From Yoonia maritima (lineage in GTDB: Bacteria; Pseudomonadota; Alphaproteobacteria; Rhodobacterales; Rhodobacteraceae): 64,000 bases of DNA. A program made the translations under genes and the position numbers. Numbering within the stretch: position 1 is the first letter of the stretch; every line of letters starts with the position of its first letter. This document shows, piece after piece, positions 1 through 64,000 of the stretch. The stretch covers positions 806,001-870,000 of the forward strand of contig NZ_PKFN01000008.1 of NCBI RefSeq assembly GCF_002933395.1. Reading direction: 5' to 3'. The notes under the pieces are model-generated. The model made no database searches and was not told the DNA's origin. It saw nothing but the letters and a program-made list of their open reading frames with translations.

Positions 1-489
1 GCGCAGCACCCAGCCCAGATCAAGTTCAAGCATCAGATCGTCAGATGCCGCAGCAATCAGATCAAGCGGTAGATCACCTGTTTCTGTCGCGACAAATTCA
101 AAGTCATGGTTATGCCAACCAAACACAAGCCCTGCGTCTTGAAACGGCTTGCCCGCTTCGGCCAGACGCGCACCAAACGCAACCCAACCAGCGGCATCCT
201 TGGGGCGATCATCTGGCATAACAAATGGCACGATAACCTTGGTCGCACCTAAGTCCTTGGCGATGGCGATCATAATAGCGGCATCATCTTCGGCCATATC
301 CAGCCCAATGTGGGTGCTGGTCATTTTCAGACCAGTCGCGTCCAAACCGGCCTTTAGACCATCGATATCACCGAATAGACCACCATAGCCTTCGACCTCT
401 TTAAAGCCTGTTTCGGCAAGCATCGTAAGCGTATCACCCAGCGGCGGGAAATTCCGTGAGCAGAAGAGTTGATATGAAATCTGTGTCAT
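1..489 (-). CDS. Sugar phosphate isomerase/epimerase, C-terminus off the edge
   Basis: Partial gene: 163 codons are visible and the frame is still open at base 1. The protein begins MTQISYQLFCSRNFPPLGDT and reads like the AP-endonuclease-type TIM barrels of the sugar phosphate isomerase/epimerase family. The visible signs are an early GFKEVEGYGG strand-turn, His60 in a TSTHIGL segment, and HNHDFEF at residues 126-132, which carries metal-ligand-type residues of this family. The ATG at 489 is preceded by AAGGAA at good spacing and lies 14 bases behind the beta-mannosidase stop, so it is the last visible gene of the sugar operon. Inferred role: isomerising or epimerising the sugar released by the mannosidase. 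The exact substrate cannot be told, and the family also includes xylose isomerase-like and inosose-type enzymes. Confidence 0.8.
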   Translation of the reverse strand, partial: MTQISYQLFCSRNFPPLGDTLTMLAETGFKEVEGYGGLFGDIDGLKAGLDATGLKMTSTHIGLDMAEDDAAIMIAIAKDLGATKVIVPFVMPDDRPKDAAGWVAFGARLAEAGKPFQDAGLVFGWHNHDFEFVATETGDLPLDLIAAASDDLMLELDLGWVLR

Positions 490-503
490 CTTGAGTTCCT
501 TGT

Positions 504-2876
504 TTAGGCGTAGGTCGCGCTATGCAGATCGCGCAGCGTGAAATCGGGTTTGTCATCTGGGTTGTTTGGCGTGAACTGAACGACCTTGGTCTGCCCCGGT
601 AGCAACGTGAAAGCGTTGTCATCACAGCGCCCAGGCACGTCCGCCTCGACCGCGACGAACAGCGCAAGCGTATCCGCAGTAATCGTGATTACATTGCCAT
701 CGACGCTATACAGCAGGTTGGCCGCTGGCAGGTCATAGTCCTTGTAGGGTTTGGGCGCGAAGGTATCGCTGCCCTTGGTGCCGTCCGATACGTCCCATTC
801 ATAGTGCAGCATTTCGTCTGCACGCAGATCGCTGGCCGACACGGTCAGAACATCGACAGCGTTTTCTGCAACCGATGCGCCACCTGCGCCCAGTTCACGC
901 AAAGCCCCGGTCATATCAACGCCGTAGACTGCAACGGTCACATCGCAGGCCTCTGGCATGTCGTTGATGGCGCGCAGCACAAATTCACCATCTTGCGGCA
1001 CTGCGGTCACCAAAACTGGCGCATAGAAGTCGCGCGCCATGTGGTGAAGCAACTTCCAATCGCCACCATGATCCAACGACGCCCATGAACAAACTGGCCA
1101 TGTGTCGTTTAGCTGCCAAATCAGGGTACCCATGCAGCGCGGTTTCAAACTACGCCAGTGGGTAACTGCGGTTTTAATCGCCAGTCCCTGCTGGACTTGG
1201 GACATATAGACAAAGTCATCAAAGTTTTTGGGCCAGCGGAAATAGCGGAACATCGTTTCTGCGATCCGCGCATTGCCGCCTTCGTTCTTTTGGTGGCTTT
1301 CCAATACGGGTGCCGCGATGTTCTGGTCCGCCTCGCCTGCGAATTTACGCACGGCGTTCATTGATGGATAGCTTTGGAAACCGAATTCAGAGCAGAACCG
1401 CGGGCTTACATCCCTGTAGTGTTCAAAATCGCGTCCTTCGTGCCAAACCGACCAGAAATGCATATCCCCTGATCCGTCATCATGCCACGCATCGCCAAAG
1501 TTCATTGGCCCCGGTGAAGGCGAAGACGGCCACCAAATCGCAGTCGGATCAGTTTCCAACAACTGCGTTTCGATGGCCCGGTTCAAGCGGTCGTAGTTGA
1601 CCAAATACCGATCGCGGTCGTTGATGCTGCAATCATACCACCCCAGTGCGCCGATCAGTTCGTTGTCACCACACCAGATTGCGATGCAGGCGTGATGATG
1701 CATCCGCGCGACATTGTCTTTGATCTCGGCGCGGACTTCATCCAGATAGTCATTGTCGGATGGGTATAGGTTGCAGGCAAACATAAAATCCTGCCAGACC
1801 AACAGGCCCAATTCATCGCAGGTATCATAGAACGAGGTTGGTTCGTAGCGGCCACCGCCCCAGATACGGACCATGTTCATGTTCGCGTCGACCGCCGACT
1901 GAAGTAGGTCGCGTGTCTTTTCTTCGGTAATTTGCCCCGGCAGTGCATCAGCAGGAATCCAGTTGGCCCCTTTGCAGAACACGTCACGACCGTTGATGCG
2001 GAACTTAAACCCTAGCCCGGCCTCATCCGTTTCCGTTACCAGCTCCATCTTACGCAGGCCGATCCGACGGTGTGCTCTGGCAGTACCAGCTGTCACGGTC
2101 AGGTCGTATAGCGGTTGGTCGCCCTGATCAGCGGGCCACCAAAGATCTGGGTTCTCGATCACCGCAGTCAGTGCGCAAATACCGTTTTGGCTGATGCCCG
2201 TTACAGTCTGCCCTGCAATTGTCGCCGATACTTCACCAGTGTGGTTTTCGGTGTGAACAATCACACCTAGCATCACCGCACCTTCGGCGTGTTCTTGGGT
2301 AATCGCCAAACGTTCGATCCGCGCGGCTTGTGACGGTTCAATCGCCATCGTGCCATAGATGCCGAACGGAGCCAGCGCGATATTCCAATCCCAACCGAAA
2401 TCACAGGCTGGTTTGCGCAGCATATTCCCATCTGGGATCGGACAGTTCTTACTTATTGGTAACGGGAAAGGATGCGCCGCTTGTTTCTCTCCGCCCGTTA
2501 CAACAGGCGAATGGAAAGTGATGCTGATGCTATTCGATCCGACCTTTGCGACATCGGACAATGGTACACGGTAGGTACGAAATGCGTTCTCTGCTTCGAG
2601 TACGACTTGATCGTTAACACGGACAGTTACGACAGTATCCATTTCGGACAAAACCAAATCTAAATCGATTTCGGAACTGTCGAAATGACGCGTGACCGTC
2701 CAGTCGCGTTCGCAAATCCAGCGCAGATCATATTCGTTACGCCCCCAATAGGGGTCGACGATCAGCCCTGCCTCGTGCAGAGCAGTAATTCCATCGGTGG
2801 GCAGATGCATCACACAGGTGTAATCGCCGCTGTCATCAGACAGCGACCATTCACCAGCCAAGTTTAAATGTGTCAC
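504..2876 (-). CDS. Beta-mannosidase, glycoside hydrolase family 2
   Basis: A 790-residue GH2 beta-mannosidase, the usual length for the family, which removes terminal beta-mannose from manno-oligosaccharides or glycans. An N-terminal jelly roll (LNLAGEWSLSDD) is followed by immunoglobulin-like domains and a TIM barrel with NMVRIWGGGRYE and FYDTCDELGLLVWQDF. The acid/base is Glu406 in IAIWCGDNE and the nucleophile is Glu497 in FCSEFGFQSYPS; both are intact. No signal peptide is seen, so it should act in the cytoplasm on sugars brought in by the neighbouring ABC importer. Its ATG overlaps the stop of the upstream ATPase gene (ATGA, 2873-2876), which indicates translational coupling. Activity on beta-mannosides follows from the family; the natural oligosaccharide is not shown by the sequence. 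Confidence 0.9.
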   Translation of the reverse strand: MTHLNLAGEWSLSDDSGDYTCVMHLPTDGITALHEAGLIVDPYWGRNEYDLRWICERDWTVTRHFDSSEIDLDLVLSEMDTVVTVRVNDQVVLEAENAFRTYRVPLSDVAKVGSNSISITFHSPVVTGGEKQAAHPFPLPISKNCPIPDGNMLRKPACDFGWDWNIALAPFGIYGTMAIEPSQAARIERLAITQEHAEGAVMLGVIVHTENHTGEVSATIAGQTVTGISQNGICALTAVIENPDLWWPADQGDQPLYDLTVTAGTARAHRRIGLRKMELVTETDEAGLGFKFRINGRDVFCKGANWIPADALPGQITEEKTRDLLQSAVDANMNMVRIWGGGRYEPTSFYDTCDELGLLVWQDFMFACNLYPSDNDYLDEVRAEIKDNVARMHHHACIAIWCGDNELIGALGWYDCSINDRDRYLVNYDRLNRAIETQLLETDPTAIWWPSSPSPGPMNFGDAWHDDGSGDMHFWSVWHEGRDFEHYRDVSPRFCSEFGFQSYPSMNAVRKFAGEADQNIAAPVLESHQKNEGGNARIAETMFRYFRWPKNFDDFVYMSQVQQGLAIKTAVTHWRSLKPRCMGTLIWQLNDTWPVCSWASLDHGGDWKLLHHMARDFYAPVLVTAVPQDGEFVLRAINDMPEACDVTVAVYGVDMTGALRELGAGGASVAENAVDVLTVSASDLRADEMLHYEWDVSDGTKGSDTFAPKPYKDYDLPAANLLYSVDGNVITITADTLALFVAVEADVPGRCDDNAFTLLPGQTKVVQFTPNNPDDKPDFTLRDLHSATYA

Positions 2877-3952
2877 AGGCGATCCTCGGTTGATTTATCA
2901 AAGAGCGACGCGCGCGACGGGTCGATCCCAATCGCAAGCGTTTCACCGGCTTTTACCCTCGCCTGACCATCCATCCGAATACGGAACGCATGTTGGCCAA
3001 GCTTCGCATAAACCAGCGTATCTGAACCCATTGGCTCAACCAGATCGACGTCAGCTTCGAATTGCAGTGGCGCATTTCGCACCAGTTCACCCGTTACGAC
3101 ATGTTCTGGCCGGATACCGATAACAACAGGGCGATCAGCAGTTTGCGGTGCAACAAAATCATAACCCGTCATCGGCATAACCATGTCATCCAACTTAAAC
3201 GCACCACCTATCAACTGACCTTCCAAGAAGTTCATCGACGGGCTGCCGATAAAGTCAGCGACATAGAGGTTGCGCGGTTGGTTATAGATCTCATCCGGGC
3301 TGCCGAGCTGCATGATCTTGCCGCCCTTCATGACCGCGATACGGTCGGCCAATGTCATGGCTTCGACCTGATCGTGGGTTACGTAAATCATGGTATTTTG
3401 CAGTTGGTTGTGCAGACGTTTTAGTTCGACCCGCAGGTCAACGCGCAGTTTGGCATCAAGGTTCGACAAGGGTTCATCGAACAAGAACACATCGACATCG
3501 CGGACCAAGGCACGACCAATGGCAACACGCTGCCGCTGTCCACCAGACAATGCACCCGGCTTGCGGTCAAGCAACGGTTCAATTTGCAAGATTTCAGCCG
3601 CCCGCGCGACCCGCTTTTCGATCTCGTCTTTTGGAACCTTGGCGTTTTTCAGACCAAACGAAAGATTCCCCTTCACGCTCATCTGCGGATAAAGCGCGTA
3701 AGACTGGAACACCATGCCGATGCCCCGTTCAGACGGTTCGGCCCATGTTACGTTTTGGCCTTTGATGTGAATCTGGCCGTCAGTGACCTCTAACAGGCCA
3801 GCGATGCAATTCAGCAGCGTTGACTTACCACAGCCAGACGACCCCAGCAGCACAAGGAATTCGCCTTCGCCGATGTCTAGGTTCAAGTTTTGCAGCACCT
3901 TCACAGCGCCAAACGAAAGGTCGAGGTTTTTGATTTCTACAGAGTTAGTCAT
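2873..3952 (-). CDS. Sugar ABC importer ATPase (MalK/UgpC type)
   Basis: ATP-hydrolysing subunit of the carbohydrate importer encoded just upstream. The 359 residues fit the MalK/UgpC group, with an ABC domain followed by a C-terminal OB-fold (TOBE) regulatory domain of about 120 residues. Walker A is GSSGCGKST at 37-45, the signature is LSGGQRQRVAIGRAL, Walker B with its D-loop is VFLFDEPLSNLDAKLR, and the H-loop is MIYVTHDQVEAMTLADR. It lies 6 bases behind the second permease and overlaps the mannosidase by four bases. MalK-type ATPases often energise several importers, so it could serve more than this locus, but its position argues for a dedicated role. Confidence 0.93.
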   Translation of the reverse strand: MTNSVEIKNLDLSFGAVKVLQNLNLDIGEGEFLVLLGSSGCGKSTLLNCIAGLLEVTDGQIHIKGQNVTWAEPSERGIGMVFQSYALYPQMSVKGNLSFGLKNAKVPKDEIEKRVARAAEILQIEPLLDRKPGALSGGQRQRVAIGRALVRDVDVFLFDEPLSNLDAKLRVDLRVELKRLHNQLQNTMIYVTHDQVEAMTLADRIAVMKGGKIMQLGSPDEIYNQPRNLYVADFIGSPSMNFLEGQLIGGAFKLDDMVMPMTGYDFVAPQTADRPVVIGIRPEHVVTGELVRNAPLQFEADVDLVEPMGSDTLVYAKLGQHAFRIRMDGQARVKAGETLAIGIDPSRASLFDKSTEDRL

Positions 3953-3958
3953 GTTTTA

Positions 3959-4894
3959 TCAGCCTTTGACAGCGCCGGCAGCGATGCCGCGTACGAAGAG
4001 TTTGCCAGAGGCAAAGTAAATGACGAGAGGAACAAGCCCGGTCAGCAACGTGGCTGCCATGTTTACGTTATATTCCTTCACGCCCTGCACAGAGTTCACG
4101 ATATTGTTCAGCTGCACGGTCATCGGATACCGATCAGGCGACGAAATATACGTCACCCCAAACAAGAAGTCGTTCCAGATACCTGTCACCTGAATGATCA
4201 ATGACACGACAAAGATCGGTAGCGACATCGGCAGCATGATCCGAAAGAAGATTGCCCAAAAGCCAGCGCCATCGACGCGTGCAGCTTTGAATAACTCTTC
4301 GGGGATCGATGCAAAGTAGTTCCGAAACAGCAACGTGTTAATCGGCATCCCAAAAGCCACGTGAACCAGAACCAGCCCAGTCAATGACCCATAAAGACCC
4401 GCTTCGCGCAGTAGGATAACGATTGGGTACAGCATGATTTGGTAAGGAATGAATGCGCCAATCATAAGGATGCCAAAGAATACTTCGGACCCTTTGAATT
4501 TCCACATCGATAAGGCGTAGCCGTTCACGCTTGCTACCGCGACTGAAATAATCAGCGACGGGATCAGAATGCGGACAGAGTTCCAGAACCCACGCGACAA
4601 GCCATCACAGTTGATCCCGGTGCAGGCTTGCGACCATGCCTTGACCCATGGTTCAAAGGTGACTTCCATTGGTGGGGCAAAGATGTTGCCGACCTGAATT
4701 TCGGGCAACCCCTTAAGTGATGTCACGACCATCACATAAAGCGGTAAAGCGTAATAAAGTGCGACAACGATCAACGTGCCGTAGATCATAATGTTAGTGC
4801 GGTTAAAGGCGCGCTTTGGTTTCGGTCCGCGCGGCCCTGTCATTGCAGCGGTCATTGTTCCTGAATCAGCCACGCTTCTTTCCTCCAAATTCAA
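3959..4894 (-). CDS. Sugar ABC importer permease (MalG type)
   Basis: Inner-membrane permease of 311 residues with about six membrane helices; the first follows a 30-residue basic tail (PRGPKPKRAFNRTNIMIYG). The cytoplasmic EAA loop that docks on the ATPase is EELFKAARVDGAGFWAIFF, followed by RIMLPMSLP. The large periplasmic segment after helix one contains a Cys pair (ACTGINC), plausibly a disulfide. Its start overlaps the end of the preceding permease gene by 29 bases. The pair would form the MalF/MalG-like heterodimer of the importer. The substrate is not evident from the permease itself and is inferred from the beta-mannosidase. Confidence 0.92.
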   Translation of the reverse strand: MNLEERSVADSGTMTAAMTGPRGPKPKRAFNRTNIMIYGTLIVVALYYALPLYVMVVTSLKGLPEIQVGNIFAPPMEVTFEPWVKAWSQACTGINCDGLSRGFWNSVRILIPSLIISVAVASVNGYALSMWKFKGSEVFFGILMIGAFIPYQIMLYPIVILLREAGLYGSLTGLVLVHVAFGMPINTLLFRNYFASIPEELFKAARVDGAGFWAIFFRIMLPMSLPIFVVSLIIQVTGIWNDFLFGVTYISSPDRYPMTVQLNNIVNSVQGVKEYNVNMAATLLTGLVPLVIYFASGKLFVRGIAAGAVKG

Positions 4895-5804
4895 GAATTG
4901 CCCAAGGGACCAGAATGATCACAACAGTGACCAGCATCATGGTCGAAGCAGCAAAGCCCTGCCCAAGGTTCTGACCACCAAACATGGACGTCATCACGTA
5001 CATCGCAGGCACCTGCGAACTAATCCCCGGCCCACCAGAGGTCTGGGCAACCACGAGGTCGTATAGCTTCACGATCCCAGAACCGATTAGAACCAGCGAC
5101 GTCACAAAAACAGGACGCATCATGGGGATAATAACGCGGATATACGTTTTTACAGTGCCAATCCCATCAACGCGGGCGGCCTTCCAAATGTCTTCATCAA
5201 TGCCGCGCAACCCGGCAAGCATGATGCACATGATCAAACCTGTACCTTGCCACAGCCCCGCGATCAGCAATCCGAACATGACGATCTTTGAATTATTCAT
5301 TGGGTCGAAAGCAAAGCTTTCCCACCCCATCTCGCGGATTATATTTTGCAAACCAAGCTGGGGGTTCAAAATCCATTGCCACACAAGCCCTGTTACGATG
5401 AAAGATAGCGCAAAAGGATACAGGAAAATCGTACGAAGCACGCCTTCGCCACGCACCTTGCGGTCAAGTAACGCCGCAAGCGTAAACCCAATGACAAGCG
5501 TCAAGATCAGAGAACAGATACCATAGATGGCTAAGTTCTCGATCGACACGATCCATTTGCGGCTACTCCAAAGACGCTCGTATTGGTCCAGACCAACCCA
5601 TTTCAGGCGCGGTAAAAGACCAGAACTGGTGAAGGAATAGACAATCGTCCAAACCGTGCCACCAACAAAGATGACGAGTGCGGTGAACACCATCGGCAAA
5701 GACGCGATTTTTGACGACAAATTCTTAAAAATGCGTGTGGGTTTTCGGGCTGGGGTGCCCTGCCCTGCTTGCGCAGTGGCATCTGTGGCATCGGAAAGCG
5801 CCAT
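4866..5804 (-). CDS. Sugar ABC importer permease (MalF type)
   Basis: First permease of the importer, 312 residues, about six membrane helices after a cytoplasmic N-terminal tail of some 35 residues. The EAA motif is DEDIWKAARVDGIGTVKTY followed by RVIIPMMRP. The gene sits 82 bases behind the binding-protein gene; that gap holds a GC-rich hairpin that probably sets the expression ratio between them. It shares 29 bases with the following permease gene. Assignment to the MalF/UgpA-like binding-protein-dependent permeases is firm; the transported sugar is inferred from context. Confidence 0.92.
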   Translation of the reverse strand: MALSDATDATAQAGQGTPARKPTRIFKNLSSKIASLPMVFTALVIFVGGTVWTIVYSFTSSGLLPRLKWVGLDQYERLWSSRKWIVSIENLAIYGICSLILTLVIGFTLAALLDRKVRGEGVLRTIFLYPFALSFIVTGLVWQWILNPQLGLQNIIREMGWESFAFDPMNNSKIVMFGLLIAGLWQGTGLIMCIMLAGLRGIDEDIWKAARVDGIGTVKTYIRVIIPMMRPVFVTSLVLIGSGIVKLYDLVVAQTSGGPGISSQVPAMYVMTSMFGGQNLGQGFAASTMMLVTVVIILVPWAILEFGGKKRG

Positions 5805-5839
5805 TTATTCCTCCCTGAGTGATCGCTACACCGCGACAC

Positions 5840-5862
5840 AGGCCCCCCGAAAAGGAGGGCCT
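5840..5862 (-). terminator. Hairpin between binding-protein and permease genes
   Basis: Nine-base arms (AGGCCCCCC and GGAGGGCCT with one mismatch) close a short A-rich loop, all inside the 82-base gap between the solute-binding protein and the first permease. There is no T-run on the minus strand, so it is more likely a transcript-stabilising or attenuating stem than a full terminator. Such stems commonly keep binding protein in excess over membrane subunits. Confidence 0.6.
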
Positions 5863-5886
5863 ATGCACGTTTAGCATGTTACGAAA

Positions 5887-7116
5887 TTAGTCAGCGTCGG
5901 CGATAATATCGGCGTATGCGGACTGAACTTCTGCAGCAGTCATGGAAGGTGTGTTCCAGAACTCTGTCATCAGGTCGTTAAGCTGTGTCACTGTGTCAGG
6001 TGACAGCAGTGTTTCACCAGCAGGCAATGTTGCGCCAGCGGCAAGAAGGTCGAGACCTTTTTGTGTACATTCGTTCACAGTAGTCAGGTCAACGTCACCG
6101 CGCACAGGCAGCGAACCCTTGGCAGAGTTGAATGACACTTGAACAGGTGGAGACAGCAGCATTGCTGCCAGTTCTTTTTGGCCTGCTGTGATTTCTGCAT
6201 CATCTACAACTGGGAAGTAGAACGCATCACCACCCGTTTGCAGAACGCCAACTTCACCCAGACCGGGTAGGCAAGAATAGTCTTCACCAGCGACTTCACC
6301 AGCCAAAGCAAATTCACCCTGTGCCCAGTCACCCATGATTTGCGCACCAGCGGTGTCGTTGATGACTGCTGCTGTCGCTTGGTTCCAGTCTTGAACGTTT
6401 AGACCTTCGGACAGTGAACGTGCCGCACCGAATGCTTCGAATACGCGCGTATATTCATCGCTCATCACCGCATCGACGCTTTTGTCGCGGTTCACAGCAA
6501 GCCATGCTTCGGTACCAGCCAACGCAACCGAGATCACGCCGAACGCACCGTTTTGCTGCCAAGACTGCCCACCCATCGCAAGCGGTGTAATACCTGCATC
6601 TTGAAGCGCACCAGCGGATTCTGAAAATTCGGTCCAGTTCGTTGGAACCGGCAGACCGGCCTTTTCATAGGCCCCGTTTGACAACCACATCCACTGCCAA
6701 GAGTGAATGTTAACTGGCGCGCAGTAAATGCGACCGTCTACAGTACATGCGTCCAAAAGGTTTGGTGGATTCACGATATCGGCCCAGCCTTCAGCTTCGG
6801 CGACATCTGTTAGGTCTAAAAGAAGACCTGCTTCGATCAATTCTTCAGCTTGACGACCATGGTTGAATTGGAACGCTGCGGGTGGATCGCCGCCGATGAT
6901 CCGGCTGACCATGATTGGGCGGGCGGTATCGCCACCACCAGCAATCGCGCCATCAATCCACTTATTTCCGGATGCATCCCATGCTTCGGCAAATTTACCT
7001 ACAGCTGCCGCTTCTCCGCCGGATGTCCACCAGTGCATAACCTCCAATTCGACCGCTGACGCGGAAGATGCACTGACGATAGCGGAGAACGCCATCAATT
7101 TGGTTGTCAGTTTCAC
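5887..7116 (-). CDS. Sugar ABC importer periplasmic binding protein
   Basis: A 409-residue extracytoplasmic solute-binding protein of family 1 (MalE/UgpB-like). It starts with a Sec signal peptide (MKLTTKLMAFSAIVSASSASA, cleaved near residue 22), then VELEVMHWWTSGGEAAAVG, the usual first strand of carbohydrate-binding members. DGAIAGGGDTARPIMVSRI and the Trp-rich NIHSWQWMWLSNGAY lie where this family lines its sugar cleft. It is the first gene of the leftward operon and faces a LacI-type regulator across 204 bases, with two operator-like palindromes close to its start. Likely ligand: a manno-oligosaccharide or related sugar, inferred only from the downstream beta-mannosidase. Confidence 0.92.
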   Translation of the reverse strand: MKLTTKLMAFSAIVSASSASAVELEVMHWWTSGGEAAAVGKFAEAWDASGNKWIDGAIAGGGDTARPIMVSRIIGGDPPAAFQFNHGRQAEELIEAGLLLDLTDVAEAEGWADIVNPPNLLDACTVDGRIYCAPVNIHSWQWMWLSNGAYEKAGLPVPTNWTEFSESAGALQDAGITPLAMGGQSWQQNGAFGVISVALAGTEAWLAVNRDKSVDAVMSDEYTRVFEAFGAARSLSEGLNVQDWNQATAAVINDTAGAQIMGDWAQGEFALAGEVAGEDYSCLPGLGEVGVLQTGGDAFYFPVVDDAEITAGQKELAAMLLSPPVQVSFNSAKGSLPVRGDVDLTTVNECTQKGLDLLAAGATLPAGETLLSPDTVTQLNDLMTEFWNTPSMTAAEVQSAYADIIADAD

Positions 7117-7133
7117 GATTCTCTCCTCCCTGG

Positions 7134-7151
7134 TTCTAAATCGTTGTAGAA
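7134..7151. promoter_or_regulatory. LacI-family operator-like palindrome 1
   Basis: Palindrome TTCTAAATC/GTTGTAGAA centred on a CpG at 7142/7143, with 7 of 9 base pairs symmetric. The central CG and half-site length are typical of LacI-family operators. It lies 18 bases upstream of the binding-protein ATG, where repressor would block transcription or early elongation, and directly abuts the second site. Confidence 0.5.
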
Positions 7152-7171
7152 AAGCTATATCGATTTAGATT
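7152..7171. promoter_or_regulatory. LacI-family operator-like palindrome 2
   Basis: Palindrome AAGCTATATC/GATTTAGATT centred on a CpG at 7161/7162, with 8 of 10 base pairs symmetric. Its centre is 19 bases from the centre of the neighbouring site. Across the two sites the outer arms TCTAAATCG (7135-7143) and CGATTTAGA (7161-7169) are exact reverse complements, which supports one protein recognising both. Confidence 0.55.
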
Positions 7172-7320
7172 GACCTAGCAAGTAAAATTAAGCCAGAGTT
7201 ATATTTAGACGCGAACACCCGAACCAAAGCATTGTTATTGAATGGTTTTCAGGATTATACGGGTGGCTACGGGGATGAATTCCCGTGGAAATCCGGTCGC
7301 GCAAGGGAGGAATTCACGCC

Positions 7321-8364
7321 ATGCCAGAAAAGAAGGTTCCGACAAACGGCGCTCCTGCTGAGCGCCCCAAAGATGGAAAACCAACGCTCAAAACGATTGC
7401 TCGGATTAGCGGGCTTGCCGTGCCGACGGTGTCGCGCGCCCTGAATGACGCACCCGACATCGGGAACGAAACCAAAAAGCTAATTCGTAAAATCGCCAAA
7501 GATATTGGGTATGTTCCCAACCGTGCAGGTGTACGGTTACGCACGGGACGTACAAATGTCATTGGCCTTGTTATGTCGACAGAACATGACCTGATGAGCC
7601 ATACCGCGCGTCTGATTTCGTCAGTCGCAAGCGGCCTACGTGACACTCCATTCCACATGGTCGTCACGCCGTTTTTCCCAGACCAAGACCCAATGGACCC
7701 GATCCGATATATTGTGGAATCCGGCTCGGCTGATGCGATCATCCTGAACCAAATTCGCCCGGATGACCCGCGCGTAGCTTATCTAATGGAACGCGGATTT
7801 CCCTTTGCTGCACATGGCCGGTCCAACTGGGCTGATCAGCACCCATATTATGACTACGACAACGAAGCGTTTGGCCATCTTGCCCTAACAAAACTGGTCG
7901 CACATGGTCGCAAAAACATCCTTGTTATCGCGCCGCCGATTGAACACAGCTATGCGCTTCATCTTTTGGCGGGCGTAAATACGGCTGCGACAGAACATGG
8001 TGTCACAACAATTGTCGCGGATAGCGTCACCAGCGATAGTTCGATCGCCGACGTTGTTGCCTATATTAACCACTCTCTAACCCAGCACCCTGAGATTGAC
8101 GCAATACTGTCCGCATCCACATCTTCGGCCATGGCCGCCGTTGCAGCGATTGAACAATCCGGTGGGCAGGTCGGTAAGGAAATAGATGTCTTCGCAAAAG
8201 AGGCTCTTCCCTTTCTGAAGCTATTTCGTGCTGACATTTTGACAGTTGCAGAACAAGTCGGCACCGCCGGACAGTTCCTCGCCAAAGCCGCCATTCAAGC
8301 GATCAGGCAACCAACTGCGCCACCAATGCAGCAACTAGAAGTCCCGCTAGACGACAACCTTTAG
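7321..8364 (+). CDS. LacI-family transcriptional regulator
   Basis: Regulator of 347 residues. An N-terminal LacI-type helix-turn-helix (TLKTIARISGLAVPTVSRAL) with hinge PNRAGVRLRTGRTNVIGLV is followed by a periplasmic-binding-like sensor domain. The frame is open from a GTG at 7285, but the ATG at 7321 is preferred: it has GGGAGG ten bases upstream and gives the usual short N-terminal arm. It is divergent from the sugar importer, and the two palindromes in the shared gap are its likely targets. It probably represses the importer/mannosidase operon until the sugar or a phosphorylated product binds. The last 18 bases overlap the convergent gluconokinase gene. Confidence 0.9.
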   Translation: MPEKKVPTNGAPAERPKDGKPTLKTIARISGLAVPTVSRALNDAPDIGNETKKLIRKIAKDIGYVPNRAGVRLRTGRTNVIGLVMSTEHDLMSHTARLISSVASGLRDTPFHMVVTPFFPDQDPMDPIRYIVESGSADAIILNQIRPDDPRVAYLMERGFPFAAHGRSNWADQHPYYDYDNEAFGHLALTKLVAHGRKNILVIAPPIEHSYALHLLAGVNTAATEHGVTTIVADSVTSDSSIADVVAYINHSLTQHPEIDAILSASTSSAMAAVAAIEQSGGQVGKEIDVFAKEALPFLKLFRADILTVAEQVGTAGQFLAKAAIQAIRQPTAPPMQQLEVPLDDNL

Positions 8365-8832
8365 TGCGCTAATGATATCCGCGATAGGCTGATCAATGGA
8401 AACTGACACCTCTGGCGATACTGGCACCTCAAGCGCGGCAAACTGACTGTCTAACAGGCTCGTCGGCATGTAATGATTTTGCCGCGCGGATAGCCGTGCT
8501 GATACAACATCATATGGCGCGTCCAGATAGCAAATTTTCAGGTCTGGCACAGCAGCACGCAAATAATCCCGATAACTACGTTTAAGAGCGGAACAAGCAA
8601 ACACGGTCACTTTATCGTTGCGGGCGCTGTTCACGGCCGCCGCGAGCTGATCAAGCCAGGGCCAACGCATTTCGTCCGTCAACGGGTGACCTGCCGCCAT
8701 ATGATCGACGTTGCTTTTGGGGTGATAGTCATCACCGTCCAAAAATACGCCGCCTACCGCATCGGCCAAGCCTGCTGCGATGGTCGATTTTCCAGCGCCC
8801 GAAACGCCCATGACCATGATTGCTTGCTGCAT
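8347..8832 (-). CDS. gntK: Gluconokinase
   Basis: A 161-residue P-loop kinase of the GntK/IdnK family that phosphorylates D-gluconate to 6-phosphogluconate with ATP. P-loop GVSGAGKS at 9-16, then the family hallmark FLDGDDYHPKSNVDHMAAGHPLTDEMRWPWL, given here only as its key features (DGDD, HP, N, KM-like and PLTD), and a CSALKRSYRD segment. Length is typical. It converges on the LacI gene with an 18-base overlap and is followed by a 3-base gap from the LOG-family gene, which is read in the same direction. Gluconate may feed the pentose phosphate or Entner-Doudoroff route. Confidence 0.92.
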   Translation of the reverse strand: MQQAIMVMGVSGAGKSTIAAGLADAVGGVFLDGDDYHPKSNVDHMAAGHPLTDEMRWPWLDQLAAAVNSARNDKVTVFACSALKRSYRDYLRAAVPDLKICYLDAPYDVVSARLSARQNHYMPTSLLDSQFAALEVPVSPEVSVSIDQPIADIISALKVVV

Positions 8833-8835
8833 TAC

Positions 8836-9681
8836 TTAGCGCCCGGGAATGACGCCGCGCTTTTCGCCTTTGCCTTCCCAGCTCTCGATCGCGGCTACGG
8901 CTTCTTCGGCGGTGTCGACGAAACGGAACAGTTCTAGGTCGTCAGCAGAAATCGTTCCCGCGTCAGCAAGCGCATCCCAGTTGATGATCTTTTCCCAGAA
9001 TTCTTTGCCAAACAGCAAGAAGGGCACCCGCGCCATACGCCCAGTTTGGATCAACGTCAGCGCCTCAAACATTTCGTCCAAGGTACCAAAACCACCGGGA
9101 AACACGCAAACTGCCGACGCACGCATCAGAAAATGCATCTTGCGGATCGCGAAATAGTGGAAGTTAAAGCACAGGTCAGGTGTCACATATTCATTTGGTG
9201 CCTGCTCGTGTGGCAAAACAATATTCAGGCCAATCGACTTTCCACCGGCCTCTTGCGCACCGCGGTTGCCCGCCTCCATCACGCCGGGGCCACCGCCAGT
9301 AACGATCACATCTTCGGTGCCGCCCGTTTTCAATGACCGTTCGGTCATGATGCGGGCAAATGTTTGTGCCTCGGCATAATACGCCGACAAATCAGACAGG
9401 GTTTGCGTCCGCGCCGAATCTTTGTTGGCAGGCGATGGAATGCGCGCACCACCGAACAACACGATGGTTGAAGCAATGCCTGCTTCGTTCATCAACATTT
9501 CAGGCTTTAGCAGCTCCAACTGTAAACGAACGGGGCGCAACTCTTCGCGGCACAGAAAGTCTTCGTCAGCAAATGCCAGCGCATAGGACGGAGCGCGCGT
9601 CTGTGGCGTATCCGGAATATGGCTCGCTGCTTCGCGGTCTTGTGAACTATGGCGGAGCGGATGGCGTCGGTCGTCTTTCAT
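8836..9681 (-). CDS. LOG-family protein (TIGR00730 type)
   Basis: A 281-residue member of the LOG/lysine decarboxylase-like family. The Rossmann-type core carries VTGGGPGVMEAGNRGA and CVFPGGFGTLDEMFEALTLIQ; the PGGxGTxxE motif binds nucleotide 5-prime-monophosphates. Characterised relatives cleave cytokinin riboside or other nucleotide monophosphates to base and ribose 5-phosphate. The first 80 residues are a longer, hydrophilic extension than in the short LOG proteins, as in the long bacterial subgroup. It may share a transcript with gntK. The exact nucleotide substrate is unknown. Confidence 0.88.
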   Translation of the reverse strand: MKDDRRHPLRHSSQDREAASHIPDTPQTRAPSYALAFADEDFLCREELRPVRLQLELLKPEMLMNEAGIASTIVLFGGARIPSPANKDSARTQTLSDLSAYYAEAQTFARIMTERSLKTGGTEDVIVTGGGPGVMEAGNRGAQEAGGKSIGLNIVLPHEQAPNEYVTPDLCFNFHYFAIRKMHFLMRASAVCVFPGGFGTLDEMFEALTLIQTGRMARVPFLLFGKEFWEKIINWDALADAGTISADDLELFRFVDTAEEAVAAIESWEGKGEKRGVIPGR

Positions 9682-9765
9682 ACTGCTTTTCCTCGCATTG
9701 CGCTTTTGGGCTTTTTCGGTCTATAGCCCATGACAACAAGTGACCAGAAAAAACCGGAGACACCG

Positions 9766-10593
9766 ATGTCCAACGCCGCCCTTGAGACCGCAATCGAAGC
9801 CGCGTGGGAAGCGCGCGACACTATTACGCCCGCCACAACTGGCGAAACCCGCGAAGCGATCGAAGACACGCTGAACGCGCTGGACAGCGGTGCCCTGCGG
9901 GTTGCTGAAAAACAGGACGACGGTAGCTGGCACGTGAACCAGTGGGCGAAAAAGGCTGTACTGCTTGGTTTCCGCATCAAGGACATGGAAGAACAGTCTG
10001 GTGGCCCGCAGGGCAGCGGCTGGTGGGACAAAGTTGATAGCAAATTCAAAGGTTGGGGCGACAATCAGTGGAAAGCTGCCGGTTTCCGCGCTGTTCCCAA
10101 TGCAGTTGTCCGCAAATCCGCATTCATCGCACCCGGCGTAGTACTGATGCCATCCTTTGTGAACCTTGGCGCATATGTCGGCGAAGGCACGATGGTCGAC
10201 ACTTGGGCGACTGTTGGGTCCTGCGCACAGATCGGTAAAAACGTGCACTTGTCCGGTGGCGTTGGTATCGGCGGCGTTCTTGAACCAATGCAGGCTGGCC
10301 CAACTATCATCGAAGACAACTGCTTTATCGGTGCACGTTCCGAAGTCGTCGAAGGCTGTATCGTCCGCGAAGGCGCAGTGCTGGGCATGGGCGTATTCAT
10401 CGGCCAATCCACGAAGATCGTTGATCGCGAAACTGGCGAAGTCATGTATGGCGAAGTACCACCCTACTCTGTTGTTGTGTCTGGTTCGATGCCATCAAAG
10501 AACGGCGTGAACCTATACTGTGCGGTCATCGTGAAACGTGTTGATGCAAAGACACGTTCCAAGACTGGCATCAACGAACTGCTGCGCGACTAA
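9766..10593 (+). CDS. dapD: Tetrahydrodipicolinate N-succinyltransferase
   Basis: Lysine and diaminopimelate biosynthesis: transfers succinyl from succinyl-CoA to 2,3,4,5-tetrahydrodipicolinate. The frame opens at 9730, but ATG 9766 with CCGGAG upstream gives [20 protein letters not shown], the usual beginning, and a 275-residue protein of normal length. An alpha-helical N-terminal domain is followed by left-handed beta-helix hexapeptide turns ([38 protein letters not shown]), then [18 protein letters not shown]. The next gene begins at the base after its stop, so the three downstream genes form one operon. Confidence 0.95.
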
Positions 10594-10878
10594 ATGCTGA
10601 TCAGCCGAACGCTGGCGCGCAAGCGCATCGCCGCGGGGGAACGCCCCTCGCGTCGTGGCGCGTGGCTGCCAGTGCTGGCTGACACGATCATTATCGGTTT
10701 GGTGCTGGCCGCCCTTTGGCAGCCTGCACTGACCTTTATCTATGTCATGCAATTTTCGCTGATATGGACCATACTATTCTTGATGCTGGTCATCTATGTG
10801 CCTGCACAAATCGTGATTATCATTTCTTCCATGTGGGCCGTTAAATCCCGCTGGGAAGACGAGAAAGGCCCCGAATGA
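10594..10878 (+). CDS. Small membrane protein, unknown
   Basis: Ninety-four residues starting directly at the dapD stop (TAAATG). A basic N-terminal segment (RKRIAAGERPSRRGAW) is followed by two predicted membrane helices, around residues 27-46 and 49-77 (IWTILFLMLVIYVPAQIVIIISSMW), and a charged tail. No function is recognised. Tight coupling to dapD and a four-base overlap (ATGA) with the next gene make it likely to be real. Confidence 0.7.
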   Translation: MLISRTLARKRIAAGERPSRRGAWLPVLADTIIIGLVLAALWQPALTFIYVMQFSLIWTILFLMLVIYVPAQIVIIISSMWAVKSRWEDEKGPE

Positions 10879-11219
10879 CCAAGAAAGAAAGCCGTCAAAA
10901 GGTGTTTACCTTGCTGGTCGAAGTTGGCCGCAACGATAACGACGGCCTGCCCGAAGGGGCAACTGGTGCGGCCCTGATGTGCTATGCCAGCGGCATAGAC
11001 GAGGCAGAGGCGGTACGTGAGACCGTTGCGATCCTTAAGCAAGCCGACCTCGCGCCGCTGGACGTGTCTGGATACGGTACGCTTGAGGAACGGATCGCCG
11101 AAGGCCACGACATTGCTGACGATGAAAAAGAACTGATGCAGCGCGCGCTAGAAGAAAACAGCGTCATCGTTGCACAGATGACCCCATTCTTCGAAGGCGA
11201 TGATGGCACCCGCCACTAA
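10875..11219 (+). CDS. Conserved-looking hypothetical protein
   Basis: A 114-residue, acidic, soluble protein without signal or membrane segments. It contains an alternating strand-helix pattern (KVFTLLVEVGRNDNDGLPEG, then AVRETVAILKQADLAPLDVS) and an acidic tail ending FFEGDDGTRH. It overlaps the previous gene by ATGA and is the last gene of the dapD operon. I do not recognise a family. Confidence 0.7.
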   Translation: MTKKESRQKVFTLLVEVGRNDNDGLPEGATGAALMCYASGIDEAEAVRETVAILKQADLAPLDVSGYGTLEERIAEGHDIADDEKELMQRALEENSVIVAQMTPFFEGDDGTRH

Positions 11220-11222
11220 CAG

Positions 11223-12278
11223 CTAGTTTGACGTTCCAAACCATTTGCGGTGGATAGAATCGTAAGTGCCATCTTCGCGTAGGCGCAGCAAACTTTGATT
11301 GATCGGTTCGGCCAATTGCGAACCAGACTGCAAGGCGATCCCATAGTTTTCCGGAACGAACAACTTTCCAACGACGCGAGCACGTCCCCTACCGTCGTTT
11401 GCGGCATAATAGGCTAAGATCGGTGCATCAAACACCACCACATCAACATCATCGCTCTCGAATGCTGCGATCAATTCTTGAGGGTTCGCATAACCTGCAA
11501 AATTAAGATCCCTCCGCTCCAAAAAGCCCGCAGCAGTAGATCCATCAACAGTGCCAATCGTTTTATCGTATAGGTCGCCAATGTTTGTGACCTGTGACTG
11601 GATCGCATCAACGGTCAAGACCGCCGTAATACGCGCAACAAAGATCGATACGACAAACAGTGACGAAATCACCATAAAGACACCAAAAACACGGCCCAAC
11701 GGGGACCTTGGCTGGCGCTCTTCGAATCCGCCATTAACCACCAAGTTTAAGGCCCACCAAAACGCCGGAAACATGGCCTCGCGGGCGGTTAGATCAAAAT
11801 AATCCTGATAGCGACGTTCGAAATGCCACATCAGCATACCGCCCCCGAACAAGATTGCGAACGCGGCTGCAATAGCAAGTAACAGATCAGACGATAATAC
11901 CGCGCTCCAGATAGAGACTGTACCGCCGTCCATGGGTGCCATAATTTGCAAACCTGATTCAAAAATGGGTTGCGAAAAATCCATCACGGCTTCGCGGCTT
12001 GAAGTGATGGAAATATTTGCAACTGCTGCGTCGGCTTCTCCTGCGCTAACGGCGTCTAACATTTCGGCAAAACTATCTATGCGCACAATATCGTAGGACC
12101 ACCCCAAATCCTCAGCGACCTTAGCCCATAAATCCATGGAAAACCCAGTCTCTGCCCCGCGTTCAGACATCGAGAACGGCTCTCGGGTGACCGTCATGAT
12201 TTTTAGATCCTGCGCCCAACTTACCGCTGGTGTAGCTAATAGAAAAAACAGCGCTAACATGCGGAATATAGAAATCAT
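11223..12278 (-). CDS. Glutamate-receptor-like channel / binding-domain protein
   Basis: A 351-residue protein built like the prokaryotic ionotropic glutamate receptor GluR0. After a signal peptide (cleaved near WAQ, residue 22) comes binding lobe 1 (IMTVTREPFSMSERG ... NISITSSREAVMDFS). A channel-like insertion follows at about 120-220: helix LLLAIAAAFAILFGGGMLMW, a pore-loop-like FPAFWWALNLV, and helix VFGVFMVISSLFVVSIFVAR. Lobe 2 ends the protein. In potassium-type members the pore loop is followed by TVGYGD; here that position reads NGGFEERQP, so the selectivity filter is absent or changed. It may be a ligand-gated channel with other ion preference or a sensor. It stands alone and converges on the dapD operon. 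Confidence 0.75.
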   Translation of the reverse strand: MISIFRMLALFFLLATPAVSWAQDLKIMTVTREPFSMSERGAETGFSMDLWAKVAEDLGWSYDIVRIDSFAEMLDAVSAGEADAAVANISITSSREAVMDFSQPIFESGLQIMAPMDGGTVSIWSAVLSSDLLLAIAAAFAILFGGGMLMWHFERRYQDYFDLTAREAMFPAFWWALNLVVNGGFEERQPRSPLGRVFGVFMVISSLFVVSIFVARITAVLTVDAIQSQVTNIGDLYDKTIGTVDGSTAAGFLERRDLNFAGYANPQELIAAFESDDVDVVVFDAPILAYYAANDGRGRARVVGKLFVPENYGIALQSGSQLAEPINQSLLRLREDGTYDSIHRKWFGTSN

Positions 12279-12485
12279 GATGTCCCCTTTATCTGATTTT
12301 CATATGGCACAGGCCAGCGCGCTGTTTCAATCACGGATCAAAGCTAACGCTCAGACAATTGCAAAAATATTTTAATCCGCAACGAAATAGAACAAAATCA
12401 AAGATATTAGAGCGAAAATCATGAAGCGTCACAACACGTGTTTGCGAGTCAACATGAAACGGTTAACCTGTCGGTAGTCAGCTAT

Positions 12486-12944
12486 ATGGACAACAAAATG
12501 TTTGAACATCTTATCGCTCTTTTTCGCAATCACGGTGACCCAGCGTATACCACCCCGCTTCCACAAGCTGATGCGAGACATGCAATGGGTGCGTTGATGG
12601 TGCGCGCCGCCAAAGCGGACCAGACTTATCTGTTCGAAGAAATAAACATGATCGATAAAGTGCTGGCTGAACGGAACGGGTTAAATCCGGTAGAAGCGGC
12701 GCAAATGCGGGCAGCCTGCGAAAACTTGGAAAGAGAAATGCCCGCAACCGAAGCAATTGCCAGCATATTAAAAGACGCCATTAGCGCCGATGAAAAAGAA
12801 GCCACCTTGCTTGCACTTTGGCGCGTGGTCTTTGCAGATGGCGTCAAGCACGAGCAAGAAGACCTCGTTTTACACCAAATCGAAGACGTTCTTGGCGTCG
12901 CTGCTGACCGCGCCAAACAGCTGCAAATGCAATCGATGCAATAG
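12486..12944 (+). CDS. TerB-family protein
   Basis: About 152 residues, all-helical, with the TerB/TerB-like pattern of acidic helices: LMVRAAKADQTYLFEEINMI early and LLALWRVVFADGVKHEQEDL late. The DG or D-acid pairs are the usual metal-binding spots. TerB-like proteins occur near tellurite-resistance and stress genes; no other ter gene is nearby, so no function can be claimed. The open frame reaches back to a GTG at 12438. I chose ATG 12486; ATG 12498 (MFEHLIALF) is equally plausible because no strong ribosome site separates them. Confidence 0.75.
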   Translation: MDNKMFEHLIALFRNHGDPAYTTPLPQADARHAMGALMVRAAKADQTYLFEEINMIDKVLAERNGLNPVEAAQMRAACENLEREMPATEAIASILKDAISADEKEATLLALWRVVFADGVKHEQEDLVLHQIEDVLGVAADRAKQLQMQSMQ

Positions 12945-12962
12945 CATCCTTGGGCATCCAAC

Positions 12963-14039
12963 CTACAGCAGGTGTCCTGACTTCGCTGCCTTGGTCGCAA
13001 GATACGCATGGTTGTGTTCGTTTTCGCCAACTTTCAGTGGCACCCGCTCCGTCACATGGACCCCACAGCTTTCCATACGCGCGACCTTGGCTGGGTTATT
13101 GGTGAGCAACCGTGCCCGAGAAAACCCCATCCGCTTTAGAATTTCCGCACCAATCCGAAAATCACGCTCGTCATCCTCAAACCCAAGGCGATGGTTGGCT
13201 TCGACGGTATCGAAACCTTGATCTTGTAAGGAATACGCCCGCATTTTATTGGCAAGCCCTATGCCACGACCTTCTTGGTTCAAGTATAATAGAACGCCTG
13301 CCCCTTCGGCCCCCATCTGCGCCAAGGCACCGCGTAACTGCGGGCCGCAGTCGCACTTAAGCGATCCCAGCAGATCACCCGTAAAACACGCTGAATGCAG
13401 TCGCGACAGTACAGGTTTTGCGCGGTCTGGCTGACCGATCTCAACCGCGTAATGTTCCTCGGCTCCGTCATCGGGACGGAAGATATGCAAACGACCTGCT
13501 TCGGACACTTCTAGCGGCAAACGCGCGCTGATGATTGGGTTAAGGGGGCTTAACCCATCATCCACCGCAGCATCCGCTGGAATGAGTGTAAGGTTGTGGC
13601 CCGCGGCAAACCCAGTTGCGTCATCAACCAGAAGAACCACAGCAGCAGGCAGTAGCCGTGCCGCTTTTGTCAGGGCGATAGCGGCGCGATGCAAATCCGC
13701 AGGCCCGTCACGTTGTGTTTGCAGCGGGCCCTTCATTGGCGCACGTAAATCATCTGCGGGGTCAGCAACAGACCGTACCCAAGTCAGACTAACATCACGA
13801 GGCAAAGTGATCCGCGCGATGTCACCATCATAAGCACGTGCTTTCAAAGTATCAGCGCGCCAGCTGGTGACAGCCAACACTGGATCACCGCCCAGACCAC
13901 GTAGATGTGCAAGCCGGACGGCGTCTAGCGTCTCTGCAGCCAAGACAACCGCGCCACCATCCAAGACAACAGGCACCCCCATCCGCAGATCAGCCCGCGC
14001 ACGCGCCAGTCGTTCTGTAATATCCGGAGAAAATCCCAT
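12963..14039 (-). CDS. ribA: GTP cyclohydrolase II
   Basis: First step of riboflavin synthesis: opens GTP to diaminohydroxyribosylaminopyrimidine phosphate. The C-terminal half is a full RibA domain: zinc cysteines in ACFTGDLLGSLKCDCGPQL with the same 11/2 spacing as E. coli C54, C65 and C67, then YLNQEGRGIGLANKMRAYSL and LLTNNPAKV. The first 150 residues are unusual: they keep a shape reminiscent of the RibB (DHBP synthase) domain but without its acidic catalytic motifs, so it looks like a degenerate RibBA. ATG 14039 (MGFSPDITERL) follows GGGGCAGGG; the frame extends to 14114, which adds an unlikely 25 residues. The product is 358 residues. Confidence 0.88.
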   Translation of the reverse strand: MGFSPDITERLARARADLRMGVPVVLDGGAVVLAAETLDAVRLAHLRGLGGDPVLAVTSWRADTLKARAYDGDIARITLPRDVSLTWVRSVADPADDLRAPMKGPLQTQRDGPADLHRAAIALTKAARLLPAAVVLLVDDATGFAAGHNLTLIPADAAVDDGLSPLNPIISARLPLEVSEAGRLHIFRPDDGAEEHYAVEIGQPDRAKPVLSRLHSACFTGDLLGSLKCDCGPQLRGALAQMGAEGAGVLLYLNQEGRGIGLANKMRAYSLQDQGFDTVEANHRLGFEDDERDFRIGAEILKRMGFSRARLLTNNPAKVARMESCGVHVTERVPLKVGENEHNHAYLATKAAKSGHLL

Positions 14040-14196
14040 GCGCCCTGCCCCTGTATTTGTTACAAACCGATACCCTGTTTTGAAGCAAAGTGAAACATTT
14101 GCACGATTAATCACACGAGCGTGTGAAAGTTTGACGGAAATCCTTGTCCTGCCCGTATCAAAGACACATTTCTAGTGAGTAACGAAGGAGGCTGTC

Positions 14197-14883
14197 ATGG
14201 GACAACTCAAGAAAATTTTGCTGGTCGACGATGATGACGACCTGCGCGAGGCGCTGGGTGAACAGCTGCTGATGACCGAAGACTTTGATGTGTTCGAGGC
14301 CGATGACGGCGCGAGCGCAATGGTGAAAGCCAAAGAGGGTCTTTACGATCTTATGATTCTGGACGTTGGATTGCCCGACACCGACGGACGTGAATTGTGC
14401 CGCGTCATGCGAAAGCAGGGCGTGAAATGCCCGATTCTCATGCTGACGGCACAGGATAGTGACGCTGACACAATTCTAGGCCTTGATGCGGGCGCGAACG
14501 ATTATGTCAGCAAGCCATTTAAGTTTCCCGTTCTGCTTGCACGCATCCGCAGCCAACTACGCGCGCACGAACAATCTGAAGATGCGATTTTCCAGCTTGG
14601 ACCTTATACGTTTAAGCCTGCGCAAAAAATGCTGATAACAGAAGACGATAAGAAGGTTCGACTTACCGAGAAAGAGACGAATATTCTTAAATTCCTCTAT
14701 CGCTCAACCGAGGGCGTAGTCGCCAGAGACATCCTATTGCATGAGGTATGGGGCTATAATGCGGGTGTTACGACGCACACATTAGAGACACATATTTACC
14801 GTCTTCGCCAAAAAATTGAACCAGATCCGTCCAATGCTCGCCTTCTTGTGACCGAATCTGGGGGCTATAGATTAGTTGCATAG
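14197..14883 (+). CDS. OmpR-type response regulator, CenR-like
   Basis: A 228-residue two-component regulator. The receiver domain has the acid pocket at D11-D13, phosphoacceptor Asp56 (LMILDVGLPD) and Lys in NDYVSKPFKFP. The winged-helix domain contains RLTEKETNILKFLYR and TLETHIYRLRQKIEPDPSNA. The ending TESGGYRLVA and the very conserved style recall CenR, the cell-envelope regulator of alphaproteobacteria; this identity is from memory and needs a tree. No kinase gene is adjacent. The ATG is preceded by GAAGGAGG. Confidence 0.9.
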   Translation: MGQLKKILLVDDDDDLREALGEQLLMTEDFDVFEADDGASAMVKAKEGLYDLMILDVGLPDTDGRELCRVMRKQGVKCPILMLTAQDSDADTILGLDAGANDYVSKPFKFPVLLARIRSQLRAHEQSEDAIFQLGPYTFKPAQKMLITEDDKKVRLTEKETNILKFLYRSTEGVVARDILLHEVWGYNAGVTTHTLETHIYRLRQKIEPDPSNARLLVTESGGYRLVA

Positions 14884-15208
14884 TACTCCAACCCGGTAGT
14901 TTGGTTCTCCTCCCTCCCCAAGCTATCGGGCCCAAGAACACCGCCGGTGATCGGGTCTAATCACCACCTCCCTGTTGGACTTGCCGGGCCTCGTGCCCGG
15001 CATTTTTTTAAACTGAACCGCTTGATTTTGTGCGTGCGCTGCGTCATTTCGTATAATCTGAAAAATGTAAGGCCGGTTCGGTTATCCCGGTCATCGCCTC
15101 CGCGAGATTTAGTCGTTGTTTCGAACCCACAGCAGATCACCCCACACGTGGGGCTGCTGTGATGCCGTTTTTAACGCGCAGCGCCCTACTTTGCATTGCG
15201 GAGAGAAC
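14884..15208. other. Intergenic stretch with terminator and second hairpin
   Basis: No gene is seen. It holds the terminator of the response regulator (14982-15009) and, closer to the next gene, a separate stem-loop (15128-15161): arms CACAGCAG and CTGCTGTG outside, CCCCAC and GTGGGG inside, with a four-base bulge. A TTTTT run begins 7 bases after the second stem. That second hairpin could be a further terminator or a leader element of the small membrane gene at 15209. Confidence 0.5.
14982..15009 (+). terminator. Rho-independent terminator
   Basis: Perfect arms TGCCGGGC and GCCCGGCA around the loop CTCGT, followed directly by seven T. It ends the transcript of the CenR-like regulator. Confidence 0.9.
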
Positions 15209-15442
15209 ATGCAAAACAAAAAAGAACTTATCCTCGCCCAGATTTTCATTTCCGTCATGATGGCGTTTTTGATGACTGGTATATTTAGCTTCATACAACT
15301 GGGCGCGACGACTGATTGGTTATCCCGTTGGCCAAAGTCATTTGTGATGGCTTGGCCCATTGCGTTTGTATTGTCACTGATTGTTGGGCCACTCGCATTT
15401 AAACTGGCGGCAATTGTCACGCGGCAAAAACAGCCCACATGA
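15209..15442 (+). CDS. Small membrane protein, DUF2798-like
   Basis: A 77-residue protein with two membrane helices (about 8-30 and 46-68), separated by TTDWLSRWPKSFVMAWPIAF. The pattern of an N-terminal helix with F-M-T-x-x-x-F and the W-x-x-W-x-x-S-F-x-x-A-W-P linker matches the DUF2798 family of short integral membrane proteins, whose function is unknown. ATG 15209 with GCGGAGAGA upstream is preferred over the open frame start at 15116. Confidence 0.75.
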   Translation: MQNKKELILAQIFISVMMAFLMTGIFSFIQLGATTDWLSRWPKSFVMAWPIAFVLSLIVGPLAFKLAAIVTRQKQPT

Positions 15443-15474
15443 CTTTGTTGGCGGGCAATACGCCCGCCAATAAC

Positions 15475-16596
15475 CTAGCCCAACGCCTGCTCCCAATCGG
15501 CAATCAAATCCCCGATATCTTCGATCCCGACTGAAACCCGGATCAAGTTTTCGGGGATGCCTGTGTGCGGCTCGATTGTGTGGCGATGTTCAACTAGGCT
15601 TTCGACCCCGCCTAATGAAGTCGCCCGCAAGAACAACTTCAGATTACCAACAACGCGCAGCGCGTCTTCCTTGCTGCCCTTGACCAAAACTGACAAGAGG
15701 CCGCCAAACCCACCGGTCATTTGCCGTTTCGCAATGTCGTGGCCCGGATGATGCGGCAAGCCGGGGTAAAAGACATCGGCGACCTTAGGATGAGCCATCA
15801 GATGTTCTGCCAGCATCTGCGCATTTTGCGTCATACGTTCGACCCGCAGCGGCAATGTCCGCATTGCACGCGTCAGCAACCATGCCTCGAACGGCCCCAA
15901 AATCGCGCCAGCGCCTTTGCGGTCTGCACGGATATCACCCCAAATCTTCGCCTCAGGTTTACCAGTAGACAAAACCCCCGCCAAAACATCCGAATGCCCG
16001 TTGATCCCTTTGGTCGCGGAATGCATCACGATATCAGCGCCAAGAGCCAAAGGCTGCATCAAGATCGGCGTCGCCGCAGTCGCATCGACCACAAGTGTCG
16101 CGTCAGTCGCGTCAGCCAAGGCTTGGATATCGACGGTTTTGAGCCAAGGGTTTGATGGCGTCTCGACGAACACCAATGTCGCACCATGGGTGTTACAGGC
16201 AGTTGCCAAGTCGGGCACGTCCACCTCAACCAATGTGATATCACGGCGCGTACAGAAATCACGTATCCACGCGGTTGTCCCCCAATATATACCAGATTGA
16301 ATAACTGCCGTTGCGCCATTGGGCAGGGTCCGAAACACCGCTGCAATCGCGGCCATACCAGACGGAAACAGCAACGTATCAGCTGCGCCCTCAAGTCGCT
16401 GCAGCACGGCCTCGGCCTGACGCAGGTTATCGGAATTATCGCGCGAATAGATGTTATCGGGACGGATAAGGTCGTAATTTTCGTCACGCATAAACGTGGT
16501 CGAAGGCTGCAACGCAGGCACAACGCCACCTGACTGTGGATCAATTGCGCCAGCGGCGTGTGCAGCAATGGTAGCGGGTTTCAGGTTTCTGGTCAT
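15475..16596 (-). CDS. Trans-sulfuration PLP enzyme (cystathionine lyase/synthase type)
   Basis: A 373-residue Cys/Met-metabolism PLP enzyme, fold type I. Substrate and cofactor signs: PALQPSTTF, NIYSRDNSDNLRQAE, FPSGMAAI, the PLP aspartate in LVVDATAATP, the Schiff-base Lys in MHSATKGINGHSD, and LRATSLGGVESLVEHR near the end. The family includes cystathionine gamma-synthase, beta- and gamma-lyases and methionine gamma-lyase; sequence alone does not decide. ATG 16596 has GAAGGA seven bases upstream and is preferred to 16650. A strong stem-loop (16607-16642) overlaps the first bases of that ribosome site. It lies 60 bases downstream of serB in the same direction. Confidence 0.85.
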   Translation of the reverse strand: MTRNLKPATIAAHAAGAIDPQSGGVVPALQPSTTFMRDENYDLIRPDNIYSRDNSDNLRQAEAVLQRLEGAADTLLFPSGMAAIAAVFRTLPNGATAVIQSGIYWGTTAWIRDFCTRRDITLVEVDVPDLATACNTHGATLVFVETPSNPWLKTVDIQALADATDATLVVDATAATPILMQPLALGADIVMHSATKGINGHSDVLAGVLSTGKPEAKIWGDIRADRKGAGAILGPFEAWLLTRAMRTLPLRVERMTQNAQMLAEHLMAHPKVADVFYPGLPHHPGHDIAKRQMTGGFGGLLSVLVKGSKEDALRVVGNLKLFLRATSLGGVESLVEHRHTIEPHTGIPENLIRVSVGIEDIGDLIADWEQALG

Positions 16597-16606
16597 TTGC
16601 GCATCC

Positions 16607-16642
16607 TTCGGTGTCTTGCGCATGTCATGCAAGATCACCGAA
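16607..16642 (-). promoter_or_regulatory. Leader stem-loop touching the ribosome site
   Basis: On the minus strand the arms TTCGGTG-(A)-TCTTGC and GCAAGA-CACCGAA form a 13-pair stem with one bulged A and a nine-base loop. The last three paired bases (GAA) are the first half of the GAAGGA ribosome site of the PLP enzyme. It has no T-run, so it is not a classic terminator for serB. It could tune translation of the sulfur gene. Confidence 0.5.
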
Positions 16643-16656
16643 AAATGCAAGCAAGA

Positions 16657-17532
16657 TCAGGTCACAAATTGATCGCGCGCGTATCCTTGAATGAACAAAA
16701 GCGCAGTCAGGTCGCCATAGTTTACCCGCACGCTACATTCTTTTTGCACGCTAGGTTTCGCATGAAGTGCAACGCCAGTGCCTGCGCGGGTCAACATCCC
16801 AAGGTCATTCGCGCCGTCGCCGACGGCCAGAACGTCGGCTTCTGAAATGTTCAGCTTTGACGTGATTTCTTCCAGCGCGGTGACTTTGGCGGCTTTACCC
16901 AGAATGGGCAGTCCCGGTGCGCCGGTCAGCTTGCCGTCTTCAACCAACAACGTGTTGGCACGGTTTTCGTCAAACCCCAGTGTGTCAGCGATTCGCGCAG
17001 TGAAGGCGGTGAACCCACCGGAAACCAGCGCAGCATATCCGCCATTCGCCTTCATCGTACTGACCAATTCATGGCCACCAGGCATCAGCGTGATCCGTTC
17101 ATCCAGCACCTTTTCAATCACAGATTCAGGTAGACCCTTGAGCAGACCAACCCGCTCTGTTAGCGCCGCATTAAAGTCCAATTCACCGTTCATCGCACGT
17201 GCTGTAATATCAGCCACCCATGGCCCTACGCCTGCTTCGGCGGCGAGTTCGTCGATGCATTCTTGGCGGATCATCGTACTGTCCATATCTGCCAGCAACA
17301 TCTTTTTACGACGATTTTCAGTCGGTTGCGCGATTAGATCGACACCGCTCTTTTGCAGATCGGCCCACACATCCCAGCGGTTGTCTGGCATCTGTGGCAC
17401 GGCAAATTCTGCGGCCTCATCAATGGCTAGCCAGACAGCATCACCGCCGCCCCAAGCATTGCGTAGGCTATCGACAAGCGCCAAATCAAGTGTCCGTTCC
17501 GTGGGGTTCGTCAATAATGTGACCGTGAACAT
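16657..17532 (-). CDS. serB: Phosphoserine phosphatase
   Basis: Last step of serine synthesis: hydrolyses L-3-phosphoserine. HAD-superfamily signatures are intact: DMDST with nucleophile Asp82 and acid Asp84, the SGGFTAF serine motif, and AVGDGANDLGML for magnesium. A 70-residue N-terminal domain precedes the core, as in the long SerB form; 291 residues is normal. ATG 17532 (MFTVTLLTNP) has an ATAGGAAA ribosome site; the frame runs on to 17871 but that part overlaps the serC leader and serC itself. It is divergent from serC, so the three serine genes are clustered. Confidence 0.93.
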   Translation of the reverse strand: MFTVTLLTNPTERTLDLALVDSLRNAWGGGDAVWLAIDEAAEFAVPQMPDNRWDVWADLQKSGVDLIAQPTENRRKKMLLADMDSTMIRQECIDELAAEAGVGPWVADITARAMNGELDFNAALTERVGLLKGLPESVIEKVLDERITLMPGGHELVSTMKANGGYAALVSGGFTAFTARIADTLGFDENRANTLLVEDGKLTGAPGLPILGKAAKVTALEEITSKLNISEADVLAVGDGANDLGMLTRAGTGVALHAKPSVQKECSVRVNYGDLTALLFIQGYARDQFVT

Positions 17533-17607
17533 AGGTTTCCTATCCGCGTCAAAGGGTGTCGCAAAAAGCGGCTCATGTGGCGGTCTAGCGCCATTTTGTC
17601 TGTTGTG

Positions 17608-17680
17608 AAAGAGCGGGACACGCTCTATGTCCGAACGCGGGACACCCTTCCCCAACGAAGGGCATATATCTGTGAGGATA
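17608..17680 (+). ncRNA. Candidate serC leader RNA (alphaproteobacterial serC motif)
   Basis: Three small stems precede serC: AGAGCG/CGCTCT (17610-17626) with loop GGACA, TGTCC/GGACA (17628-17644), and CCCTTC/GAAGGG (17645-17662), then the GAGG ribosome site at 17674. The loop GGACA of the first stem (17616-17620) is identical to the right arm of the second, so TGTCC can pair with either copy, which gives two exclusive folds. Alphaproteobacteria are known to carry a conserved serC leader motif; assignment to it is from position and shape, without a covariance search. Confidence 0.6.
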
Positions 17681-17686
17681 CCAGCA

Positions 17687-18829
17687 ATGGTCATGACCAA
17701 ACCGGCAACGCGGCCGGCAAACCCGCGTTTTTCTTCTGGCCCTTGTGCCAAGCCCCCCGTATGGAAATTAGATGCATTGCGTGACGCGCCATTGGGCCGT
17801 TCACACCGTGCAGGCGTTGGCAAAGCCAAGCTTGCCGAAGCCATCGACCTGACCCGCGAAATCTTGGGCATTCCAGCCGATTACCGCATTGGCATCGTGC
17901 CTGCGTCGGACACTGGTGCCTTTGAGATGGCGATGTGGTCTCTGCTGGGCGAACGCCCTGCGGAAATGGTTGCTTGGGAATCGTTTGGCGCAGGCTGGGT
18001 CACTGACGTGGTCAAACAGCTGAAAATCAAAGCCACAGTTCACACCGCCGAATACGGCGAGATCGTCGACATGGCTGCCCTGAACTATGACAACGACGTT
18101 TGCTTTACTTGGAACGGCACCACCTCTGGCGTGCGCGTTGCAACTGGTGACGTGATCCCCGGTGACCGTGCTGGTCTGACATTGTGCGATGCGACCTCTG
18201 CTGCATTCGCCCAAGACCTTCCATGGGACAAATTGGACGTGACTACTTTCTCTTGGCAGAAAGTTATGGGCGGCGAAGCTGCACACGGTATCCTTGTTCT
18301 TTCACCACGCGCTGTTGAACGTCTGGAAAGCTACACACCTGCATGGCCTTTGCCGAAAATCTTCCGCCTGACCAAAGGCGGCAAGCTGATCGAAGGTATC
18401 TTCCGCGGTGAAACCATCAACACGCCTTCTATGCTGGCTGTTGAGGATTACCTTGTTGCGCTGAAATGGGGCCGGTCAATCGGTGGTCTTGATGCGCTGA
18501 TCCACCGTGCAGATGCGAACGCACGTGCGATCTGGAATTTCTGCGCAGCGAATGACTGGATCGACAACCTAGCTGTTGATCCTGCGACGCGGTCAAACAC
18601 CTCTGTCTGCCTCAAGTTCACCGACGACCGGATCAAAGACGGCGCTGCATTCGCGAAAGCGGTTGCCAAGCGTCTTGAGGCCGAAAACGTCGCGCTTGAT
18701 ATCGGTGCGTATCGTGACGCCCCTGCTGGTCTGCGGATCTGGTGTGGCGCAACGGTTGAAACATCCGACATCGAAGCCATGTTGCCTTGGTTGGCATGGG
18801 CATTCGAGACCGAAATCGAAGCACAGTAA
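17687..18829 (+). CDS. serC: Phosphoserine aminotransferase
   Basis: Second step of serine synthesis: transaminates 3-phosphohydroxypyruvate with glutamate, PLP-dependent. The alphaproteobacterial long form, 380 residues: [14 protein letters not shown] at the start, [33 protein letters not shown] Lys in [16 protein letters not shown], and [21 protein letters not shown] 17687 has TGAGGA nine bases upstream. Expression is probably set by the structured leader. It is followed 77 bases later by serA in the same direction, and the gap contains two perfect palindromes. Confidence 0.95.
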
Positions 18830-18842
18830 ATTTCTAGAAATT
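18829..18842. repeat. 14-base palindrome after serC
   Basis: AATTTCTAGAAATT, perfectly self-complementary; its first two bases lie in the serC stop codon. It is the first of two palindromes in the serC-serA gap and is too AT-rich and short to act alone as a terminator. Confidence 0.45.
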
Positions 18843-18849
18843 CGGTGAC

Positions 18850-18880
18850 GGCGATCAAATTTAGCTAAATTTGATCTGCC
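18850..18880 (+). promoter_or_regulatory. Long palindrome between serC and serA
   Basis: A 24-base perfect palindrome at 18853-18876 (half-site GATCAAATTTAG), extended by three more pairs (GGC with GCC) past one bulged T. As RNA this is a 15-pair stem with no loop space, so cruciform DNA or a dimeric protein site is as likely as an RNA hairpin. It has no T-run and lies 26 bases before the serA ATG, so it may tune serA relative to serC. Confidence 0.5.
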
Positions 18881-18906
18881 TCGCCACCCGAGAAGGATAG
18901 CTTACA

Positions 18907-20499
18907 ATGGCACCTAAAGTACTTATCTCTGACAAACTTTCCGAAGCCGCCGTACAGATTTTCAAAGATCGCGGCATTGACGTTGATTTCCAGCCTGACC
19001 TTGGCAAAGACAAGGACAAACTGCTTGAGGTCATCGGCCAATACGATGGTCTGGCGATCCGTTCTGCCACCAAAGCAACCGAAAAAATCATCGAAGCTGC
19101 GACCAACCTAAAGGTTATCGGCCGCGCTGGTATCGGTGTGGACAACGTCGACCGCGAAGCGGCGTCCCGCAAGGGTATCATCGTGATGAACACACCTTTC
19201 GGCAACATGATCACGACTGCGGAACATGCGATTGCGATGATGTTTGCTGTGGCGCGTCAAATCCCCGAAGCCTCTGAATCCACACACGCTGGCAAGTGGG
19301 AAAAATCCAAATTCATGGGTGTTGAGCTGACCGGCAAAACACTGGGCGTCATCGGCGCAGGCAACATCGGTTCGATCGTTTGTGATCGTGCACGCGGGCT
19401 GAAGATGAAAGTCGTCGCCATGGACCCATTCCTGTCCGAGGAACGCGCGACAGAAATCGGTGTTGAAAAGGTTGAACTGGACGAGCTGCTAAAGCGCGCT
19501 GATTTCATCACGCTGCATGTTCCCCTGACAGCTGACACGAAAAACATCCTCAGCGCTGAAAACCTTGCAAAGACCAAAAAAGGCGTACGTATCATCAACT
19601 GCGCCCGTGGTGGTCTGGTAGACGAAGCTGCGCTGGCAGAACTGCTAAAATCGGGCCACGTTGCTGGCGCCGCATTTGACGTGTTCGCCGAAGAGCCTGC
19701 CAAAGAAAACCCACTGTTCAACCTGCCAAACGTTGTCGTTACGCCGCACCTTGGTGCCGCAACAACCGAAGCACAGGAAAACGTAGCCCTGCAAGTAGCA
19801 GAACAGATGTCAGACTACCTGCTGACTGGTGCTGTGCAGAACGCGCTGAACATGCCCTCGGTCACTGCAGAAGAAGCAAAGATCATGGGGCCTTGGATCA
19901 AACTGTCTGGTCACCTTGGCAACTACATCGGTCAAATGACAGACGAGCCGATCAAAGCGGTCAACATCTTGTTTGATGGTGAAGTCAGCGCGATGAACCT
20001 CAAGGCACTGACTGCGGCGACTATCGCTGGCATCATGAAATCGTCAAACCCTGACGTGAACATGGTTTCTGCCCCCGTGGTCGCCAAAGAGCGCGGCGTC
20101 AAGATTTCGACGACCAAGCAAGACCAATCCGGTGCATTCGAAGGTTATGTCAAAGTGACCATCGTGACGGACACACGTGAACGCTCAATCGCTGGTACTG
20201 TGTTTAGCGACGGCAAACCGCGCTTTATCCAGATCAAAGGCATCAACATCGACGCAGAAGTCGGTGAGCACATGCTTTACACCACGAACAAAGACGTTCC
20301 AGGTATCATCGGTACGTTAGGTACGATCTTGGGTAAGAACGACGTTAACATCGCGAACTTTACCCTTGGCCGTGCAGACGCCAAAGGCGAAGCGATTGCG
20401 CTGCTTTACGTTGATGCACCGCTACCACCGCAGGCCATCGAAGACCTAAAAGGCACCGGCCTTTTCCAACAGGTCAAACCGCTGACCTTCGACGTATAA
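18907..20499 (+). CDS. serA: D-3-phosphoglycerate dehydrogenase
   Basis: First committed step of serine synthesis: oxidises 3-phosphoglycerate with NAD. A 530-residue long form. Substrate domain with GLAIRSATKATEKIIEAATN, NAD fold with GVIGAGNIGSIVCDRARG, catalytic Arg in NCARGGLVDEAAL, and His-Glu pair with PHLGAATTEAQENV. A middle intervening (ASB) domain follows, then a C-terminal ACT domain (HMLYTTNKDVPGIIGTLGTI), the usual site of serine feedback. ATG 18907 has GAGAAGGA upstream. A strong terminator follows the stop. Confidence 0.96.
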   Translation: MAPKVLISDKLSEAAVQIFKDRGIDVDFQPDLGKDKDKLLEVIGQYDGLAIRSATKATEKIIEAATNLKVIGRAGIGVDNVDREAASRKGIIVMNTPFGNMITTAEHAIAMMFAVARQIPEASESTHAGKWEKSKFMGVELTGKTLGVIGAGNIGSIVCDRARGLKMKVVAMDPFLSEERATEIGVEKVELDELLKRADFITLHVPLTADTKNILSAENLAKTKKGVRIINCARGGLVDEAALAELLKSGHVAGAAFDVFAEEPAKENPLFNLPNVVVTPHLGAATTEAQENVALQVAEQMSDYLLTGAVQNALNMPSVTAEEAKIMGPWIKLSGHLGNYIGQMTDEPIKAVNILFDGEVSAMNLKALTAATIAGIMKSSNPDVNMVSAPVVAKERGVKISTTKQDQSGAFEGYVKVTIVTDTRERSIAGTVFSDGKPRFIQIKGINIDAEVGEHMLYTTNKDVPGIIGTLGTILGKNDVNIANFTLGRADAKGEAIALLYVDAPLPPQAIEDLKGTGLFQQVKPLTFDV

Positions 20500-20506
20500 G
20501 ACGACC

Positions 20507-20535
20507 AAGGCGCGTGAGACATCACGCGCCTTTTT
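20507..20535 (+). terminator. Rho-independent terminator of serA
   Basis: Arms AAGGCGCGTGA and TCACGCGCCTT around the four-base loop GACA, followed by TTTTTC. An eleven-pair perfect stem; it ends the serC-serA transcript. Confidence 0.92.
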
Positions 20536-20557
20536 CTTTTCCATCAAAGGAATTTCC

Positions 20558-21346
20558 ATGCCCCCGATTTATGCCATTGGCGACATTCACGGGCAGAAAG
20601 ATATGCTCGACAACGCGCTATCCCTTATTGCAGCGGATGGCGGTGACGATGCCCAGATCATATTTTTAGGTGACTACGTTGACCGTGGTCCCGATAGCCG
20701 TGGTGTCATTGATACGCTGATGCAAGGACAAGCCGCAGGCCGTCCTTGGACATTTCTGCTAGGCAATCACGACAGGTTCTTTGCCCGCTTCATTCGTGAA
20801 GGGCGGCAACATGATCCACGCGTAAAATCCGGATTGAACTGGCTGAACCCGCGCCTTGGCGGTGCACAGACGCTGCAATCGTATGGCGTCGTTGGGCAGA
20901 TGCATTTTGCTGAACAAAAGTTCGGCGAAGAAGAAAAGCTCGTGCATTGCGAAACAGAAGCCGGGTGGATCACCCCCGAGGCCCTGATCGCAGCAGCGCA
21001 AGCCAGTATCCCCGAAGACCATATCGCGTTTATCGAAAGCCTGCCGTTGTGGCACGAAACGGACCACCTGCTATGCGTCCACGCCGGTTTGCGCCCGCAT
21101 ATTTCGCTTGAACATCAAGACCCCGAAGACCTGATTTGGATCCGCGACGGGTTTCTTGAGACCAACCATAATTTCGGGCAACTTGTTGTGCATGGCCACA
21201 CAGCATTGGATCATCCGCAGCATTTCGGCAACCGTGTCGATTTGGATGGCGGTGCAGGCTATGGCCGCCCACTAGTGCCCGCCGTATTCGAAGGCCGCCA
21301 TTGTTGGACCCTGACCGATCAGGGCCGCGTCGCGCTAACGGTTTAA
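20558..21346 (+). CDS. Metallophosphoesterase (PPP-type phosphatase)
   Basis: A 262-residue member of the bacterial serine/threonine phosphatase (PrpA/ApaH-like) branch. Metal and catalytic motifs are complete: IGDIHGQKDML, FLGDYVDRGPDSRGVIDTL, LLGNHDRFF, a later CVHAGLRP and VVHGHTALDHP. The GDVHG-GDxVDRG-GNHD-H-GH order is that of PPP enzymes that dephosphorylate phosphoproteins or dinucleotide polyphosphates. AAAGGAA precedes the ATG. Substrate is not determinable. It converges on the next gene with a four-base overlap. Confidence 0.9.
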   Translation: MPPIYAIGDIHGQKDMLDNALSLIAADGGDDAQIIFLGDYVDRGPDSRGVIDTLMQGQAAGRPWTFLLGNHDRFFARFIREGRQHDPRVKSGLNWLNPRLGGAQTLQSYGVVGQMHFAEQKFGEEEKLVHCETEAGWITPEALIAAAQASIPEDHIAFIESLPLWHETDHLLCVHAGLRPHISLEHQDPEDLIWIRDGFLETNHNFGQLVVHGHTALDHPQHFGNRVDLDGGAGYGRPLVPAVFEGRHCWTLTDQGRVALTV

Positions 21347-22893
21347 TCCTTGCGGATCACCCCAGTTACGGCTGCCGCACCGATGGCCGTAACAATCCAA
21401 CCCAATACGGTCAGCACCCAGCGTAGCCACCACAAATGCCAGCCCCAAGGGCCGCGATTTGTTGACGGTGCCCATGCCGCGTCTTGGCCAAGCGACACGA
21501 GCGGCACGACGACGTCGACTGCGTAGGCAACTGAATGGAATGTCTCGTAATCCTTACCAGCATGATCAGAATCGCCCCACACCATCGCAGGATTAGGCAC
21601 CGCATCTGGCCCTTGCGCCAACGCCTGCCAATCTTCTGAAATAAGTAGCACCGCGACGTTCGGGGCAAAATCGCCCTCTTTCCATGCGAAATGCGCGAAG
21701 AGCCAAGCCACCGACACAAGCACAACCAACACGTAGAAACTGCGCTGAGGCCGGTGACCAAACCCGATGGTAAACTGCAGCATGTAGTCCCAACACAGCT
21801 GCAAGAACCAACGAAACGGCTTGCGATCCTCCCACCAACGCCCTCGGATCGCCTTGCGCCGGGCCAGTTCCTTATCGAACAAGATGCTTGTCGCCTCGGT
21901 CCGGTGTCCGCTTTCGCGCAGGACCTTTGCCAATTGTTCATAAGGTTGGGGATGAAATTCGCCGTCCCAGACCGCGCCTTTTTCCAACCACACAAGCCGT
22001 TGATCCACATCCGCCGATCCGTGCAGCACGTCATAGGTCAAACCGACAAGGCATAACTCATCACACTTATCCCAGCTTTCTGCATCATCAGCGAGGTCGG
22101 CCAAATGCGCAGAGGTCAGATCAACCCGCCCCATGACGTTTTCGACCTGCTGCCAGTAAAACCCTTCTTTCACGACCGTGCGCTGCATATCGACCGCATA
22201 CCCATGCGCGTTTCGCAAACGGGCATCTTTGAAACTTAGCTGCCCGCCAACTTCGGCGCCTGACAGTAGCACGCCACCTTCGACATTCGCACCACGTAGA
22301 AAGACATCACCGTCGATCTTTGCACCTTGGACGTTCAAGGCGTTACCTGTCCCGTGAAGTAGCTGCGCCTTGGTGCAGATCAATTGACCGCCGATATTCG
22401 CACCTGAAAGACACAGTTCACCCTCAACGGTTGTCCCTTCGACAACCACGTCACCAACCACATCCGCACCCTGCGCGTTCAGCCCTTTGGCCAGCGTGCT
22501 TCCCTTGAACAGTAGGCTTGGCGCCTTGATTTGAAGCATCCTTGGACGCTCTTCTATGTGGCAGTTCACTAAGGCAATCGACCCAACCGCCGACGCAAAG
22601 TTCAAATCGACCTTACCGACGATCCAAGCGCCTTCGACCTGAACACCTGTTCCCGCTGCATCAAATTCATTGCAGCCACCCTTGATCAAATACTGCAGTA
22701 ATGGGGCACGCATGGTGACGCTCACAGTCTTAGAGTGGGGAACCGCGCTGCCAATTTCGGCCCACTTGCCCTGCTTCACCGCCTCGATCAGTTGGTGTTC
22801 GGCTGGCGTCAACGCATTCATATCGATCAGCTGCTGAACATCCGCCCAATGGGCAATTCGAGGAAGTGGCGTTTCAATCATTAGGTCACTCAA
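21343..22893 (-). CDS. Membrane protein with repeat-rich beta-helix-like domain
   Basis: A 516-residue protein of unknown function. Residues about 60-260 contain irregular repeats of roughly 20 residues built on G-A-x-(V/I)-x-G-x-(V/L)-x-L-x-G (for example LCLSGANIGGQLICTKAQL and GGVLLSGAEVGGQLSFKDAR), which suggests a right-handed beta-helix like pentapeptide-repeat proteins, although the period is longer. An alpha-helical linker follows (residues about 290-350, including FHPQPYEQLAKVLRESGHR). The C-terminus has membrane helices near 380-400 and at the very end (WVLTVLGWIVTAIGAAAVTG). No neighbour clarifies its job. Confidence 0.75.
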   Translation of the reverse strand: MSDLMIETPLPRIAHWADVQQLIDMNALTPAEHQLIEAVKQGKWAEIGSAVPHSKTVSVTMRAPLLQYLIKGGCNEFDAAGTGVQVEGAWIVGKVDLNFASAVGSIALVNCHIEERPRMLQIKAPSLLFKGSTLAKGLNAQGADVVGDVVVEGTTVEGELCLSGANIGGQLICTKAQLLHGTGNALNVQGAKIDGDVFLRGANVEGGVLLSGAEVGGQLSFKDARLRNAHGYAVDMQRTVVKEGFYWQQVENVMGRVDLTSAHLADLADDAESWDKCDELCLVGLTYDVLHGSADVDQRLVWLEKGAVWDGEFHPQPYEQLAKVLRESGHRTEATSILFDKELARRKAIRGRWWEDRKPFRWFLQLCWDYMLQFTIGFGHRPQRSFYVLVVLVSVAWLFAHFAWKEGDFAPNVAVLLISEDWQALAQGPDAVPNPAMVWGDSDHAGKDYETFHSVAYAVDVVVPLVSLGQDAAWAPSTNRGPWGWHLWWLRWVLTVLGWIVTAIGAAAVTGVIRKD

Positions 22894-22981
22894 TTAGATT
22901 TCTGGGTAGGTTAGGTTCGAAACACGGGGGCGGCAATGGTTATCCCTTTTGCAGACAGCGGCACTAAGATACACGCGTTTC

Positions 22982-24034
22982 ATGCCGATTGAATTTTCGT
23001 CACTCACCGCGCTTTTGAACCACGGCTATGACACCGTGATTGATGTGCGTTCACCCGCCGAGTTTGCCGAAGATCACGTTCCGGGTGCTATCAACCTGCC
23101 AGCCCTGTCCAATGAACAACGCGCCGAAGTTGGCACGATCTATAAGCAGGTCAGCCCGTTTGACGGCCGCAAAGTTGGTGCGGCAATGGTTGCACGCAAT
23201 GTTGCGGATCATATCTCGGGACCACTAGCGGACAAAGACGGAAGTTGGCGTCCCTTAGTTTATTGCTGGCGCGGCGGGCAGCGGTCTGGGTCTGTTGCGT
23301 CGATCCTGACCCAAATTGGATGGCGGGCCGACACCGTAAAAGGCGGCTACCAAAGCTATCGACGGCTAGTGAACCAATCGGTGTATGACGCGAAACTGCC
23401 ACATCGTTTTATTCTTTTGGATGGAAACACAGGCACGGCCAAGACCGCCCTTTTACCACGCCTTGCCGCGCGTGGCGCACAAGTACTGGACCTCGAAGGG
23501 CTTGCCGCGCATCGGGGATCGCTACTGGGCGCAATGCCCGGCGGGCAACCGTCGCAAAAGGCGTTTGAAACCACGCTTGCGGTGGCTTTGCATGAACTTG
23601 ATCCAGCCCACCCAGTCGTGGTCGAGGCTGAAAGTAGCAAGATCGGTCGCCTGATCCTTCCGCCATCGCTATGGGTCGCGATGCTGAAAGCCCCACGGAT
23701 CGTGATCGAAGCCCCGTTGACCGCCCGTGCAGAATTCCTGACGCGCGCATATTCCGATGTTGCAGATAACCCCGACGATATCGAAACGCGGCTAGCGCAT
23801 CTGCGTCGCGTGCGTGGCCATGCCATCGTGGATAATTGGGTGAACCTGCTGCGTGCCGGTGATTTAACAGCATTCGCAGCGGCACTGATGGTTGATCACT
23901 ATGATCCAGCCTACACAAAGTCACGCCGCCTAGACGAACGTAAGGTGCTGAGCGTCGTTACAACTGGCACCCTAGATGAAGCAGGCCAAGAACGTTCGGC
24001 TGACGCGATATGGGATCAAATCAAACGATTTTGA
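22982..24034 (+). CDS. selU: tRNA 2-selenouridine synthase
   Basis: Also called mnmH: replaces the sulfur of 2-thiouridine at the tRNA wobble position by selenium. A 350-residue protein with an N-terminal rhodanese domain (VIDVRSPAEFAEDHVPGAIN; catalytic Cys95 in VYCWRGGQRS) and a P-loop domain (GNTGTAKT at 148-155). ATG 22982 (MPIEFSSLTALL) is preferred over the in-frame 22949. It converges on the SelD gene with a 14-base overlap, so selenophosphate donor and user are side by side. No selA or selB is in the window, which fits a selenouridine-only use of selenium, but they could lie elsewhere. Confidence 0.93.
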   Translation: MPIEFSSLTALLNHGYDTVIDVRSPAEFAEDHVPGAINLPALSNEQRAEVGTIYKQVSPFDGRKVGAAMVARNVADHISGPLADKDGSWRPLVYCWRGGQRSGSVASILTQIGWRADTVKGGYQSYRRLVNQSVYDAKLPHRFILLDGNTGTAKTALLPRLAARGAQVLDLEGLAAHRGSLLGAMPGGQPSQKAFETTLAVALHELDPAHPVVVEAESSKIGRLILPPSLWVAMLKAPRIVIEAPLTARAEFLTRAYSDVADNPDDIETRLAHLRRVRGHAIVDNWVNLLRAGDLTAFAAALMVDHYDPAYTKSRRLDERKVLSVVTTGTLDEAGQERSADAIWDQIKRF

Positions 24035-26117
24035 TTGTGTCACCGGTGGTGATTTCACCGATAATCGCTGCTGGATAACCTGCCTTTTTCAGGTCCGCCA
24101 AGATTTGTTCTGCGCTTTCGCGACTGACTGCGGCAAGTAACCCACCCGCGGTTTGCGGATCATAAAGCAAATCAAACGATGGCCCTTGGATTTGCCCTGC
24201 ACCGATTAAGTTGTCGGCAAACAACGATGAACGGGTACCGGTATCGCAAAGCGATTGCGCGCCCGGCATCACCGGAATTTCGTCGCGCTTTAGCACCGCG
24301 CCTGTTCCCGACATGTCGCAGATACCACGCAAATGCCCAGCAAGGCCAAAGCCAGTAACGTCCGTCATCGCATGTGCGTCGTGCAAAATTTCTGACGCGC
24401 GTGCCTGCCCCTGCATCATCAGTTCTAGACAGCTGATCACATCTGCGCCCTTGGCCTTCCCAGCCATTTCAGCGGCCATGATCGTGCCGCTTCCAATGGG
24501 TTTTGTTAGAATGATCGCGTCACCAACCTTGGTCCCTGCCAGCGTGATTGGCGCGTCCGTCAGCCCTGTGATCGTGCATCCGATCGTCAACTCATCACCC
24601 AGCGATGAATGTCCGCCTGCGACTTTTGCACCTGCCTTGTTAAGCACTTCCGTAGCCGTTGCCATAATTTCGGAGAGTGTCCGTTCCTGCAATGTGGGCG
24701 ACATACGCGGAAGGATCAAGCTGACGGTCGCGGCTTGGGGCTTTGCGCCCATCGCCCAGATATCGCCCAGCGCATGGGTCGCGGCGACACAGGTCATCGT
24801 GACCGGATCGTTGGTTAACGCTCGCAAGTGATCGGTCGAGATAACCTGCCCTGGCTGTATTTCAGCCGCGTCATCACCGAACTGACCAGCCAATACATTC
24901 TGCAACGCCGCCCGCCCGACCTTAGCACCACAACCACCGCACATCGGTTTGTCGCCCAGCGCCTCTGCCATTCCAAGGGACGTTACACGCGGCAGTTTTG
25001 GTCCTGCCATCGCAGATAAATCATCGAACTGACGCATGAATTTGCGGTCGATATGATCCTTTAACTGCCAAAGCAGCGGACCTTGCTTTGCGGTCCCAAA
25101 CTTCTCGGCCAAGGCAGATTTCGCACCAAGTGATATAAGTTTTAGGTAATCCTTTTGCGGCTTATAGGCCGTTAGTTTGCCGCCCGACAGAACGGCCCGC
25201 AGGTTTTCAAACAACACTGGTGCTTGGCGAACAGCATAGACCCCAGCTTTTGGGCGGGGATCGAAAGCCAAATGTGCGCAATCGCCAACGGCAAATATGT
25301 TTGGATCATTTGATCGAAGGTCAGGGTCAACAGTGATGTACCCATCATGCAGGTCCAAATCGGTGCCCGCGATCCAGTCATGCGCCTTTGCCCCTGCTGC
25401 ACCGATGGTAAAGTCGCTAGGAATGCGCTGCCCATCTGCAAACAACACACGATCTTTAATAACTTCGACTACCTCGGCGTTTTCGACGGTTTTCACGCCT
25501 TGCGTTTCCAGTGCGCCGCGCATTTTACCCCGGGCGGTATCGCCCAGCGCCGAAAGGACTGCTCCGCGATCCAATAGCGTTACATTTGGTGATCGGTCAC
25601 GCAACGCATGGGCCGTCGCCATGGCAAGCTCTGCCCCCGCGACACCGCCGCCAATAATGACGATTTGCGGGTCTTGGGCCGTGCTGCGGTAACTTTCCCA
25701 GCGGCTTGCGAAACTGCCTAGTGGCTTTGCCGGCACCGCATGATCCGTGAATCCCGGCAGTTGCGGCATGTCGGATGTGATCCCGATATCAACTGACAAC
25801 ACATCATATGCGATGGGCGGGCGATCTGGGACGCTCACGGTCTTTGCGATGCGGTCAATGCCATCGGCGGCACCATTAATCAGCCGCGCCCCCGCAAACC
25901 GGGCAAGGCGCACCAGATCAATGTCCAATTCATCAAGGCTATAGTGACCAGCAACGAACCCAGGAAGCATACCTGAATAGGGTGCAGTCGGCCCCGGGTT
26001 AACAACCGTTACCCGCACCCCCGGCAGCGGATTCATGCCCCACGTCCGCAACACCAATGCGTGAGTATGCCCCCCACCGATCAATACAAGATCTCGCGTA
26101 AGGGGCAGGTTCATCAT
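24021..26117 (-). CDS. selD: NADH dehydrogenase-like/selenide, water dikinase fusion
   Basis: Two enzymes in one 698-residue chain. Residues 1 to about 370 are an NDH-2/sulfide-quinone-reductase-like flavoprotein (DLVLIGGGHTHALVL, IVIIGGGVAGAELAMATA, NIFAVGDCAHL). The remainder is SelD, which makes selenophosphate from selenide and ATP: MCGGCGAKVG with catalytic Cys396 and Lys399 in the C17/K20 spacing of E. coli, GDIWAMGAKPQAA, GGHSSLGDE, DVTGFGLAGHLRG. The active site uses cysteine, not selenocysteine. The flavin part may supply reduced selenide; this is inference. ATG 26117 overlaps the previous gene by ATGA; the in-frame 26129 is less likely. Confidence 0.93.
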   Translation of the reverse strand: MMNLPLTRDLVLIGGGHTHALVLRTWGMNPLPGVRVTVVNPGPTAPYSGMLPGFVAGHYSLDELDIDLVRLARFAGARLINGAADGIDRIAKTVSVPDRPPIAYDVLSVDIGITSDMPQLPGFTDHAVPAKPLGSFASRWESYRSTAQDPQIVIIGGGVAGAELAMATAHALRDRSPNVTLLDRGAVLSALGDTARGKMRGALETQGVKTVENAEVVEVIKDRVLFADGQRIPSDFTIGAAGAKAHDWIAGTDLDLHDGYITVDPDLRSNDPNIFAVGDCAHLAFDPRPKAGVYAVRQAPVLFENLRAVLSGGKLTAYKPQKDYLKLISLGAKSALAEKFGTAKQGPLLWQLKDHIDRKFMRQFDDLSAMAGPKLPRVTSLGMAEALGDKPMCGGCGAKVGRAALQNVLAGQFGDDAAEIQPGQVISTDHLRALTNDPVTMTCVAATHALGDIWAMGAKPQAATVSLILPRMSPTLQERTLSEIMATATEVLNKAGAKVAGGHSSLGDELTIGCTITGLTDAPITLAGTKVGDAIILTKPIGSGTIMAAEMAGKAKGADVISCLELMMQGQARASEILHDAHAMTDVTGFGLAGHLRGICDMSGTGAVLKRDEIPVMPGAQSLCDTGTRSSLFADNLIGAGQIQGPSFDLLYDPQTAGGLLAAVSRESAEQILADLKKAGYPAAIIGEITTGDTIKIV

Positions 26118-26671
26118 GGTGAGAGCCACTGCCCTGCCCAGTTATTGTCACGCGAAAACAATGCGCGACGATGATCATCCCCCAAATGAACAACGTCGAT
26201 TTGTGAAATCCTGCAGGTCAACACGGCAAAAGTATCCGGATCAGGTTCCTTTACATAATCAAGCGCGGTATCGATCCCTGAACCCGGCGGTGGCGTCACA
26301 CCGTAGGACTGCTGCGTATGATCCGGGATCTTGTCCCACAGCAGGCGCGTATCTGCCCCCGAAGCAATCGAAACCTCGGCCTTCATTCGCAATTGCAGGG
26401 CTTGTTCACTATCCCAAATATGTAACGAAGCCTTGGGGTTTGCCCGCAAGCTCTGAACCTTCCCCGAGAACAGATCGGTATGCACCGACACTTCGGCACT
26501 TGCAGCATCTGCGCTACGCAGCACAACAGTCCGTGCCTCTGGCCAGCCATCAGGTGACACGGTCGCAAAGCTTGGCAGCCGTGCAGGGTGCTGTGGATTG
26601 CCGACACCAAGCCTCAGCGTTTGCCACGCCTGTGCATGCAGCCCATCCAAAGTTTCATACCAGTCACTCAT
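26114..26671 (-). CDS. Pyridoxamine 5-phosphate oxidase-like FMN protein
   Basis: A 185-residue split-barrel flavin-binding protein. LPSFATVSPDGWPEARTVVL is the first strand pair of the family, and KVQSLRANPKASLHIWDSE its FMN-phosphate helix. The C-terminal dimer segment ending in NWAGQWLSP is short compared with true PdxH, so it is better called PNPOx-like than pyridoxal synthase. It overlaps the selD fusion (ATGA) and the preceding lipocalin-like gene (8 bases), so all five leftward genes from 30716 to 24021 form one operon. Substrate unknown. Confidence 0.85.
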   Translation of the reverse strand: MSDWYETLDGLHAQAWQTLRLGVGNPQHPARLPSFATVSPDGWPEARTVVLRSADAASAEVSVHTDLFSGKVQSLRANPKASLHIWDSEQALQLRMKAEVSIASGADTRLLWDKIPDHTQQSYGVTPPPGSGIDTALDYVKEPDPDTFAVLTCRISQIDVVHLGDDHRRALFSRDNNWAGQWLSP

Positions 26672-27689
26672 AGCCTGTCATCTCTAGGTATCCCCGCCCT
26701 TCGTGGCTGCCGGTGACAGTTACGGGCCCTTCCCAATAAGGAACGCTGGTCGTCATCCAAGCATTATCGTTGATTGCTTCGACTGTGACATCAACCCCAT
26801 GTTCAGGCAACGTGACCTGCCAATCTACCGGGACACCCTGTCCGTTTTGGGCAAGTGGTACCGCGTTGAACGCCCCGTCTGGCATCGGCGTTGAAGTTCC
26901 ATCTGGTTCGATCCATGTGGCCGATGTAAAATGCGTGCCATCCGTTTGGTTTAACCGAAACCCCATCAGCTTCGCCCCATCATCAAACGACAATGAAAAC
27001 CAATCCCACCCCGTCTGGTTTGCACCAAGCGGCTGACTGGACCATTCGCGATCTAGCCATGCGATCCCTTCCACGGGGACTTTACCGTCGGGCAGGTTCA
27101 ACGCGCCTACGATGTCAAAATAGGGCTGCGAATAATAATATGACGCCTGCCCTTCAGCGGATTTGACGGAAAATCCGTTATCCCCATGAAACACAAACGG
27201 CCCCTGTGCGATAAGGCCCATATCATAGCTAAAGTCTGCCCCGCTGGCGGACATTTGCATGGTGTTCCAATTGCCCGATAATTCCCAATCGTCGATCCAA
27301 GCAGTGAACGGGTCGGCATTGACGCCCGCCTGCCCGATCCCACCACGCCCCAGACGTTCACTCACGTAGTGGGCCGTTGGCGTTGTCACGGCCGCATGCC
27401 CCATCCACAGCTGTGGGGTGGTCCACCCGCTGCCACTGTCGGGTGACAGCGCGGACCGGAACAATGTCCATTGCAGGCCGTAATCGGTGCCATCGTCAGA
27501 TTTTAGGTTAGCCGTCAGATACCACCATTCGATGCGATAATCGTCATGCGCACCGTGGTCGGCTGGAAAATCAAACGGTTTATCGCGCTGCGGAACTGCG
27601 AACCCGTCAACAACTGTGCCAAGCCCGGCAAAGCCTTGGGAATGACCCGCAACAGGCAACAGACACAAAAGCAGCGCTTTAACGTTCAT
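26664..27689 (-). CDS. Lipocalin-like AttH/CrtC-family protein
   Basis: A 341-residue exported protein. Signal peptide MNVKALLLCLLPVAGHSQG, then FPADHGAHDDYRIEWWYLTA, the hallmark of the AttH/CrtC (hydroxyneurosporene synthase-like) double lipocalin fold, and WLDREWSSQPLGANQTGWDW, where CrtC-type enzymes carry acidic residues. Placed behind a MacB-like ATPase and permease, it matches the AttH partner of Agrobacterium-type Att ABC systems: a periplasmic carrier for a lipid or hydrophobic ligand. It overlaps the permease gene by 11 bases. Ligand unknown. Confidence 0.82.
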   Translation of the reverse strand: MNVKALLLCLLPVAGHSQGFAGLGTVVDGFAVPQRDKPFDFPADHGAHDDYRIEWWYLTANLKSDDGTDYGLQWTLFRSALSPDSGSGWTTPQLWMGHAAVTTPTAHYVSERLGRGGIGQAGVNADPFTAWIDDWELSGNWNTMQMSASGADFSYDMGLIAQGPFVFHGDNGFSVKSAEGQASYYYSQPYFDIVGALNLPDGKVPVEGIAWLDREWSSQPLGANQTGWDWFSLSFDDGAKLMGFRLNQTDGTHFTSATWIEPDGTSTPMPDGAFNAVPLAQNGQGVPVDWQVTLPEHGVDVTVEAINDNAWMTTSVPYWEGPVTVTGSHEGRGYLEMTGYE

Positions 27690-30063
27690 TAGAAAACACC
27701 TTTAGCAAATCCGCTGGTGGCGTGCGCGCCAAACGCCGGGCTGGCCATAGTGCCGCGAGTGCCGCGGCAAGCAACGCAAACACGCCCAATCGCGCGTAAT
27801 CAAGCGGGAACAGGTACATCGGCAGCTTCCACCCGAACGCAGCGACATTCACCACAGACAAAAGCGCCCACGCCAGCGCAAGCCCCAGCGGTAAAGCAAA
27901 CACCGCCGTCAGCATTGCCAGCAACACCGCACGCAGCAGTTCTAGCCGTCCAAGCTGTGCACGCGTCATACCCATCGCCCATGCGGGGGCCAGTTGCGGT
28001 ACGCGCATTGCCGCAAGGGTCAGCAGGCTCATTAAAATGGCGAAACCAGCGACGGCCAATGTCAGGATATTCAGCGCTGTGGTCACGGTGAAGGTCCGTT
28101 CAAAAACCTCAAGAGATAGCGCCTTGATGCCTGCCTGATTAATCACCTGCGCTGCAGATACGTCGGTGTCGCGTGTCAGTTCCGCGACGAAATCCGGGGC
28201 CTTTGCCGGGTCGATCCGTAATCCAAACCGATCAGGGGTAATACTGGGGTATAGCGTTTCAAACAGATGTTCGCCGATGATCGCTTGGCCAATCGGGTTG
28301 CCATAGTCACCATAAATACCCGCAATAGGCATTTGGCGACCTTGGACTGACACTGGATCGCCTATCGATAAACCAGCCCGCCGCGCAAGCTGTTCATTGA
28401 TGATGATCGTATCCCCGGCAAAGGTCGTGTCCCAATGCCCCGCCGCACCTTCAAGCATCTTCCAGTTTTCACGATAGGTCGCATGATCGCGCGTGCCGTA
28501 AATCTCGGTCGGTTGATCCGCGATCGTGATCTGGGTGAACATGATCGGAAGCACCGCATCAACACGTGGTGTCGCGTATGCAACAAAGGCGGCGGCCTGT
28601 GCCGGGTCAGCGGTATTGATGTAAAGTTCAGAGGTCAGCCGCTGTTCCAGAAATCCCGTAAACGTCGTCCGAAAGCTAGAAACCATCGTCGACACACCGA
28701 CGTTTGCGGCCATCGCCAGCAACAACGCCATCAATGCCAACGATAAGCCCGGCAGCTGTTGCCGCGTGTCTGCCCAAAACCATTGCGATGTGACTGATTT
28801 TGCACCGCGACTAGCCAATGCCAGTACGCGGTCCAGCACGAATGGTAACGCCAATGCCGCGCCAACCAGAAGACAAGCCAACAAGGTAAAGCCCGCAATC
28901 AACCCTTCGGCGGTGACGCTAAGGATCGCGTAGATCGCCAACAATACGCCTGCCCCCAAGGCTTGCGCCCATGCCCGCCGTCCAGCCGCCATGGCAAGTG
29001 CGCGCTGTTGCGCCCCGGCCAAAAGCGGCATGCGCGACAGTTTCCACAACGCGCCTGCAGCCGCCACTGCCGTGCCACCCAACGCGATCGCAAGCCCCGA
29101 TAACCACCAAGACGGGCGCAATTGCAGCGTTCCAGATACATCCGCGCCGTATAATCCACGCAAGGTCGCCGCGACATCTGGCAACAACAGCGCGGCGATT
29201 GCGTAGCCCAAGACCACGCCAACAGCGCCCGCGATGAAAGCGAAGAACATCAGCTCGGCCGCCATCAGCAGTACCAACCGGCGCAACGGCACGCCCAGCG
29301 CCCGCAGCGTTCGCACAACGGGACGCCGCTGTTCAAATGCCAAGCCAATCGCGCCATTCACGATGAAGATGCCAACAGCAAATGACAGCAATCCAAAGGC
29401 TGTTAGGTTCAGGTGAAAGCTATCCGTAAGCTGTGCCACATCAGTACTGGCTTGTGCCTGTTGCCTGATAAGATCAGGCGCGATCTGCTGTAGGTCTACC
29501 TGAGATGCTGGTTGGTTAGGAGCAATCACAAGGCTATCAATTTCGCCCGGTCGCCCTAAAATCTGCTGAGCAATGCCAATATCGGTCACTGCCGTATTGG
29601 GTGCTGCATTTTGGGAAATGATGACCTCGAATTCGGGCAGACGGTCAGCGACATCGGCCGATGCAAACATCTGACCTTGGCCAGCTAAGAACCGTTCAAC
29701 ATCAGCGCCATCCGCCATTTCAAGCGCGCCCATACTTCCCGGGGCGGTCAATGGTTCGACCCCAACAATGCGCACGTTATTCAAACGCCCTGTGATGACT
29801 GGGCTCACCAACCAACCCGCACGGCGAAGCGCGACATAGGCTTCCAGATCAATCGGTTGACCATCACGGCGCAACAGGCGGTCATACCGCCCCTCGTCCA
29901 ATGTCGTGGCTGCAGCGGAATAGCTCGCGCGGGCCTCGGCATTAACGGCCTGTACACCGGACCAAAGCGCCGTAGCTAACGCCAGTCCCGCAAGCAATGT
30001 GAACAGCTGCAACGGGCTGCGCCACCAATGCGACAGCAGCGCATGAAGCGTTGTTCGGGTCAT
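27679..30063 (-). CDS. FtsX/MacB-type ABC permease, double domain
   Basis: A 794-residue inner-membrane protein with two FtsX-like units in one chain. First helix near 15-38 (PLQLFTLLAGLALATALW), a periplasmic domain, helices around 220-350, a linker, a second helix near 440, a second periplasmic domain with LYINTADPAQAAAFVAYATP, and the last three helices from about 660. This LolE/AttG-like arrangement moves lipids or lipoprotein-like substrates mechanically rather than through a pore. It overlaps its ATPase gene by four bases and the lipocalin-like gene by 11. Confidence 0.88.
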   Translation of the reverse strand: MTRTTLHALLSHWWRSPLQLFTLLAGLALATALWSGVQAVNAEARASYSAAATTLDEGRYDRLLRRDGQPIDLEAYVALRRAGWLVSPVITGRLNNVRIVGVEPLTAPGSMGALEMADGADVERFLAGQGQMFASADVADRLPEFEVIISQNAAPNTAVTDIGIAQQILGRPGEIDSLVIAPNQPASQVDLQQIAPDLIRQQAQASTDVAQLTDSFHLNLTAFGLLSFAVGIFIVNGAIGLAFEQRRPVVRTLRALGVPLRRLVLLMAAELMFFAFIAGAVGVVLGYAIAALLLPDVAATLRGLYGADVSGTLQLRPSWWLSGLAIALGGTAVAAAGALWKLSRMPLLAGAQQRALAMAAGRRAWAQALGAGVLLAIYAILSVTAEGLIAGFTLLACLLVGAALALPFVLDRVLALASRGAKSVTSQWFWADTRQQLPGLSLALMALLLAMAANVGVSTMVSSFRTTFTGFLEQRLTSELYINTADPAQAAAFVAYATPRVDAVLPIMFTQITIADQPTEIYGTRDHATYRENWKMLEGAAGHWDTTFAGDTIIINEQLARRAGLSIGDPVSVQGRQMPIAGIYGDYGNPIGQAIIGEHLFETLYPSITPDRFGLRIDPAKAPDFVAELTRDTDVSAAQVINQAGIKALSLEVFERTFTVTTALNILTLAVAGFAILMSLLTLAAMRVPQLAPAWAMGMTRAQLGRLELLRAVLLAMLTAVFALPLGLALAWALLSVVNVAAFGWKLPMYLFPLDYARLGVFALLAAALAALWPARRLARTPPADLLKVFSNER

Positions 30064-30716
30064 GCGATTTGACCTGCCCGCAGATGCAAACGACGCTGCA
30101 TGCGACCGGCTAGGGCTTGGGAATGCGTGACCATCAACAGCCCGGCACCAGTTTCGGCAACCAATTCAAGGATCAGGTCCATCACAATGCTGGCAGTTTC
30201 TTCGTCCAAGTTTCCGGTCGGCTCATCGGCAAGTACCAGCTGCGGCTTGGGCGCAAGCGTGCGCGCAATCGCGACCCGCTGTTGTTGGCCACCTGATAAT
30301 TGTTCGGGGTATTTGTTCAGCTGCGCGGTCAATCCCATCCGATCGGCAAGCGTCTGCGCCCATATTGGGTCAAAGCGACCAGCCAGACGCGCCTGAAAGG
30401 CGATATTATCGACAACCTTCAGGCTTGGGATTAGGTTAAACTGCTGGAAAACAACACCAACGGTACCCCGCCGCAATTCTGCACGACCATTGTCATCAAG
30501 TGCCGCAATATCGGTGCCGTTTAAAATGATGCGCCCCTGATCTGGGGTATCCAGCCCACCGATCAGATGCAAAAGCGTGCTTTTACCGCTGCCGGATTCC
30601 CCGGTAAGTGCAAGGGTTTCACCCGCGTTTAGCTGCAAACCCACGCCACGCAAAACTTCGAACGGGCCGTCGGCAGTGGCATAAGTTTTCTGAACATTCT
30701 CAACAGTAAGTAACAT
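30060..30716 (-). CDS. MacB/LolD-type ABC ATPase
   Basis: A 218-residue ATPase for the FtsX-like permease. Walker A GESGSGKST, signature LSGGQQQRVAIARTL, Walker B LVLADEPTGNLDEETA with the TGNLD D-loop typical of the LolD/MacB/FtsE group. ATG 30716 (MLLTVENVQ) with GAGGG upstream is preferred to 30737. It is the first gene of the five-gene operon ATPase-permease-lipocalin-PNPOx-NDH/SelD. Divergent from the thiolase gene across 160 bases, which must hold both promoters. Confidence 0.9.
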   Translation of the reverse strand: MLLTVENVQKTYATADGPFEVLRGVGLQLNAGETLALTGESGSGKSTLLHLIGGLDTPDQGRIILNGTDIAALDDNGRAELRRGTVGVVFQQFNLIPSLKVVDNIAFQARLAGRFDPIWAQTLADRMGLTAQLNKYPEQLSGGQQQRVAIARTLAPKPQLVLADEPTGNLDEETASIVMDLILELVAETGAGLLMVTHSQALAGRMQRRLHLRAGQIA

Positions 30717-30876
30717 ATTCCCTCGCGCGTTGAACATGACTTAGCATAGGTCAACGCAAAGGGAACGGTGCTGCGGCGTTTAGGCGCTTATCCTTGATAC
30801 GCATTCTGACCCCACGTTCTTATGGCCGAGACAAAGCAGCCCTGTAAGTTACCACCAAATCATTCGGGAGGCTTCA

Positions 30877-32052
30877 ATGACTGAAATCGTAATTCTTGGC
30901 GGCGCACGTACTGCTATTGGCACTTTTGGTGGATCGTTGGCGGGTACACCGCCGATTGATCTTGGTACTGTTGTGGCAAAGTCTGCAATGGAACGTGCTG
31001 GCGTTTCAGGCGACCAAATCGGCCACGTTGCATTTGGGCATGTGATCAACACTGAACCGCGCGACATGTACCTTAGCCGTGTTGCCGCGATGAATGCGGG
31101 CGTTCCTGACACGACCCCGGCGATGAACGTGAACCGCCTTTGCGGGTCGGGCATTCAGGCGATTGTATCTGTTGTGCAGTCGCTGATATTGGGTGATGCG
31201 CAGTTCGGCCTTGCTGGCGGTGCAGAAAACATGAGCCGCTCACCTTACATCCTTTCTGATGCCCGCTGGGGCGCAAAGATGGGTGACATTAAATCCCAAG
31301 ATATGATGCTTGGTGCGCTTAACTGCCCGTTTGGAACAGGCCACATGGGCGTGACCGCAGAAAATGTCGCGGCAGAGCATGGGATCACTCGCGAAGACCA
31401 AGATGCATTCGCGATGCTTAGCCAAGAACGGGCAGCAGCGGCGATCGAAGGCGGTTACTTTGATAGTCAAATCGCGCCGGTACAGGTGCGGGTCAAACGC
31501 GACACGGTTGATTTCGTACGCGACGAACACCCAAAGGCCAGCACGATGGAAAAGCTGGGCGGCCTTCGCCCCGTGTTCCAAAAAGACGGGACGGTTACTG
31601 CGGGCAACGCATCTGGCCTGAACGATGGTGCAGCGGCTGTGGTTCTGGCAACGGCTGATGCCGCAGCAAAGGCCGGGCTGACGCCCAAATTCCGCGTTCT
31701 TGGTTACGGTCACGCGGGTGTGCGGCCCGATGTCATGGGCATCGGCCCCGTTCCGGCTGTCCGCAACCTGCTTGAAAAAACGGGTCTGTCCGCTAGCGAC
31801 TTCGACGTGATCGAATCGAACGAGGCATTCGCATCGCAAGCCTTGGCCGTCAGCAAAGAGCTTGGGTTCGACCCCGCACGCGTAAACCCAAACGGCGGCG
31901 CAATCGCGCTGGGCCACCCTGTTGGCGCAACTGGTGCGATCATCACCGTCAAAACCATGTACGAACTAGAGCGGACAGGCGGCAAACGCGGTCTGATCAC
32001 AATGTGCATCGGTGGCGGTCAGGGGATCGCACTGGCGATTGAGCGTATCTGA
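30877..32052 (+). CDS. Acetyl-CoA acetyltransferase / beta-ketothiolase
   Basis: A 391-residue biosynthetic-type thiolase that condenses or cleaves acyl-CoAs. Nucleophile Cys89 in NVNRLCGSGIQAI, His in GGAIALGHPVGATGA, and second Cys in TMCIGGGQGIALAIE; all are present. The tetramer loop is retained. The family covers PhaA, AtoB and BktB; no other polyhydroxybutyrate gene is adjacent, so I give no symbol. CGGGAGG lies upstream of the ATG. A weak hairpin follows the stop. Confidence 0.93.
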   Translation: MTEIVILGGARTAIGTFGGSLAGTPPIDLGTVVAKSAMERAGVSGDQIGHVAFGHVINTEPRDMYLSRVAAMNAGVPDTTPAMNVNRLCGSGIQAIVSVVQSLILGDAQFGLAGGAENMSRSPYILSDARWGAKMGDIKSQDMMLGALNCPFGTGHMGVTAENVAAEHGITREDQDAFAMLSQERAAAAIEGGYFDSQIAPVQVRVKRDTVDFVRDEHPKASTMEKLGGLRPVFQKDGTVTAGNASGLNDGAAAVVLATADAAAKAGLTPKFRVLGYGHAGVRPDVMGIGPVPAVRNLLEKTGLSASDFDVIESNEAFASQALAVSKELGFDPARVNPNGGAIALGHPVGATGAIITVKTMYELERTGGKRGLITMCIGGGQGIALAIERI

Positions 32053-32079
32053 TCTAGCACTCCAGATCTAAAGATAGCC

Positions 32080-32106
32080 GCGCGTTCTGCTGGACGCGCA
32101 GCTTTT
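32080..32106 (+). terminator. Weak terminator after thiolase gene
   Basis: Arms GCGCGT and ACGCGC around an eight-base loop, followed after AGC by TTTT. Sits between the convergent thiolase and yaaA genes. Confidence 0.5.
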
Positions 32107-32107
32107 C

Positions 32108-32881
32108 TTATTTCGTGGGATAGTCCCGCACGAACACCCACTTATCGCCTTCGGAAAGGTCGGGGTCATAGGCATAGCCGCCACTGCTGAAGCCTTTGAT
32201 ATCTTCAGGGTCGGTTAGCCGGTTCTCAACAACGTAACGCGCCATTGCTCCACGCGCGCGCTTGGCGAAAAAGCTGACGATGCGCGGCTTGTCGTCCTTG
32301 ACTTCCATGAACTGTGGCGTGATCACGCGCAGCTTCAGCGCATCCAGATCAACCGCGCCAAAGTATTCTTGGCTGGCACAATTCACCAGCACTTGGGCAT
32401 CTACCTCGGCAGCTTGGGCATTCAGCGCCTTGGCAATGATATCGCCCCAATAGTCGTACAACGATTTACCACGCCGGGTTTTCAGCTTGCTACCCATCTC
32501 CAAACGGTAGGGCTGCATCGCATCCAGTGGGCGCAACAGGCCATAAAGACCCGATAGGATGCGCAGGTGGTCCTGCGCCCAGATCATGTCATCCTCGGAC
32601 AATGTCTTGGCCTCTAGTCCTTGATAGGTATCGCCATTGAATGCCAATGCTGCAGGTTTGACCGCATCAGCGCTGGGTTCTGCGGCGAACGCTTTAAAGC
32701 GGTCCCTATTCAGGCGGGCCAGATCGTCGGACAAATGCATCAGCTTTTTCAGCTCGGCCAAGGTCAGGTTGCGCGCAGTTTTTGACAAACGCACGGCGTC
32801 TTCCTGAAACGCGGGCTGCGTGGGGATGATCCCAACCGGTTCCATATCAAGAGCTTTGGCAGGGGATACAACGACAAGCAT
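32108..32881 (-). CDS. yaaA: Peroxide stress protein YaaA
   Basis: A 257-residue DUF328 protein. MLVVVSPAKALDMEP at the start, AFNGDTYQGLEAKTLSEDD, LRILSGLYGLLRPLDAMQPYR, and YDYWGDII are the family signatures. E. coli YaaA lowers free intracellular iron and protects DNA and protein under hydrogen peroxide; it binds DNA. Length is normal. It stands alone, with convergent thiolase on one side and hspQ downstream-to-upstream on the other. Confidence 0.93.
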   Translation of the reverse strand: MLVVVSPAKALDMEPVGIIPTQPAFQEDAVRLSKTARNLTLAELKKLMHLSDDLARLNRDRFKAFAAEPSADAVKPAALAFNGDTYQGLEAKTLSEDDMIWAQDHLRILSGLYGLLRPLDAMQPYRLEMGSKLKTRRGKSLYDYWGDIIAKALNAQAAEVDAQVLVNCASQEYFGAVDLDALKLRVITPQFMEVKDDKPRIVSFFAKRARGAMARYVVENRLTDPEDIKGFSSGGYAYDPDLSEGDKWVFVRDYPTK

Positions 32882-32940
32882 GACAATCTTCCTTACGACT
32901 TATCGGGAGATGTAACACGCGGGGCCGCGGTGACCAGTCC

Positions 32941-33267
32941 TTAGTTCAGTTGAACCTGCAACGGATAATGCCCGTTCTCAAACGGACCAAAGAAATCATC
33001 CACATCGGGGTGATCAACCGGTTCGCCAGAATAGTCAGCAACCAAATTTTGCTCGGACACATAAGCCACATAGAAGCTTTGGTCATTTTCAGCGAGCAGA
33101 TGATAAAACGGCTGATTCTTCTTTGGACGGCTATCTTCTGGGATCGCATTGTACCATGCGTCAGTGTTCGAAAACATCGGATCTACATCAAAAACCACTC
33201 CACGAAAGGGGTGCTGCCGATGCCGGACAACTTGGCCTAGATGATATTTTGCGCGCGTCTTGAACAT
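32941..33267 (-). CDS. hspQ: Heat shock protein HspQ
   Basis: A 108-residue small protein. MFKTRAKYHLGQVVRHRQHP followed by FRGVVFDVDP and FYHLLAENDQSFYVAYVSEQ is the HspQ (YccV-like) fold. In enterobacteria HspQ enhances Lon protease and binds hemimethylated DNA. The frame is open far upstream (to 33615) but that part is antisense to the transporter gene; ATG 33267 matches the known beginning MxKTRAKYHLG. The acidic C-terminal half DHPDVDDFFGPFENGHYPLQ is usual. Confidence 0.9.
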   Translation of the reverse strand: MFKTRAKYHLGQVVRHRQHPFRGVVFDVDPMFSNTDAWYNAIPEDSRPKKNQPFYHLLAENDQSFYVAYVSEQNLVADYSGEPVDHPDVDDFFGPFENGHYPLQVQLN

Positions 33268-33334
33268 AGTTTGAATATATGGCCCATAGATGGCTAAAGT
33301 CCACGGGGCGCGACACGTTTTAAGGAAACAGTCT

Positions 33335-34216
33335 GTGAATATGATTTTATCCGTGCTCAACATTACAGCACCCGTTTTTCTATTGGCTGCGGTCGGTTTT
33401 ACGTGGGTCAAATTAGGGTTCGAGTACCGTGTAGAATTCGTCACCCGGCTAACCATGACCCTTTCGGTTCCATGTCTTATCTTCGTCGCACTAATGAAAA
33501 CCAAGATCGAACCCGAAGCGCTCGCGGCGCTGACCCTTGCCTCTTTGGTGGCGTATATCATTGTAATGGCGGCCAGTTTCGCGCTGGTTAAGCTGGCAAA
33601 GCTGGACATTCGCACATTTTTGGCGCCATTAGTATTTGGGAATACCGGGAACCTTGGACTGCCATTAGCACTGTTTGCATTCGGAGAAGACGGCTTCGGC
33701 TATGCCGTCGTTGTATTCGCAGTCATGGCGATCATGTCATTTACCATTGGCGTATGGATCGTTTCCGGTGGTGGATCACTGAAACGTGTTGTCCAAGAGC
33801 CGTTGGTGGGTGCCACTCTTTTAGGCGCTTTATTCCTTTGGCAGGGCTGGGAAACCCCAATAGTCTTGACCAATACGCTAGAGCTGATCGGGCAAATGGC
33901 GATTCCAATCATGCTCATTACGCTTGGCGTTGCTGTCGCCCGCCTAGAAACCAAAGCGATGACGCAAGCGATGTGGTTATCAGTGGTGAAGGTCATTATT
34001 TGCGTTGCAGCATCATTGGCCGCGGCCAATTGGTTTGGATTGGATCCAGTGCCAACTGCGGTCTTGATCGTGCAGATTGCGACCCCCGTCGCGGTCACAT
34101 CATATCTGCTGGCCGAGAAATATGGCGCGGACGCACAGCCGGTTGCTGGACTCGTTGTCGCCTCGACCTTGCTGTCAGTGGTCTATTTGCCGCTTATCCT
34201 TGCTTTTGTGATCTAA
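33335..34216 (+). CDS. AEC-family transporter (auxin efflux carrier-like)
   Basis: A membrane protein of about 293 residues with ten predicted helices, the AEC/bile-arsenite-riboflavin fold. Seen are an N-terminal half with PVFLLAAVGFTWVKLGF and FVTRLTMTLSVPCLIFVALM, the crossover GNTGNLGLPLALFAFG and a C-terminal half with ELIGQMAIPIMLITLGVAVA and QIATPVAVTSYLLAEKYG. Bacterial members export organic acids such as malate or malonate; the substrate is unknown. GTG 33335, eight bases after AAGGA, is preferred; ATG 33341 is six bases later. Divergent from hspQ. Confidence 0.85.
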   Translation: MNMILSVLNITAPVFLLAAVGFTWVKLGFEYRVEFVTRLTMTLSVPCLIFVALMKTKIEPEALAALTLASLVAYIIVMAASFALVKLAKLDIRTFLAPLVFGNTGNLGLPLALFAFGEDGFGYAVVVFAVMAIMSFTIGVWIVSGGGSLKRVVQEPLVGATLLGALFLWQGWETPIVLTNTLELIGQMAIPIMLITLGVAVARLETKAMTQAMWLSVVKVIICVAASLAAANWFGLDPVPTAVLIVQIATPVAVTSYLLAEKYGADAQPVAGLVVASTLLSVVYLPLILAFVI

Positions 34217-34291
34217 TCAGGCTGCCTTTGGGATTTGCAGATCAGCTCGAACACGCTATCGTGTAAAAAAAACAAAATAAGCGAGAGGCAA

Positions 34292-34879
34292 ATGAGCAGT
34301 TTCTTTCGCGCTATGGCACTTATGCTTGTTCTGGGCAGCTGTGGAGGATCGAGTCATAACTCGGCCCCGCGAAACCTAGACGATGCATGTAGCATTGTGT
34401 CCGAGCGCCCAGAGTATTTACGCGCTTTCCGCGCCGTTGAACGCAAATACGGTGTGCCTGTGCCATCATTGATGGCGATCATCTATCAGGAAAGCAAATT
34501 CATCAGTAACAACCGTCCGCCCCATCGCTATGCGCTGGGTGTAATCCCTGTTGGCCGACAATCGTCTGCTGTTGGCTATAGTCAAGCGTTAGATGCGACT
34601 TGGCGTGAATACCAAGATTCAGCAGGTGGATCACGCGCGAATCGTCAAAATATCCGTGATGCCACAGATTTCATGGGCTGGTACATGGTCCAAACCGTCG
34701 ATGAGACAGGCGTTCCAATTCACGATACCCGCAACCAGTATCTTGCCTACCACGATGGCCGTAGCGGATACATGCGTGGCACATGGCGTTCAAAAAGCTG
34801 GTTAATCCGCGTCGCAGGAGAAGTCGAAGCCCGTGCAGTTATGTACGACGTTCAGTTACGATCCTGTCGGAAACGATAA
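34292..34879 (+). CDS. Lytic transglycosylase lipoprotein, SLT domain
   Basis: A 195-residue outer-membrane-type lipoprotein. A lipobox VLGSC puts the lipidated Cys near residue 17. The SLT domain has catalytic Glu in SLMAIIYQESKFISN, then AVGYSQALDATWREYQDSAG and a late YLAYHDGRSGYMRGTW. It cleaves peptidoglycan between MurNAc and GlcNAc. The frame opens at 34235, but ATG 34292 has GAGAGG at the right place and begins the signal sequence. A strong terminator follows. Confidence 0.9.
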   Translation: MSSFFRAMALMLVLGSCGGSSHNSAPRNLDDACSIVSERPEYLRAFRAVERKYGVPVPSLMAIIYQESKFISNNRPPHRYALGVIPVGRQSSAVGYSQALDATWREYQDSAGGSRANRQNIRDATDFMGWYMVQTVDETGVPIHDTRNQYLAYHDGRSGYMRGTWRSKSWLIRVAGEVEARAVMYDVQLRSCRKR

Positions 34880-34883
34880 CGAA

Positions 34884-34916
34884 AAAAGGCGGCCTTCGCG
34901 GGCCGCCTTTTCTTTG
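34884..34916. terminator. Bidirectional rho-independent terminator
   Basis: AAAAGGCGGCC and GGCCGCCTTTT pair perfectly around TTCGCG. T-runs exist in both directions. It separates the convergent transglycosylase and lolA genes. Confidence 0.92.
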
Positions 34917-34930
34917 TTTTTCATACAACG

Positions 34931-35536
34931 TTAGTTGCTGCGATTGCGTGTCTCAGCTTGAATGTTAAACAACACATCACGCACGCGACCGCCCTTAGTT
35001 AGATCATTTAAGATAACGGTCGTCGGCGTGCCAAGATCATCCGTGACAATCCACTGGCGCAACTCAACTGGGTTCGCAGTAAAGACAAGTTGGATATTGC
35101 CATATTCAGGGTGATCCGGATCCTGCGCGGTCACAGTGGTTGTTGTGCCGTCAGACACAACCCCAGTCACCATATCAGCCTGATCAAGGTTTACGTTTTC
35201 ACGTAAAATTATCCCAAGAGGTGTCTGGTTCAGCGGATAACGGTCTGGGCCAGCGTTTGACCTTGGGTCAAATATAGCGAGCGACCCGCCGCCGCCAACA
35301 ACCAATGTGTCATCCGGCGCGTTGTATTCAAACCGGATGCGTCCGGGGCGCTTGATATAGATTTGCCCCGTAGAAAGCGTTCCGTCTTGATTAATCTGTG
35401 TAAAGCCACCCTGCGCGGTTTGCAGTTGATTTAAATACTGCGAAATCTGCGCAAGACTAAGCTGTTGGGCAGAAGCAGAGCCTGCATAAAGGGCAAGGCC
35501 CAAGGCGAGGACGGTATATAGGATACGTTTTATCAT
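34931..35536 (-). CDS. lolA: Outer-membrane lipoprotein carrier LolA
   Basis: A 201-residue periplasmic chaperone that carries lipoproteins from LolCDE to the outer membrane. Signal peptide MIKRILYTVLALGLALYAGSASA, then the beta-barrel core: FTQINQDGTLSTGQIYIKRPGRIRFEYN, mentioned here by its F-x-Q and GxxRFEY features, with DDTLVVGGGGSLAIFDPRSN and RYPLNQTPLGIIL. Alphaproteobacterial style with a short C-terminus ending TRNRSN. Single gene, ends at the bidirectional terminator. Confidence 0.9.
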   Translation of the reverse strand: MIKRILYTVLALGLALYAGSASAQQLSLAQISQYLNQLQTAQGGFTQINQDGTLSTGQIYIKRPGRIRFEYNAPDDTLVVGGGGSLAIFDPRSNAGPDRYPLNQTPLGIILRENVNLDQADMVTGVVSDGTTTTVTAQDPDHPEYGNIQLVFTANPVELRQWIVTDDLGTPTTVILNDLTKGGRVRDVLFNIQAETRNRSN

Positions 35537-35641
35537 GTTCTTTACCTATGTGTTCGGGCTGAAACTTCCAGCCTAAGATAGGATAAAGACAGCATTTATC
35601 ATAATGCTAGGCGATATCACGCCCGATGTATTCCAATAACA

Positions 35642-35670
35642 GCGCCCCCAAGAACAAGTCAAAGGGGCGC
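35642..35670 (-). terminator. Hairpin after the PstS-OmpA gene
   Basis: Arms GCGCCCC and GGGGCGC separated by 15 bases, read on the minus strand 28 bases after the stop of the binding/OmpA gene, followed by TGTTATTGG. A modest terminator candidate. Confidence 0.45.
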
Positions 35671-35698
35671 CGTCATTGTCAAAGTCATCTGACGAAAA

Positions 35699-37291
35699 CT
35701 ACTTGACCCAGATCTCAACCCGGCTGGTGTTTGCATTCTCGACTTGTCCATCAAAACATGTCGCCGGCGAAATCCCACCAAAGCCGACTGAGGTCAGCGT
35801 CACATTGTTCGCCGCAATCGCAGCAGGTGCATATCGCATAAAGGCCCCAAGCATTTCTTCTGCTGATGCGGCCGACGCTGACAATGCGGCATCGGCGCCA
35901 ATCGCATTATCACTAAACCCAACGAACATCACTTCTCGACCGGTCATTTCGGAACCAGCGATTGCAACTTTGAGGCTTTCAAACATGGCCCTATTCCATC
36001 CACCTTCGATGCCACTTGTCGCGCCGCCAATCATGGTCGGCGAAAGACGTTCTGCCTCGAACAAACGCTGGAACATTTGCGCTGCTGCTAAACGTTCATT
36101 TTCTTCGAATGCACCACCTAATAGCCGGTTCAAGCGGCGGTTCTTTTCAGCTTCATCCTGCGCCGCTGCGGTAAGATTGTTGAAACCTTCTGCTGCGATC
36201 AACCGCTGTGCTGTCGTCCCAGCCGCAAAATCAAACATACCCGACAAAAGCGTCGTTTCAGGCACGGTATCGAAACTGATCATCAAAGGCCGGATCAGCG
36301 GGTAGTCACCAGAGATAACATTGAAGTCGCTCAATTCCACGGGCGCATCACATTCGCCAGAAACGGCAAGGGTGATACTGTCGTCTGCATCCTCAACGCT
36401 CACAATGCTGATTGCACCTGCAAATTGATTGACCGACGACGCGATACTAATGCCGTCTGCCATTGTCAGAACGTTACTTGCGATACTTTTGCCCGCGGGC
36501 TCCATTACCAATTTCATAAGCTCAGCGCGAACAGTCGAGTTCGTAGGCAACTGCAATGGTAATATCGGTAGATCCGGCCCGCCCAGTTCTGACCAGTTTT
36601 TAATCTCTCCGGCATATATGCCTGCCAGTTCCGTCATCGAGACACCATCAACGTCCACTCCGGGGGCAGCGATGACAGCAAAAGCACGAACACCCAACAG
36701 CTGATCGCTTAGACCACCTGCAACGGCCCAATCAACTGGAGTATCGTAAGATGCAGGTGCTGACCCTTTGATCGCAACGGCGCTTACAACGGCGTTGGAT
36801 GGCTCTCCATCCTGCGCAACTTGAAGCGTCGCTAATTCATTCGATGCCGGGTTATCCATGGTAATGCGACCGCTGGACGTAACATCAATTGTGGCTTCCG
36901 ATTGCCCTGTCAGCGCATATGCCCCCACAACACTATTATAAATCGTGTCAAAGATAGGCGCTGTAAAGCTCACGACGAATTCATCTGTTCCACCAACAGG
37001 TGCGACCTCGCTTTGAATTACGACTCCTTGAAAGGCGGCTGCAGTAAGCCCAAAGTTGTTGCTGGAGATCACCTGATCACATCCAGCGCCATAACATACC
37101 ACCTGAGACGCAGGCACGCTTACGCGCCCTACCGAAGTCTCGACGGACACCATAGTTCCATTATAGTCAACAATTTCTCCGTCGACGCTAATAAAACCAT
37201 CAATCGACCGAAGCTCTACGGGTTCTGCAAACAATGCGGCAGGCGCTACAGCGCACATAAGGGTCGCTGTAATATTTTTAATCGTGATCAT
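35699..37291 (-). CDS. PstS-like binding domain fused to OmpA-like domain
   Basis: A 530-residue exported chimera. Signal peptide to about residue 22. A short unknown N-terminal domain with a close Cys pair (VVCYGAGCDQV) is followed by a phosphate-binding-protein-like domain (VSFTAPIFDTIYNSVVGAYA; MTELAGIYAGEIKNWSELGG is the PstS hallmark). The C-terminal 130 residues are OmpA/MotB-like (VMFVGFSDNAIGADAALSAS ... SRVEIWVK), the fold that binds peptidoglycan. So a phosphate-like binding protein appears anchored to the cell wall. No transporter gene is adjacent. Such fusions exist in Rhodobacterales but their ligand is not known to me. Confidence 0.82.
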   Translation of the reverse strand: MITIKNITATLMCAVAPAALFAEPVELRSIDGFISVDGEIVDYNGTMVSVETSVGRVSVPASQVVCYGAGCDQVISSNNFGLTAAAFQGVVIQSEVAPVGGTDEFVVSFTAPIFDTIYNSVVGAYALTGQSEATIDVTSSGRITMDNPASNELATLQVAQDGEPSNAVVSAVAIKGSAPASYDTPVDWAVAGGLSDQLLGVRAFAVIAAPGVDVDGVSMTELAGIYAGEIKNWSELGGPDLPILPLQLPTNSTVRAELMKLVMEPAGKSIASNVLTMADGISIASSVNQFAGAISIVSVEDADDSITLAVSGECDAPVELSDFNVISGDYPLIRPLMISFDTVPETTLLSGMFDFAAGTTAQRLIAAEGFNNLTAAAQDEAEKNRRLNRLLGGAFEENERLAAAQMFQRLFEAERLSPTMIGGATSGIEGGWNRAMFESLKVAIAGSEMTGREVMFVGFSDNAIGADAALSASAASAEEMLGAFMRYAPAAIAANNVTLTSVGFGGISPATCFDGQVENANTSRVEIWVK

Positions 37292-37646
37292 TCATAGCTC
37301 CGTGACCATTCGTTTAACGAGAGAGGTGAGACTCGTGACTTATTCTGATCAACGCCGCTGGCAAAACTTTGATGATCAACCCCCTGGAACACAAACGGTG
37401 CTGGCACTAACAACTATCACTTAGCCTTGCTTAGATACTTGATACCCGCGGATTTTCGCCGACACAACTGTGCGGACGGACGCTTGCGCCAAAACTATGT
37501 GCAATAGCCACAAAAATACGTGAATGCTGCAGGTGCGAATTCAGCCCACCGCTCCGTTCATGCCTGAATTTTACTCACAAAGGTAAACGCATGGCGCTGT
37601 TTAGCGCATAAACAAAAGCCGCGCACCTCATACGAAGGTGTTGATT
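37292..37646. other. Intergenic region, 355 bases
   Basis: Lies between the PstS-OmpA gene (start 37291) and the end of ttcA (37647). It must carry the promoter of the former. I see only one clear structure, a hairpin at 37624-37640 (CACCT/AGGTG around TCGTATG on the minus strand), directly after the ttcA stop, which may be its terminator. No gene is apparent. Confidence 0.4.
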
Positions 37647-38525
37647 CTACTCAGATTGCGCATCCCTGGACGCAAGGTTACCAAGCGTCAACCCAGTGAA
37701 ATCAAACAATTTCGGATCCAACAAGTGCGATGGTCGCGCATTCATCAACGACCGGAACATGACTTGCCGCCGACCGGGGCTATTCTTTTCCCAACCATCC
37801 AGAATTTGTTTTACTTGCTGACGCTGTAGCCCGTCTTGCGAGCCACACAGGTCACACGGAATGATGGGATAGTTCATCGCATTGGCAAATTTTTCGCAAT
37901 CGACCTCGGCCACATGCGCAAGAGGGCGATAGAGGAACAAATCACCTTCTTCGTTCACCAGCTTTGGCGGCATTGTCGCCAAACGACCGCCGTGGAACAA
38001 GTTCATGAAAAAGGTTTCAAGGATGTCATCGCGGTGATGACCCAAGACCACGGCAGAACACCCTTCCTCACGCGCGATCCGGTACAGATTGCCGCGGCGC
38101 AATCGCGAACAAAGCGCGCAGAACGTGCGACCGGCAGGTACCTTGTCCATCACGATAGAATAGGTGTCTTGATATTCGATCCGATGCGGTACGCCCATCT
38201 TTTCGAGGAACTCGGGCAATACCGTCGCCGGAAATCCGGGCTGCCCCTGATCTAGGTTACAGGCCACCAGCTCAACCGGCAGCAACCCGCGCCATTTCAG
38301 TTCATAAAGAATGGCCAACAGCGTGTAGCTGTCTTTGCCGCCAGAAAGACAGACCAGCCATCGCACCGGAGGTGCGTCAGGATCGCGGGCATCGCGTTCG
38401 ATCATGCCGTACTGCTCTATCGCCTCGCGCACATTCTGCACGATGCGTTTACGTAACTTTTTGAACTCGGTGGTTTTGGGCGCACCGTAGAACAGCGGGT
38501 GGATATCGTCGGCTTCATCTAGCAT
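37647..38525 (-). CDS. ttcA: tRNA 2-thiocytidine synthetase TtcA
   Basis: Thiolates cytidine 32 of certain tRNAs using an iron-sulfur cluster and ATP. A 292-residue protein. The PP-loop is [15 protein letters not shown], and two CxxC pairs ([13 protein letters not shown] and IPCDLCGSQ) bind the cluster; [20 protein letters not shown] is also typical. ATG 38525 ([14 protein letters not shown]) with AGGA upstream is chosen over 38555. Single gene. Confidence 0.93.
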
Positions 38526-38567
38526 AGGGGTCCTATGCCAGATGATGCGGTGCAATCCAATCTTTTG

Positions 38568-38963
38568 TTAACGGCTCAAGGCACTGATTGCTTCGAAATA
38601 TGTCACGATAATTGAAGCGATCCCCGCGACCCAAAAACCCGACCGAATGCGGCTTGCACCAACCCAATATGCCGCGAGGAAGCCACCCCGCGCGATCAAA
38701 TAGACCAACGCCGCTGTTGCTGTTATCTTCGTTTGCCCTGACAAGACCACTACAACTAAGGCCGCAGGTACATACATCGCAGACGATTCCACCGTATTTC
38801 GCAATGCCCGTCCGGACCGCCCTGCAAACCCATCGCTAGACAGCGGCTGCGACCGATCCGACATCACAAAGCCTACACCATTACTGCGCGCAGTATACAA
38901 GTGCTGCCCGAATGCCGCGACAAATGTCAGCGCCCCGATCCCCAATATTGCGATAAGTTCCAT
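38568..38963 (-). CDS. MAPEG-family membrane protein
   Basis: A 131-residue integral membrane protein with four helices. FGQHLYTARSNGVGF, RSGRALRNTVESSAMYVPAA (the R-x-x-x-N-x-x-E motif that binds glutathione in microsomal glutathione transferases) and ARGGFLAAYWVGASRIRSGF mark MAPEG. Ribosome site GGAGG lies upstream of the ATG. It is divergent from an HxlR-type regulator; two near-identical palindromes in the 100-base gap suggest it is that regulator's target. Possible job: detoxifying an electrophile. Confidence 0.85.
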   Translation of the reverse strand: MELIAILGIGALTFVAAFGQHLYTARSNGVGFVMSDRSQPLSSDGFAGRSGRALRNTVESSAMYVPAALVVVVLSGQTKITATAALVYLIARGGFLAAYWVGASRIRSGFWVAGIASIIVTYFEAISALSR

Positions 38964-38979
38964 GCTTCACCTCCAGTTA

Positions 38980-38994
38980 CTTTCGAATCGAAAG
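38980..38994. promoter_or_regulatory. HxlR-type operator-like site 1
   Basis: Perfect 7-base arms CTTTCGA and TCGAAAG around one A (centre 38987), 17 bases upstream of the MAPEG start. Shares the ACTTTCxAATxGAAAG core with the second site. Confidence 0.6.
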
Positions 38995-39010
38995 CTACCA
39001 TGCGAGCAGT

Positions 39011-39029
39011 AACTTTCAAATTGAAAGTT
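39011..39029. promoter_or_regulatory. HxlR-type operator-like site 2
   Basis: Perfect 9-base arms AACTTTCAA and TTGAAAGTT around one A (centre 39020), 33 bases (about three helical turns) from site 1 and 35 bases upstream of the regulator's own ATG. Consistent with autoregulation by the winged-helix dimer. Confidence 0.65.
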
Positions 39030-39063
39030 TGATTCAGCCATTGCTCGGGTGTAGAATTAAGGC

Positions 39064-39435
39064 ATGAAAACAGATCACCGTAGCCCCTGCCCTATCTCTA
39101 GCTTCCTTGATTTATGGGGTGACCGCTGGACGCTGATCATCATCCGCGACATGCTGGTTGGAAAACGGCGGTTCAGTGATCTTGAGGCCGGAAACGAACG
39201 GGTGCCAGCCAGTATTCTTGCAAACAGAATGAAACAACTAACCGAACTTGGCGTTGCCAAGCGTGTTCAGTATTCCGAACGCCCACCTCGTTTTGAATAT
39301 CACCTGACAGATAAGGGCAAAGCGCTCAGGCCTGTCCTTATTGCGATGAGCGACTGGTCAGAGCAAAACTTGGATGACAGATGGCACACGCCCGATTGGT
39401 TCCGCGAAGGACGCAGCGCGCCCGGCAGAGATTAA
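39064..39435 (+). CDS. HxlR-family transcriptional regulator
   Basis: A 123-residue winged-helix regulator. CPISSFLDLWGDRWTLIIIR, DMLVGKRRFSDLEAGNERVP (recognition region), ILANRMKQLTELGVAKRVQY and RFEYHLTDKGKALRPVL are the MarR-like HxlR sequence in order; the N-terminal Cys is the residue that senses oxidants or electrophiles in some relatives. It probably controls itself and the divergent MAPEG gene through the paired palindromes. It ends with a four-base overlap with convergent yidD. Confidence 0.92.
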   Translation: MKTDHRSPCPISSFLDLWGDRWTLIIIRDMLVGKRRFSDLEAGNERVPASILANRMKQLTELGVAKRVQYSERPPRFEYHLTDKGKALRPVLIAMSDWSEQNLDDRWHTPDWFREGRSAPGRD

Positions 39436-39653
39436 TCAGGTACGTTGTCTACGCCGCCATCGGCCCAAGGGTGGCATCGACCGATCCGGCGAATGGTCAG
39501 CCAGCTTCCCTTAATTGCGCCGTGTTTTTCTAGCGCCTCAAGTGAATAGACCGAACAAGTCGGGTGGAAACGGCAGCTATTCCCGATCCATGGCGACAAT
39601 ACCAAACGATATGCGCGAACGGGCAATGAAACGACGTAAGCCAAGGGGGTCAT
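39432..39653 (-). CDS. yidD: Membrane protein insertion efficiency factor YidD
   Basis: A 73-residue protein. YRLVLSPWIGNSCRFHPTCS followed by VYSLEALEKHGAIKGSWLTI and RIGRCHPWADGG, with the three conserved cysteines, is a clear YidD. It is a short amphipathic protein at the inner membrane that helps YidC-dependent insertion. It overlaps rnpA by ATGA, in the usual order rpmH-rnpA-yidD. YidC is not next in line here: a convergent HxlR gene closes the group. Confidence 0.93.
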   Translation of the reverse strand: MTPLAYVVSLPVRAYRLVLSPWIGNSCRFHPTCSVYSLEALEKHGAIKGSWLTIRRIGRCHPWADGGVDNVPD

Positions 39654-40042
39654 GCGTGCACCTTTTTCAACGCGCGGCGTAAATCCGCGATCAACGTATC
39701 AAAAGGTAGGGTCGCGGTCACATCTTTACGACCGACCAGCACGTAATCCCAGCCATCAAGCCCCATTTCAGGCAAAACGGCACGGGAAACTTCGCGCAAC
39801 CTGCGCTTGGCACGGTTACGGGCGACAGCATTGCCGACTTTCTTGGAACAGGTGTACCCAACGCGAATCCCCTCTGCTTCACCCTCAGGCCGTTTACGGG
39901 CTTGCAGGTGAATACCGGGGGTGCCTTGGCGACGCGCACTTGACGCACGCACAAAATCCGCACGCTTTTTCAGGACGTGCAAACAAACGGAAACCGCCGG
40001 AGTGCCGTCAACAGGCCCAACCGGCGGTTTCAAATCGCTCAA
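39650..40042 (-). CDS. rnpA: Ribonuclease P protein component
   Basis: A 130-residue basic protein that pairs with RNase P RNA to mature tRNA 5-prime ends. The RNR motif KVGNAVARNRAKRRLRE and the preceding RVGYTCSKK are intact. The N-terminal 20 residues (MSDLKPPVGPVDGTPAVSVC) are longer than in E. coli, and an inner start is possible. It begins 13 bases after rpmH. Confidence 0.93.
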   Translation of the reverse strand: MSDLKPPVGPVDGTPAVSVCLHVLKKRADFVRASSARRQGTPGIHLQARKRPEGEAEGIRVGYTCSKKVGNAVARNRAKRRLREVSRAVLPEMGLDGWDYVLVGRKDVTATLPFDTLIADLRRALKKVHA

Positions 40043-40055
40043 AACGTGCTAACGC

Positions 40056-40190
40056 TTACGCGCTTAGCTTCGCACGGCCTTTGGCACGGCGATTGTTCAG
40101 GATCTTACGGCCAGCTTTAGTAGCCATCCGTGCGCGGAATCCGTGGCGGTTCTTGCGAACCCGGTTTGATGGTTGGAACGTGCGCTTCAT
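40056..40190 (-). CDS. rpmH: 50S ribosomal protein L34
   Basis: A 44-residue ribosomal protein: [20 protein letters not shown], then [20 protein letters not shown] and KLSA, the universal L34 sequence. The ORF is short but certain. TCCGGAGAGAAC, with the ribosome site GGAGA, precedes the ATG at 40190. It heads the operon rpmH-rnpA-yidD. Confidence 0.97.
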
Positions 40191-40474
40191 CGCGTTCTCT
40201 CCGGTTCGAGGCCAAACCCCAGAAGGGATTCGAAGCCGATCAACATTTCAGACCTGTCCTTTAGAGAGGACACCACTGCATGTCAACGCGCGAAGCCCCC
40301 TGAAACTGCAACAATTCCAATAAAGTCAGAGTCGCAAATGTTTCAATGATCACAACCAAACCGGTGAAAACTGAAATAACCGTACGTTTCCCATCAACGC
40401 GTCGTGATGCGGGTACCGCCTGCCACCATATATGTCCATCTATGGTGCGACACTCTGCCCGATACAGGACGACC

Positions 40475-41191
40475 ATGACCGGCACACACCCTCTGATCCG
40501 CAAACTGCCCCTGATCACAATTATTATCGTGGCCGTGATTGGTACGTATCTTTTGCGTGACAAGCTGACATTCGAAGCCTTAGCCGAAAATCGCGAAGCC
40601 CTGCTCGCATTTCGTGACAACAACTACCTTGTTACCGTATTGGCGTTCATGGCTGCATATATTGTGATCGTGGCCTTTTCCTTGCCCGGCGCGACCATCG
40701 CGACCCTAACCGGAGGCTTTCTGTTTGGCGTCTTTCCCGGTGCATTATTCAACATGACCGCAGCCACAATCGGCGCGACAGGTATCTTCCTTGCGGCGCG
40801 CTGGGGATTTGGCGAAGCCCTAAGCCAAAAACTCGATAGCGCTGAAGGCATGGTGAAAAAGGTAAAAGCGGGAATCAACGATAACCAATGGTCAATGCTA
40901 TTCCTGATGCGCCTTCTTCCGGTCGTCCCCTTCTTTTTAGCTAACCTGATTCCATCGTTCTTGGGCGTCCCACTGCACCGCTTTGTCATTTCTACATTCT
41001 TTGGAATCATTCCCGGCGCTGTGATTTACACATCAGTCGGCGCGGGTCTGGGCGAAATATTTGCCAAAGGCGAAGCCCCAAACCTTGGCATCATCTTCGA
41101 GCCCGCTATCCTTCTTCCTATCATCGGATTGTCGGCGCTTGCTGCACTTCCCATTGCGATCAAAGCCGTCCGCGGCAAGAAAGGCCTTTAA
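40475..41191 (+). CDS. TVP38/TMEM64-family membrane protein
   Basis: A 238-residue VTT-domain (DedA-like) membrane protein with about six helices. The core shows VAFSLPGATIATLTGGFLFG, the re-entrant G-x-G-F-x-F-G pattern, FNMTAATIGATGIFLAARWG, and MRLLPVVPFFLANLIPSFLG, the conserved arginine-proline helix. ATG 40475 with AGGA upstream is chosen; the frame begins at 40346. Followed three bases later by a flavin reductase-like gene; this pairing of TVP38 with a MerA-like reductase is a recurring association, of unknown purpose. Confidence 0.9.
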   Translation: MTGTHPLIRKLPLITIIIVAVIGTYLLRDKLTFEALAENREALLAFRDNNYLVTVLAFMAAYIVIVAFSLPGATIATLTGGFLFGVFPGALFNMTAATIGATGIFLAARWGFGEALSQKLDSAEGMVKKVKAGINDNQWSMLFLMRLLPVVPFFLANLIPSFLGVPLHRFVISTFFGIIPGAVIYTSVGAGLGEIFAKGEAPNLGIIFEPAILLPIIGLSALAALPIAIKAVRGKKGL

Positions 41192-41194
41192 ACA

Positions 41195-42613
41195 ATGAAC
41201 CGGATCAAAACAGATATCTGCATCATTGGCGCTGGTTCAGGCGGGCTTTCGATTGCGGCGGGTGCGGTTCAGATGGGCGCAAAGGTCGTATTGATCGAAG
41301 GCGGCAAAATGGGCGGCGATTGCCTGAATTATGGCTGCGTCCCGTCCAAAGCACTGATCGCATCAGCCAAACAAGCCTATGCAATGTCGCATGGTGCGAA
41401 TCTGGGCGTTGCAGAAACAAACGCTGTCGTCGATTACGCCGCCGCCAAAGACCACGTTCATGATGTGATCGCCACCATCGCCCCCGTCGATAGTGTCGAA
41501 CGGTTCGAAGGTTTAGGCGTTCACGTCATCCGAGAATACGGCCGTTTCATTTCCGAAACCGAAGTCCAAGCAGGCGACACGATCATCACCGCGCGGCGTT
41601 TTGTCGTGGCAACCGGGTCCGGCCCACTGGTTCCACCAATTCCGGGGCTGGATAGCGTCACTTATTTCACAAATGAAAACATCTTTGATCTGCGCGAAAA
41701 GCCCAAGCACCTGATCATTATCGGCGGCGGCCCCATCGGGGTTGAAATGGCACAGGCGCACCGCCGACTTGGCTGTAATGTAACCGTCATCGAAGGCGCA
41801 AAAGCGCTAGGTAATGATGACCCAGAGCTTGCTCAAATCGTTCTCGACACACTGCGCGAAGAAGGCGTGAACATCATTGAAGATGCCCAAGCCGAAAAAA
41901 TCAGCGGCAAAGGTGACACAATTACAGTTCACACAGCCAAGGGCGACTTTACCGGATCGCACCTATTGATGGCCGTTGGGCGCATGGTGAACACGGATAA
42001 ACTGGACCTTGATAAGGGCGGCATCGAACATGACCGCCGCGGGCTAAAGGTTGGCGATAACCTGCGATCCATCAGCAATAAAAGGGTCTATGCAGCCGGT
42101 GACGTCGCGGGTGGGCTGCAATTCACACACGTTGCGGGCTACCATGCGGGCGTTCTTATCCGGTCTATGCTGTTCGGCCTGCCGTCAAAGCAACGCACGG
42201 ATCACATCCCTTGGGCGACCTACACTGACCCAGAACTGGCGCAAGTCGGGCTAACCGAAGCACAGGCCAAAGAAAAACATGGCGACAAGGTCGAAGTCGT
42301 ACGATTTGAATTCCACCACAACGACCGCGCAATCGCAGAACGCAAAACCAAAGGCCTGATCAAGGTCATGGTGTTGAAAGGACGCCCAATTGGCGCATCA
42401 ATCGTGGGACATCAGGCGGGTGAATTAATCGGAATGTGGGCCATGGCAATCGCCAATAATATGAAGATGTCCGCCATCGCGAACACTGTTCTGCCCTACC
42501 CCACCATTACTGAGGTTAACAAACGGGCTGCGGGTGCCTATTTTAGCCCAAGACTTTTTGAAAACCCGACGGTCAAACGTGTCGTCGGCTTTGTGCAGCG
42601 GTGGTTGCCATAG
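41195..42613 (+). CDS. MerA/lipoamide dehydrogenase-like flavoprotein
   Basis: A 472-residue pyridine nucleotide-disulfide oxidoreductase. FAD fold IIGAGSGGLSIAAGAVQMGA, redox-active pair Cys43/Cys48 in GGDCLNYGCVPSK, NAD fold IIIGGGPIGVEMAQAHRRLG, FAD-binding VYAAGDVAGGLQFTHVAGYH, and dimer domain NTVLPYPTITEVNKRAAGAY. The HxHPT of lipoamide dehydrogenase is replaced by PYPT and no metal-binding cysteines are at the C-terminus, so it is neither a true E3 nor a mercuric reductase. It forms an operon with the TVP38-type gene and the kinase gene 9 bases downstream. Confidence 0.88.
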   Translation: MNRIKTDICIIGAGSGGLSIAAGAVQMGAKVVLIEGGKMGGDCLNYGCVPSKALIASAKQAYAMSHGANLGVAETNAVVDYAAAKDHVHDVIATIAPVDSVERFEGLGVHVIREYGRFISETEVQAGDTIITARRFVVATGSGPLVPPIPGLDSVTYFTNENIFDLREKPKHLIIIGGGPIGVEMAQAHRRLGCNVTVIEGAKALGNDDPELAQIVLDTLREEGVNIIEDAQAEKISGKGDTITVHTAKGDFTGSHLLMAVGRMVNTDKLDLDKGGIEHDRRGLKVGDNLRSISNKRVYAAGDVAGGLQFTHVAGYHAGVLIRSMLFGLPSKQRTDHIPWATYTDPELAQVGLTEAQAKEKHGDKVEVVRFEFHHNDRAIAERKTKGLIKVMVLKGRPIGASIVGHQAGELIGMWAMAIANNMKMSAIANTVLPYPTITEVNKRAAGAYFSPRLFENPTVKRVVGFVQRWLP

Positions 42614-42622
42614 CGAGGAATA

Positions 42623-44023
42623 ATGACCAACTCACTTTCGGGCCGCTTTCTGGTTCTCACGGTAGTTTTCGTGATGCTGGCCGAAGTGTTCATTTTCGTC
42701 CCCTCCATCGCGCGTTTCCGCCAAGACTATCTGCTTGCCCGGCTTGAACGGGCGCAGCTTGCGTCGCTCGCGTTGGAAGCAGACGATATGATCAGCCCCG
42801 CCCTTGAGGCAGAGCTACTCGAGAATGCCGAAGTTTATAACGTCGTCCTACGACGTGATGACATGCGGCAGCTTGCGCTGTCATCGCCGATTCCATCCCC
42901 CATCACAGCAACTTACGACATGCGCGCACCAACCAGCATGACGCTGATTAGCGATGCCATGCGCACGCTGCTGGATACCGACGAACGGATTATCAGGATT
43001 ATCGGCAACCCGGTGCGCGACGGCGGGCTACTAATCGAGGTCACAATTGACGAAATCCCTCTACGTGCAGCAATGCTAAAATACGGCTGGAACATTTTGA
43101 TTCTATCCGCGTTCATTTCTGTCGTGACCGCGGGCTTGCTGTTCTTTGCCGTTCGCAAATTGCTCGTCACGCCGATCAAGGGCGTCGTCGCCCACATGGA
43201 AGCCTACGCCAAATCCCCCGAAGACGCGCGACAGATCATTACGCCCTCTGCCAGCATCAAGGAACTGCGGGCCGCCGAAGAGTCATTGCAGATGATGCAG
43301 ACCCAACTGACCAGCGCGCTGAAACAAAAAGAACGGCTTGCGCAGCTTGGCAGCGGCGTTGCCAAGGTCAGCCATGACCTGCGAAACATCCTAACCTCTG
43401 CGCAGCTATTCACCGACCGGATTGAAGGCTCAGAAGATCCGCTTGTTCAGCGCATGGCACCAAAGCTGGTCGGGTCAATCACGCGCGCCGTACACCTATG
43501 CGAAACGACCCTTGCCTTTGGCCGCGTCGAAGAACCCGCGCCATCACTGTCACGCGTGAACCTCGCGCAAATTATTGGTGACGTGATCGACAGCGAACGT
43601 CTTGCCGCTGGGGACTACGCACTTTCATTCTCCGAAGACATTCCTGCGTCCCTGACCCTGCGTGCAGACGGCGAACAATTGTACCGTGTTATCCAGAACC
43701 TTGTCCGCAATGCCCGCCAAGCCATCATGGCAACGAAAAAAACTGGTGAAATTGGCATACACGCTCACGAAGACGATGATCGCTGGCACCTGACGGTGTC
43801 CGACACAGGGCCAGGCCTCCCCCCAAAGGCACAAGAACATTTATTCCAACCCTTCCAAGGCGGGGTGCGCAAAGGTGGCTCTGGACTGGGCCTCGTGATC
43901 GCAGGCGATCTCATCCGAGGGCACGGCGGCAGACTGCGATTAGAAAGCACTGGCGAAGCCGGCACAACATTCGTCATCGAACTGCCCAAAGCAGACCTTG
44001 CCCTTACGGAAATAAATGAATGA
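42623..44023 (+). CDS. Sensor histidine kinase
   Basis: A 466-residue membrane kinase. Helix 1 near 8-28, a periplasmic sensor of about 130 residues, helix 2 near 155-177, HAMP-like segment, then the dimerisation domain with His251 in KVSHDLRNILTSAQLF. The ATP domain has NLVRNARQAI, VSDTGPGLPPKAQ and GGVRKGGSGLGLVIAGDL. The partner regulator is not adjacent. It follows the TVP38 and flavoprotein genes with 9 bases spacing and probably shares their transcript. The signal is unknown. Confidence 0.9.
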   Translation: MTNSLSGRFLVLTVVFVMLAEVFIFVPSIARFRQDYLLARLERAQLASLALEADDMISPALEAELLENAEVYNVVLRRDDMRQLALSSPIPSPITATYDMRAPTSMTLISDAMRTLLDTDERIIRIIGNPVRDGGLLIEVTIDEIPLRAAMLKYGWNILILSAFISVVTAGLLFFAVRKLLVTPIKGVVAHMEAYAKSPEDARQIITPSASIKELRAAEESLQMMQTQLTSALKQKERLAQLGSGVAKVSHDLRNILTSAQLFTDRIEGSEDPLVQRMAPKLVGSITRAVHLCETTLAFGRVEEPAPSLSRVNLAQIIGDVIDSERLAAGDYALSFSEDIPASLTLRADGEQLYRVIQNLVRNARQAIMATKKTGEIGIHAHEDDDRWHLTVSDTGPGLPPKAQEHLFQPFQGGVRKGGSGLGLVIAGDLIRGHGGRLRLESTGEAGTTFVIELPKADLALTEINE

Positions 44024-44084
44024 CAAAATAATCGAAATTGGGCCTTGCGCCCAACCGCCAGCACGTCTAAATCCCCCCTAACGC

Positions 44085-44161
44085 GGATTGGTAGCTCAGT
44101 TGGATAGAGTACTTGACTACGAATCAAGGGGTCGGGGGTTCGAATCCTCCCCAGTCCGCCA
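44085..44161 (+). tRNA. tRNA-Arg (anticodon ACG)
   Basis: A 77-base tRNA: acceptor GGATTGG pairs with CCAGTCC, D arm GCTC...GAGT, anticodon arm CTTGA-CTACGAA-TCAAG with anticodon ACG, T arm GGGGG-TTCGAAT-CCTCC, discriminator G and encoded CCA. ACG reads CGU and, after inosine formation, CGC and CGA. Its 3-prime end is exactly where foreign-looking DNA begins (repeat from 44165), so it is a plausible integration site. Confidence 0.95.
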
Positions 44162-44808
44162 TTTACCCTTTGTCGAACGTCATACGACTTTGACCTTTGC
44201 GTCATAAACTGACCTGTTCCCGTGTCCCGCCGTTGGTGGGCCTGTTTTGTTGATCTGACTTCCGCTTCCGAAAATCAGTGCTGATTTGAAGGTCAGACGG
44301 CGAAGCCGCCTGCTCCTGCAAATCTGCCACGTGGCGAACGCGGATGGGGGCGAGGCAATGCTATTCGACAGAGGTGGTGCGGCCCGCAGCGCAGCGAGGA
44401 CACGGCTCTGTCTAATTGGGTTGCCCGAGGGGGAAGGCTGCGCCTTCACCCTAGCGTGACGCAGCGGCGTATCGCGCTTGCGCGAACCCCAAGGAACCAG
44501 AATTTCTTAGATGTGGCAGGGCAAGGGCCTGCCTCAATTCAAAGCAGACCTTCGTTCAAAATGCAGCGAAAGTCTCAAATGAGCCCATTTTACTGATTTT
44601 CTGTGCCGCAGCGAATGACCGGTCTGACAAAACGAACGAAATCTATACAAATTTTCTGTTGACCTTGGGGATGTCGTTAGGGGCTATATGGGCCCGAAGA
44701 CCCTACGCTATTGATCTGCCGATACCTGCGTCCCTTTCGTGCTAACCGATGCCACCACTTTTAATCTAGCGTCTTCGTTGTCTCATCTAATGCGCAGAGC
44801 GAAATTCG
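44162..44808. other. Intergenic region behind tRNA-Arg
   Basis: No gene is supported. The first 285 bases are the island repeat copy A (44165-44446). The rest (44447-44808) has no clear gene; a leftward-reading AraC gene ends at 44809. The short open frames here are parts of the repeat. Confidence 0.5.
44165..44446 (-). repeat. Island inverted repeat, copy A
   Basis: Repeats, in opposite orientation, at 50354-50622. The core 44325-44446 (122 bases) differs from the other copy at roughly eight positions. At the outer end, the spaced words AAGGTCAAA, CGTT and AAAGGGT are kept with equal spacing, while the middle differs. Copy A starts three bases after tRNA-Arg. The two copies bracket about 5.9 kb. 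It looks like the ends of an integrated element or a homing repeat rather than a gene. Confidence 0.8.
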
Positions 44809-45681
44809 CTATGGACGTCCCAAGAATTCAAACATGACGTCGTTATCCCCATCCAAGAATTTCTGCGGGCTCGTATGAAGAAACTGGCGTATCGACTTGT
44901 TAAAATGCGCTTGATCATAATAGCCTAATTCGTGAGCCAGCTCGGTCAAATAGGCCTGATCTTTAGTGGTGAAGGCCGTCATGGCATGGTTGAACTGAAC
45001 AATTCTGCCAAAATACTTCGGAGCGACACCCGCCACTTTTTGGAAATGCCGACACAAACTGCGTTCACTGATCGCAAGTGATTGCGCTACATCAGCAATC
45101 GAAATCAAGCCGCGTTTGTCTTCGATGAGACGTGCTGCCCGCGAAACTGAGTTCGGTTTTTTTCGCGCAAAAGGAACTAAATCACAAAGAAAATCTTGGA
45201 ACCGCTCTACACGTTGGTTTGTGTTGCGGCATGGGCTGGTTAGGTCAAAGGTATCTGCCCAATCGTGAAATCCAGGGACCAGTGGATATGCACGCCCATA
45301 AATTTCCACTGGCGACATCGGGATAAGTTCGTAAAAACCCGTAACTTCAAACTCTGCTATGATATGCCCAAACAACCCTTGGTATCGGACAGAGATGTCT
45401 TGGAACTGTATTTGTCCAGCAACATGCAAACAGTTTTCGGCGAAGGGTTGAACAGTACCTTTCGTTTCCGCCGATACGCTCCCGGAAAATACCCACCCAA
45501 GGTAGTTGTACCCAGTTGGTGCGGGCTTGAGTGCAACATCGATGGGTGCAGTTTCATCTGCAACCAGTATGCGCCTGACATACGGTCGTAGCGCCCCTCG
45601 TGGTGCCAACGATCTATATAGTTGATCCAAACTTCCCCCTATCAACGTGTTTTGGCTGAAAATTACAATACGAGGGTGCAC
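44809..45681 (-). CDS. AraC-family transcriptional regulator
   Basis: A regulator of about 290 residues. A variable N-terminal sensing domain (GALRPYVRRILVADE start) is followed by two helix-turn-helices: LISIADVAQSLAISERSLCR with HFQKVAGVAPKYFGRIVQFN, and LTELAHELGYYDQAHFNKSI with IRQFLHTSPQKFLDG. The start is uncertain: the frame begins with GTG 45681, but a TTG at 45630 behind GGGGGA fits the usual length better. Nothing adjacent clearly identifies its target; the unknown gene at 45747 is divergent and 66 bases away. Confidence 0.85.
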   Translation of the reverse strand: MHPRIVIFSQNTLIGGSLDQLYRSLAPRGALRPYVRRILVADETAPIDVALKPAPTGYNYLGWVFSGSVSAETKGTVQPFAENCLHVAGQIQFQDISVRYQGLFGHIIAEFEVTGFYELIPMSPVEIYGRAYPLVPGFHDWADTFDLTSPCRNTNQRVERFQDFLCDLVPFARKKPNSVSRAARLIEDKRGLISIADVAQSLAISERSLCRHFQKVAGVAPKYFGRIVQFNHAMTAFTTKDQAYLTELAHELGYYDQAHFNKSIRQFLHTSPQKFLDGDNDVMFEFLGRP

Positions 45682-45746
45682 TGCATGCGTTAACGTCTTC
45701 CAGCTGACTTTAACTTATTTGAAACGCTAGTTTGAGGAACTTTATT

Positions 45747-46523
45747 ATGAGAACGATCCACGAAATGAGTACAAATCCGCCGGTAGAGTTACCATTTAAA
45801 GTCTTTTCTGACACGCCTGCGCGCAACATCGAGAACCCGATGGACGGCATCGGTGTTTTACATAACATTGTCATGGATATGGCTCTGAAGTCGCTTGCTG
45901 ACATTCGATATGCTGGCCGCGAGACAACGCCCCAGCAAACGCACAAACAAGTCTTGTCGATATTTGATCGTATTGGCGACTGGAGCCTGCGCTGTGTTTG
46001 CGTCACAGGCGAGAATTGTCCTTGCAAGGACCTGTTGGACTGGCTGCGAGATACGATACCGGGTGACGGTTTTCCCGGGGATCCGTTTCCTGCCAATTTA
46101 GTGCCGACATCGCGTCCAGATCCGGATGTAGTGATACAGCAGTTAGAACAATCATTCGACACAACGCAGCGTGAAGCCGTGATTGGCTATTTCAAACGCA
46201 TTCGCGTTGGCACTGCAGAAGCAGAACGTTCGCATGAAAAACTAGTTTCTTTGGAGCGCCGGATTAGTGCTGACTCTGCTTTGAATGAGACCGCACGAAC
46301 ATTGCTGCTGGTCAATGCATCGGTTGCACGACATTCCCGGTTTATGACACTTTCGCTTGGTCGTTCGGAACAGCAAGCGGGAAGTGCGGGTCAGGCGGAT
46401 GTTGACGGCGCAGCGCTAGGTGGCACAGTTGGTGCAGCTGGTGGGCCTGAAGCCATAATACCTGGCGCGTTGATTGGCGGGGGGGTCTTCTCGCTCTGTA
46501 CAGCATTAGACAATTGGCTTTAA
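45747..46523 (+). CDS. Unknown protein with glycine-rich hydrophobic tail
   Basis: A 258-residue protein; no family is recognised. ATG 45747 has GAGGA eight bases upstream. Visible parts: a Cys cluster CVCVTGENCPCKD near the middle, a helical segment around ERSHEKLVSLERRISADSAL, and a C-terminal 35 residues very rich in Gly and Ala (GAALGGTVGAAGGPEA, then GALIGGGVFSLC), like the glycine zippers of class II bacteriocins or membrane-inserting tails. It has no leader peptide. Base composition and lack of relatives suggest acquisition with the island. Divergent from the AraC regulator, which may control it. Confidence 0.65.
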   Translation: MRTIHEMSTNPPVELPFKVFSDTPARNIENPMDGIGVLHNIVMDMALKSLADIRYAGRETTPQQTHKQVLSIFDRIGDWSLRCVCVTGENCPCKDLLDWLRDTIPGDGFPGDPFPANLVPTSRPDPDVVIQQLEQSFDTTQREAVIGYFKRIRVGTAEAERSHEKLVSLERRISADSALNETARTLLLVNASVARHSRFMTLSLGRSEQQAGSAGQADVDGAALGGTVGAAGGPEAIIPGALIGGGVFSLCTALDNWL

Positions 46524-46862
46524 CAGTTCCCAATGTGCTTATGTTCTGCAGACAAGACGCGACCATACTACAAAGAACAACGCAGCACAAAGCGCTACGC
46601 GAACCACAGAAAAAGCCATATCCATGGATAAGATGTTTGATGGGCATCCGATTTGTGCACCACCATACCAAACAAGGGTCTTCTTGGGCGGTGCACAACT
46701 CATAATCCAGCTCTCCAAGAGTGGCGGTTGTTGACCGTCGCTCGTTCGAAAGCAGTCATTAACACATCGGCGGCGAAAGCTAAGTATGTCCCGCAATGCG
46801 GTCATCAACGACAGGGATCTCGAACGGCAGGTTTTCGCAACCAACGGGCGATTGACAAAACC

Positions 46863-46912
46863 GTAACAAAGTACGAACATCGGTTAAGGGGTCCTGTTTT
46901 AATCGCCTTAGA
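46863..46912 (+). repeat. Diverged 50-base direct repeat, copy 1
   Basis: About 70 percent identical by eye to 47476-47525. The shared block is GTTAAGGGGT followed, eight to nine bases later, by TTAA and CGCC; both copies keep TTAA-N11-TTAA. The copies flank the small gene at 47101. Confidence 0.5.
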
Positions 46913-47065
46913 CTAGAGATATTTGGCCGTCGCCGGTTGGTGAGGTCCAGCCCAGAAGCCTCGTTCCCCATTGCTTTTGAAGGCCCGTTTCGATATTTAG
47001 ACTGGCTGCGTTTCCGGTTGACCAGATCCGATGCGGCGAGAAACAATTAAACCAATGGAGGGTGC

Positions 47066-47087
47066 CATGTAGTAACGAAACTACATG
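47066..47087 (+). promoter_or_regulatory. Hairpin upstream of small gene
   Basis: CATGTAGT and ACTACATG pair perfectly around AACGAA, ending 13 bases before the ATG at 47101. Could hide the ribosome-binding region (AAAGGCC) or act as a leader. Confidence 0.5.
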
Positions 47088-47100
47088 AAAGGCCACAACA

Positions 47101-47358
47101 ATGGCCCACTACAAATGCAAGCGGTCGCGCATGGCTATGAGGAAAGGATATTCCTCGCATGCTTTAGAACGTCGGCTCGCGACAGATCCCAACAGCGTCC
47201 TTTGGCTGAAAAATTGGCCGCGCTGGCATGACAAACTCTTTCACACTAGGCCGACAAGGCGTCGGACAAAGGAGCTGGCAGCGCGCGTCATCAAAGGCGC
47301 TGACTCAGAGAACATGAATTGGCCGGACGGGCGCAAGCCACACAGGTATTATTGGTGA
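47101..47358 (+). CDS. Small basic protein, unknown
   Basis: An 85-residue protein rich in Lys, Arg and Trp (CKRSRMAMRKGYSSHALERR; LWLKNWPRWHDKLF; RKPHRYYW). No signal or membrane segment; the charge suggests a nucleic-acid-binding peptide. No family is recognised. The hairpin just upstream and the absence of an opposing gene support it being real, but the ribosome site is weak. Confidence 0.45.
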   Translation: MAHYKCKRSRMAMRKGYSSHALERRLATDPNSVLWLKNWPRWHDKLFHTRPTRRRTKELAARVIKGADSENMNWPDGRKPHRYYW

Positions 47359-47475
47359 ACAGCTGGGCCGCGCAGTTGCGCCGCCCAGCATCAAGTCGCA
47401 TTAATCAGGGCCAACCGCCGGACCAGTGTCTGCTTTATGCCCCAATCACCGCAACCTTAACTGGATTTTTTCGTC

Positions 47476-47525
47476 ATAACGAAGCATGAACGTCTGTTAA
47501 GGGGTGTTATGTTAACCGCCCTAGG
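47476..47525 (+). repeat. Diverged 50-base direct repeat, copy 2
   Basis: Partner of 46863-46912. Contains GTTAAGGGGT, TTAACCGCC and CTAGG in the same order and spacing as copy 1. It faces no rightward gene, so a promoter role is not obvious. Confidence 0.5.
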
Positions 47526-47606
47526 GTTGCAGATCTCAGCTGCGATAGACAAGTTCATCTCATTGAATGCGATGATCCTTCACAGGAGTAGTGGTGGTAC
47601 ATCGTA

Positions 47607-48137
47607 TCATTCTGACCTGCCATCGTGGATTGACGACAACTCCGCTTTAAAAGCTGAAATCTGAAGCGACTGCAACTCTGTAGTCAATTCGAGGTCAGAC
47701 TTTAGAGCATCTGAACCCACGTGAAGCAAACCGGCTGGAAGGATAACACCAATGGCAATCGCAAGAGCAAAGGCTGACCATGTAAAGAGTTTCGCCACGT
47801 ACCATCGGCTTCTTTCCACAAGAAGCGCAAAGCGCCCAATCCGTCGCCCAACTTTTTGAACACGATCCCAACGATTGCGACCACTGCGGTTCGAATGCCC
47901 CATCACGGCGGTTACAAACGTCGCAAAAACTGCCCCAAACAGAAAAAGAAAAATCATAAGTGAAAACTTAAACAAAGTGATCGTCATGAGGTAGAAAGAC
48001 ATGTTCTCGCCAGCCTGAGAGGCAGCGACAAGGAGCGCAGACATAACGGCTCCCACCACCGTGAAAGACCAGCGTAACAATGCAACGCCTTCGCTTCTCG
48101 ATACATTGAACGGGTCTTCAACTGAATTTTCAGGCAT
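47607..48137 (-). CDS. Membrane protein, unknown
   Basis: A 176-residue protein with three to four membrane helices, near residues 22-42, 47-80 (FYLMTITLFKFSLMIFLFLF) and 115-140 (LFTWSAFALAIAIGVILPAG). The loop between helices is very basic (RSGRNRWDRVQKVGRRIGR). No family is recognised. It lies about 80 bases downstream of the 141-residue gene of the TniQ pair, in the same direction. Confidence 0.65.
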   Translation of the reverse strand: MPENSVEDPFNVSRSEGVALLRWSFTVVGAVMSALLVAASQAGENMSFYLMTITLFKFSLMIFLFLFGAVFATFVTAVMGHSNRSGRNRWDRVQKVGRRIGRFALLVERSRWYVAKLFTWSAFALAIAIGVILPAGLLHVGSDALKSDLELTTELQSLQISAFKAELSSIHDGRSE

Positions 48138-48215
48138 CGCTGACTTTCCTCTTTCAACAAAATTTTGATCAAAATGGCGTTGAACTCTACATATTCAGCC
48201 AGCGACATCAACTGC

Positions 48216-48641
48216 CTAAGTAGCTCCATCTTTCGAATATGATTCCAGCATATCGGCGATCCCGGCTGATTTCATTCGACGCGCTTCGACGATCTCAACA
48301 ACTGCAGCATCTATTGCATCCGCTGACCCGGTCGCATAAGCCGTGTTCAATATCTTGAGTTGCGTGGCCGTGTCGTTAGCCAGTCGTACCGCATCAATGT
48401 CGGAAGCCGACTTACCTTCGATCGCAGCAGCATCCCGTTTTGCGACATTCTGGTACGCCAAGAGCACATCAACGATGATGTTTTCGACTTCCCTCAGTCT
48501 CAGCCCACGCTCAAGGGTCAACTCTCTCACAAGTTCTTCGATCCGCCCGTTCTTTGGGCCATACAGCATCCAATCCTCGATTGCATGACGATCTGGGTGA
48601 TTAGGCAGTTCATTCTTGTCGTTTTCAACGTCGTCCATCAT
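48216..48641 (-). CDS. Unknown acidic helical protein
   Basis: A 141-residue, mainly helical, acidic protein (DVENDKNELPNHPDRHAIED start; LVRELTLERGLRLREVENII). No family is recognised. ATG 48641 with GAGG upstream is chosen; GTG 48647 overlaps the TniQ-like stop (GTGA). Coupling to the TniQ-like gene suggests that it belongs to the same element. Confidence 0.6.
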   Translation of the reverse strand: MMDDVENDKNELPNHPDRHAIEDWMLYGPKNGRIEELVRELTLERGLRLREVENIIVDVLLAYQNVAKRDAAAIEGKSASDIDAVRLANDTATQLKILNTAYATGSADAIDAAVVEIVEARRMKSAGIADMLESYSKDGAT

Positions 48642-48643
48642 GT

Positions 48644-50305
48644 TCACACCTCTTCCAATGGTGGGGTAATACCCGCCCTACGCAAACGCCCTTCAAGCCC
48701 CTTGCGTTCATAATACAAACTTATCCCGTCAGGCGTTTCGATCGGGCAAATACCTTTCGCTTCCAGATGTGAACTAAACGGACCCGATGCCCTACGATAG
48801 CGTTTTGAAAGTTGACCCAGTGTCTCAAAATTCGCCTCGAATGCAGTCAAGCTCTCACTACAAACTGCATCCAAGAACTGTCGAGAGCGCGGATTTCGCA
48901 ATCGGCGCTCTATCAACACGCCGTCAGCAATCAAGAAATTTATTGTTGGGTAGTTCACCCGCAGGCGTCTGGATGCATCCCCTTTCGTGATCCCTGGCAT
49001 CTCAAATTGAGGAAGCGCCTCCCGCAATTCTGGGAGGTTTATGCGGAGTGCAGCGAGGCCGCGCGTTTCAGCGTCCTGGTTTATATGCGTCAGTTTCCCA
49101 TCAAGTATCAGCTGAACAATTTGGACAAGGGGACATCTAACGCGCTGTGTCGCCTCGCTAAGGGATACCAAGTTTCCTCCATCAATTGGCGTTTCCGTGA
49201 CCCGGGCATTCAGATTTGCCAGCAGCTGTTCCAACTCTTCACGGTCAAACTTTGGAATTTGATCGAGAGCGTCTACGGTGGACGTGATGAAACCATGATC
49301 GCGCAGTTGATTGAGCACCTCTAAACCCACTCCCAATACCGCTTGTGCCTCAATCGCGTTCAGCCGAGACGCGATCCGGCACCTAAGATCATCGATGGCC
49401 TCGGACTTCAGCCCCTCAAGAAGCCGCACTGAATTGTCCGCCTTATCCGTGTGTGCCAAACCTTCGGCCAACAGTATCCGGTTCATTCGATGACGCTGGA
49501 TGCCCAGCGATTGCCATGCTCCAGAAATGGTAAACACAGCTGGCGATGGGCAGGTTTTACCAAGGACGGTGTCGCCTTCCCGAAAAGGATAGGTGCGAAA
49601 GATGAAATCGCGCACCTTGTCGCGCAACATCTCAAAATCTTTTCCCATTGACGATGTCCGCAACCATTCAAAGAACGCTCCAAAGTCCGACTGGTGCCTC
49701 ACCGTGCGTAGCGCAATTGGGCTCACCATCGCATCTAGAGCTGCATACAACCCATCTTCCCCGCTCCGCAAAGCGTTGAAGCCCGTTTGACCGGCCAAGC
49801 GAAGGTCATCGTCGGTTGCTTCCGATATTCTGCGCTTAGGGCCGTTCTCGATCACAAATCCTAGAACCTCACACAGCCGCGTTGCGACATGCATCGGTTG
49901 GCTATCAAGGAATGGGTTGGATGCTGCACCGTCAAGCCGGTCTGAAATATATGCCTCAAACTCTGTTGGTTTATGACTTGCGCCATTGTCCGCTTGTGAA
50001 TTGACAAACGCCCAGTTTTTGAGGACCTGTCCGACAAAGTCATAGTTAAAGTCATAGTTGTAGAGCGTGTGCAGTTCAGGCGGAACGACAACAAGCGCCA
50101 CATTGTGCACCGGACATGTCCGGATCGACCAAAAATGCCATACGATCCGACGGAAGACACCATATCTGCCGCTACTTTGATGATCTTCTATCAGACATCG
50201 CGGACAAACACGCAGGCGCGAACGAACCAATGACGTCTTAGTCGCTCTTTGGCCGCAAACCTCAAACCGGTTTCTATCAACTGTACGCACGGCCCAACGT
50301 TTCAT
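48644..50305 (-). CDS. TniQ-like protein, 5-prime end cut by repeat
   Basis: A transposon-targeting type protein. The zinc region VCPRCLIEDH followed by a Trp-rich helix and RTCPVHNVALV is the TniQ/TnsD signature. Two downstream helix-turn-helix-like parts can be seen (AWQSLGIQRHRMNRILLAEG; DASRRLRVNYPTINFLIADG). The frame runs to 50476, but the first 41 codons lie inside repeat copy B, so the native N-terminus is gone; ATG 50305 is the first start outside the repeat and gives 553 residues. No tniA or tniB is present. Likely a remnant of a Tn7/Tn5053-type element. Confidence 0.65.
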   Translation of the reverse strand: MKRWAVRTVDRNRFEVCGQRATKTSLVRSRLRVCPRCLIEDHQSSGRYGVFRRIVWHFWSIRTCPVHNVALVVVPPELHTLYNYDFNYDFVGQVLKNWAFVNSQADNGASHKPTEFEAYISDRLDGAASNPFLDSQPMHVATRLCEVLGFVIENGPKRRISEATDDDLRLAGQTGFNALRSGEDGLYAALDAMVSPIALRTVRHQSDFGAFFEWLRTSSMGKDFEMLRDKVRDFIFRTYPFREGDTVLGKTCPSPAVFTISGAWQSLGIQRHRMNRILLAEGLAHTDKADNSVRLLEGLKSEAIDDLRCRIASRLNAIEAQAVLGVGLEVLNQLRDHGFITSTVDALDQIPKFDREELEQLLANLNARVTETPIDGGNLVSLSEATQRVRCPLVQIVQLILDGKLTHINQDAETRGLAALRINLPELREALPQFEMPGITKGDASRRLRVNYPTINFLIADGVLIERRLRNPRSRQFLDAVCSESLTAFEANFETLGQLSKRYRRASGPFSSHLEAKGICPIETPDGISLYYERKGLEGRLRRAGITPPLEEV

Positions 50306-50882
50306 ATCCCTTGGGCACGCACCGCCGATCGATGCAATTTTCTCAAGGAGGTCAAGGCGCGGCCTTCCCCCTCGGGCAACCCTATTAGACAGAACCGTGT
50401 CCTCGCTTCGCTGCGGGCCGCACCACTTCCGTCGAATAGCATTGCCTCGCCCCCATCCGCGTTCGCCACGTGGCAAGGTTTCAGGACGACCCGCTTACAG
50501 CGGTTCTTACAGAAACCTGCACCAATGAAGGGGGGGTAACCGATGGTCTGGAGGCAAGATAAAACACTTTGGGTCAAAGTCTTGACGGAAAGGTCAAAAC
50601 TGCTTGGCGTTTTATAAAGGGTGTGGAACGTCAGAGACCTTTGACTCAATCGATTTCGAAAACCTCAGAAAACCGCCATTTCGCGTCATTCAATTCTGAC
50701 CCAAACGTCAAGCATTTCTGACCTCAATCAAGAATTTCCTGTTCGCACCACCTGCCCTCCATAGAGGGCAGGGTTTTCTGGCAACCTAGGATCTCAATCG
50801 GCAAGCGCGTGAGTTGTTTGTCTACTCAACAACCAAGGTCACCTCCATACAAGTCTTATCCAGCATTCTCCATGACTGGTGA
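50306..50882. other. Intergenic region with repeat copy B
   Basis: Holds the second copy of the island repeat (50354-50622). The remaining 260 bases up to the binding-protein stop (50883) show no gene. An open frame on the + strand at 50249-50539 is repeat sequence, not a gene. Confidence 0.5.
50354..50622 (+). repeat. Island inverted repeat, copy B
   Basis: Opposite orientation to 44165-44446. Core 50354-50475 nearly identical; the words AAGGTCAAA, CGTT and AAAGGGT recur at the far end. It overwrites or replaces the front of the TniQ-like gene. Confidence 0.8.
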
Positions 50883-51686
50883 TCAATTCGAACAATTCGT
50901 AAAATCATTTCCAAGATATTGCTGAGACAAATCTGACAGCGTGCCATCCTGACAAAGTTGCTCCAATGCCAAACTTAGAGGTTCATGCAGTTCAGAGTGA
51001 TTGTTTGACGCTACTACCCACAAAGGATCCCGATAGAGTGGTTCGCTGACTACCTCGATCGGATAACCGGCGCGAATGAACAGAAATTCTGCGAAGAAGC
51101 GGCTTACCACGACGAAATCAAAAGGCCGATCGCCTTCTGTACTCAGGGCTTCAATCATTGCCGTTTCACTAGCAAAGCTGTCGTCAATCTCAATGTCTAG
51201 AAATGGCGGTTGAACTTGCTGGTCGCTATCAGTCAACTCGAAACTGCCCTCGAGGTAATTCTTGTATGAACAAGTACGGCATACACCGATCTTGCTTCCA
51301 TCTATTGACGGAACCGCAGCACCTTCACCTGGAGTACGAGCTACAACAACGACTTCATCCGAAAGGTACTCTCCCAAATACGTATAAAGCCCATCGCGGG
51401 TTGGTAAGTAGGAAATAGACGCAACGGTAAAAGCCCACTCACTCGGCCAGTCTCCATCGGAAATCTCAAAGAAGCCTACTGGTTCAAACCTAATCTCAAT
51501 TCCTGCCACTTCCGCCAATGAGCGTGCGACCGCAACATTGAAACCATCATGCTCTCCTGTCGGTGTCGACATCGAAAAGGGCGGATAATTACGTTCGTAA
51601 GGAACCACCAGTTCCTGCCCGAGGACACTGCTCGACAGCAACCATATACTTCCCATCGAAAGGGCTACCCGTGAACCAAAGGCCAT
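50883..51686 (-). CDS. Periplasmic binding protein, amino-acid type
   Basis: A 267-residue exported binding protein of the family 3 (His/Gln/Arg-type) fold. Signal peptide to about residue 25 (WLLSSSVLGQE), then LVVPYERNYPPFSMSTPTGE, FNVAVARSLAEVAGIEIRF, and a late GTLSDLSQQYLGNDF. An ATG at 51686 is preferred to the TTG one codon upstream. It is the last gene of a leftward four-gene group of unknown proteins and has no permease or ATPase partner, so it may be a sensor or ligand-binding subunit rather than part of an importer. Confidence 0.8.
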   Translation of the reverse strand: MAFGSRVALSMGSIWLLSSSVLGQELVVPYERNYPPFSMSTPTGEHDGFNVAVARSLAEVAGIEIRFEPVGFFEISDGDWPSEWAFTVASISYLPTRDGLYTYLGEYLSDEVVVVARTPGEGAAVPSIDGSKIGVCRTCSYKNYLEGSFELTDSDQQVQPPFLDIEIDDSFASETAMIEALSTEGDRPFDFVVVSRFFAEFLFIRAGYPIEVVSEPLYRDPLWVVASNNHSELHEPLSLALEQLCQDGTLSDLSQQYLGNDFTNCSN

Positions 51687-51691
51687 CAATC

Positions 51692-51976
51692 CTATTCCGT
51701 CCCGGATTTCGAAGTAGCCTCAACTATCTCAACACTCTCGCGCGACCAATCTTTGAGAAGTGTAACGAATGAGCCAAAGTAGAATCCAATTATCAGACCA
51801 CCCCAGTTCGTTAAGGTTTGCGGCAGCTCCTTTGTTGGCCAGAAAATGGGTAAGAGGGCTACCACAAGAATGACTGCCAATGCGATAATTGATGTTACAA
51901 TAACGGTAACATAGATCACAAAACGCTTGGTGTGTTGGTCAAGCCCTGCGTTAGATGCAGCGATTTTCTTAGTCAT
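51692..51976 (-). CDS. Small two-helix membrane protein
   Basis: A 94-residue protein. A charged N-terminus (MTKKIAASNAGLDQHTKRF) is followed by two membrane helices, near 22-46 and 55-76 (LTNWGGLIIGFYFGSFVTLL), then an acidic tail. No family is recognised. It overlaps the previous 402-residue gene by ATGA and is 5 bases from the binding-protein gene, so it is probably made with them. Confidence 0.65.
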   Translation of the reverse strand: MTKKIAASNAGLDQHTKRFVIYVTVIVTSIIALAVILVVALLPIFWPTKELPQTLTNWGGLIIGFYFGSFVTLLKDWSRESVEIVEATSKSGTE

Positions 51977-53181
51977 GGGTCAATTCTCCGATCTGAAATC
52001 GATTGGGCACGTTCGTAATTTGACAGAAGTCGGGTATCTGAGTCAGAGGAGGGAAATGCAAAACTCGCCTCAAAATTGGCAGCTATGGCTTCAAAGCGAG
52101 CCCATTCAGTTGACAATACTGGTGAGTTAGACGCGTCCGACAAAAAATTCTCTTCAGATCTTCCGTCTCCGATTCCGCTCCTGATCAAAAGACAATCTGC
52201 CCACTCAAGTAAAAACAAACGGCGGGACCCCCACCTCATCGCAGCTTCGTCTGACAGTTCAAGGGCTCGAGCACTATTTTCAATTAAAGATGGGCAATCG
52301 CCGTCAGTTGAATGCAAATTTGAAAGCGTACGGAAAACTTCTATGACGGGTAATTCTCGATAGTCTGCGCCCTCCGACAACTCGTCGATCATCTCCTCCC
52401 CAACCGCTATCGCGGCATCACGTACCGATCCACCGAAACCCAGCGAACTATCTAGATTTGGCATTCGAGCGAGTGTATTGAGCAACTCTCGCCGTAAGCG
52501 CCATTGATCGTTGAAGTCAAAGTTTTCGTACCCGGGAAGACTTTCAAGAGCTTCAGTTGTATGAAAATCTGCGATGAGCTCAGTATACCCTGAACGATTT
52601 GCTTTTCGAAGGATGTCAAATAAATTCAGGACATTATCTAAAGTTGGATTAATCTGCACTGCTGTCCGGGCGCTTGTGTCTGCTCGTTCAAAATCAGATG
52701 GTCCAGGGTTCTCTATATCTAGAGCTCTGGTCGCCTCTTGACGGCTTGCGTCTGCGATAACGGATCTCCGAACTAATTCGAACTGGACAGGTACAAGACC
52801 GTTCGTGTCGGATACGTCTTCAGGGATCCGGCGCACGGCAACGTCAGTTTCTGGAGCCTCTGCAAGCGTATATCCGGGAACATCGATTTTGAAGAATGCA
52901 TAAGTCCGCGCTAGATTTCCAAAAATTGGTTCAGATTCGAAAACGTACGTAGAGTTGTCTCTTTCGACATCAGGAGAACCTCTCCCCAAAGGCGGGTCAA
53001 TTCGGTTCGGGCTCTGATCGCCATACACTTCAAACCAAACCGCGGGAGTGCCGGGGAAGCGGGGATCGCTGGGGAATTCTCCGTCAACAATCCAGCCATC
53101 AAAATATGTCCCGTCAGCTGTAACCGCAGAACCGAATAGGTTACTGATACCTAAGAACGCCGCTGCTAACTGCAGTCGCAT
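51973..53181 (-). CDS. Unknown secreted protein
   Basis: A 402-residue protein with a signal peptide (MRLQLAAAFLGISNLFGSAVTA, cleavage near 22). After that come an N-terminal beta-rich part (DGWIVDGEFPSDPRFPGTPA) and a long helical, TPR-like part (AVQINPTLDNVLNLFDILRK; SLIENSARALELSDEAAMRW) with a single Cys pair (CPSLI, CLLIRS). No family is recognised. It overlaps the start of the small Cys-rich gene upstream (16 bases) and the membrane gene downstream (4 bases). The arrangement points to a periplasmic or outer assembly. Confidence 0.65.
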   Translation of the reverse strand: MRLQLAAAFLGISNLFGSAVTADGTYFDGWIVDGEFPSDPRFPGTPAVWFEVYGDQSPNRIDPPLGRGSPDVERDNSTYVFESEPIFGNLARTYAFFKIDVPGYTLAEAPETDVAVRRIPEDVSDTNGLVPVQFELVRRSVIADASRQEATRALDIENPGPSDFERADTSARTAVQINPTLDNVLNLFDILRKANRSGYTELIADFHTTEALESLPGYENFDFNDQWRLRRELLNTLARMPNLDSSLGFGGSVRDAAIAVGEEMIDELSEGADYRELPVIEVFRTLSNLHSTDGDCPSLIENSARALELSDEAAMRWGSRRLFLLEWADCLLIRSGIGDGRSEENFLSDASNSPVLSTEWARFEAIAANFEASFAFPSSDSDTRLLSNYERAQSISDRRIDP

Positions 53182-53360
53182 CCCAACACCTTCCCGCTAT
53201 CAGTGAGCCCCTGAGCACAGCATCGCTGACCATTAGAAAGCGTACAACAGTAGAGAGGTGCCCCATCTACGTTCGTCACTCGCAAGTCACAACCATCAGT
53301 TTTGACCGATGCCGGTCCAAGAAGCGTACCAGTGACCAAAATCAAAGAAATATACGACAT
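53166..53360 (-). CDS. Small secreted cysteine-rich protein
   Basis: A 64-residue protein with a signal-like N-terminus (MSYISLILVTGTLLGPASV) and seven cysteines in 40 residues: C24, C38-C39, C47-C48, C61 and C63. The pattern CC-x7-CC-x12-C-x-C suggests disulfides or a metal site after export. It is the first gene of the leftward group and overlaps the next by 16 bases. The ribosome site is weak. No family is recognised. Confidence 0.55.
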   Translation of the reverse strand: MSYISLILVTGTLLGPASVKTDGCDLRVTNVDGAPLYCCTLSNGQRCCAQGLTDSGKVLGCDCS

Positions 53361-53896
53361 TATTTCACCACAAAATAGACATAGCCATCATTTCTAGATG
53401 GCAAAAATCAAAGCTTCACCCGATGTTCGGTATTCGATCAACCCCTGAAAACCGATGAGTTGGTCTTGAACGTTGCTAACGTCAGTGCTTTGAAAAAATT
53501 GGCGCAGAAACTAACACAATACGACTATCCAGAAGCCCATTAATGAAGACAAGGATACACAAAAATCGATTCGTGTCATCTTTCTTAGGAATTATCCCAG
53601 TTTACAGTCGTGCGTTCCGTCGTTTGAAAATTGCCCACGTGGTAGGCTACTCGCCTCCAACCGTTGCGCCGTTATTGTGGCAACTCGAGGAGATGACTAT
53701 AGAAAATTTCCTTTGAACAACAAAGGCGTGTAGGCCGCTTCCAGCGGTTGCAAATTCATGTTGTAAAACTCTATGGCTCCGCAACAGGTTTGCGTAACCA
53801 GTCTGGTTTAGGGCCCTCACAGCACAAGCATCGCCACATGATGCCGTCACATAGATAAGGCCGGGTCGAGCTGAGCAGGTGCGGTTGGAGAAAACA
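53361..53896. other. Intergenic region, 536 bases
   Basis: It must hold the promoter of the leftward group starting at 53360. One leftward frame (53647-53850, 67 residues) has no ribosome site and a composition unlike a protein; I do not call it. Nothing else is recognised. Confidence 0.35.
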
Positions 53897-54118
53897 ATGC
53901 AAGCGAAACCGACCGATTTCAGGAATCAAATTCTGATGATCCGTTCTACAGAGTTAGATTTCTTGACCGCAATCGAAGGCGATGTCTCTTTGCCAATCGC
54001 TGTCAGAGATAAAGACGCGCTGCACGACTGGGTTGCAGAAAATAGGCTCTCAATTTCACCAATTGGTCGTCGGCGAAAAGCTGTGATGGTCTCAGGGCTG
54101 GTTGATCGTTGGGGATAG
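53897..54118 (+). CDS. Small unknown protein
   Basis: A 73-residue soluble protein (MQAKPTDFRNQILMIRSTEL start; DALHDWVAENRLSISPIGRR near the end). GGAG six bases upstream of ATG 53897. No family is recognised; amphipathic helices suggest a small DNA-binding or regulatory protein. Low certainty. Confidence 0.4.
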   Translation: MQAKPTDFRNQILMIRSTELDFLTAIEGDVSLPIAVRDKDALHDWVAENRLSISPIGRRRKAVMVSGLVDRWG

Positions 54119-54177
54119 CCGGTTTAGGAAACATCACCGTTCGCTGCATAAGGCACGAACGGGAACAGTGCGGACAG

Positions 54178-54212
54178 AGCGGACCTCCGGGAACAGTGTT
54201 TGAAGGTCCGCT
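54178..54212. repeat. Inverted repeat between convergent genes
   Basis: AGCGGACCT and AGGTCCGCT, perfect 9-base arms 17 bases apart, in the gap between the convergent genes at 53897-54118 and 54268-54687. The wording (GCGGAC, TTCGCTGC) recurs in other intergenic stretches further right (55670-55800, 56640-56930, 58900-59150), so it seems to belong to a decayed, dispersed repeat family. Confidence 0.45.
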
Positions 54213-54267
54213 CCCGTGATCTCATTGCGCGTCGCGAAGTGCGTCCGGCGACAGGCCGTTGGTCGGC

Positions 54268-54687
54268 CTACGCAGTCTCATGCCGATCAACGATATCGGT
54301 CACGTTCTCGCGAAAGTAGTCCATCTGACCGTCTGCCTCGTGTGAGACGATGTAGGTGAGACTTGTGACATCCTTCTGGAGTAGGCCGTAAAAGAACCGT
54401 TGGTTGAAACACGTCAGAATCCAGCCGGCCCCAAGCTCGAAACAGTTGATCGCAAGAGCCTCCGTCCCTTTCGGAAACACCTCTTGCCCCAGGCGGCCGA
54501 TCACCTGGGCTAGACTGTTCCGACTATCCGCCTGCTGCCAGCTTGTGTCGGCCTCATCGCGGAAATGATCGATGCGAAAATCTATATCCTCGGCGATCAG
54601 TTCGAAGAGCGACGGATCTCCAGCCGCGAATTTTGTCAGCACTTGTCCGATCACGGTGTCTTCGGTTGCCACAGGTTTCAGGTGCAT
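54268..54687 (-). CDS. SnoaL/NTF2-like protein
   Basis: A 139-residue single-domain protein with the NTF2-like cone: LTKFAAGDPSLFELIAEDID, FRIDHFRDEADTSWQ, and a late GWILTCFNQRFFYGLLQ. Members are small hydrolases, isomerases or ligand pockets. It is divergent from a LysR regulator across 97 bases, with a LysR-type motif in the gap, so it is the probable target of that regulator. Enzymatic role unknown. Confidence 0.7.
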   Translation of the reverse strand: MHLKPVATEDTVIGQVLTKFAAGDPSLFELIAEDIDFRIDHFRDEADTSWQQADSRNSLAQVIGRLGQEVFPKGTEALAINCFELGAGWILTCFNQRFFYGLLQKDVTSLTYIVSHEADGQMDYFRENVTDIVDRHETA

Positions 54688-54753
54688 TTTCTTTGGTCCC
54701 TATATGGTTGATCCTGGGATCATTGACGGCACCAACGGAAAAAGGAAATTGCG

Positions 54754-54773
54754 ATACTATCTATTCTTGGTAT
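54754..54773. promoter_or_regulatory. LysR-type motif candidate
   Basis: ATAC-N12-GTAT, an interrupted dyad 11 bases before the LysR ATG and 67 bases from the divergent SnoaL-like gene. Fits the general LysR box only loosely. Confidence 0.3.
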
Positions 54774-54784
54774 AGCTAAAAACT

Positions 54785-55615
54785 ATGATAGATCTAAACA
54801 CCCTGCGCTATTTCACCAGCGCCTTCGAGACCGGCACATTCAGCCAGGCCGCCCATGTGAACGGTGTCAGCCAGCCGACCGTTTCGGCCGCGATCCAGAA
54901 ACTGGAAGATCGGCTTGGCACGCCCTTGTTCAGACGGTCCAAGACAGGCCTGAAGCCCTATCCGCTTGCTGCGCGTCTTTATCACGACGTGATTGATTCC
55001 GTGACCCACCTTGTTGCGTTGGAAACACGCCTTCTCGACGAACCGTTGCAGATGGTTCGGATCTATTGTGCGCCGGACATGCTGATGCGCCACATTGCAC
55101 CTGATCTGAACAGCCTGCGCCGCCGGTTCAAAGGCCTGCAATTCGCTTTTACCGACGATGCGCGGGCAAGCGACCTCGCCTATGTTTCAGACGCATGCAT
55201 ACCTGAAACACATTCCTTCATCCTCATGGCGGAAGACCCCTTCAAAGTGGCAGTCGCCCGGCACCATCCGCTGGCGGCATCCCGGAAGATGCGGATCGAA
55301 GACCTGCGCACGCAACCGCTCATCCACCGCCCGTATTGCCCACATGCAGACAGGATGGAGCTTGCCCCGTCCATGGTCGCCTCGGTGGCGCAGGCGACAA
55401 ATGACCAGCAATTGCTCGATTTGGTCGCGGCAGGCTTGGGCGTTGCGTTCGTGCCCGCATCACATGGGGAGGCGCGAGATGATATCGCATTGCTGTCTCT
55501 GTCCGATGCAGATGCAGGGGCACGCAGAACCGGGATATCGCATCGCAAATCTGCTCATGCGAAAGAGCTTGCGAAGCTCCTGACCAAGCAGAAGCGCTAT
55601 GCGCATGAGCTGTGA
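54785..55615 (+). CDS. LysR-family transcriptional regulator
   Basis: A 276-residue regulator. N-terminal winged HTH (LRYFTSAFETGTFSQAAHVN, GVSQPTVSAAIQKLEDRLGT, PLFRRSKTGLKPYPLAARL), a long linker helix, then a periplasmic-binding-like effector domain (LLDLVAAGLGVAFVPASHGE near the end). It probably controls itself and the divergent SnoaL-like gene. The effector is unknown. Confidence 0.88.
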   Translation: MIDLNTLRYFTSAFETGTFSQAAHVNGVSQPTVSAAIQKLEDRLGTPLFRRSKTGLKPYPLAARLYHDVIDSVTHLVALETRLLDEPLQMVRIYCAPDMLMRHIAPDLNSLRRRFKGLQFAFTDDARASDLAYVSDACIPETHSFILMAEDPFKVAVARHHPLAASRKMRIEDLRTQPLIHRPYCPHADRMELAPSMVASVAQATNDQQLLDLVAAGLGVAFVPASHGEARDDIALLSLSDADAGARRTGISHRKSAHAKELAKLLTKQKRYAHEL

Positions 55616-55829
55616 TAAGGCGCATCAGGCCATGTCCCAGACCATTTCTGAAGTGATTTGGCACTGCGGCCCGACGCAAACGGACATTCCGAGCTTTCGC
55701 AGCGTTTGACGCTTTGCGCTCACTCCGGCCATTCGCTGCACCGAACGCAAAGGTCGGCTGTGCGGACGAAGCGGATATTGGGGTCCTGAAACGAGAAGTC
55801 CGCTTTAGGATAGGTAGACCAGCCCTCCA

Positions 55830-56525
55830 TCACACCTCTTTTGCAAGAAAGTGTGTTGGCAAAGATAGATTCTGCTCCGCCAGCGCCGCCATTAGTGCGT
55901 CAGACATGCAGATCTGCGGCTTTGTCAGCTTAACCTCGCGCCAGACATGTTTTCCCGCAAACGCTTCTTTAGAAAAAGCTAGTTCCTTAACATGATCGGA
56001 CGACTCAATAGCTCTAAAGTCTCCGACATCCGGTATGAACGACTGCGCTCTGCTCTGCTCTGGCCGGAAACTGTCCAGAAATGTCCCAATGCGCATGCCG
56101 TAATATTGCTCTGACCAGGTCTTGTTGCGTGGCAACTCAATTTTCATCGGCCAAAACTGATGCACGCCCGGCTCAAGGGTTTCGATAGCATCTTTTATAG
56201 TTGCAGAAACGATAGGAAAACCAAATATAAACATTGCCCCGAGTTTAGGGGGGGTTCTGGTTAGTTTGAGCACCTTCGGGCACTCCACATCTTTTAGTGG
56301 GCCGAGGTTTCTTTCCCATTTCTTTATGACGAGGGACTTTATAAAACTATTTTCTATCCCCATGGCCTGCAATTCTTTAAATTCGTCCTCCATCCCCAAG
56401 GACTTAACCTCCGCTTCCCGCCTCTCGGCGCTAAAATAGGCGTCCAATCCCTCGTTAAACCCAACGTAATCGCCAGCCGGAAAAAACATGCCTAGAGTGA
56501 CCGGTTTAAAAACTGCCCATACCAT
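55830..56525 (-). CDS. Imm11/DUF1629-like immunity protein
   Basis: A 231-residue cytoplasmic protein. The C-terminal block HVWREVKLTKPQICMSDALM with a following AALAEQNLSL is close to the W-x-x-x-x-x-x-x-I-x-(V/M)-S-x-x-L ending of the Imm11/DUF1629 family, which protects cells against polymorphic toxins; the identification is by pattern only. ATG 56525 (MVWAVFKPVTLG) with GAGAGA upstream is preferred to 56600. No toxin gene is recognisable next to it, so it would be an orphan immunity gene. Confidence 0.55.
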   Translation of the reverse strand: MVWAVFKPVTLGMFFPAGDYVGFNEGLDAYFSAERREAEVKSLGMEDEFKELQAMGIENSFIKSLVIKKWERNLGPLKDVECPKVLKLTRTPPKLGAMFIFGFPIVSATIKDAIETLEPGVHQFWPMKIELPRNKTWSEQYYGMRIGTFLDSFRPEQSRAQSFIPDVGDFRAIESSDHVKELAFSKEAFAGKHVWREVKLTKPQICMSDALMAALAEQNLSLPTHFLAKEV

Positions 56526-56957
56526 TAGATTTCTCTCTTTTTCTTCTCCGCCAAACCAGCCTGAAGACGCTGAACTCCAATAGCCACTCATCGGCGGCAC
56601 GATCGCTTAGGCTTACCCGCAAAACCACATGCGCAAAAGGGCCGAATGGACAGAGCTTCGAACTCTCATTTTTTGAAATCTGGCTTTAGCCGCAATACAG
56701 CAATCCGGAAGTTTGGGCTCTCTGCCGCCATTAGATCGGTCGCAGCATTTTGCCTGTCTGGAGCGCGATCTACGACACGGACGGCCCATTGCTGCCATTC
56801 ACCTCACCGCCCAATGCTGGGGTCGCAACCCGCATAGCGGACGTAGGACGATACCGCAGCATTTCAGGAAGCCCAGATGACCGCAACGCGGACGAAGCGG
56901 CCTTTGGCTTTAAACAAACCAATGGCCGCTTCTTGATTAAAAAATCTCTTGCAGTCA
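56526..56957. other. Intergenic region with decayed repeat
   Basis: No gene is supported. Phrases such as GCGGAC, GCAGCATTT and GACCGCAACGCGG recur loosely elsewhere in the accessory DNA, which fits an eroded dispersed repeat. It also holds the promoter of the immunity gene. Confidence 0.35.
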
Positions 56958-57386
56958 CTATAGTTCAATATGAAGGTGAGGTTCACCGTCACTTGTCTTT
57001 TCTAGCGACTGCCCTTTTGGACCGACGATACCGCGAATACGTTTGCGCAAGTTAGAAAACTGTTCAGACGTGACCACGTCGACGGCCTTGTCCAAGTCCA
57101 GCCCTAATCGGAACCATCCGGGTTTGACCATCGAAATAGAAATCACCGTTGCCTCAAACGGCTGGGACAAGTAGTTGCCGTTGACCTTTTCACCTACGGC
57201 CCAACCTTCGGGCGGCCCGTTTCCGATGGCTGCGAACATCGTGTTCCAATCGCGGAACCCGTGTTGATGGGCGATGAGTTCAAGGGACTTGGCATGGCCA
57301 ATCGGCGTACCATCCTCAGTCATTTTCTTGCGTAGGCGTTTCGCTTGGTCCTTTGCCTGCGTCTTTGAAGGAAGTTGGTTGTTCAT
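56958..57386 (-). CDS. Glyoxalase superfamily-like protein
   Basis: A 142-residue protein. LPSKTQAKDQAKRLRKKMTE, then GTPIGHAKSLELIAHQHGFR and DWNTMFAAIGNG, is the signature of a small family annotated as glyoxalase-related, found mainly in alphaproteobacteria. The second half is a beta-rich domain. No metal ligands typical of glyoxalase I stand out. ATG 57386 overlaps the stop of the MATE gene (ATGA), so the two are co-translated; the frame upstream to 57422 lies inside the MATE gene. Confidence 0.75.
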   Translation of the reverse strand: MNNQLPSKTQAKDQAKRLRKKMTEDGTPIGHAKSLELIAHQHGFRDWNTMFAAIGNGPPEGWAVGEKVNGNYLSQPFEATVISISMVKPGWFRLGLDLDKAVDVVTSEQFSNLRKRIRGIVGPKGQSLEKTSDGEPHLHIEL

Positions 57387-58774
57387 GGCACTTCTCCAGT
57401 CCCACCGTGGAAAATGCCCCATTTCAATCCGGTCTTTTGTGCGGCTTGCCAGAGAACAAATGCGGTGACACCTAACATGATCACTTCAGCCACTGGACCT
57501 GCGTACCAGATGCCGATCTCTCCAAATAAAACAGGCATCAAAAACGTCAACGGGATCGCAATGGCATATGGTTTGGTCAGGCCGAGCAATGCAGCTTTGC
57601 CTGCTAACCCAATCGCTTGAAAGTAAGTCGCAATCATCATCAACGGCCCTATCAAAAAGAATACAGAGGTCATGATCGGCAAAATGCGCTCGACCTCCAC
57701 AATGACCGCCATGTCATCCACAAACGCGCTGGCAATTTGGCCGGGCGCGCTCATCACAATGGCTTGCACAACCGCGCAATAGACAAAGGCCACCCAAAGC
57801 GCCACACGCAGGCTTGAATCCGACCTTCGCCACAGTTCAGCGCCATAGTTGTTACCCGTGATCGTTTGCATTGCGAAGGACAACCCTAAGAGCGGGAGAA
57901 ACGCAAAGGTGATAACTCGTGTGATAATTCCGTAAGCTGTAATTGTATCTGCGTAGCCCGGTCGCCCGACCCATTGCAAAGCAGCGATAATCGCAGCTGA
58001 TCCAAGCGCCAATCCGACAAAATTCAAGCTTTGAGGGGCTCCCAACGCGAGGATGCGACCCCATTTTTTGCGCATCGAATGGGACAACAGCGTTGCGGGT
58101 CGGAGTGTTGTTTCGCCAAGAGCACGGAACGCACAGATGATGGCAAAGGCAAGCGCTTGCGCCGCTGCAGTACCAAAAGCTGATCCCGCGACGCCCATGT
58201 CCAGAATGGCGATCAGGGTGTAATTGAAGCCAATGTTTGCAATCGACACCAGCAGGCTCATCGCGGCCATGAAACCCACGCGCCCTTCGTTGCGCAATGC
58301 ATCAGAATTGACTGACAGCACGAAAAGCAACGGTGAAAAGAACACCGTGATCTGCAAATAGACCAGTCCCATCTGCGCCAGTGTCTCGGACCCTCCTGCC
58401 GCCAATAGTGCAACGGGTTGACCAAAGAAGGTGAACAACAGAATCAGGATTGCACCTAATGCGACGGCCAAGCCGTGCGCGCCTGCAAAGATCGTCCGGG
58501 CGTCATCAATATCACCTGCGCCAAGAGACCGCGCCAAAAGGCTCGACATGCCATTCGCGACAAGCGTGGAAAGCGCTACGATCAACATATAGATCGGGAA
58601 CATCAGCGTGACGGCGGCAAGCGCATCCGATCCCACGTAAATGCCCAGGAACAGCGCATCTGCCACGGACAGCAATCCGTTCATCCCCATCACAAAAATG
58701 ATCGGGAGTGCGGTTTTCAGGTAAATGGAGCTTAGTGGCCCATCGGTAAACCTATTGGTGGGGGTATCAGTCAT
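57383..58774 (-). CDS. MATE-family efflux transporter
   Basis: A 463-residue membrane exporter with twelve helices in two halves. Visible family features: LPIIFVMGMNGLLSVADALF, LGIYVGSDALAAVTLMFPIY with LVANGMSSLLARSLGAGD, and in the second half QTITGNNYGAELWRRSD. It exports drugs or metabolites using a sodium or proton gradient. ATG 58774 (MTDTPTNRF) is preferred to the TTG at 58795. It is coupled to the glyoxalase-like gene. Substrate unknown. Confidence 0.9.
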   Translation of the reverse strand: MTDTPTNRFTDGPLSSIYLKTALPIIFVMGMNGLLSVADALFLGIYVGSDALAAVTLMFPIYMLIVALSTLVANGMSSLLARSLGAGDIDDARTIFAGAHGLAVALGAILILLFTFFGQPVALLAAGGSETLAQMGLVYLQITVFFSPLLFVLSVNSDALRNEGRVGFMAAMSLLVSIANIGFNYTLIAILDMGVAGSAFGTAAAQALAFAIICAFRALGETTLRPATLLSHSMRKKWGRILALGAPQSLNFVGLALGSAAIIAALQWVGRPGYADTITAYGIITRVITFAFLPLLGLSFAMQTITGNNYGAELWRRSDSSLRVALWVAFVYCAVVQAIVMSAPGQIASAFVDDMAVIVEVERILPIMTSVFFLIGPLMMIATYFQAIGLAGKAALLGLTKPYAIAIPLTFLMPVLFGEIGIWYAGPVAEVIMLGVTAFVLWQAAQKTGLKWGIFHGGTGEVP

Positions 58775-59252
58775 ATCCCATATCTCTCTAGCCAAATCAC
58801 GCTGCTTAAGATGGGACCCGCATTACCATCCGCGCGATATGCGGAAAGAGTTAGATAGAGATTTACGTCGCAGAACTTAACCAAGACAAATGTCAGCGGG
58901 AGGCAGGCGTCTACGGCCTTTCTGCTCACTAAGCGGAGGTCGTCCCGCAGTCAAGTGGTCACTTATATCGGCTCTGCCAGAGCCGACATTCGTGCAGCGT
59001 GTAGCATTCGGTAAAATGGGCTCTTCGCGGTCATAAGCTGCGCAGACCACGAACGGCTGGTCTAGGATGAACTGACTTTCGCTGCACGGCGCATGAACCG
59101 GTAAGATGCGGACAAACTTGCCATTGAAAACATCCATCTGAATGTCCGCTTGCAAAAAATGAGCTATCTTTTCTTTCAGTGAGATTGTGTCTGTATTCGA
59201 ATTTCTTTGGGAGCTAGAATCAAATGAAGACTAAGCTGGTTGCGTTGCAAAA
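58775..59252. other. Intergenic region with 99-base direct repeat
   Basis: Contains the first direct repeat (59016-59114) and, just before it, an inverted pair GGCTCTG/CAGAGCC (58971-58985). Otherwise decayed repeat-like sequence. The short leftward frame at 58877-59155 is repeat-derived and not a gene. Confidence 0.45.
59016..59114 (+). repeat. 99-base perfect direct repeat, copy 1
   Basis: Identical over all 99 bases to 61098-61196, same orientation. Starts ATGGGCTCTTCGCGG and ends GATGCGGACA. The pair brackets the DUF1963 gene and 2.0 kb of DNA, which suggests recent duplication or insertion. Confidence 0.92.
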
Positions 59253-61010
59253 CTAAGCCCGTTCCGCTGTTATAAAGGCCTTTTCAAAACGGCGGTTCGT
59301 CAGGTCATCCTTTTCGATCCAGAACACCACCCAATCACCATAGAATTCGAAACCAAGGTCAGGGTCGGTCTGAATGGCCAAAAGCCGGATGAGATTTCCT
59401 TCTGGTTCTATTTGAGTTTGGCCGCCGAACATATGATGCGTTTTATAGTAGTACGCGTTGGCGGGGTTTCTGGCGAAGTAGACTTGAGCCTCATTGATTT
59501 CCTGTGATGTCCCCGTCTGGGTCCGGGTGAATTGTCGGTGCGAAAGCTGCGCGCGGACATGTTCCATACTGTCCAGATATGCTTTGACGATTGCTGTCTC
59601 TATAGTGCCATTTTTCGACTTGGTTGTCGATCTGTAGCCGTCAAATGAGAGATACTCGAAGGGGCGGCGTGTATATCCTTCAAGGGGGTGACCGAAGAAC
59701 GGCGAACCTTCTTCCAGCGTTTCCGGGTAAGGTACGTTTGGACGTTGCCGCAGCGCAAACTCAGAGACATCGGCAGAAGAATAGATAACGCAGTTCATCG
59801 CCAGCGACTTGCGGTTGAACGCAATTTCATTGTCTGCGAATGGTTCAAAAAAGAAGAAAAGGGTGCCCCACTCGGGCAGATCAATGCTGCCGTCAATGCG
59901 CGGCAAGGTCGCCAAATCGATCTGGGCAAGCAGGTGCTTTGGTATCTTCTTGGTGACAAAATCGGCGTAGACCTCACCATCTTCATCTTCGATTTCCTCC
60001 TCGACCTCATAGTCGAAACATGGCCAGTCTATTTCAGGTGGTAAGTTGGCAGCACCTCCCAACCACGACCCGGGACAACCCACCTCATCTGGTCGATCAG
60101 TTTTTACCAAGACGAGGCCGGGATGACGTGCCTTTGCCAGCGCTTCATCGATCTCCTGTTGTGATGGGGTGCGTTTCCACTCAGCATAAACGGGGTCTTT
60201 CATTCTCTCTTCATGTAAATCTTGAGCCGCATTTTCCTTTTCAGCCCGCTTGTCTTGAAGGTGTTTTTTGTAGGTCTGTACAGGTTCTTGGAGATCCGGG
60301 TTAAGGCGGACAATCAATGGCAGCATCTCATACACAAGATGCCCTTCCTTGCTCTCCAGCGACCTCCATTTCCGTATCAGTCCTTCCAAAACAGACAAAA
60401 ACGCGGGGTCATATTGCGCCTCGTCGTTGTTCAAGACGGCGTTAAGTACAGCCACCGGCCAAAATCGCAAACTTTTTGCCTCCCATTGGGGATGTATACC
60501 CACAGAGGCGCGATCTCCATCATGGGTGCGGTCGCGTTCGATGTTACCATTAGGATCACACATGAACTCAAGGACGAGTGCCGCATCGGAACTGGACATG
60601 ACCGCCACGTTCTCTTGCGCAATCTCCTTGGCCATGCAGTGTAGCCGTTCCGCATCAACATGATATTGTTCAAAGTTATGATGTACGATTGCGCAATGAA
60701 CCCCACTTTTGTGCATCGCAACGGCAATCCTTGCCAGCATATCACCTTGTTCAGCTTTGGGCCGCCGCAAAATGGATCGGGCCAGTTCGGGGTGATGATC
60801 ATAAATATTTTCATCGCCCACAATTAACGCTCCGCTCGCGCTTTTTTCTACAAGCAACTGGTTCAGATACGGACTACCGATGTTGCTGCGAAACCCATCG
60901 GGCGGTCCAGCAAGTAGTTCCACCAGTGGGACCACAGGTTGAGAACGAGGCTTATCTCTCAAAACACTCAAAATTGATCGGATCGATTTCGGCAGGTTGG
61001 GTCGGGGCAT
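59253..61010 (-). CDS. DUF1963-domain protein (YwqG-like)
   Basis: A 585-residue cytoplasmic protein. The last 280 residues are DUF1963: SWLGGAANLPPEIDWP, HLLAQIDLATLPRIDGSIDL, PEWGTLFFFFEP, and YFARNPANAYYYKTHHMFGG with QTDPDLGFEFYGDWVVFWI. The family (YwqG) is structural-only, function unknown. The N-terminal 300 residues are unusual: a segment with MLARIAVAMHKSGVHCAIVH and a long basic-acidic coiled stretch (KKHLQDKRAEKENAAQDLHE). Flanked by perfect 99-base repeats, so it seems to be a cargo gene. Confidence 0.8.
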   Translation of the reverse strand: MPRPNLPKSIRSILSVLRDKPRSQPVVPLVELLAGPPDGFRSNIGSPYLNQLLVEKSASGALIVGDENIYDHHPELARSILRRPKAEQGDMLARIAVAMHKSGVHCAIVHHNFEQYHVDAERLHCMAKEIAQENVAVMSSSDAALVLEFMCDPNGNIERDRTHDGDRASVGIHPQWEAKSLRFWPVAVLNAVLNNDEAQYDPAFLSVLEGLIRKWRSLESKEGHLVYEMLPLIVRLNPDLQEPVQTYKKHLQDKRAEKENAAQDLHEERMKDPVYAEWKRTPSQQEIDEALAKARHPGLVLVKTDRPDEVGCPGSWLGGAANLPPEIDWPCFDYEVEEEIEDEDGEVYADFVTKKIPKHLLAQIDLATLPRIDGSIDLPEWGTLFFFFEPFADNEIAFNRKSLAMNCVIYSSADVSEFALRQRPNVPYPETLEEGSPFFGHPLEGYTRRPFEYLSFDGYRSTTKSKNGTIETAIVKAYLDSMEHVRAQLSHRQFTRTQTGTSQEINEAQVYFARNPANAYYYKTHHMFGGQTQIEPEGNLIRLLAIQTDPDLGFEFYGDWVVFWIEKDDLTNRRFEKAFITAERA

Positions 61011-61097
61011 TGAGCTCGCGTAATTTGAGAAGTTGAAAGGGCCTTGAGTTCAAGGAAACATTAGCAGACCTTCGCTGCGTTGCGGAATAAATGCAAG

Positions 61098-61196
61098 ATG
61101 GGCTCTTCGCGGTCATAAGCTGCGCAGACCACGAACGGCTGGTCTAGGATGAACTGACTTTCGCTGCACGGCGCATGAACCGGTAAGATGCGGACA
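61098..61196 (+). repeat. 99-base perfect direct repeat, copy 2
   Basis: Partner of 59016-59114 with no mismatch. Sequence diverges directly after GCGGACA in both copies (AACTTG versus GTGCGG). Confidence 0.92.
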
Positions 61197-61347
61197 GTGC
61201 GGACTTGTGCAGGTGCGGCTAGTCTGCCTGTTGGAGCCGCATGGCGGTTTGGCATGATTTGCGCGGCCTCGGGTGCGGCTTTGGGAGCAGATATGGTCAT
61301 TTTGCCTGCATTGTTTGCCACTGTGCTCATGAAGCAAGCGGGCGGTC

Positions 61348-61563
61348 AAGCCGGTGGCCATTGGCCGCAAAAATTGGATGTTCGCAGGCTCGCAAGGAGG
61401 TGGCAAAGCCATGGCAATTGCTTACACCCTGATCGAAACTGCCAAGCTGAACAACGTAGATCCGCAGGCATGGCTGACTTGGGTTCTCGCTCAAATCGCA
61501 GACCACAAGATCACCCGCCTCGACGAGCTCACGCCTTGGCGATATGCTGCACAAGCAGCATAA
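61348..61563 (+). pseudogene. IS66 transposase C-terminal fragment
   Basis: The frame from about 61348 reads [20 protein letters not shown], then [20 protein letters not shown] and [10 protein letters not shown], the C-terminal domain of IS66-family transposases, ending AAQAA. Only about 70 residues of some 500 remain. The usual GGE of that segment reads GGGK here. It marks the left border of the radical SAM cluster. Confidence 0.85.
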
Positions 61564-61824
61564 CAGAGGCAGTAAACGTCACGCCACAGCGCCTTCAACG
61601 AACAGGCACCATGCATGCACCACCCAGCCGGTTCAAAGCAGCCATGGAAAACCTCTTGCGAATAGGAGTGTCTCGCCAAAAACAACTTTTAGGCGGTTTA
61701 ACGCCAGTAACAAGCCATTTACGGTTGCAAATCGCTCGCTCTGGTTGATATTGGTCGGACCAGAATATCGTTACGTTGCGCGGTGCATCACTTTTTTTCT
61801 CCAAATGTTGTTAGGAATCAAATT

Positions 61825-62676
61825 ATGATCAAGCCTGCAAAAATAAGTTGTTCAGCAGATGGAAGCACAAAGTATCTTTGGGAGCTGGAAGATGGGAAGT
61901 TCGTTGAAAGCATCTACTTTGAGCTGGACGACAAAGGAATCTATTGCTTATCCAGTCAGGTTGGATGCAATGTTGGTTGCCCTTTCTGCGAAACCGGAAA
62001 ACAGAAAGTGCTCCGAAACCTTTCATCAGAAGAAATAGTGCAACAGGTCTACGGGCTATTTGAAGACAAAGGATTAAGTCGAATTGACGAGATAGACTAT
62101 GCTGGTATGGGCGAGCCGTTGCATAACTTTGAAGGAGTCGAGGAGTCATCTGACAGGATGATAACGGAGAATCTGACAGACTTAGTCTCACTAACTACGT
62201 CTGGCATCGTGCCCAAGATGAAGTTGCTGCCGGACACTGCGGTTGGCGAACTCTATTTGTCAATGCACGCCTCCGACAATGCCACTCGATCCCTCTTGGT
62301 CCCTGTAAATAGGAAGTGGCCAATCGCTGAGACCGTTGACGCAGCCTCCTACGTTGCCGAAAAGCTGGGCCGTACTGTTACAGCAAACTACCTACTTTTT
62401 GATAACTTGAATGATGCGGATGGCGATGCCGTGAATTTAGCCAATGCGCTCAACCCTAACGACTTTAGAGTCCAACTGAGTGAATGGAACTTAGTTAGCA
62501 ATTTCAGATATGTTCCAGCAAAACCAGAGCGTTTCGAAATTTTTGAGGACATGCTAACCGAACGCGGTTACGAAGTATATAAGATGGTCAGTAGTGGTAC
62601 TGACGTGGGCGGTGGTTGCGGCCAGCTAAGCGCCCAGACACTTGAAGATCTGGCGGTTGCCGGAGATGTTGAGTAA
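61825..62676 (+). CDS. RlmN/Cfr-like radical SAM methyl synthase, short form
   Basis: A 283-residue radical SAM enzyme. Iron-sulfur ligands C48, C52 and C55 (GCNVGCPFCETG) and both extra catalytic cysteines of RlmN/Cfr: Cys41, seven before the cluster as E. coli C118 is to C125, and Cys265 in GTDVGGGCGQLS, like C355. Also DYAGMGEPLHN, LSMHASDNATRSLLVPVNRK. The chain starts where RlmN has its SVDGTRKWL strand, so the N-terminal RNA-binding domain of about 75 residues is missing. It should add methyl to an sp2 carbon through a methyl-cysteine, but probably not on 23S rRNA. AGGA precedes ATG 61825; its stop overlaps the next start (TAATG). Confidence 0.9.
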   Translation: MIKPAKISCSADGSTKYLWELEDGKFVESIYFELDDKGIYCLSSQVGCNVGCPFCETGKQKVLRNLSSEEIVQQVYGLFEDKGLSRIDEIDYAGMGEPLHNFEGVEESSDRMITENLTDLVSLTTSGIVPKMKLLPDTAVGELYLSMHASDNATRSLLVPVNRKWPIAETVDAASYVAEKLGRTVTANYLLFDNLNDADGDAVNLANALNPNDFRVQLSEWNLVSNFRYVPAKPERFEIFEDMLTERGYEVYKMVSSGTDVGGGCGQLSAQTLEDLAVAGDVE

Positions 62677-63698
62677 TGTGTGGACTGGCGGGGTTTTTTG
62701 TCGGCTGTGAATTGGCCGAATCTTGCAAGAAGTCGGCGATATCTTGCGAAAGCATCAAGCGCAACTATGCCTCGCCATTTAGGAATTGGGATAGTAGGGC
62801 AAGCGTCCGCTCGGCGCCTCAAAGACAGCTTGGCGATAGCGAAACTCTCTTCCCCTCCGAGCTTGTTCCGATAACAAATCACCCCCTATTTGGCAGGAAG
62901 TACGAGCACCTTAGGTCAGTGATTTGTAATCTAGAACTGCTGCGGTTCCTTGACTTCACCACGAAACTGGAAATGGTTGTTGTGAATGATGCGACTGCAA
63001 AGGTGGCTCTAGGGTTGTTTCCGTTTGTGCTTGACGACGAAGCTCAGCTGGACGCTCATCGCATCTACGTCGACGAAGCCTACCACTCACTTTTCTCATT
63101 TCAGATGGCTCAGAACGTCAGAATACGGTTAGGTCTGAATAACTGCTTTGAGCTGCCTCAACCCGCATTTCTAAGGCGAACAAATGCCTTGGTTTCTGGT
63201 TTGGATTCGCAGCTACGGAGGGAGTACGCGAAGTTGTTTTTTGTAATCATCTCAGAGATGTTGATTACGAGTACCCTAAATGAAGCCCGATCCTATTCTG
63301 GAGTCGATGAAGGCATAAGGAAATTGATGTCAGATCACTCCAGTGACGAGTATCGTCATCATATATTCTACCGTCAACTTTTAGAGCAGATTTGGCCACA
63401 AATAGATATTGATACAAAAGAGTTTTTCCTTTCGAACCTTGAGAGCTTTACTGCCGCCTACTTAAGGCCCGACAAGAAGTCATTGGTCAAAGAGATGCTA
63501 TTTGCGGGTTTGCAGAGGGATGACGCTGAACAGATTTTTGATGAAACCTACGTACCTGATGTTGTGCGAAGCTATGATCTTGCCTGTACGCAAGAGATTC
63601 GAACTGTACTGGCGGATCTAGCTCACAATACAGACGGGTTGTCGCGAGAGCTTGTACTTGGAATATCTACTGGCCACACAGAGAATATCTCCAATTAA
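62676..63698 (+). CDS. AurF-like diiron N-oxygenase
   Basis: A 340-residue diiron oxygenase. The seven ligands fall at E99, E134, H137, E194, H221, E225 and H228; the spacing (35, 3, 57, 27, 4, 3) is exactly that of AurF (E101, E136, H139, E196, H223, E227, H230). Local motifs: VDEAYHSLF, IISEMLITST, DHSSDEYRHHIFY. Such enzymes oxidise amines to hydroxylamines, nitroso or nitro groups. The first 35 residues (MCGLAGFFVG...) are not seen in AurF, which begins near WDSRASVRS; MCGLAGF by chance recalls class II amidotransferases. Start ATG 62676 is coupled to the radical SAM gene by TAATG. Confidence 0.88.
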   Translation: MCGLAGFFVGCELAESCKKSAISCESIKRNYASPFRNWDSRASVRSAPQRQLGDSETLFPSELVPITNHPLFGRKYEHLRSVICNLELLRFLDFTTKLEMVVVNDATAKVALGLFPFVLDDEAQLDAHRIYVDEAYHSLFSFQMAQNVRIRLGLNNCFELPQPAFLRRTNALVSGLDSQLRREYAKLFFVIISEMLITSTLNEARSYSGVDEGIRKLMSDHSSDEYRHHIFYRQLLEQIWPQIDIDTKEFFLSNLESFTAAYLRPDKKSLVKEMLFAGLQRDDAEQIFDETYVPDVVRSYDLACTQEIRTVLADLAHNTDGLSRELVLGISTGHTENISN

Positions 63699-63733
63699 CG
63701 TCAGTTTGAATATAAAGAAGGGCCAATTCAGCT

Positions 63734-64000
63734 ATGACAAGTTTATCGTTAAATGCTAGAAGCTATTGGGATAATCGTGCTCAGGTATTTGAGAAGCAGT
63801 TTGAGTTGGCACCAGTACGACGCAAGGTAATTCAGCGGATTATTGAAATTGCCAAACCTAAATCTGACGAAATATTTGTAGATATTGGCATGGGAACCGC
63901 GAGACTATTTACCGAGGGCGCGCAACATTTCAAGGCTGCTCGTGACTTGGTCGGGGTCGACATCTCGCCTGAAATGGCAGAAATTGCGAAAAGTCGCATG
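63734..64000 (+). CDS. SAM-dependent methyltransferase, cut by the edge
   Basis: Eighty-nine codons are visible. SLNARSYWDNRAQVFEKQFE is a class I methyltransferase N-terminus, followed by the SAM motif VDIGMGTARLF and acidic strand LVGVDISPEMAEIAK. Rossmann-fold methyltransferase; O-, N- or C-methylation cannot be told. It follows the diiron oxygenase by 36 bases in the same direction, so it is likely the third gene of the cluster. Confidence 0.85.
   Translation, partial: MTSLSLNARSYWDNRAQVFEKQFELAPVRRKVIQRIIEIAKPKSDEIFVDIGMGTARLFTEGAQHFKAARDLVGVDISPEMAEIAKSRM

Follow-up and report, generated by a model that had tools for sequence, protein, structure and literature searches.

The 64,000-nucleotide stretch of Yoonia maritima DNA analysed here (the window) ends inside a five-gene operon that was probably acquired horizontally, and we put at about even the chance that this operon produces a small metabolite of the hydroxamate type and exports it, with an RlmN-like methylase acting on a pathway molecule. 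The genes encode, in order, a radical SAM protein, a diiron protein, a methyltransferase, an MFS transporter and an asparagine synthetase B (Table 1). The pairing of a diiron protein with an AsnB-type enzyme is known from the literature as a route to hydroxamates, described for trichostatin and benzohydroxamic acid in the excerpts of PMC13418202. What appears to be new relative to the known diiron and AsnB modules is the RlmN-like radical SAM protein, which suggests a class A radical SAM methylase that may have exchanged RNA for a small-molecule substrate.

The known methyl-cysteine radical methylases, RlmN and Cfr, share an RNA adenosine as their target. Activity of the RlmN-like protein on a small molecule, if confirmed, would extend this mechanism to substrates other than RNA and would put a small, domain-free enzyme at hand for studying what the chemistry needs. 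Hydroxamates, as made by diiron and AsnB modules, carry a metal-binding group that is used in enzyme inhibitors, and the operon would represent a compact, exporter-equipped hydroxamate-type module in an alphaproteobacterium, small enough for transfer to E. coli.

Organization of the operon

The stop codon of the radical SAM gene and the start codon of the diiron gene share a TAATG overlap, and 35 bases separate the diiron stop from the ATG of the methyltransferase gene, which crosses the right edge of the window. An in-frame GTG at 61783 would lengthen the radical SAM protein by 14 aa; the diiron start is backed by three homologs with the same first residue and an MCG... N-terminus. The earlier note on this DNA, made from the window alone, had given the positions and the coupling of these frames correctly, and the profile scores reported below uphold its calls of an RlmN-like radical SAM protein, an AurF-family diiron protein and a methyltransferase. 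It had also pointed to the region right of 64000 as a place for activating, carrier-protein or export genes; an MFS exporter and asnB were found there, and their presence beyond the window edge changed our reading of the operon.

Table 1. Genes of the operon and the transposase remnant upstream of it, in window numbering.
Feature	Position	Strand	Remarks
IS66 transposase remnant	61337..61615	+	match to IS66 transposases annotated on plasmids of roseobacters
RlmN-like radical SAM gene	61825..62676	+	ATG start, 283 aa; open reading frame and family profile
Diiron oxygenase gene, AurF family	62676..63698	+	ATG start, 340 aa; PF11583
SAM-dependent methyltransferase	63734..64414 (numbering past 64000 extrapolated; L009:4735-5415)	+	ATG start, 226 aa
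MFS transporter	64431-65693 (extrapolated, beyond right edge; L009:5432-6694)	+	420 aa from TTG start
Asparagine synthetase B (asnB)	65696-67324 (extrapolated, beyond right edge; L009:6697-8325)	+	542 aa

The short RlmN-like radical SAM protein

The radical SAM protein matched the Radical_SAM profile with 47.1 bits and the RlmN model TIGR00048 with 198.6 bits, under the equivalog cut-off of 290, while the NCBIfam CfrAB model gave 125.1 bits against a cut-off of 530. Residue E105 of RlmN serves as a catalytic glutamate. By alignment the catalytic set of class A methylases is intact (C41, C48-x3-C52-x2-C55, C265 and E28), comprising the CxxxCxxC motif and the equivalents of RlmN C118, C355 and E105; the roles of the two catalytic cysteines are taken from the excerpts of PMC6050322. 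The AlphaFold model (pLDDT 87.6) matches RlmN cores, with a TMq of 0.84 to 6fz6. The protein thus shares the radical SAM core fold, the cysteines and the glutamate of RlmN, the C2 methylase of 23S rRNA A2503 and tRNA A37, but it lacks the N-terminal accessory domain, has a strongly acidic core and is encoded by a gene that overlaps a diiron gene.

Only 9 residues precede the core, compared with a median of 97 in 87 RlmN proteins. A search with ten RlmN N-termini for a hidden domain in window positions 59001-61900 gave a best match at E 0.074, which covers 26 residues and overlaps the start of the radical SAM gene itself; as a positive control, the N-termini of other genus members detected the real RlmN locus L106 at E 4e-38 to 8e-59 among the matches listed. 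The net charge of the core is -21, whereas the 87 RlmN cores average +0.5 (s.d. 3.0, range -7 to +10). The genome has another RlmN match, of RlmN length, in an open frame of 417 aa at C9:803438. Because the host has this second match and the N-terminal domain is missing, the protein is probably not an ordinary RlmN, as the earlier note had expected.

The sole ortholog of the radical SAM protein that we found is in G112, an 81%-complete genome from another family of the same class, on a contig of 11.8 kb (L119:8139-9047). It is 41% identical to the window protein and measures at most 302 aa from its first start; with the ATG at 8172 as start it would have 291 aa. The CETGKQKV motif is present and the N-terminal domain missing in both proteins, which form one clade with support of 100/99. 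Both differ from RlmN at 23 of 85 near-invariant columns (4 of them with a gap), and at 8 of the 23 they carry the identical residue. In place of the diiron and AsnB genes, the G112 gene has as neighbours a TauD oxygenase, a 342-aa protein of unknown function and a B12 radical SAM protein resembling KedN5 (172 bits, below that family's cut-off of 700), which gives its surroundings the look of another metabolite-like locus. A plasmid 'rlmN' of Rhodobacter xanthinilyticus (34% identity) at first looked like a further short relative; at 336 aa it is of a different type. The alignment of the two short radical SAM sequences, searched against viral contigs, returned no relative. It is possible, at somewhat less than an even chance, that the two short proteins are methyl-cysteine radical SAM methylases of small molecules, which left RNA behind when the recognition domain was lost and now serve in two natural-product-type loci, in the window for a C-methylated hydroxamate.

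Antibiotic operons often carry resistance methylases. With RlmN and Cfr as its nearest relatives, the protein could for that reason be imagined to modify the cell's own ribosome in the manner of Cfr, protecting it from the operon product and having no part in biosynthesis. We regard such self-protection as unlikely, because the protein lacks the accessory domain, its core charge lies outside the range of the 87 RlmN cores and its CfrAB score is far below the cut-off; the host, moreover, already has an RlmN-length match. In Cfr the accessory domain is likely to be involved in substrate recognition, according to the excerpts of PMC8752094.

The diiron protein and its asnB neighbours

The diiron protein matched the AurF family profile PF11583 with 82.2 bits, and alignment places its seven iron ligands at E99, E134, H137, E194, H221, E225 and H228. 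These columns (E, ExxH, E, HxxxExxH) are complete, 7 of 7, in all 16 aligned proteins, and since AurF has the same ligands the set is not specific for the TsnB7 type. The N-terminus reads MCGLAGFFVGC-x5-C. In the tree the protein is separated from AurF and CmlI with support of 100/100 and falls in a 12-member group that holds TsnB7_SA; it is placed no finer than that group, in which the nearest sister of TsnB7 is a Nostoc protein (95/96). Identity to TsnB7 is 31% over 266 aa, and phmmer connected the protein to AurF (3chh) and to 5hyg, which we take to be CmlI, at only E 7e-9 and 2e-10. A structure predicted without homologs had a pLDDT of 35.0.

Among eight inspected relatives with at least 29% identity, six have asnB within two genes of the diiron gene (L097, L099, L100, L103, L120 and L122). 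The other two are a Nostoc locus (L098), where a glutamine amidotransferase gene adjoins the diiron gene and is followed by a globin gene, and a Megaera locus (L123), with an NRPS nearby rather than asnB; the 12-member group also includes proteins from Fischerella, G376 and G383, like that of Megaera, with no asnB seen. Three Streptomyces plasmids also have an MFS gene near the diiron gene; in NBC_00853 it is on the opposite strand. The best reading is that the diiron protein, as a member of the TsnB7 group, is a predicted amide N-oxygenase and not an arylamine oxygenase of the AurF type.

The earlier note had proposed a pathway of the AurF kind, with C-methylation of an unsaturated or heteroaromatic amine followed by oxidation of its nitrogen and further methylation. 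In the version weighed here, the radical SAM protein would methylate an arylamine or heteroaromatic amine, and AurF-like N-oxidation would lead to a nitroso or nitro group. The AurF domain with all its iron ligands, shared with AurF and CmlI, would suit such a pathway, as would the sp2 carbon that a class A methylase would want. We nevertheless consider it distinctly unlikely because of the tree; in addition, the AurF model NF045603 gave only 24.2 bits against a cut-off of 620, and the asnB neighbours indicate amides, not arylamines, as the substrates. The claim of a biosynthetic-type operon is supported for the N-oxygenase-family enzyme and the methylases, and is not supported for arylamine N-oxygenation.

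The AsnB protein scored 675.1 bits against PRK09431 (asparagine synthetase B; cut-off 499), has no strong Asn_synthase rival elsewhere in the genome and shares about 50% identity with E. coli AsnB across residues 1-520. The DVTx-xRAS motif has a role at the Asp site, and the protein keeps the E. coli-type DVTS-VRAS. Signature residues chosen from general knowledge (Cys1, R49, N74-G75-E76, D98, E348, D351, Y357 and K449, in E. coli numbering) are all kept except for G75A and E348D, two positions unchanged in the comparison AsnBs of E. coli, Aeromonas, Parabacteroides and L. sakei. Identity to TsnB9 is only 27%, the oxyanion motif is NAE as against SGE in TsnB9_SA, and the synthetase site is unlike that of TsnB9_SA. 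Given this canonical sequence and the low identity to TsnB9, the enzyme may simply make asparagine. The methyltransferase matched Methyltransf_25 with 28.3 bits for the in-window stub and 75.7 for the whole protein.

Free hydroxylamine could also be the product, with the diiron protein oxidising glutamine and an amidotransferase freeing NH2OH, along the lines suggested for Alcaligenes Dnf, and the remaining genes serving in tailoring or detoxification. DnfA is an AurF-family protein clustered with a glutamine amidotransferase (excerpts of PMC11160463 and PMC9136411), and the amidotransferase and globin genes of the Nostoc relative are in keeping with this scheme. We think it very unlikely here, since two methylases and an exporter better match an organic product and the five genes include neither a Dnf-like 2Fe-2S protein nor a class I amidotransferase.

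The proposed pathway and its precedents

Because the diiron protein falls in the TsnB7 group and an AsnB-type enzyme is encoded downstream, the nearest precedent is the conversion of an amide to a hydroxamate. The hydroxamate pathway whose reactions and substrates we infer would begin with hydroxylation of a side-chain amide nitrogen by the TsnB7-like diiron protein, turning glutamine into glutamate gamma-hydroxamate or asparagine into aspartate beta-hydroxamate. The AsnB-type enzyme would either move the hydroxylamine unit to aspartate or supply free asparagine for oxidation; the small methyltransferase would cap the product, and the RlmN-like protein, lacking the putative RNA-binding domain, would methylate an sp2 carbon of a pathway molecule via methyl-cysteine C265, with C41 as the resolving cysteine. 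The compound exported by the MFS protein would probably be a metal-binding small molecule, perhaps reached via aspartate beta-hydroxamate. In a hydroxamate route from aspartate, asparagine or glutamine, no sp2 carbon that a class A methylase could use is evident.

According to the excerpts of PMC13418202, E. coli equipped with SaAmOx-AS, SaAmOx and SaHAT (of the TsnB6, TsnB7 and TsnB9 types) produces benzohydroxamic acid, and a gene for the methyltransferase TsnB8 usually lies between those for TsnB7 and TsnB9. Like the TsnB6-7-8-9 module of S. angustmyceticus, the operon brings together in one cluster an AsnB-family enzyme, a SAM methyltransferase and a diiron protein, the last belonging to the broad group that TsnB7 is in. 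It differs in that its AsnB is of the canonical and not the TsnB9 type, in that no TsnB6-type gene is present among the five, and in having an RlmN-like radical SAM protein and an MFS transporter instead of a PKS; its methyltransferase showed no similarity to TsnB8 in BLASTP at E 1e-4. For the hydroxamates of matlystatin and actinonin, the excerpts of PMC5719088 propose an AurF-family N-oxygenase with an AsnB-like enzyme (MatA/MatC and ActI/ActJ), likewise without a TsnB6 homolog, but in an acyl-CoA and NRPS context; the term 'radical SAM' is absent from the main text of that paper. The earlier statement that no described pathway has this set of enzymes thus holds in our literature searches for the radical SAM part and fails for the diiron protein with AsnB.

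Genomic setting

The IS66 remnant upstream of the operon, which the earlier note had recognised, marks a putative accessory junction and is outside the pathway. The note's placement of the genes on accessory DNA agrees with our finding of no second RlmN-type match at E 1e-15 in the other 55 genus genomes searched. The operon genes have a G+C content of 44.6-50.3%, compared with 54.3-58.6% in the genes to the right and 50.9% in a DUF1963 gene to the left, and among the 32 bins of 2 kb in the window the one at 62001 has the lowest value (47.0%; other bins have 48.1 and 49.3%); this contrast adds only a little. A 102-nt repeat and IS debris adjoin the operon.

The earlier note had made conservation of the radical SAM and diiron pair a mark of the pathway, and this was not borne out: tblastn at E 1e-3 detected no RlmN-like gene in nine loci around diiron relatives (10.7-31 kb each), the G112 contig has no diiron or asnB gene, and within the searches made the pair is confined to this genome. 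It is very improbable that the radical SAM gene is merely a truncated, drifting RlmN copy overlapping the diiron gene by chance, as this singularity and the neighbouring repeat and IS debris might suggest, since its frame is intact, its catalytic residues are kept, it overlaps the diiron gene, no N-terminal domain remains upstream and an equally short ortholog at 41% identity exists in another family of the class.

The right-hand transporter gene has homologs in four of the five genus members searched. Phage records contained no match to the diiron protein. A PADLOC defence search returned nothing for the radical SAM, diiron or AsnB proteins and matched the methyltransferase to mad2 in PADLOC's methyltransferase part (79 bits). 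Promoter-like sites numbered 3 against 6.8 expected, and terminator-like sites 7 against 6.7.

Layout of the operon and its surroundings

The radical SAM, AurF-like diiron oxygenase and methyltransferase genes that an earlier note proposed as a biosynthetic operon were all confirmed in place among the open reading frames of the window, coupled as it had described. The operon of this 3.67-Mb genome extends past position 64000: the methyltransferase gene runs up to L009:5415 in the retrieved locus L009 and is followed by an MFS transporter gene and by asnB, which encodes an asparagine synthetase (AsnB). An IS66 transposase remnant lies to the left, and a gap of about 0.7 kb separates asnB from a large transporter-like open reading frame on the opposite strand, judged by eye to be TRAP-type. 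The G+C content of the operon genes is 44.6-50.3% versus 54.3-58.6% for three right-hand genes, the left DUF1963 gene being at 50.9%; the final 2-kb bin has the lowest G+C among the 32 bins of the window, and two other bins are also under 50%. A 102-nt direct repeat, 99% identical, stands on either side of the DUF1963 gene beside the IS66 remnant, and the right junction of the operon is a 77% match to an unannotated stretch of Tritonibacter mobilis plasmid DNA.

Coordinates of the features discussed (window numbering = L009 + 58999)
Feature	Position	Strand	Remark
Window	G000:C9:806001-870000		source genome
102-nt repeat, left copy	59013-59114
DUF1963 gene	59253-61010	minus	between the 102-nt repeats
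102-nt repeat, right copy	61095-61196
Radical SAM gene	61825-62676
Diiron gene	62676-63698
Diiron N-terminus	62676-62726
Methyltransferase gene	63734-64414		runs past the window edge
Operon right junction	L009:8482-8750
Other RlmN-length match	G000:C9:803438-804280		just left of window edge
G112 locus	L119:4226-11759		adenosine deaminase-family gene, TauD oxygenase, 342-aa protein, short RlmN-like, B12 radical SAM, 200-aa protein
P-type ATPase to NRPS cluster, G675	L103:4455-19624
Same cluster, G247	L100:1-15140

The diiron protein and AsnB

The diiron protein and AsnB probably form a hydroxamate-type module of an already known kind; what is new is the presence inside such an operon of a class A-like radical SAM methylase that lacks the RNA-gripping domain. 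For all enzymes of the operon, we infer the substrates. The diiron protein matched PF11583 (82.2 bits) but fell far short of the AurF equivalog (24.2 bits, cut-off 620), and its matches to the known structures of CmlI (5hyg) and AurF reached no better than E 2e-10 and 7e-9. It is 31% identical over 266 aa to TsnB7 of S. angustmyceticus (E 7e-36), and in a 16-sequence tree it fell inside a 12-member group including TsnB7 that was split with 100/100 support from AurF, CmlI, one Rhodococcus and one G033 protein. This group is broad, with proteins of Megaera, Fischerella and the genomes G376 and G383 also inside; the sister of TsnB7 is a Nostoc protein (95/96), and the window protein joins those of G247 and G675 with weak support (82/73). 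The seven iron ligands are intact in all 16 sequences. The protein begins MCGLAGFFVGCELAESC and has further cysteines, an MCG-type N-terminus being found in four of the 16 (window, NBC_00853, G247, G675). This start resembles MCGIAGFF, the strand and nucleophile at the N-terminus of class II glutamine amidotransferases; it may serve in metal binding or electron transfer, or be a relic.

Passages of PMC13418202 credit TsnB6/7 with converting glutamine to glutamyl hydroxamate and TsnB9 with transferring the hydroxylamine unit onto a carboxylate, report benzohydroxamic acid made in E. coli by three TsnB6/7/9-type genes, and place a methyltransferase gene, TsnB8, usually between TsnB7 and TsnB9. 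In the matlystatin and actinonin clusters, according to parts of PMC5719088, an AurF-like oxygenase is accompanied by an AsnB-like enzyme and TsnB6 is absent; the authors prefer amidation followed by hydroxylation of the resulting amide. Amide N-oxygenation is likewise suggested in excerpts on deletion of the AurF-like LitN of lipothrenin (PMC10616846) and discussed in those on DnfA of Alcaligenes (PMC11160463, PMC9136411). Dob3, a diiron enzyme likened to AurF, is described in a portion of PMC13061610 as forming a diazo group (further background in parts of PMC13060819, PMC11705231, PMC13122635 and PMC6133997).

Eight diiron relatives reach at least 29% identity, six of them in plasmid records and the other two in G247 and G675; in six of the eight, asnB is at most two genes away. 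These are the Streptomyces NBC_00853, NBC_00497 and NBC 01786 plasmids, each with an MFS gene close by (on the opposite strand in NBC_00853), the S. angustmyceticus relative, whose locus is the TsnB cassette, and two genomes of the class, G247 and G675. The last two share a cluster of P-type ATPase, asnB, P450, MCG-type diiron, acyl-AMP ligase and PKS/aminotransferase/NRPS genes (names other than asnB and diiron assigned by eye), whose product is possibly a lipopeptide bearing a hydroxamate. The two without asnB are from Nostoc, with an adjoining glutamine amidotransferase gene, and Megaera, with an NRPS. Around distant diiron matches, asnB was not seen in a 10.7-kb Burkholderia locus or in seven loci of 3.7-4.8 kb (L092-L096, L128, L129), too short to decide; this set excludes Rhodococcus H9 and H10 and Tistrella H12. 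Diiron matches occurred in 12 of 72,556 plasmid records (E 1e-3), none of 50,697 phage records, and 7/385 genomes of the class (E 1e-8), 2/394 of the family (E 1e-15) and 1/299 of the phylum (E 1e-25), the own genome counted in each of these three genome sets, in samples that overlap one another.

At 675 bits, the operon AsnB exceeds the cut-off of 499 for the AsnB equivalog; it shares about 50% identity with the E. coli enzyme and is the sole strong Asn_synthase match of the genome, four more places reaching 20-26 bits, three of them slightly above the family cut-off of 21. It retains the E. coli-type DVTx-xRAS motif and carries the changes G75A and E348D, neither present in four comparison AsnBs; TsnB9 carries another, N74S. 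From these features, both hydroxylamine transfer onto aspartate and a supply of free asparagine are therefore possible roles. E. coli AsnB itself was reportedly found in 1996 to accept glutamate gamma-hydroxamate and hydroxylamine.

The short RlmN-like radical SAM protein

The pairing of radical SAM and diiron genes was not seen at other loci: no RlmN-like radical SAM gene was present in any of the nine loci that surround relatives of the diiron gene, and the annotated radical SAM gene 2.6 kb past the diiron gene of NBC_00497 is dissimilar to ours at E 1e-3. The RlmN-like protein of the operon has the RlmN catalytic set (C41, CxxxCxxC at 48-55, C265 and E28); sections of PMC6050322 ascribe RlmN chemistry to methylated Cys355 plus Cys118. 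Ahead of the core it has 9 residues and its G112 ortholog 24, versus a median of 97 in 87 RlmN-type proteins (80 from a pattern scan, 7 from the genus search), a set picked by query similarity with some members at contig ends. No trace of an RlmN N-terminal domain was found upstream of the gene; in Cfr that domain likely takes part in substrate recognition (passages of PMC8752094). The core charge is -21, and -11 in the G112 protein, versus a mean of +0.5 for the 87 (s.d. 3.0, range -7 to +10). At 23 of the 85 columns conserved in at least 93% of the 87, both short proteins differ, sharing the same residue at eight; four are gapped in one or both. In a tree with 30 of the 87 the short pair formed a clade (100/99) on long branches flagged by the program, and the RlmN of a genus member grouped with Tropicimonas and Rhodovulum, which fits an alphaproteobacterial source genome. 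An AlphaFold model (29-sequence alignment, pLDDT 87.6) best matched RlmN structures (6fz6, TMq 0.84; Cfr 9p0p, 0.72), which informs on fold and not on function because the input alignment consisted of RlmN. In the literature searched, which leaves out most subscription papers and includes passages of PMC12858407, PMC6050322 and PMC9303977, no class A enzyme was found to be credited with a small-molecule substrate, which is weak evidence of absence.

Matches to the short radical SAM protein occur in 54 of 56 genomes of the genus (E 1e-15), and the source genome alone has two. Its other match, of RlmN length (open frame 417 aa), is separated from the short gene by no more than about 64 kb. When 84,980 species genomes were scanned with a peptide pattern, 112 stretches came up, of which 91 were relatives and 80 were kept; as the pattern relies on short peptides being identical, orthologs that have diverged would escape it. 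Identity reached at best 37% across most of the protein length, or 39% in the partial match L087, and all matched open reading frames were at least 349 aa save L087 and L013, both near contig ends. On plasmids, 245 records matched (E 1e-10), and among the 30 matches listed the best was 34.4% and all were annotated RlmN or unannotated. Six-frame searches at E 1e-48 found matches in 2/289 genomes of the class, our own and G112, and in the own genome alone in the family (1/275) and phylum (1/294). The G112 protein, 302 aa from the first start, is 41% identical to ours, and its gene stands after those for a TauD-type oxygenase and a 342-aa protein and before a B12 radical SAM gene, whose product is KedN5-like (172 bits, under the family cut-off of 700). 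This uncharacterised locus thus encodes two radical SAM proteins.
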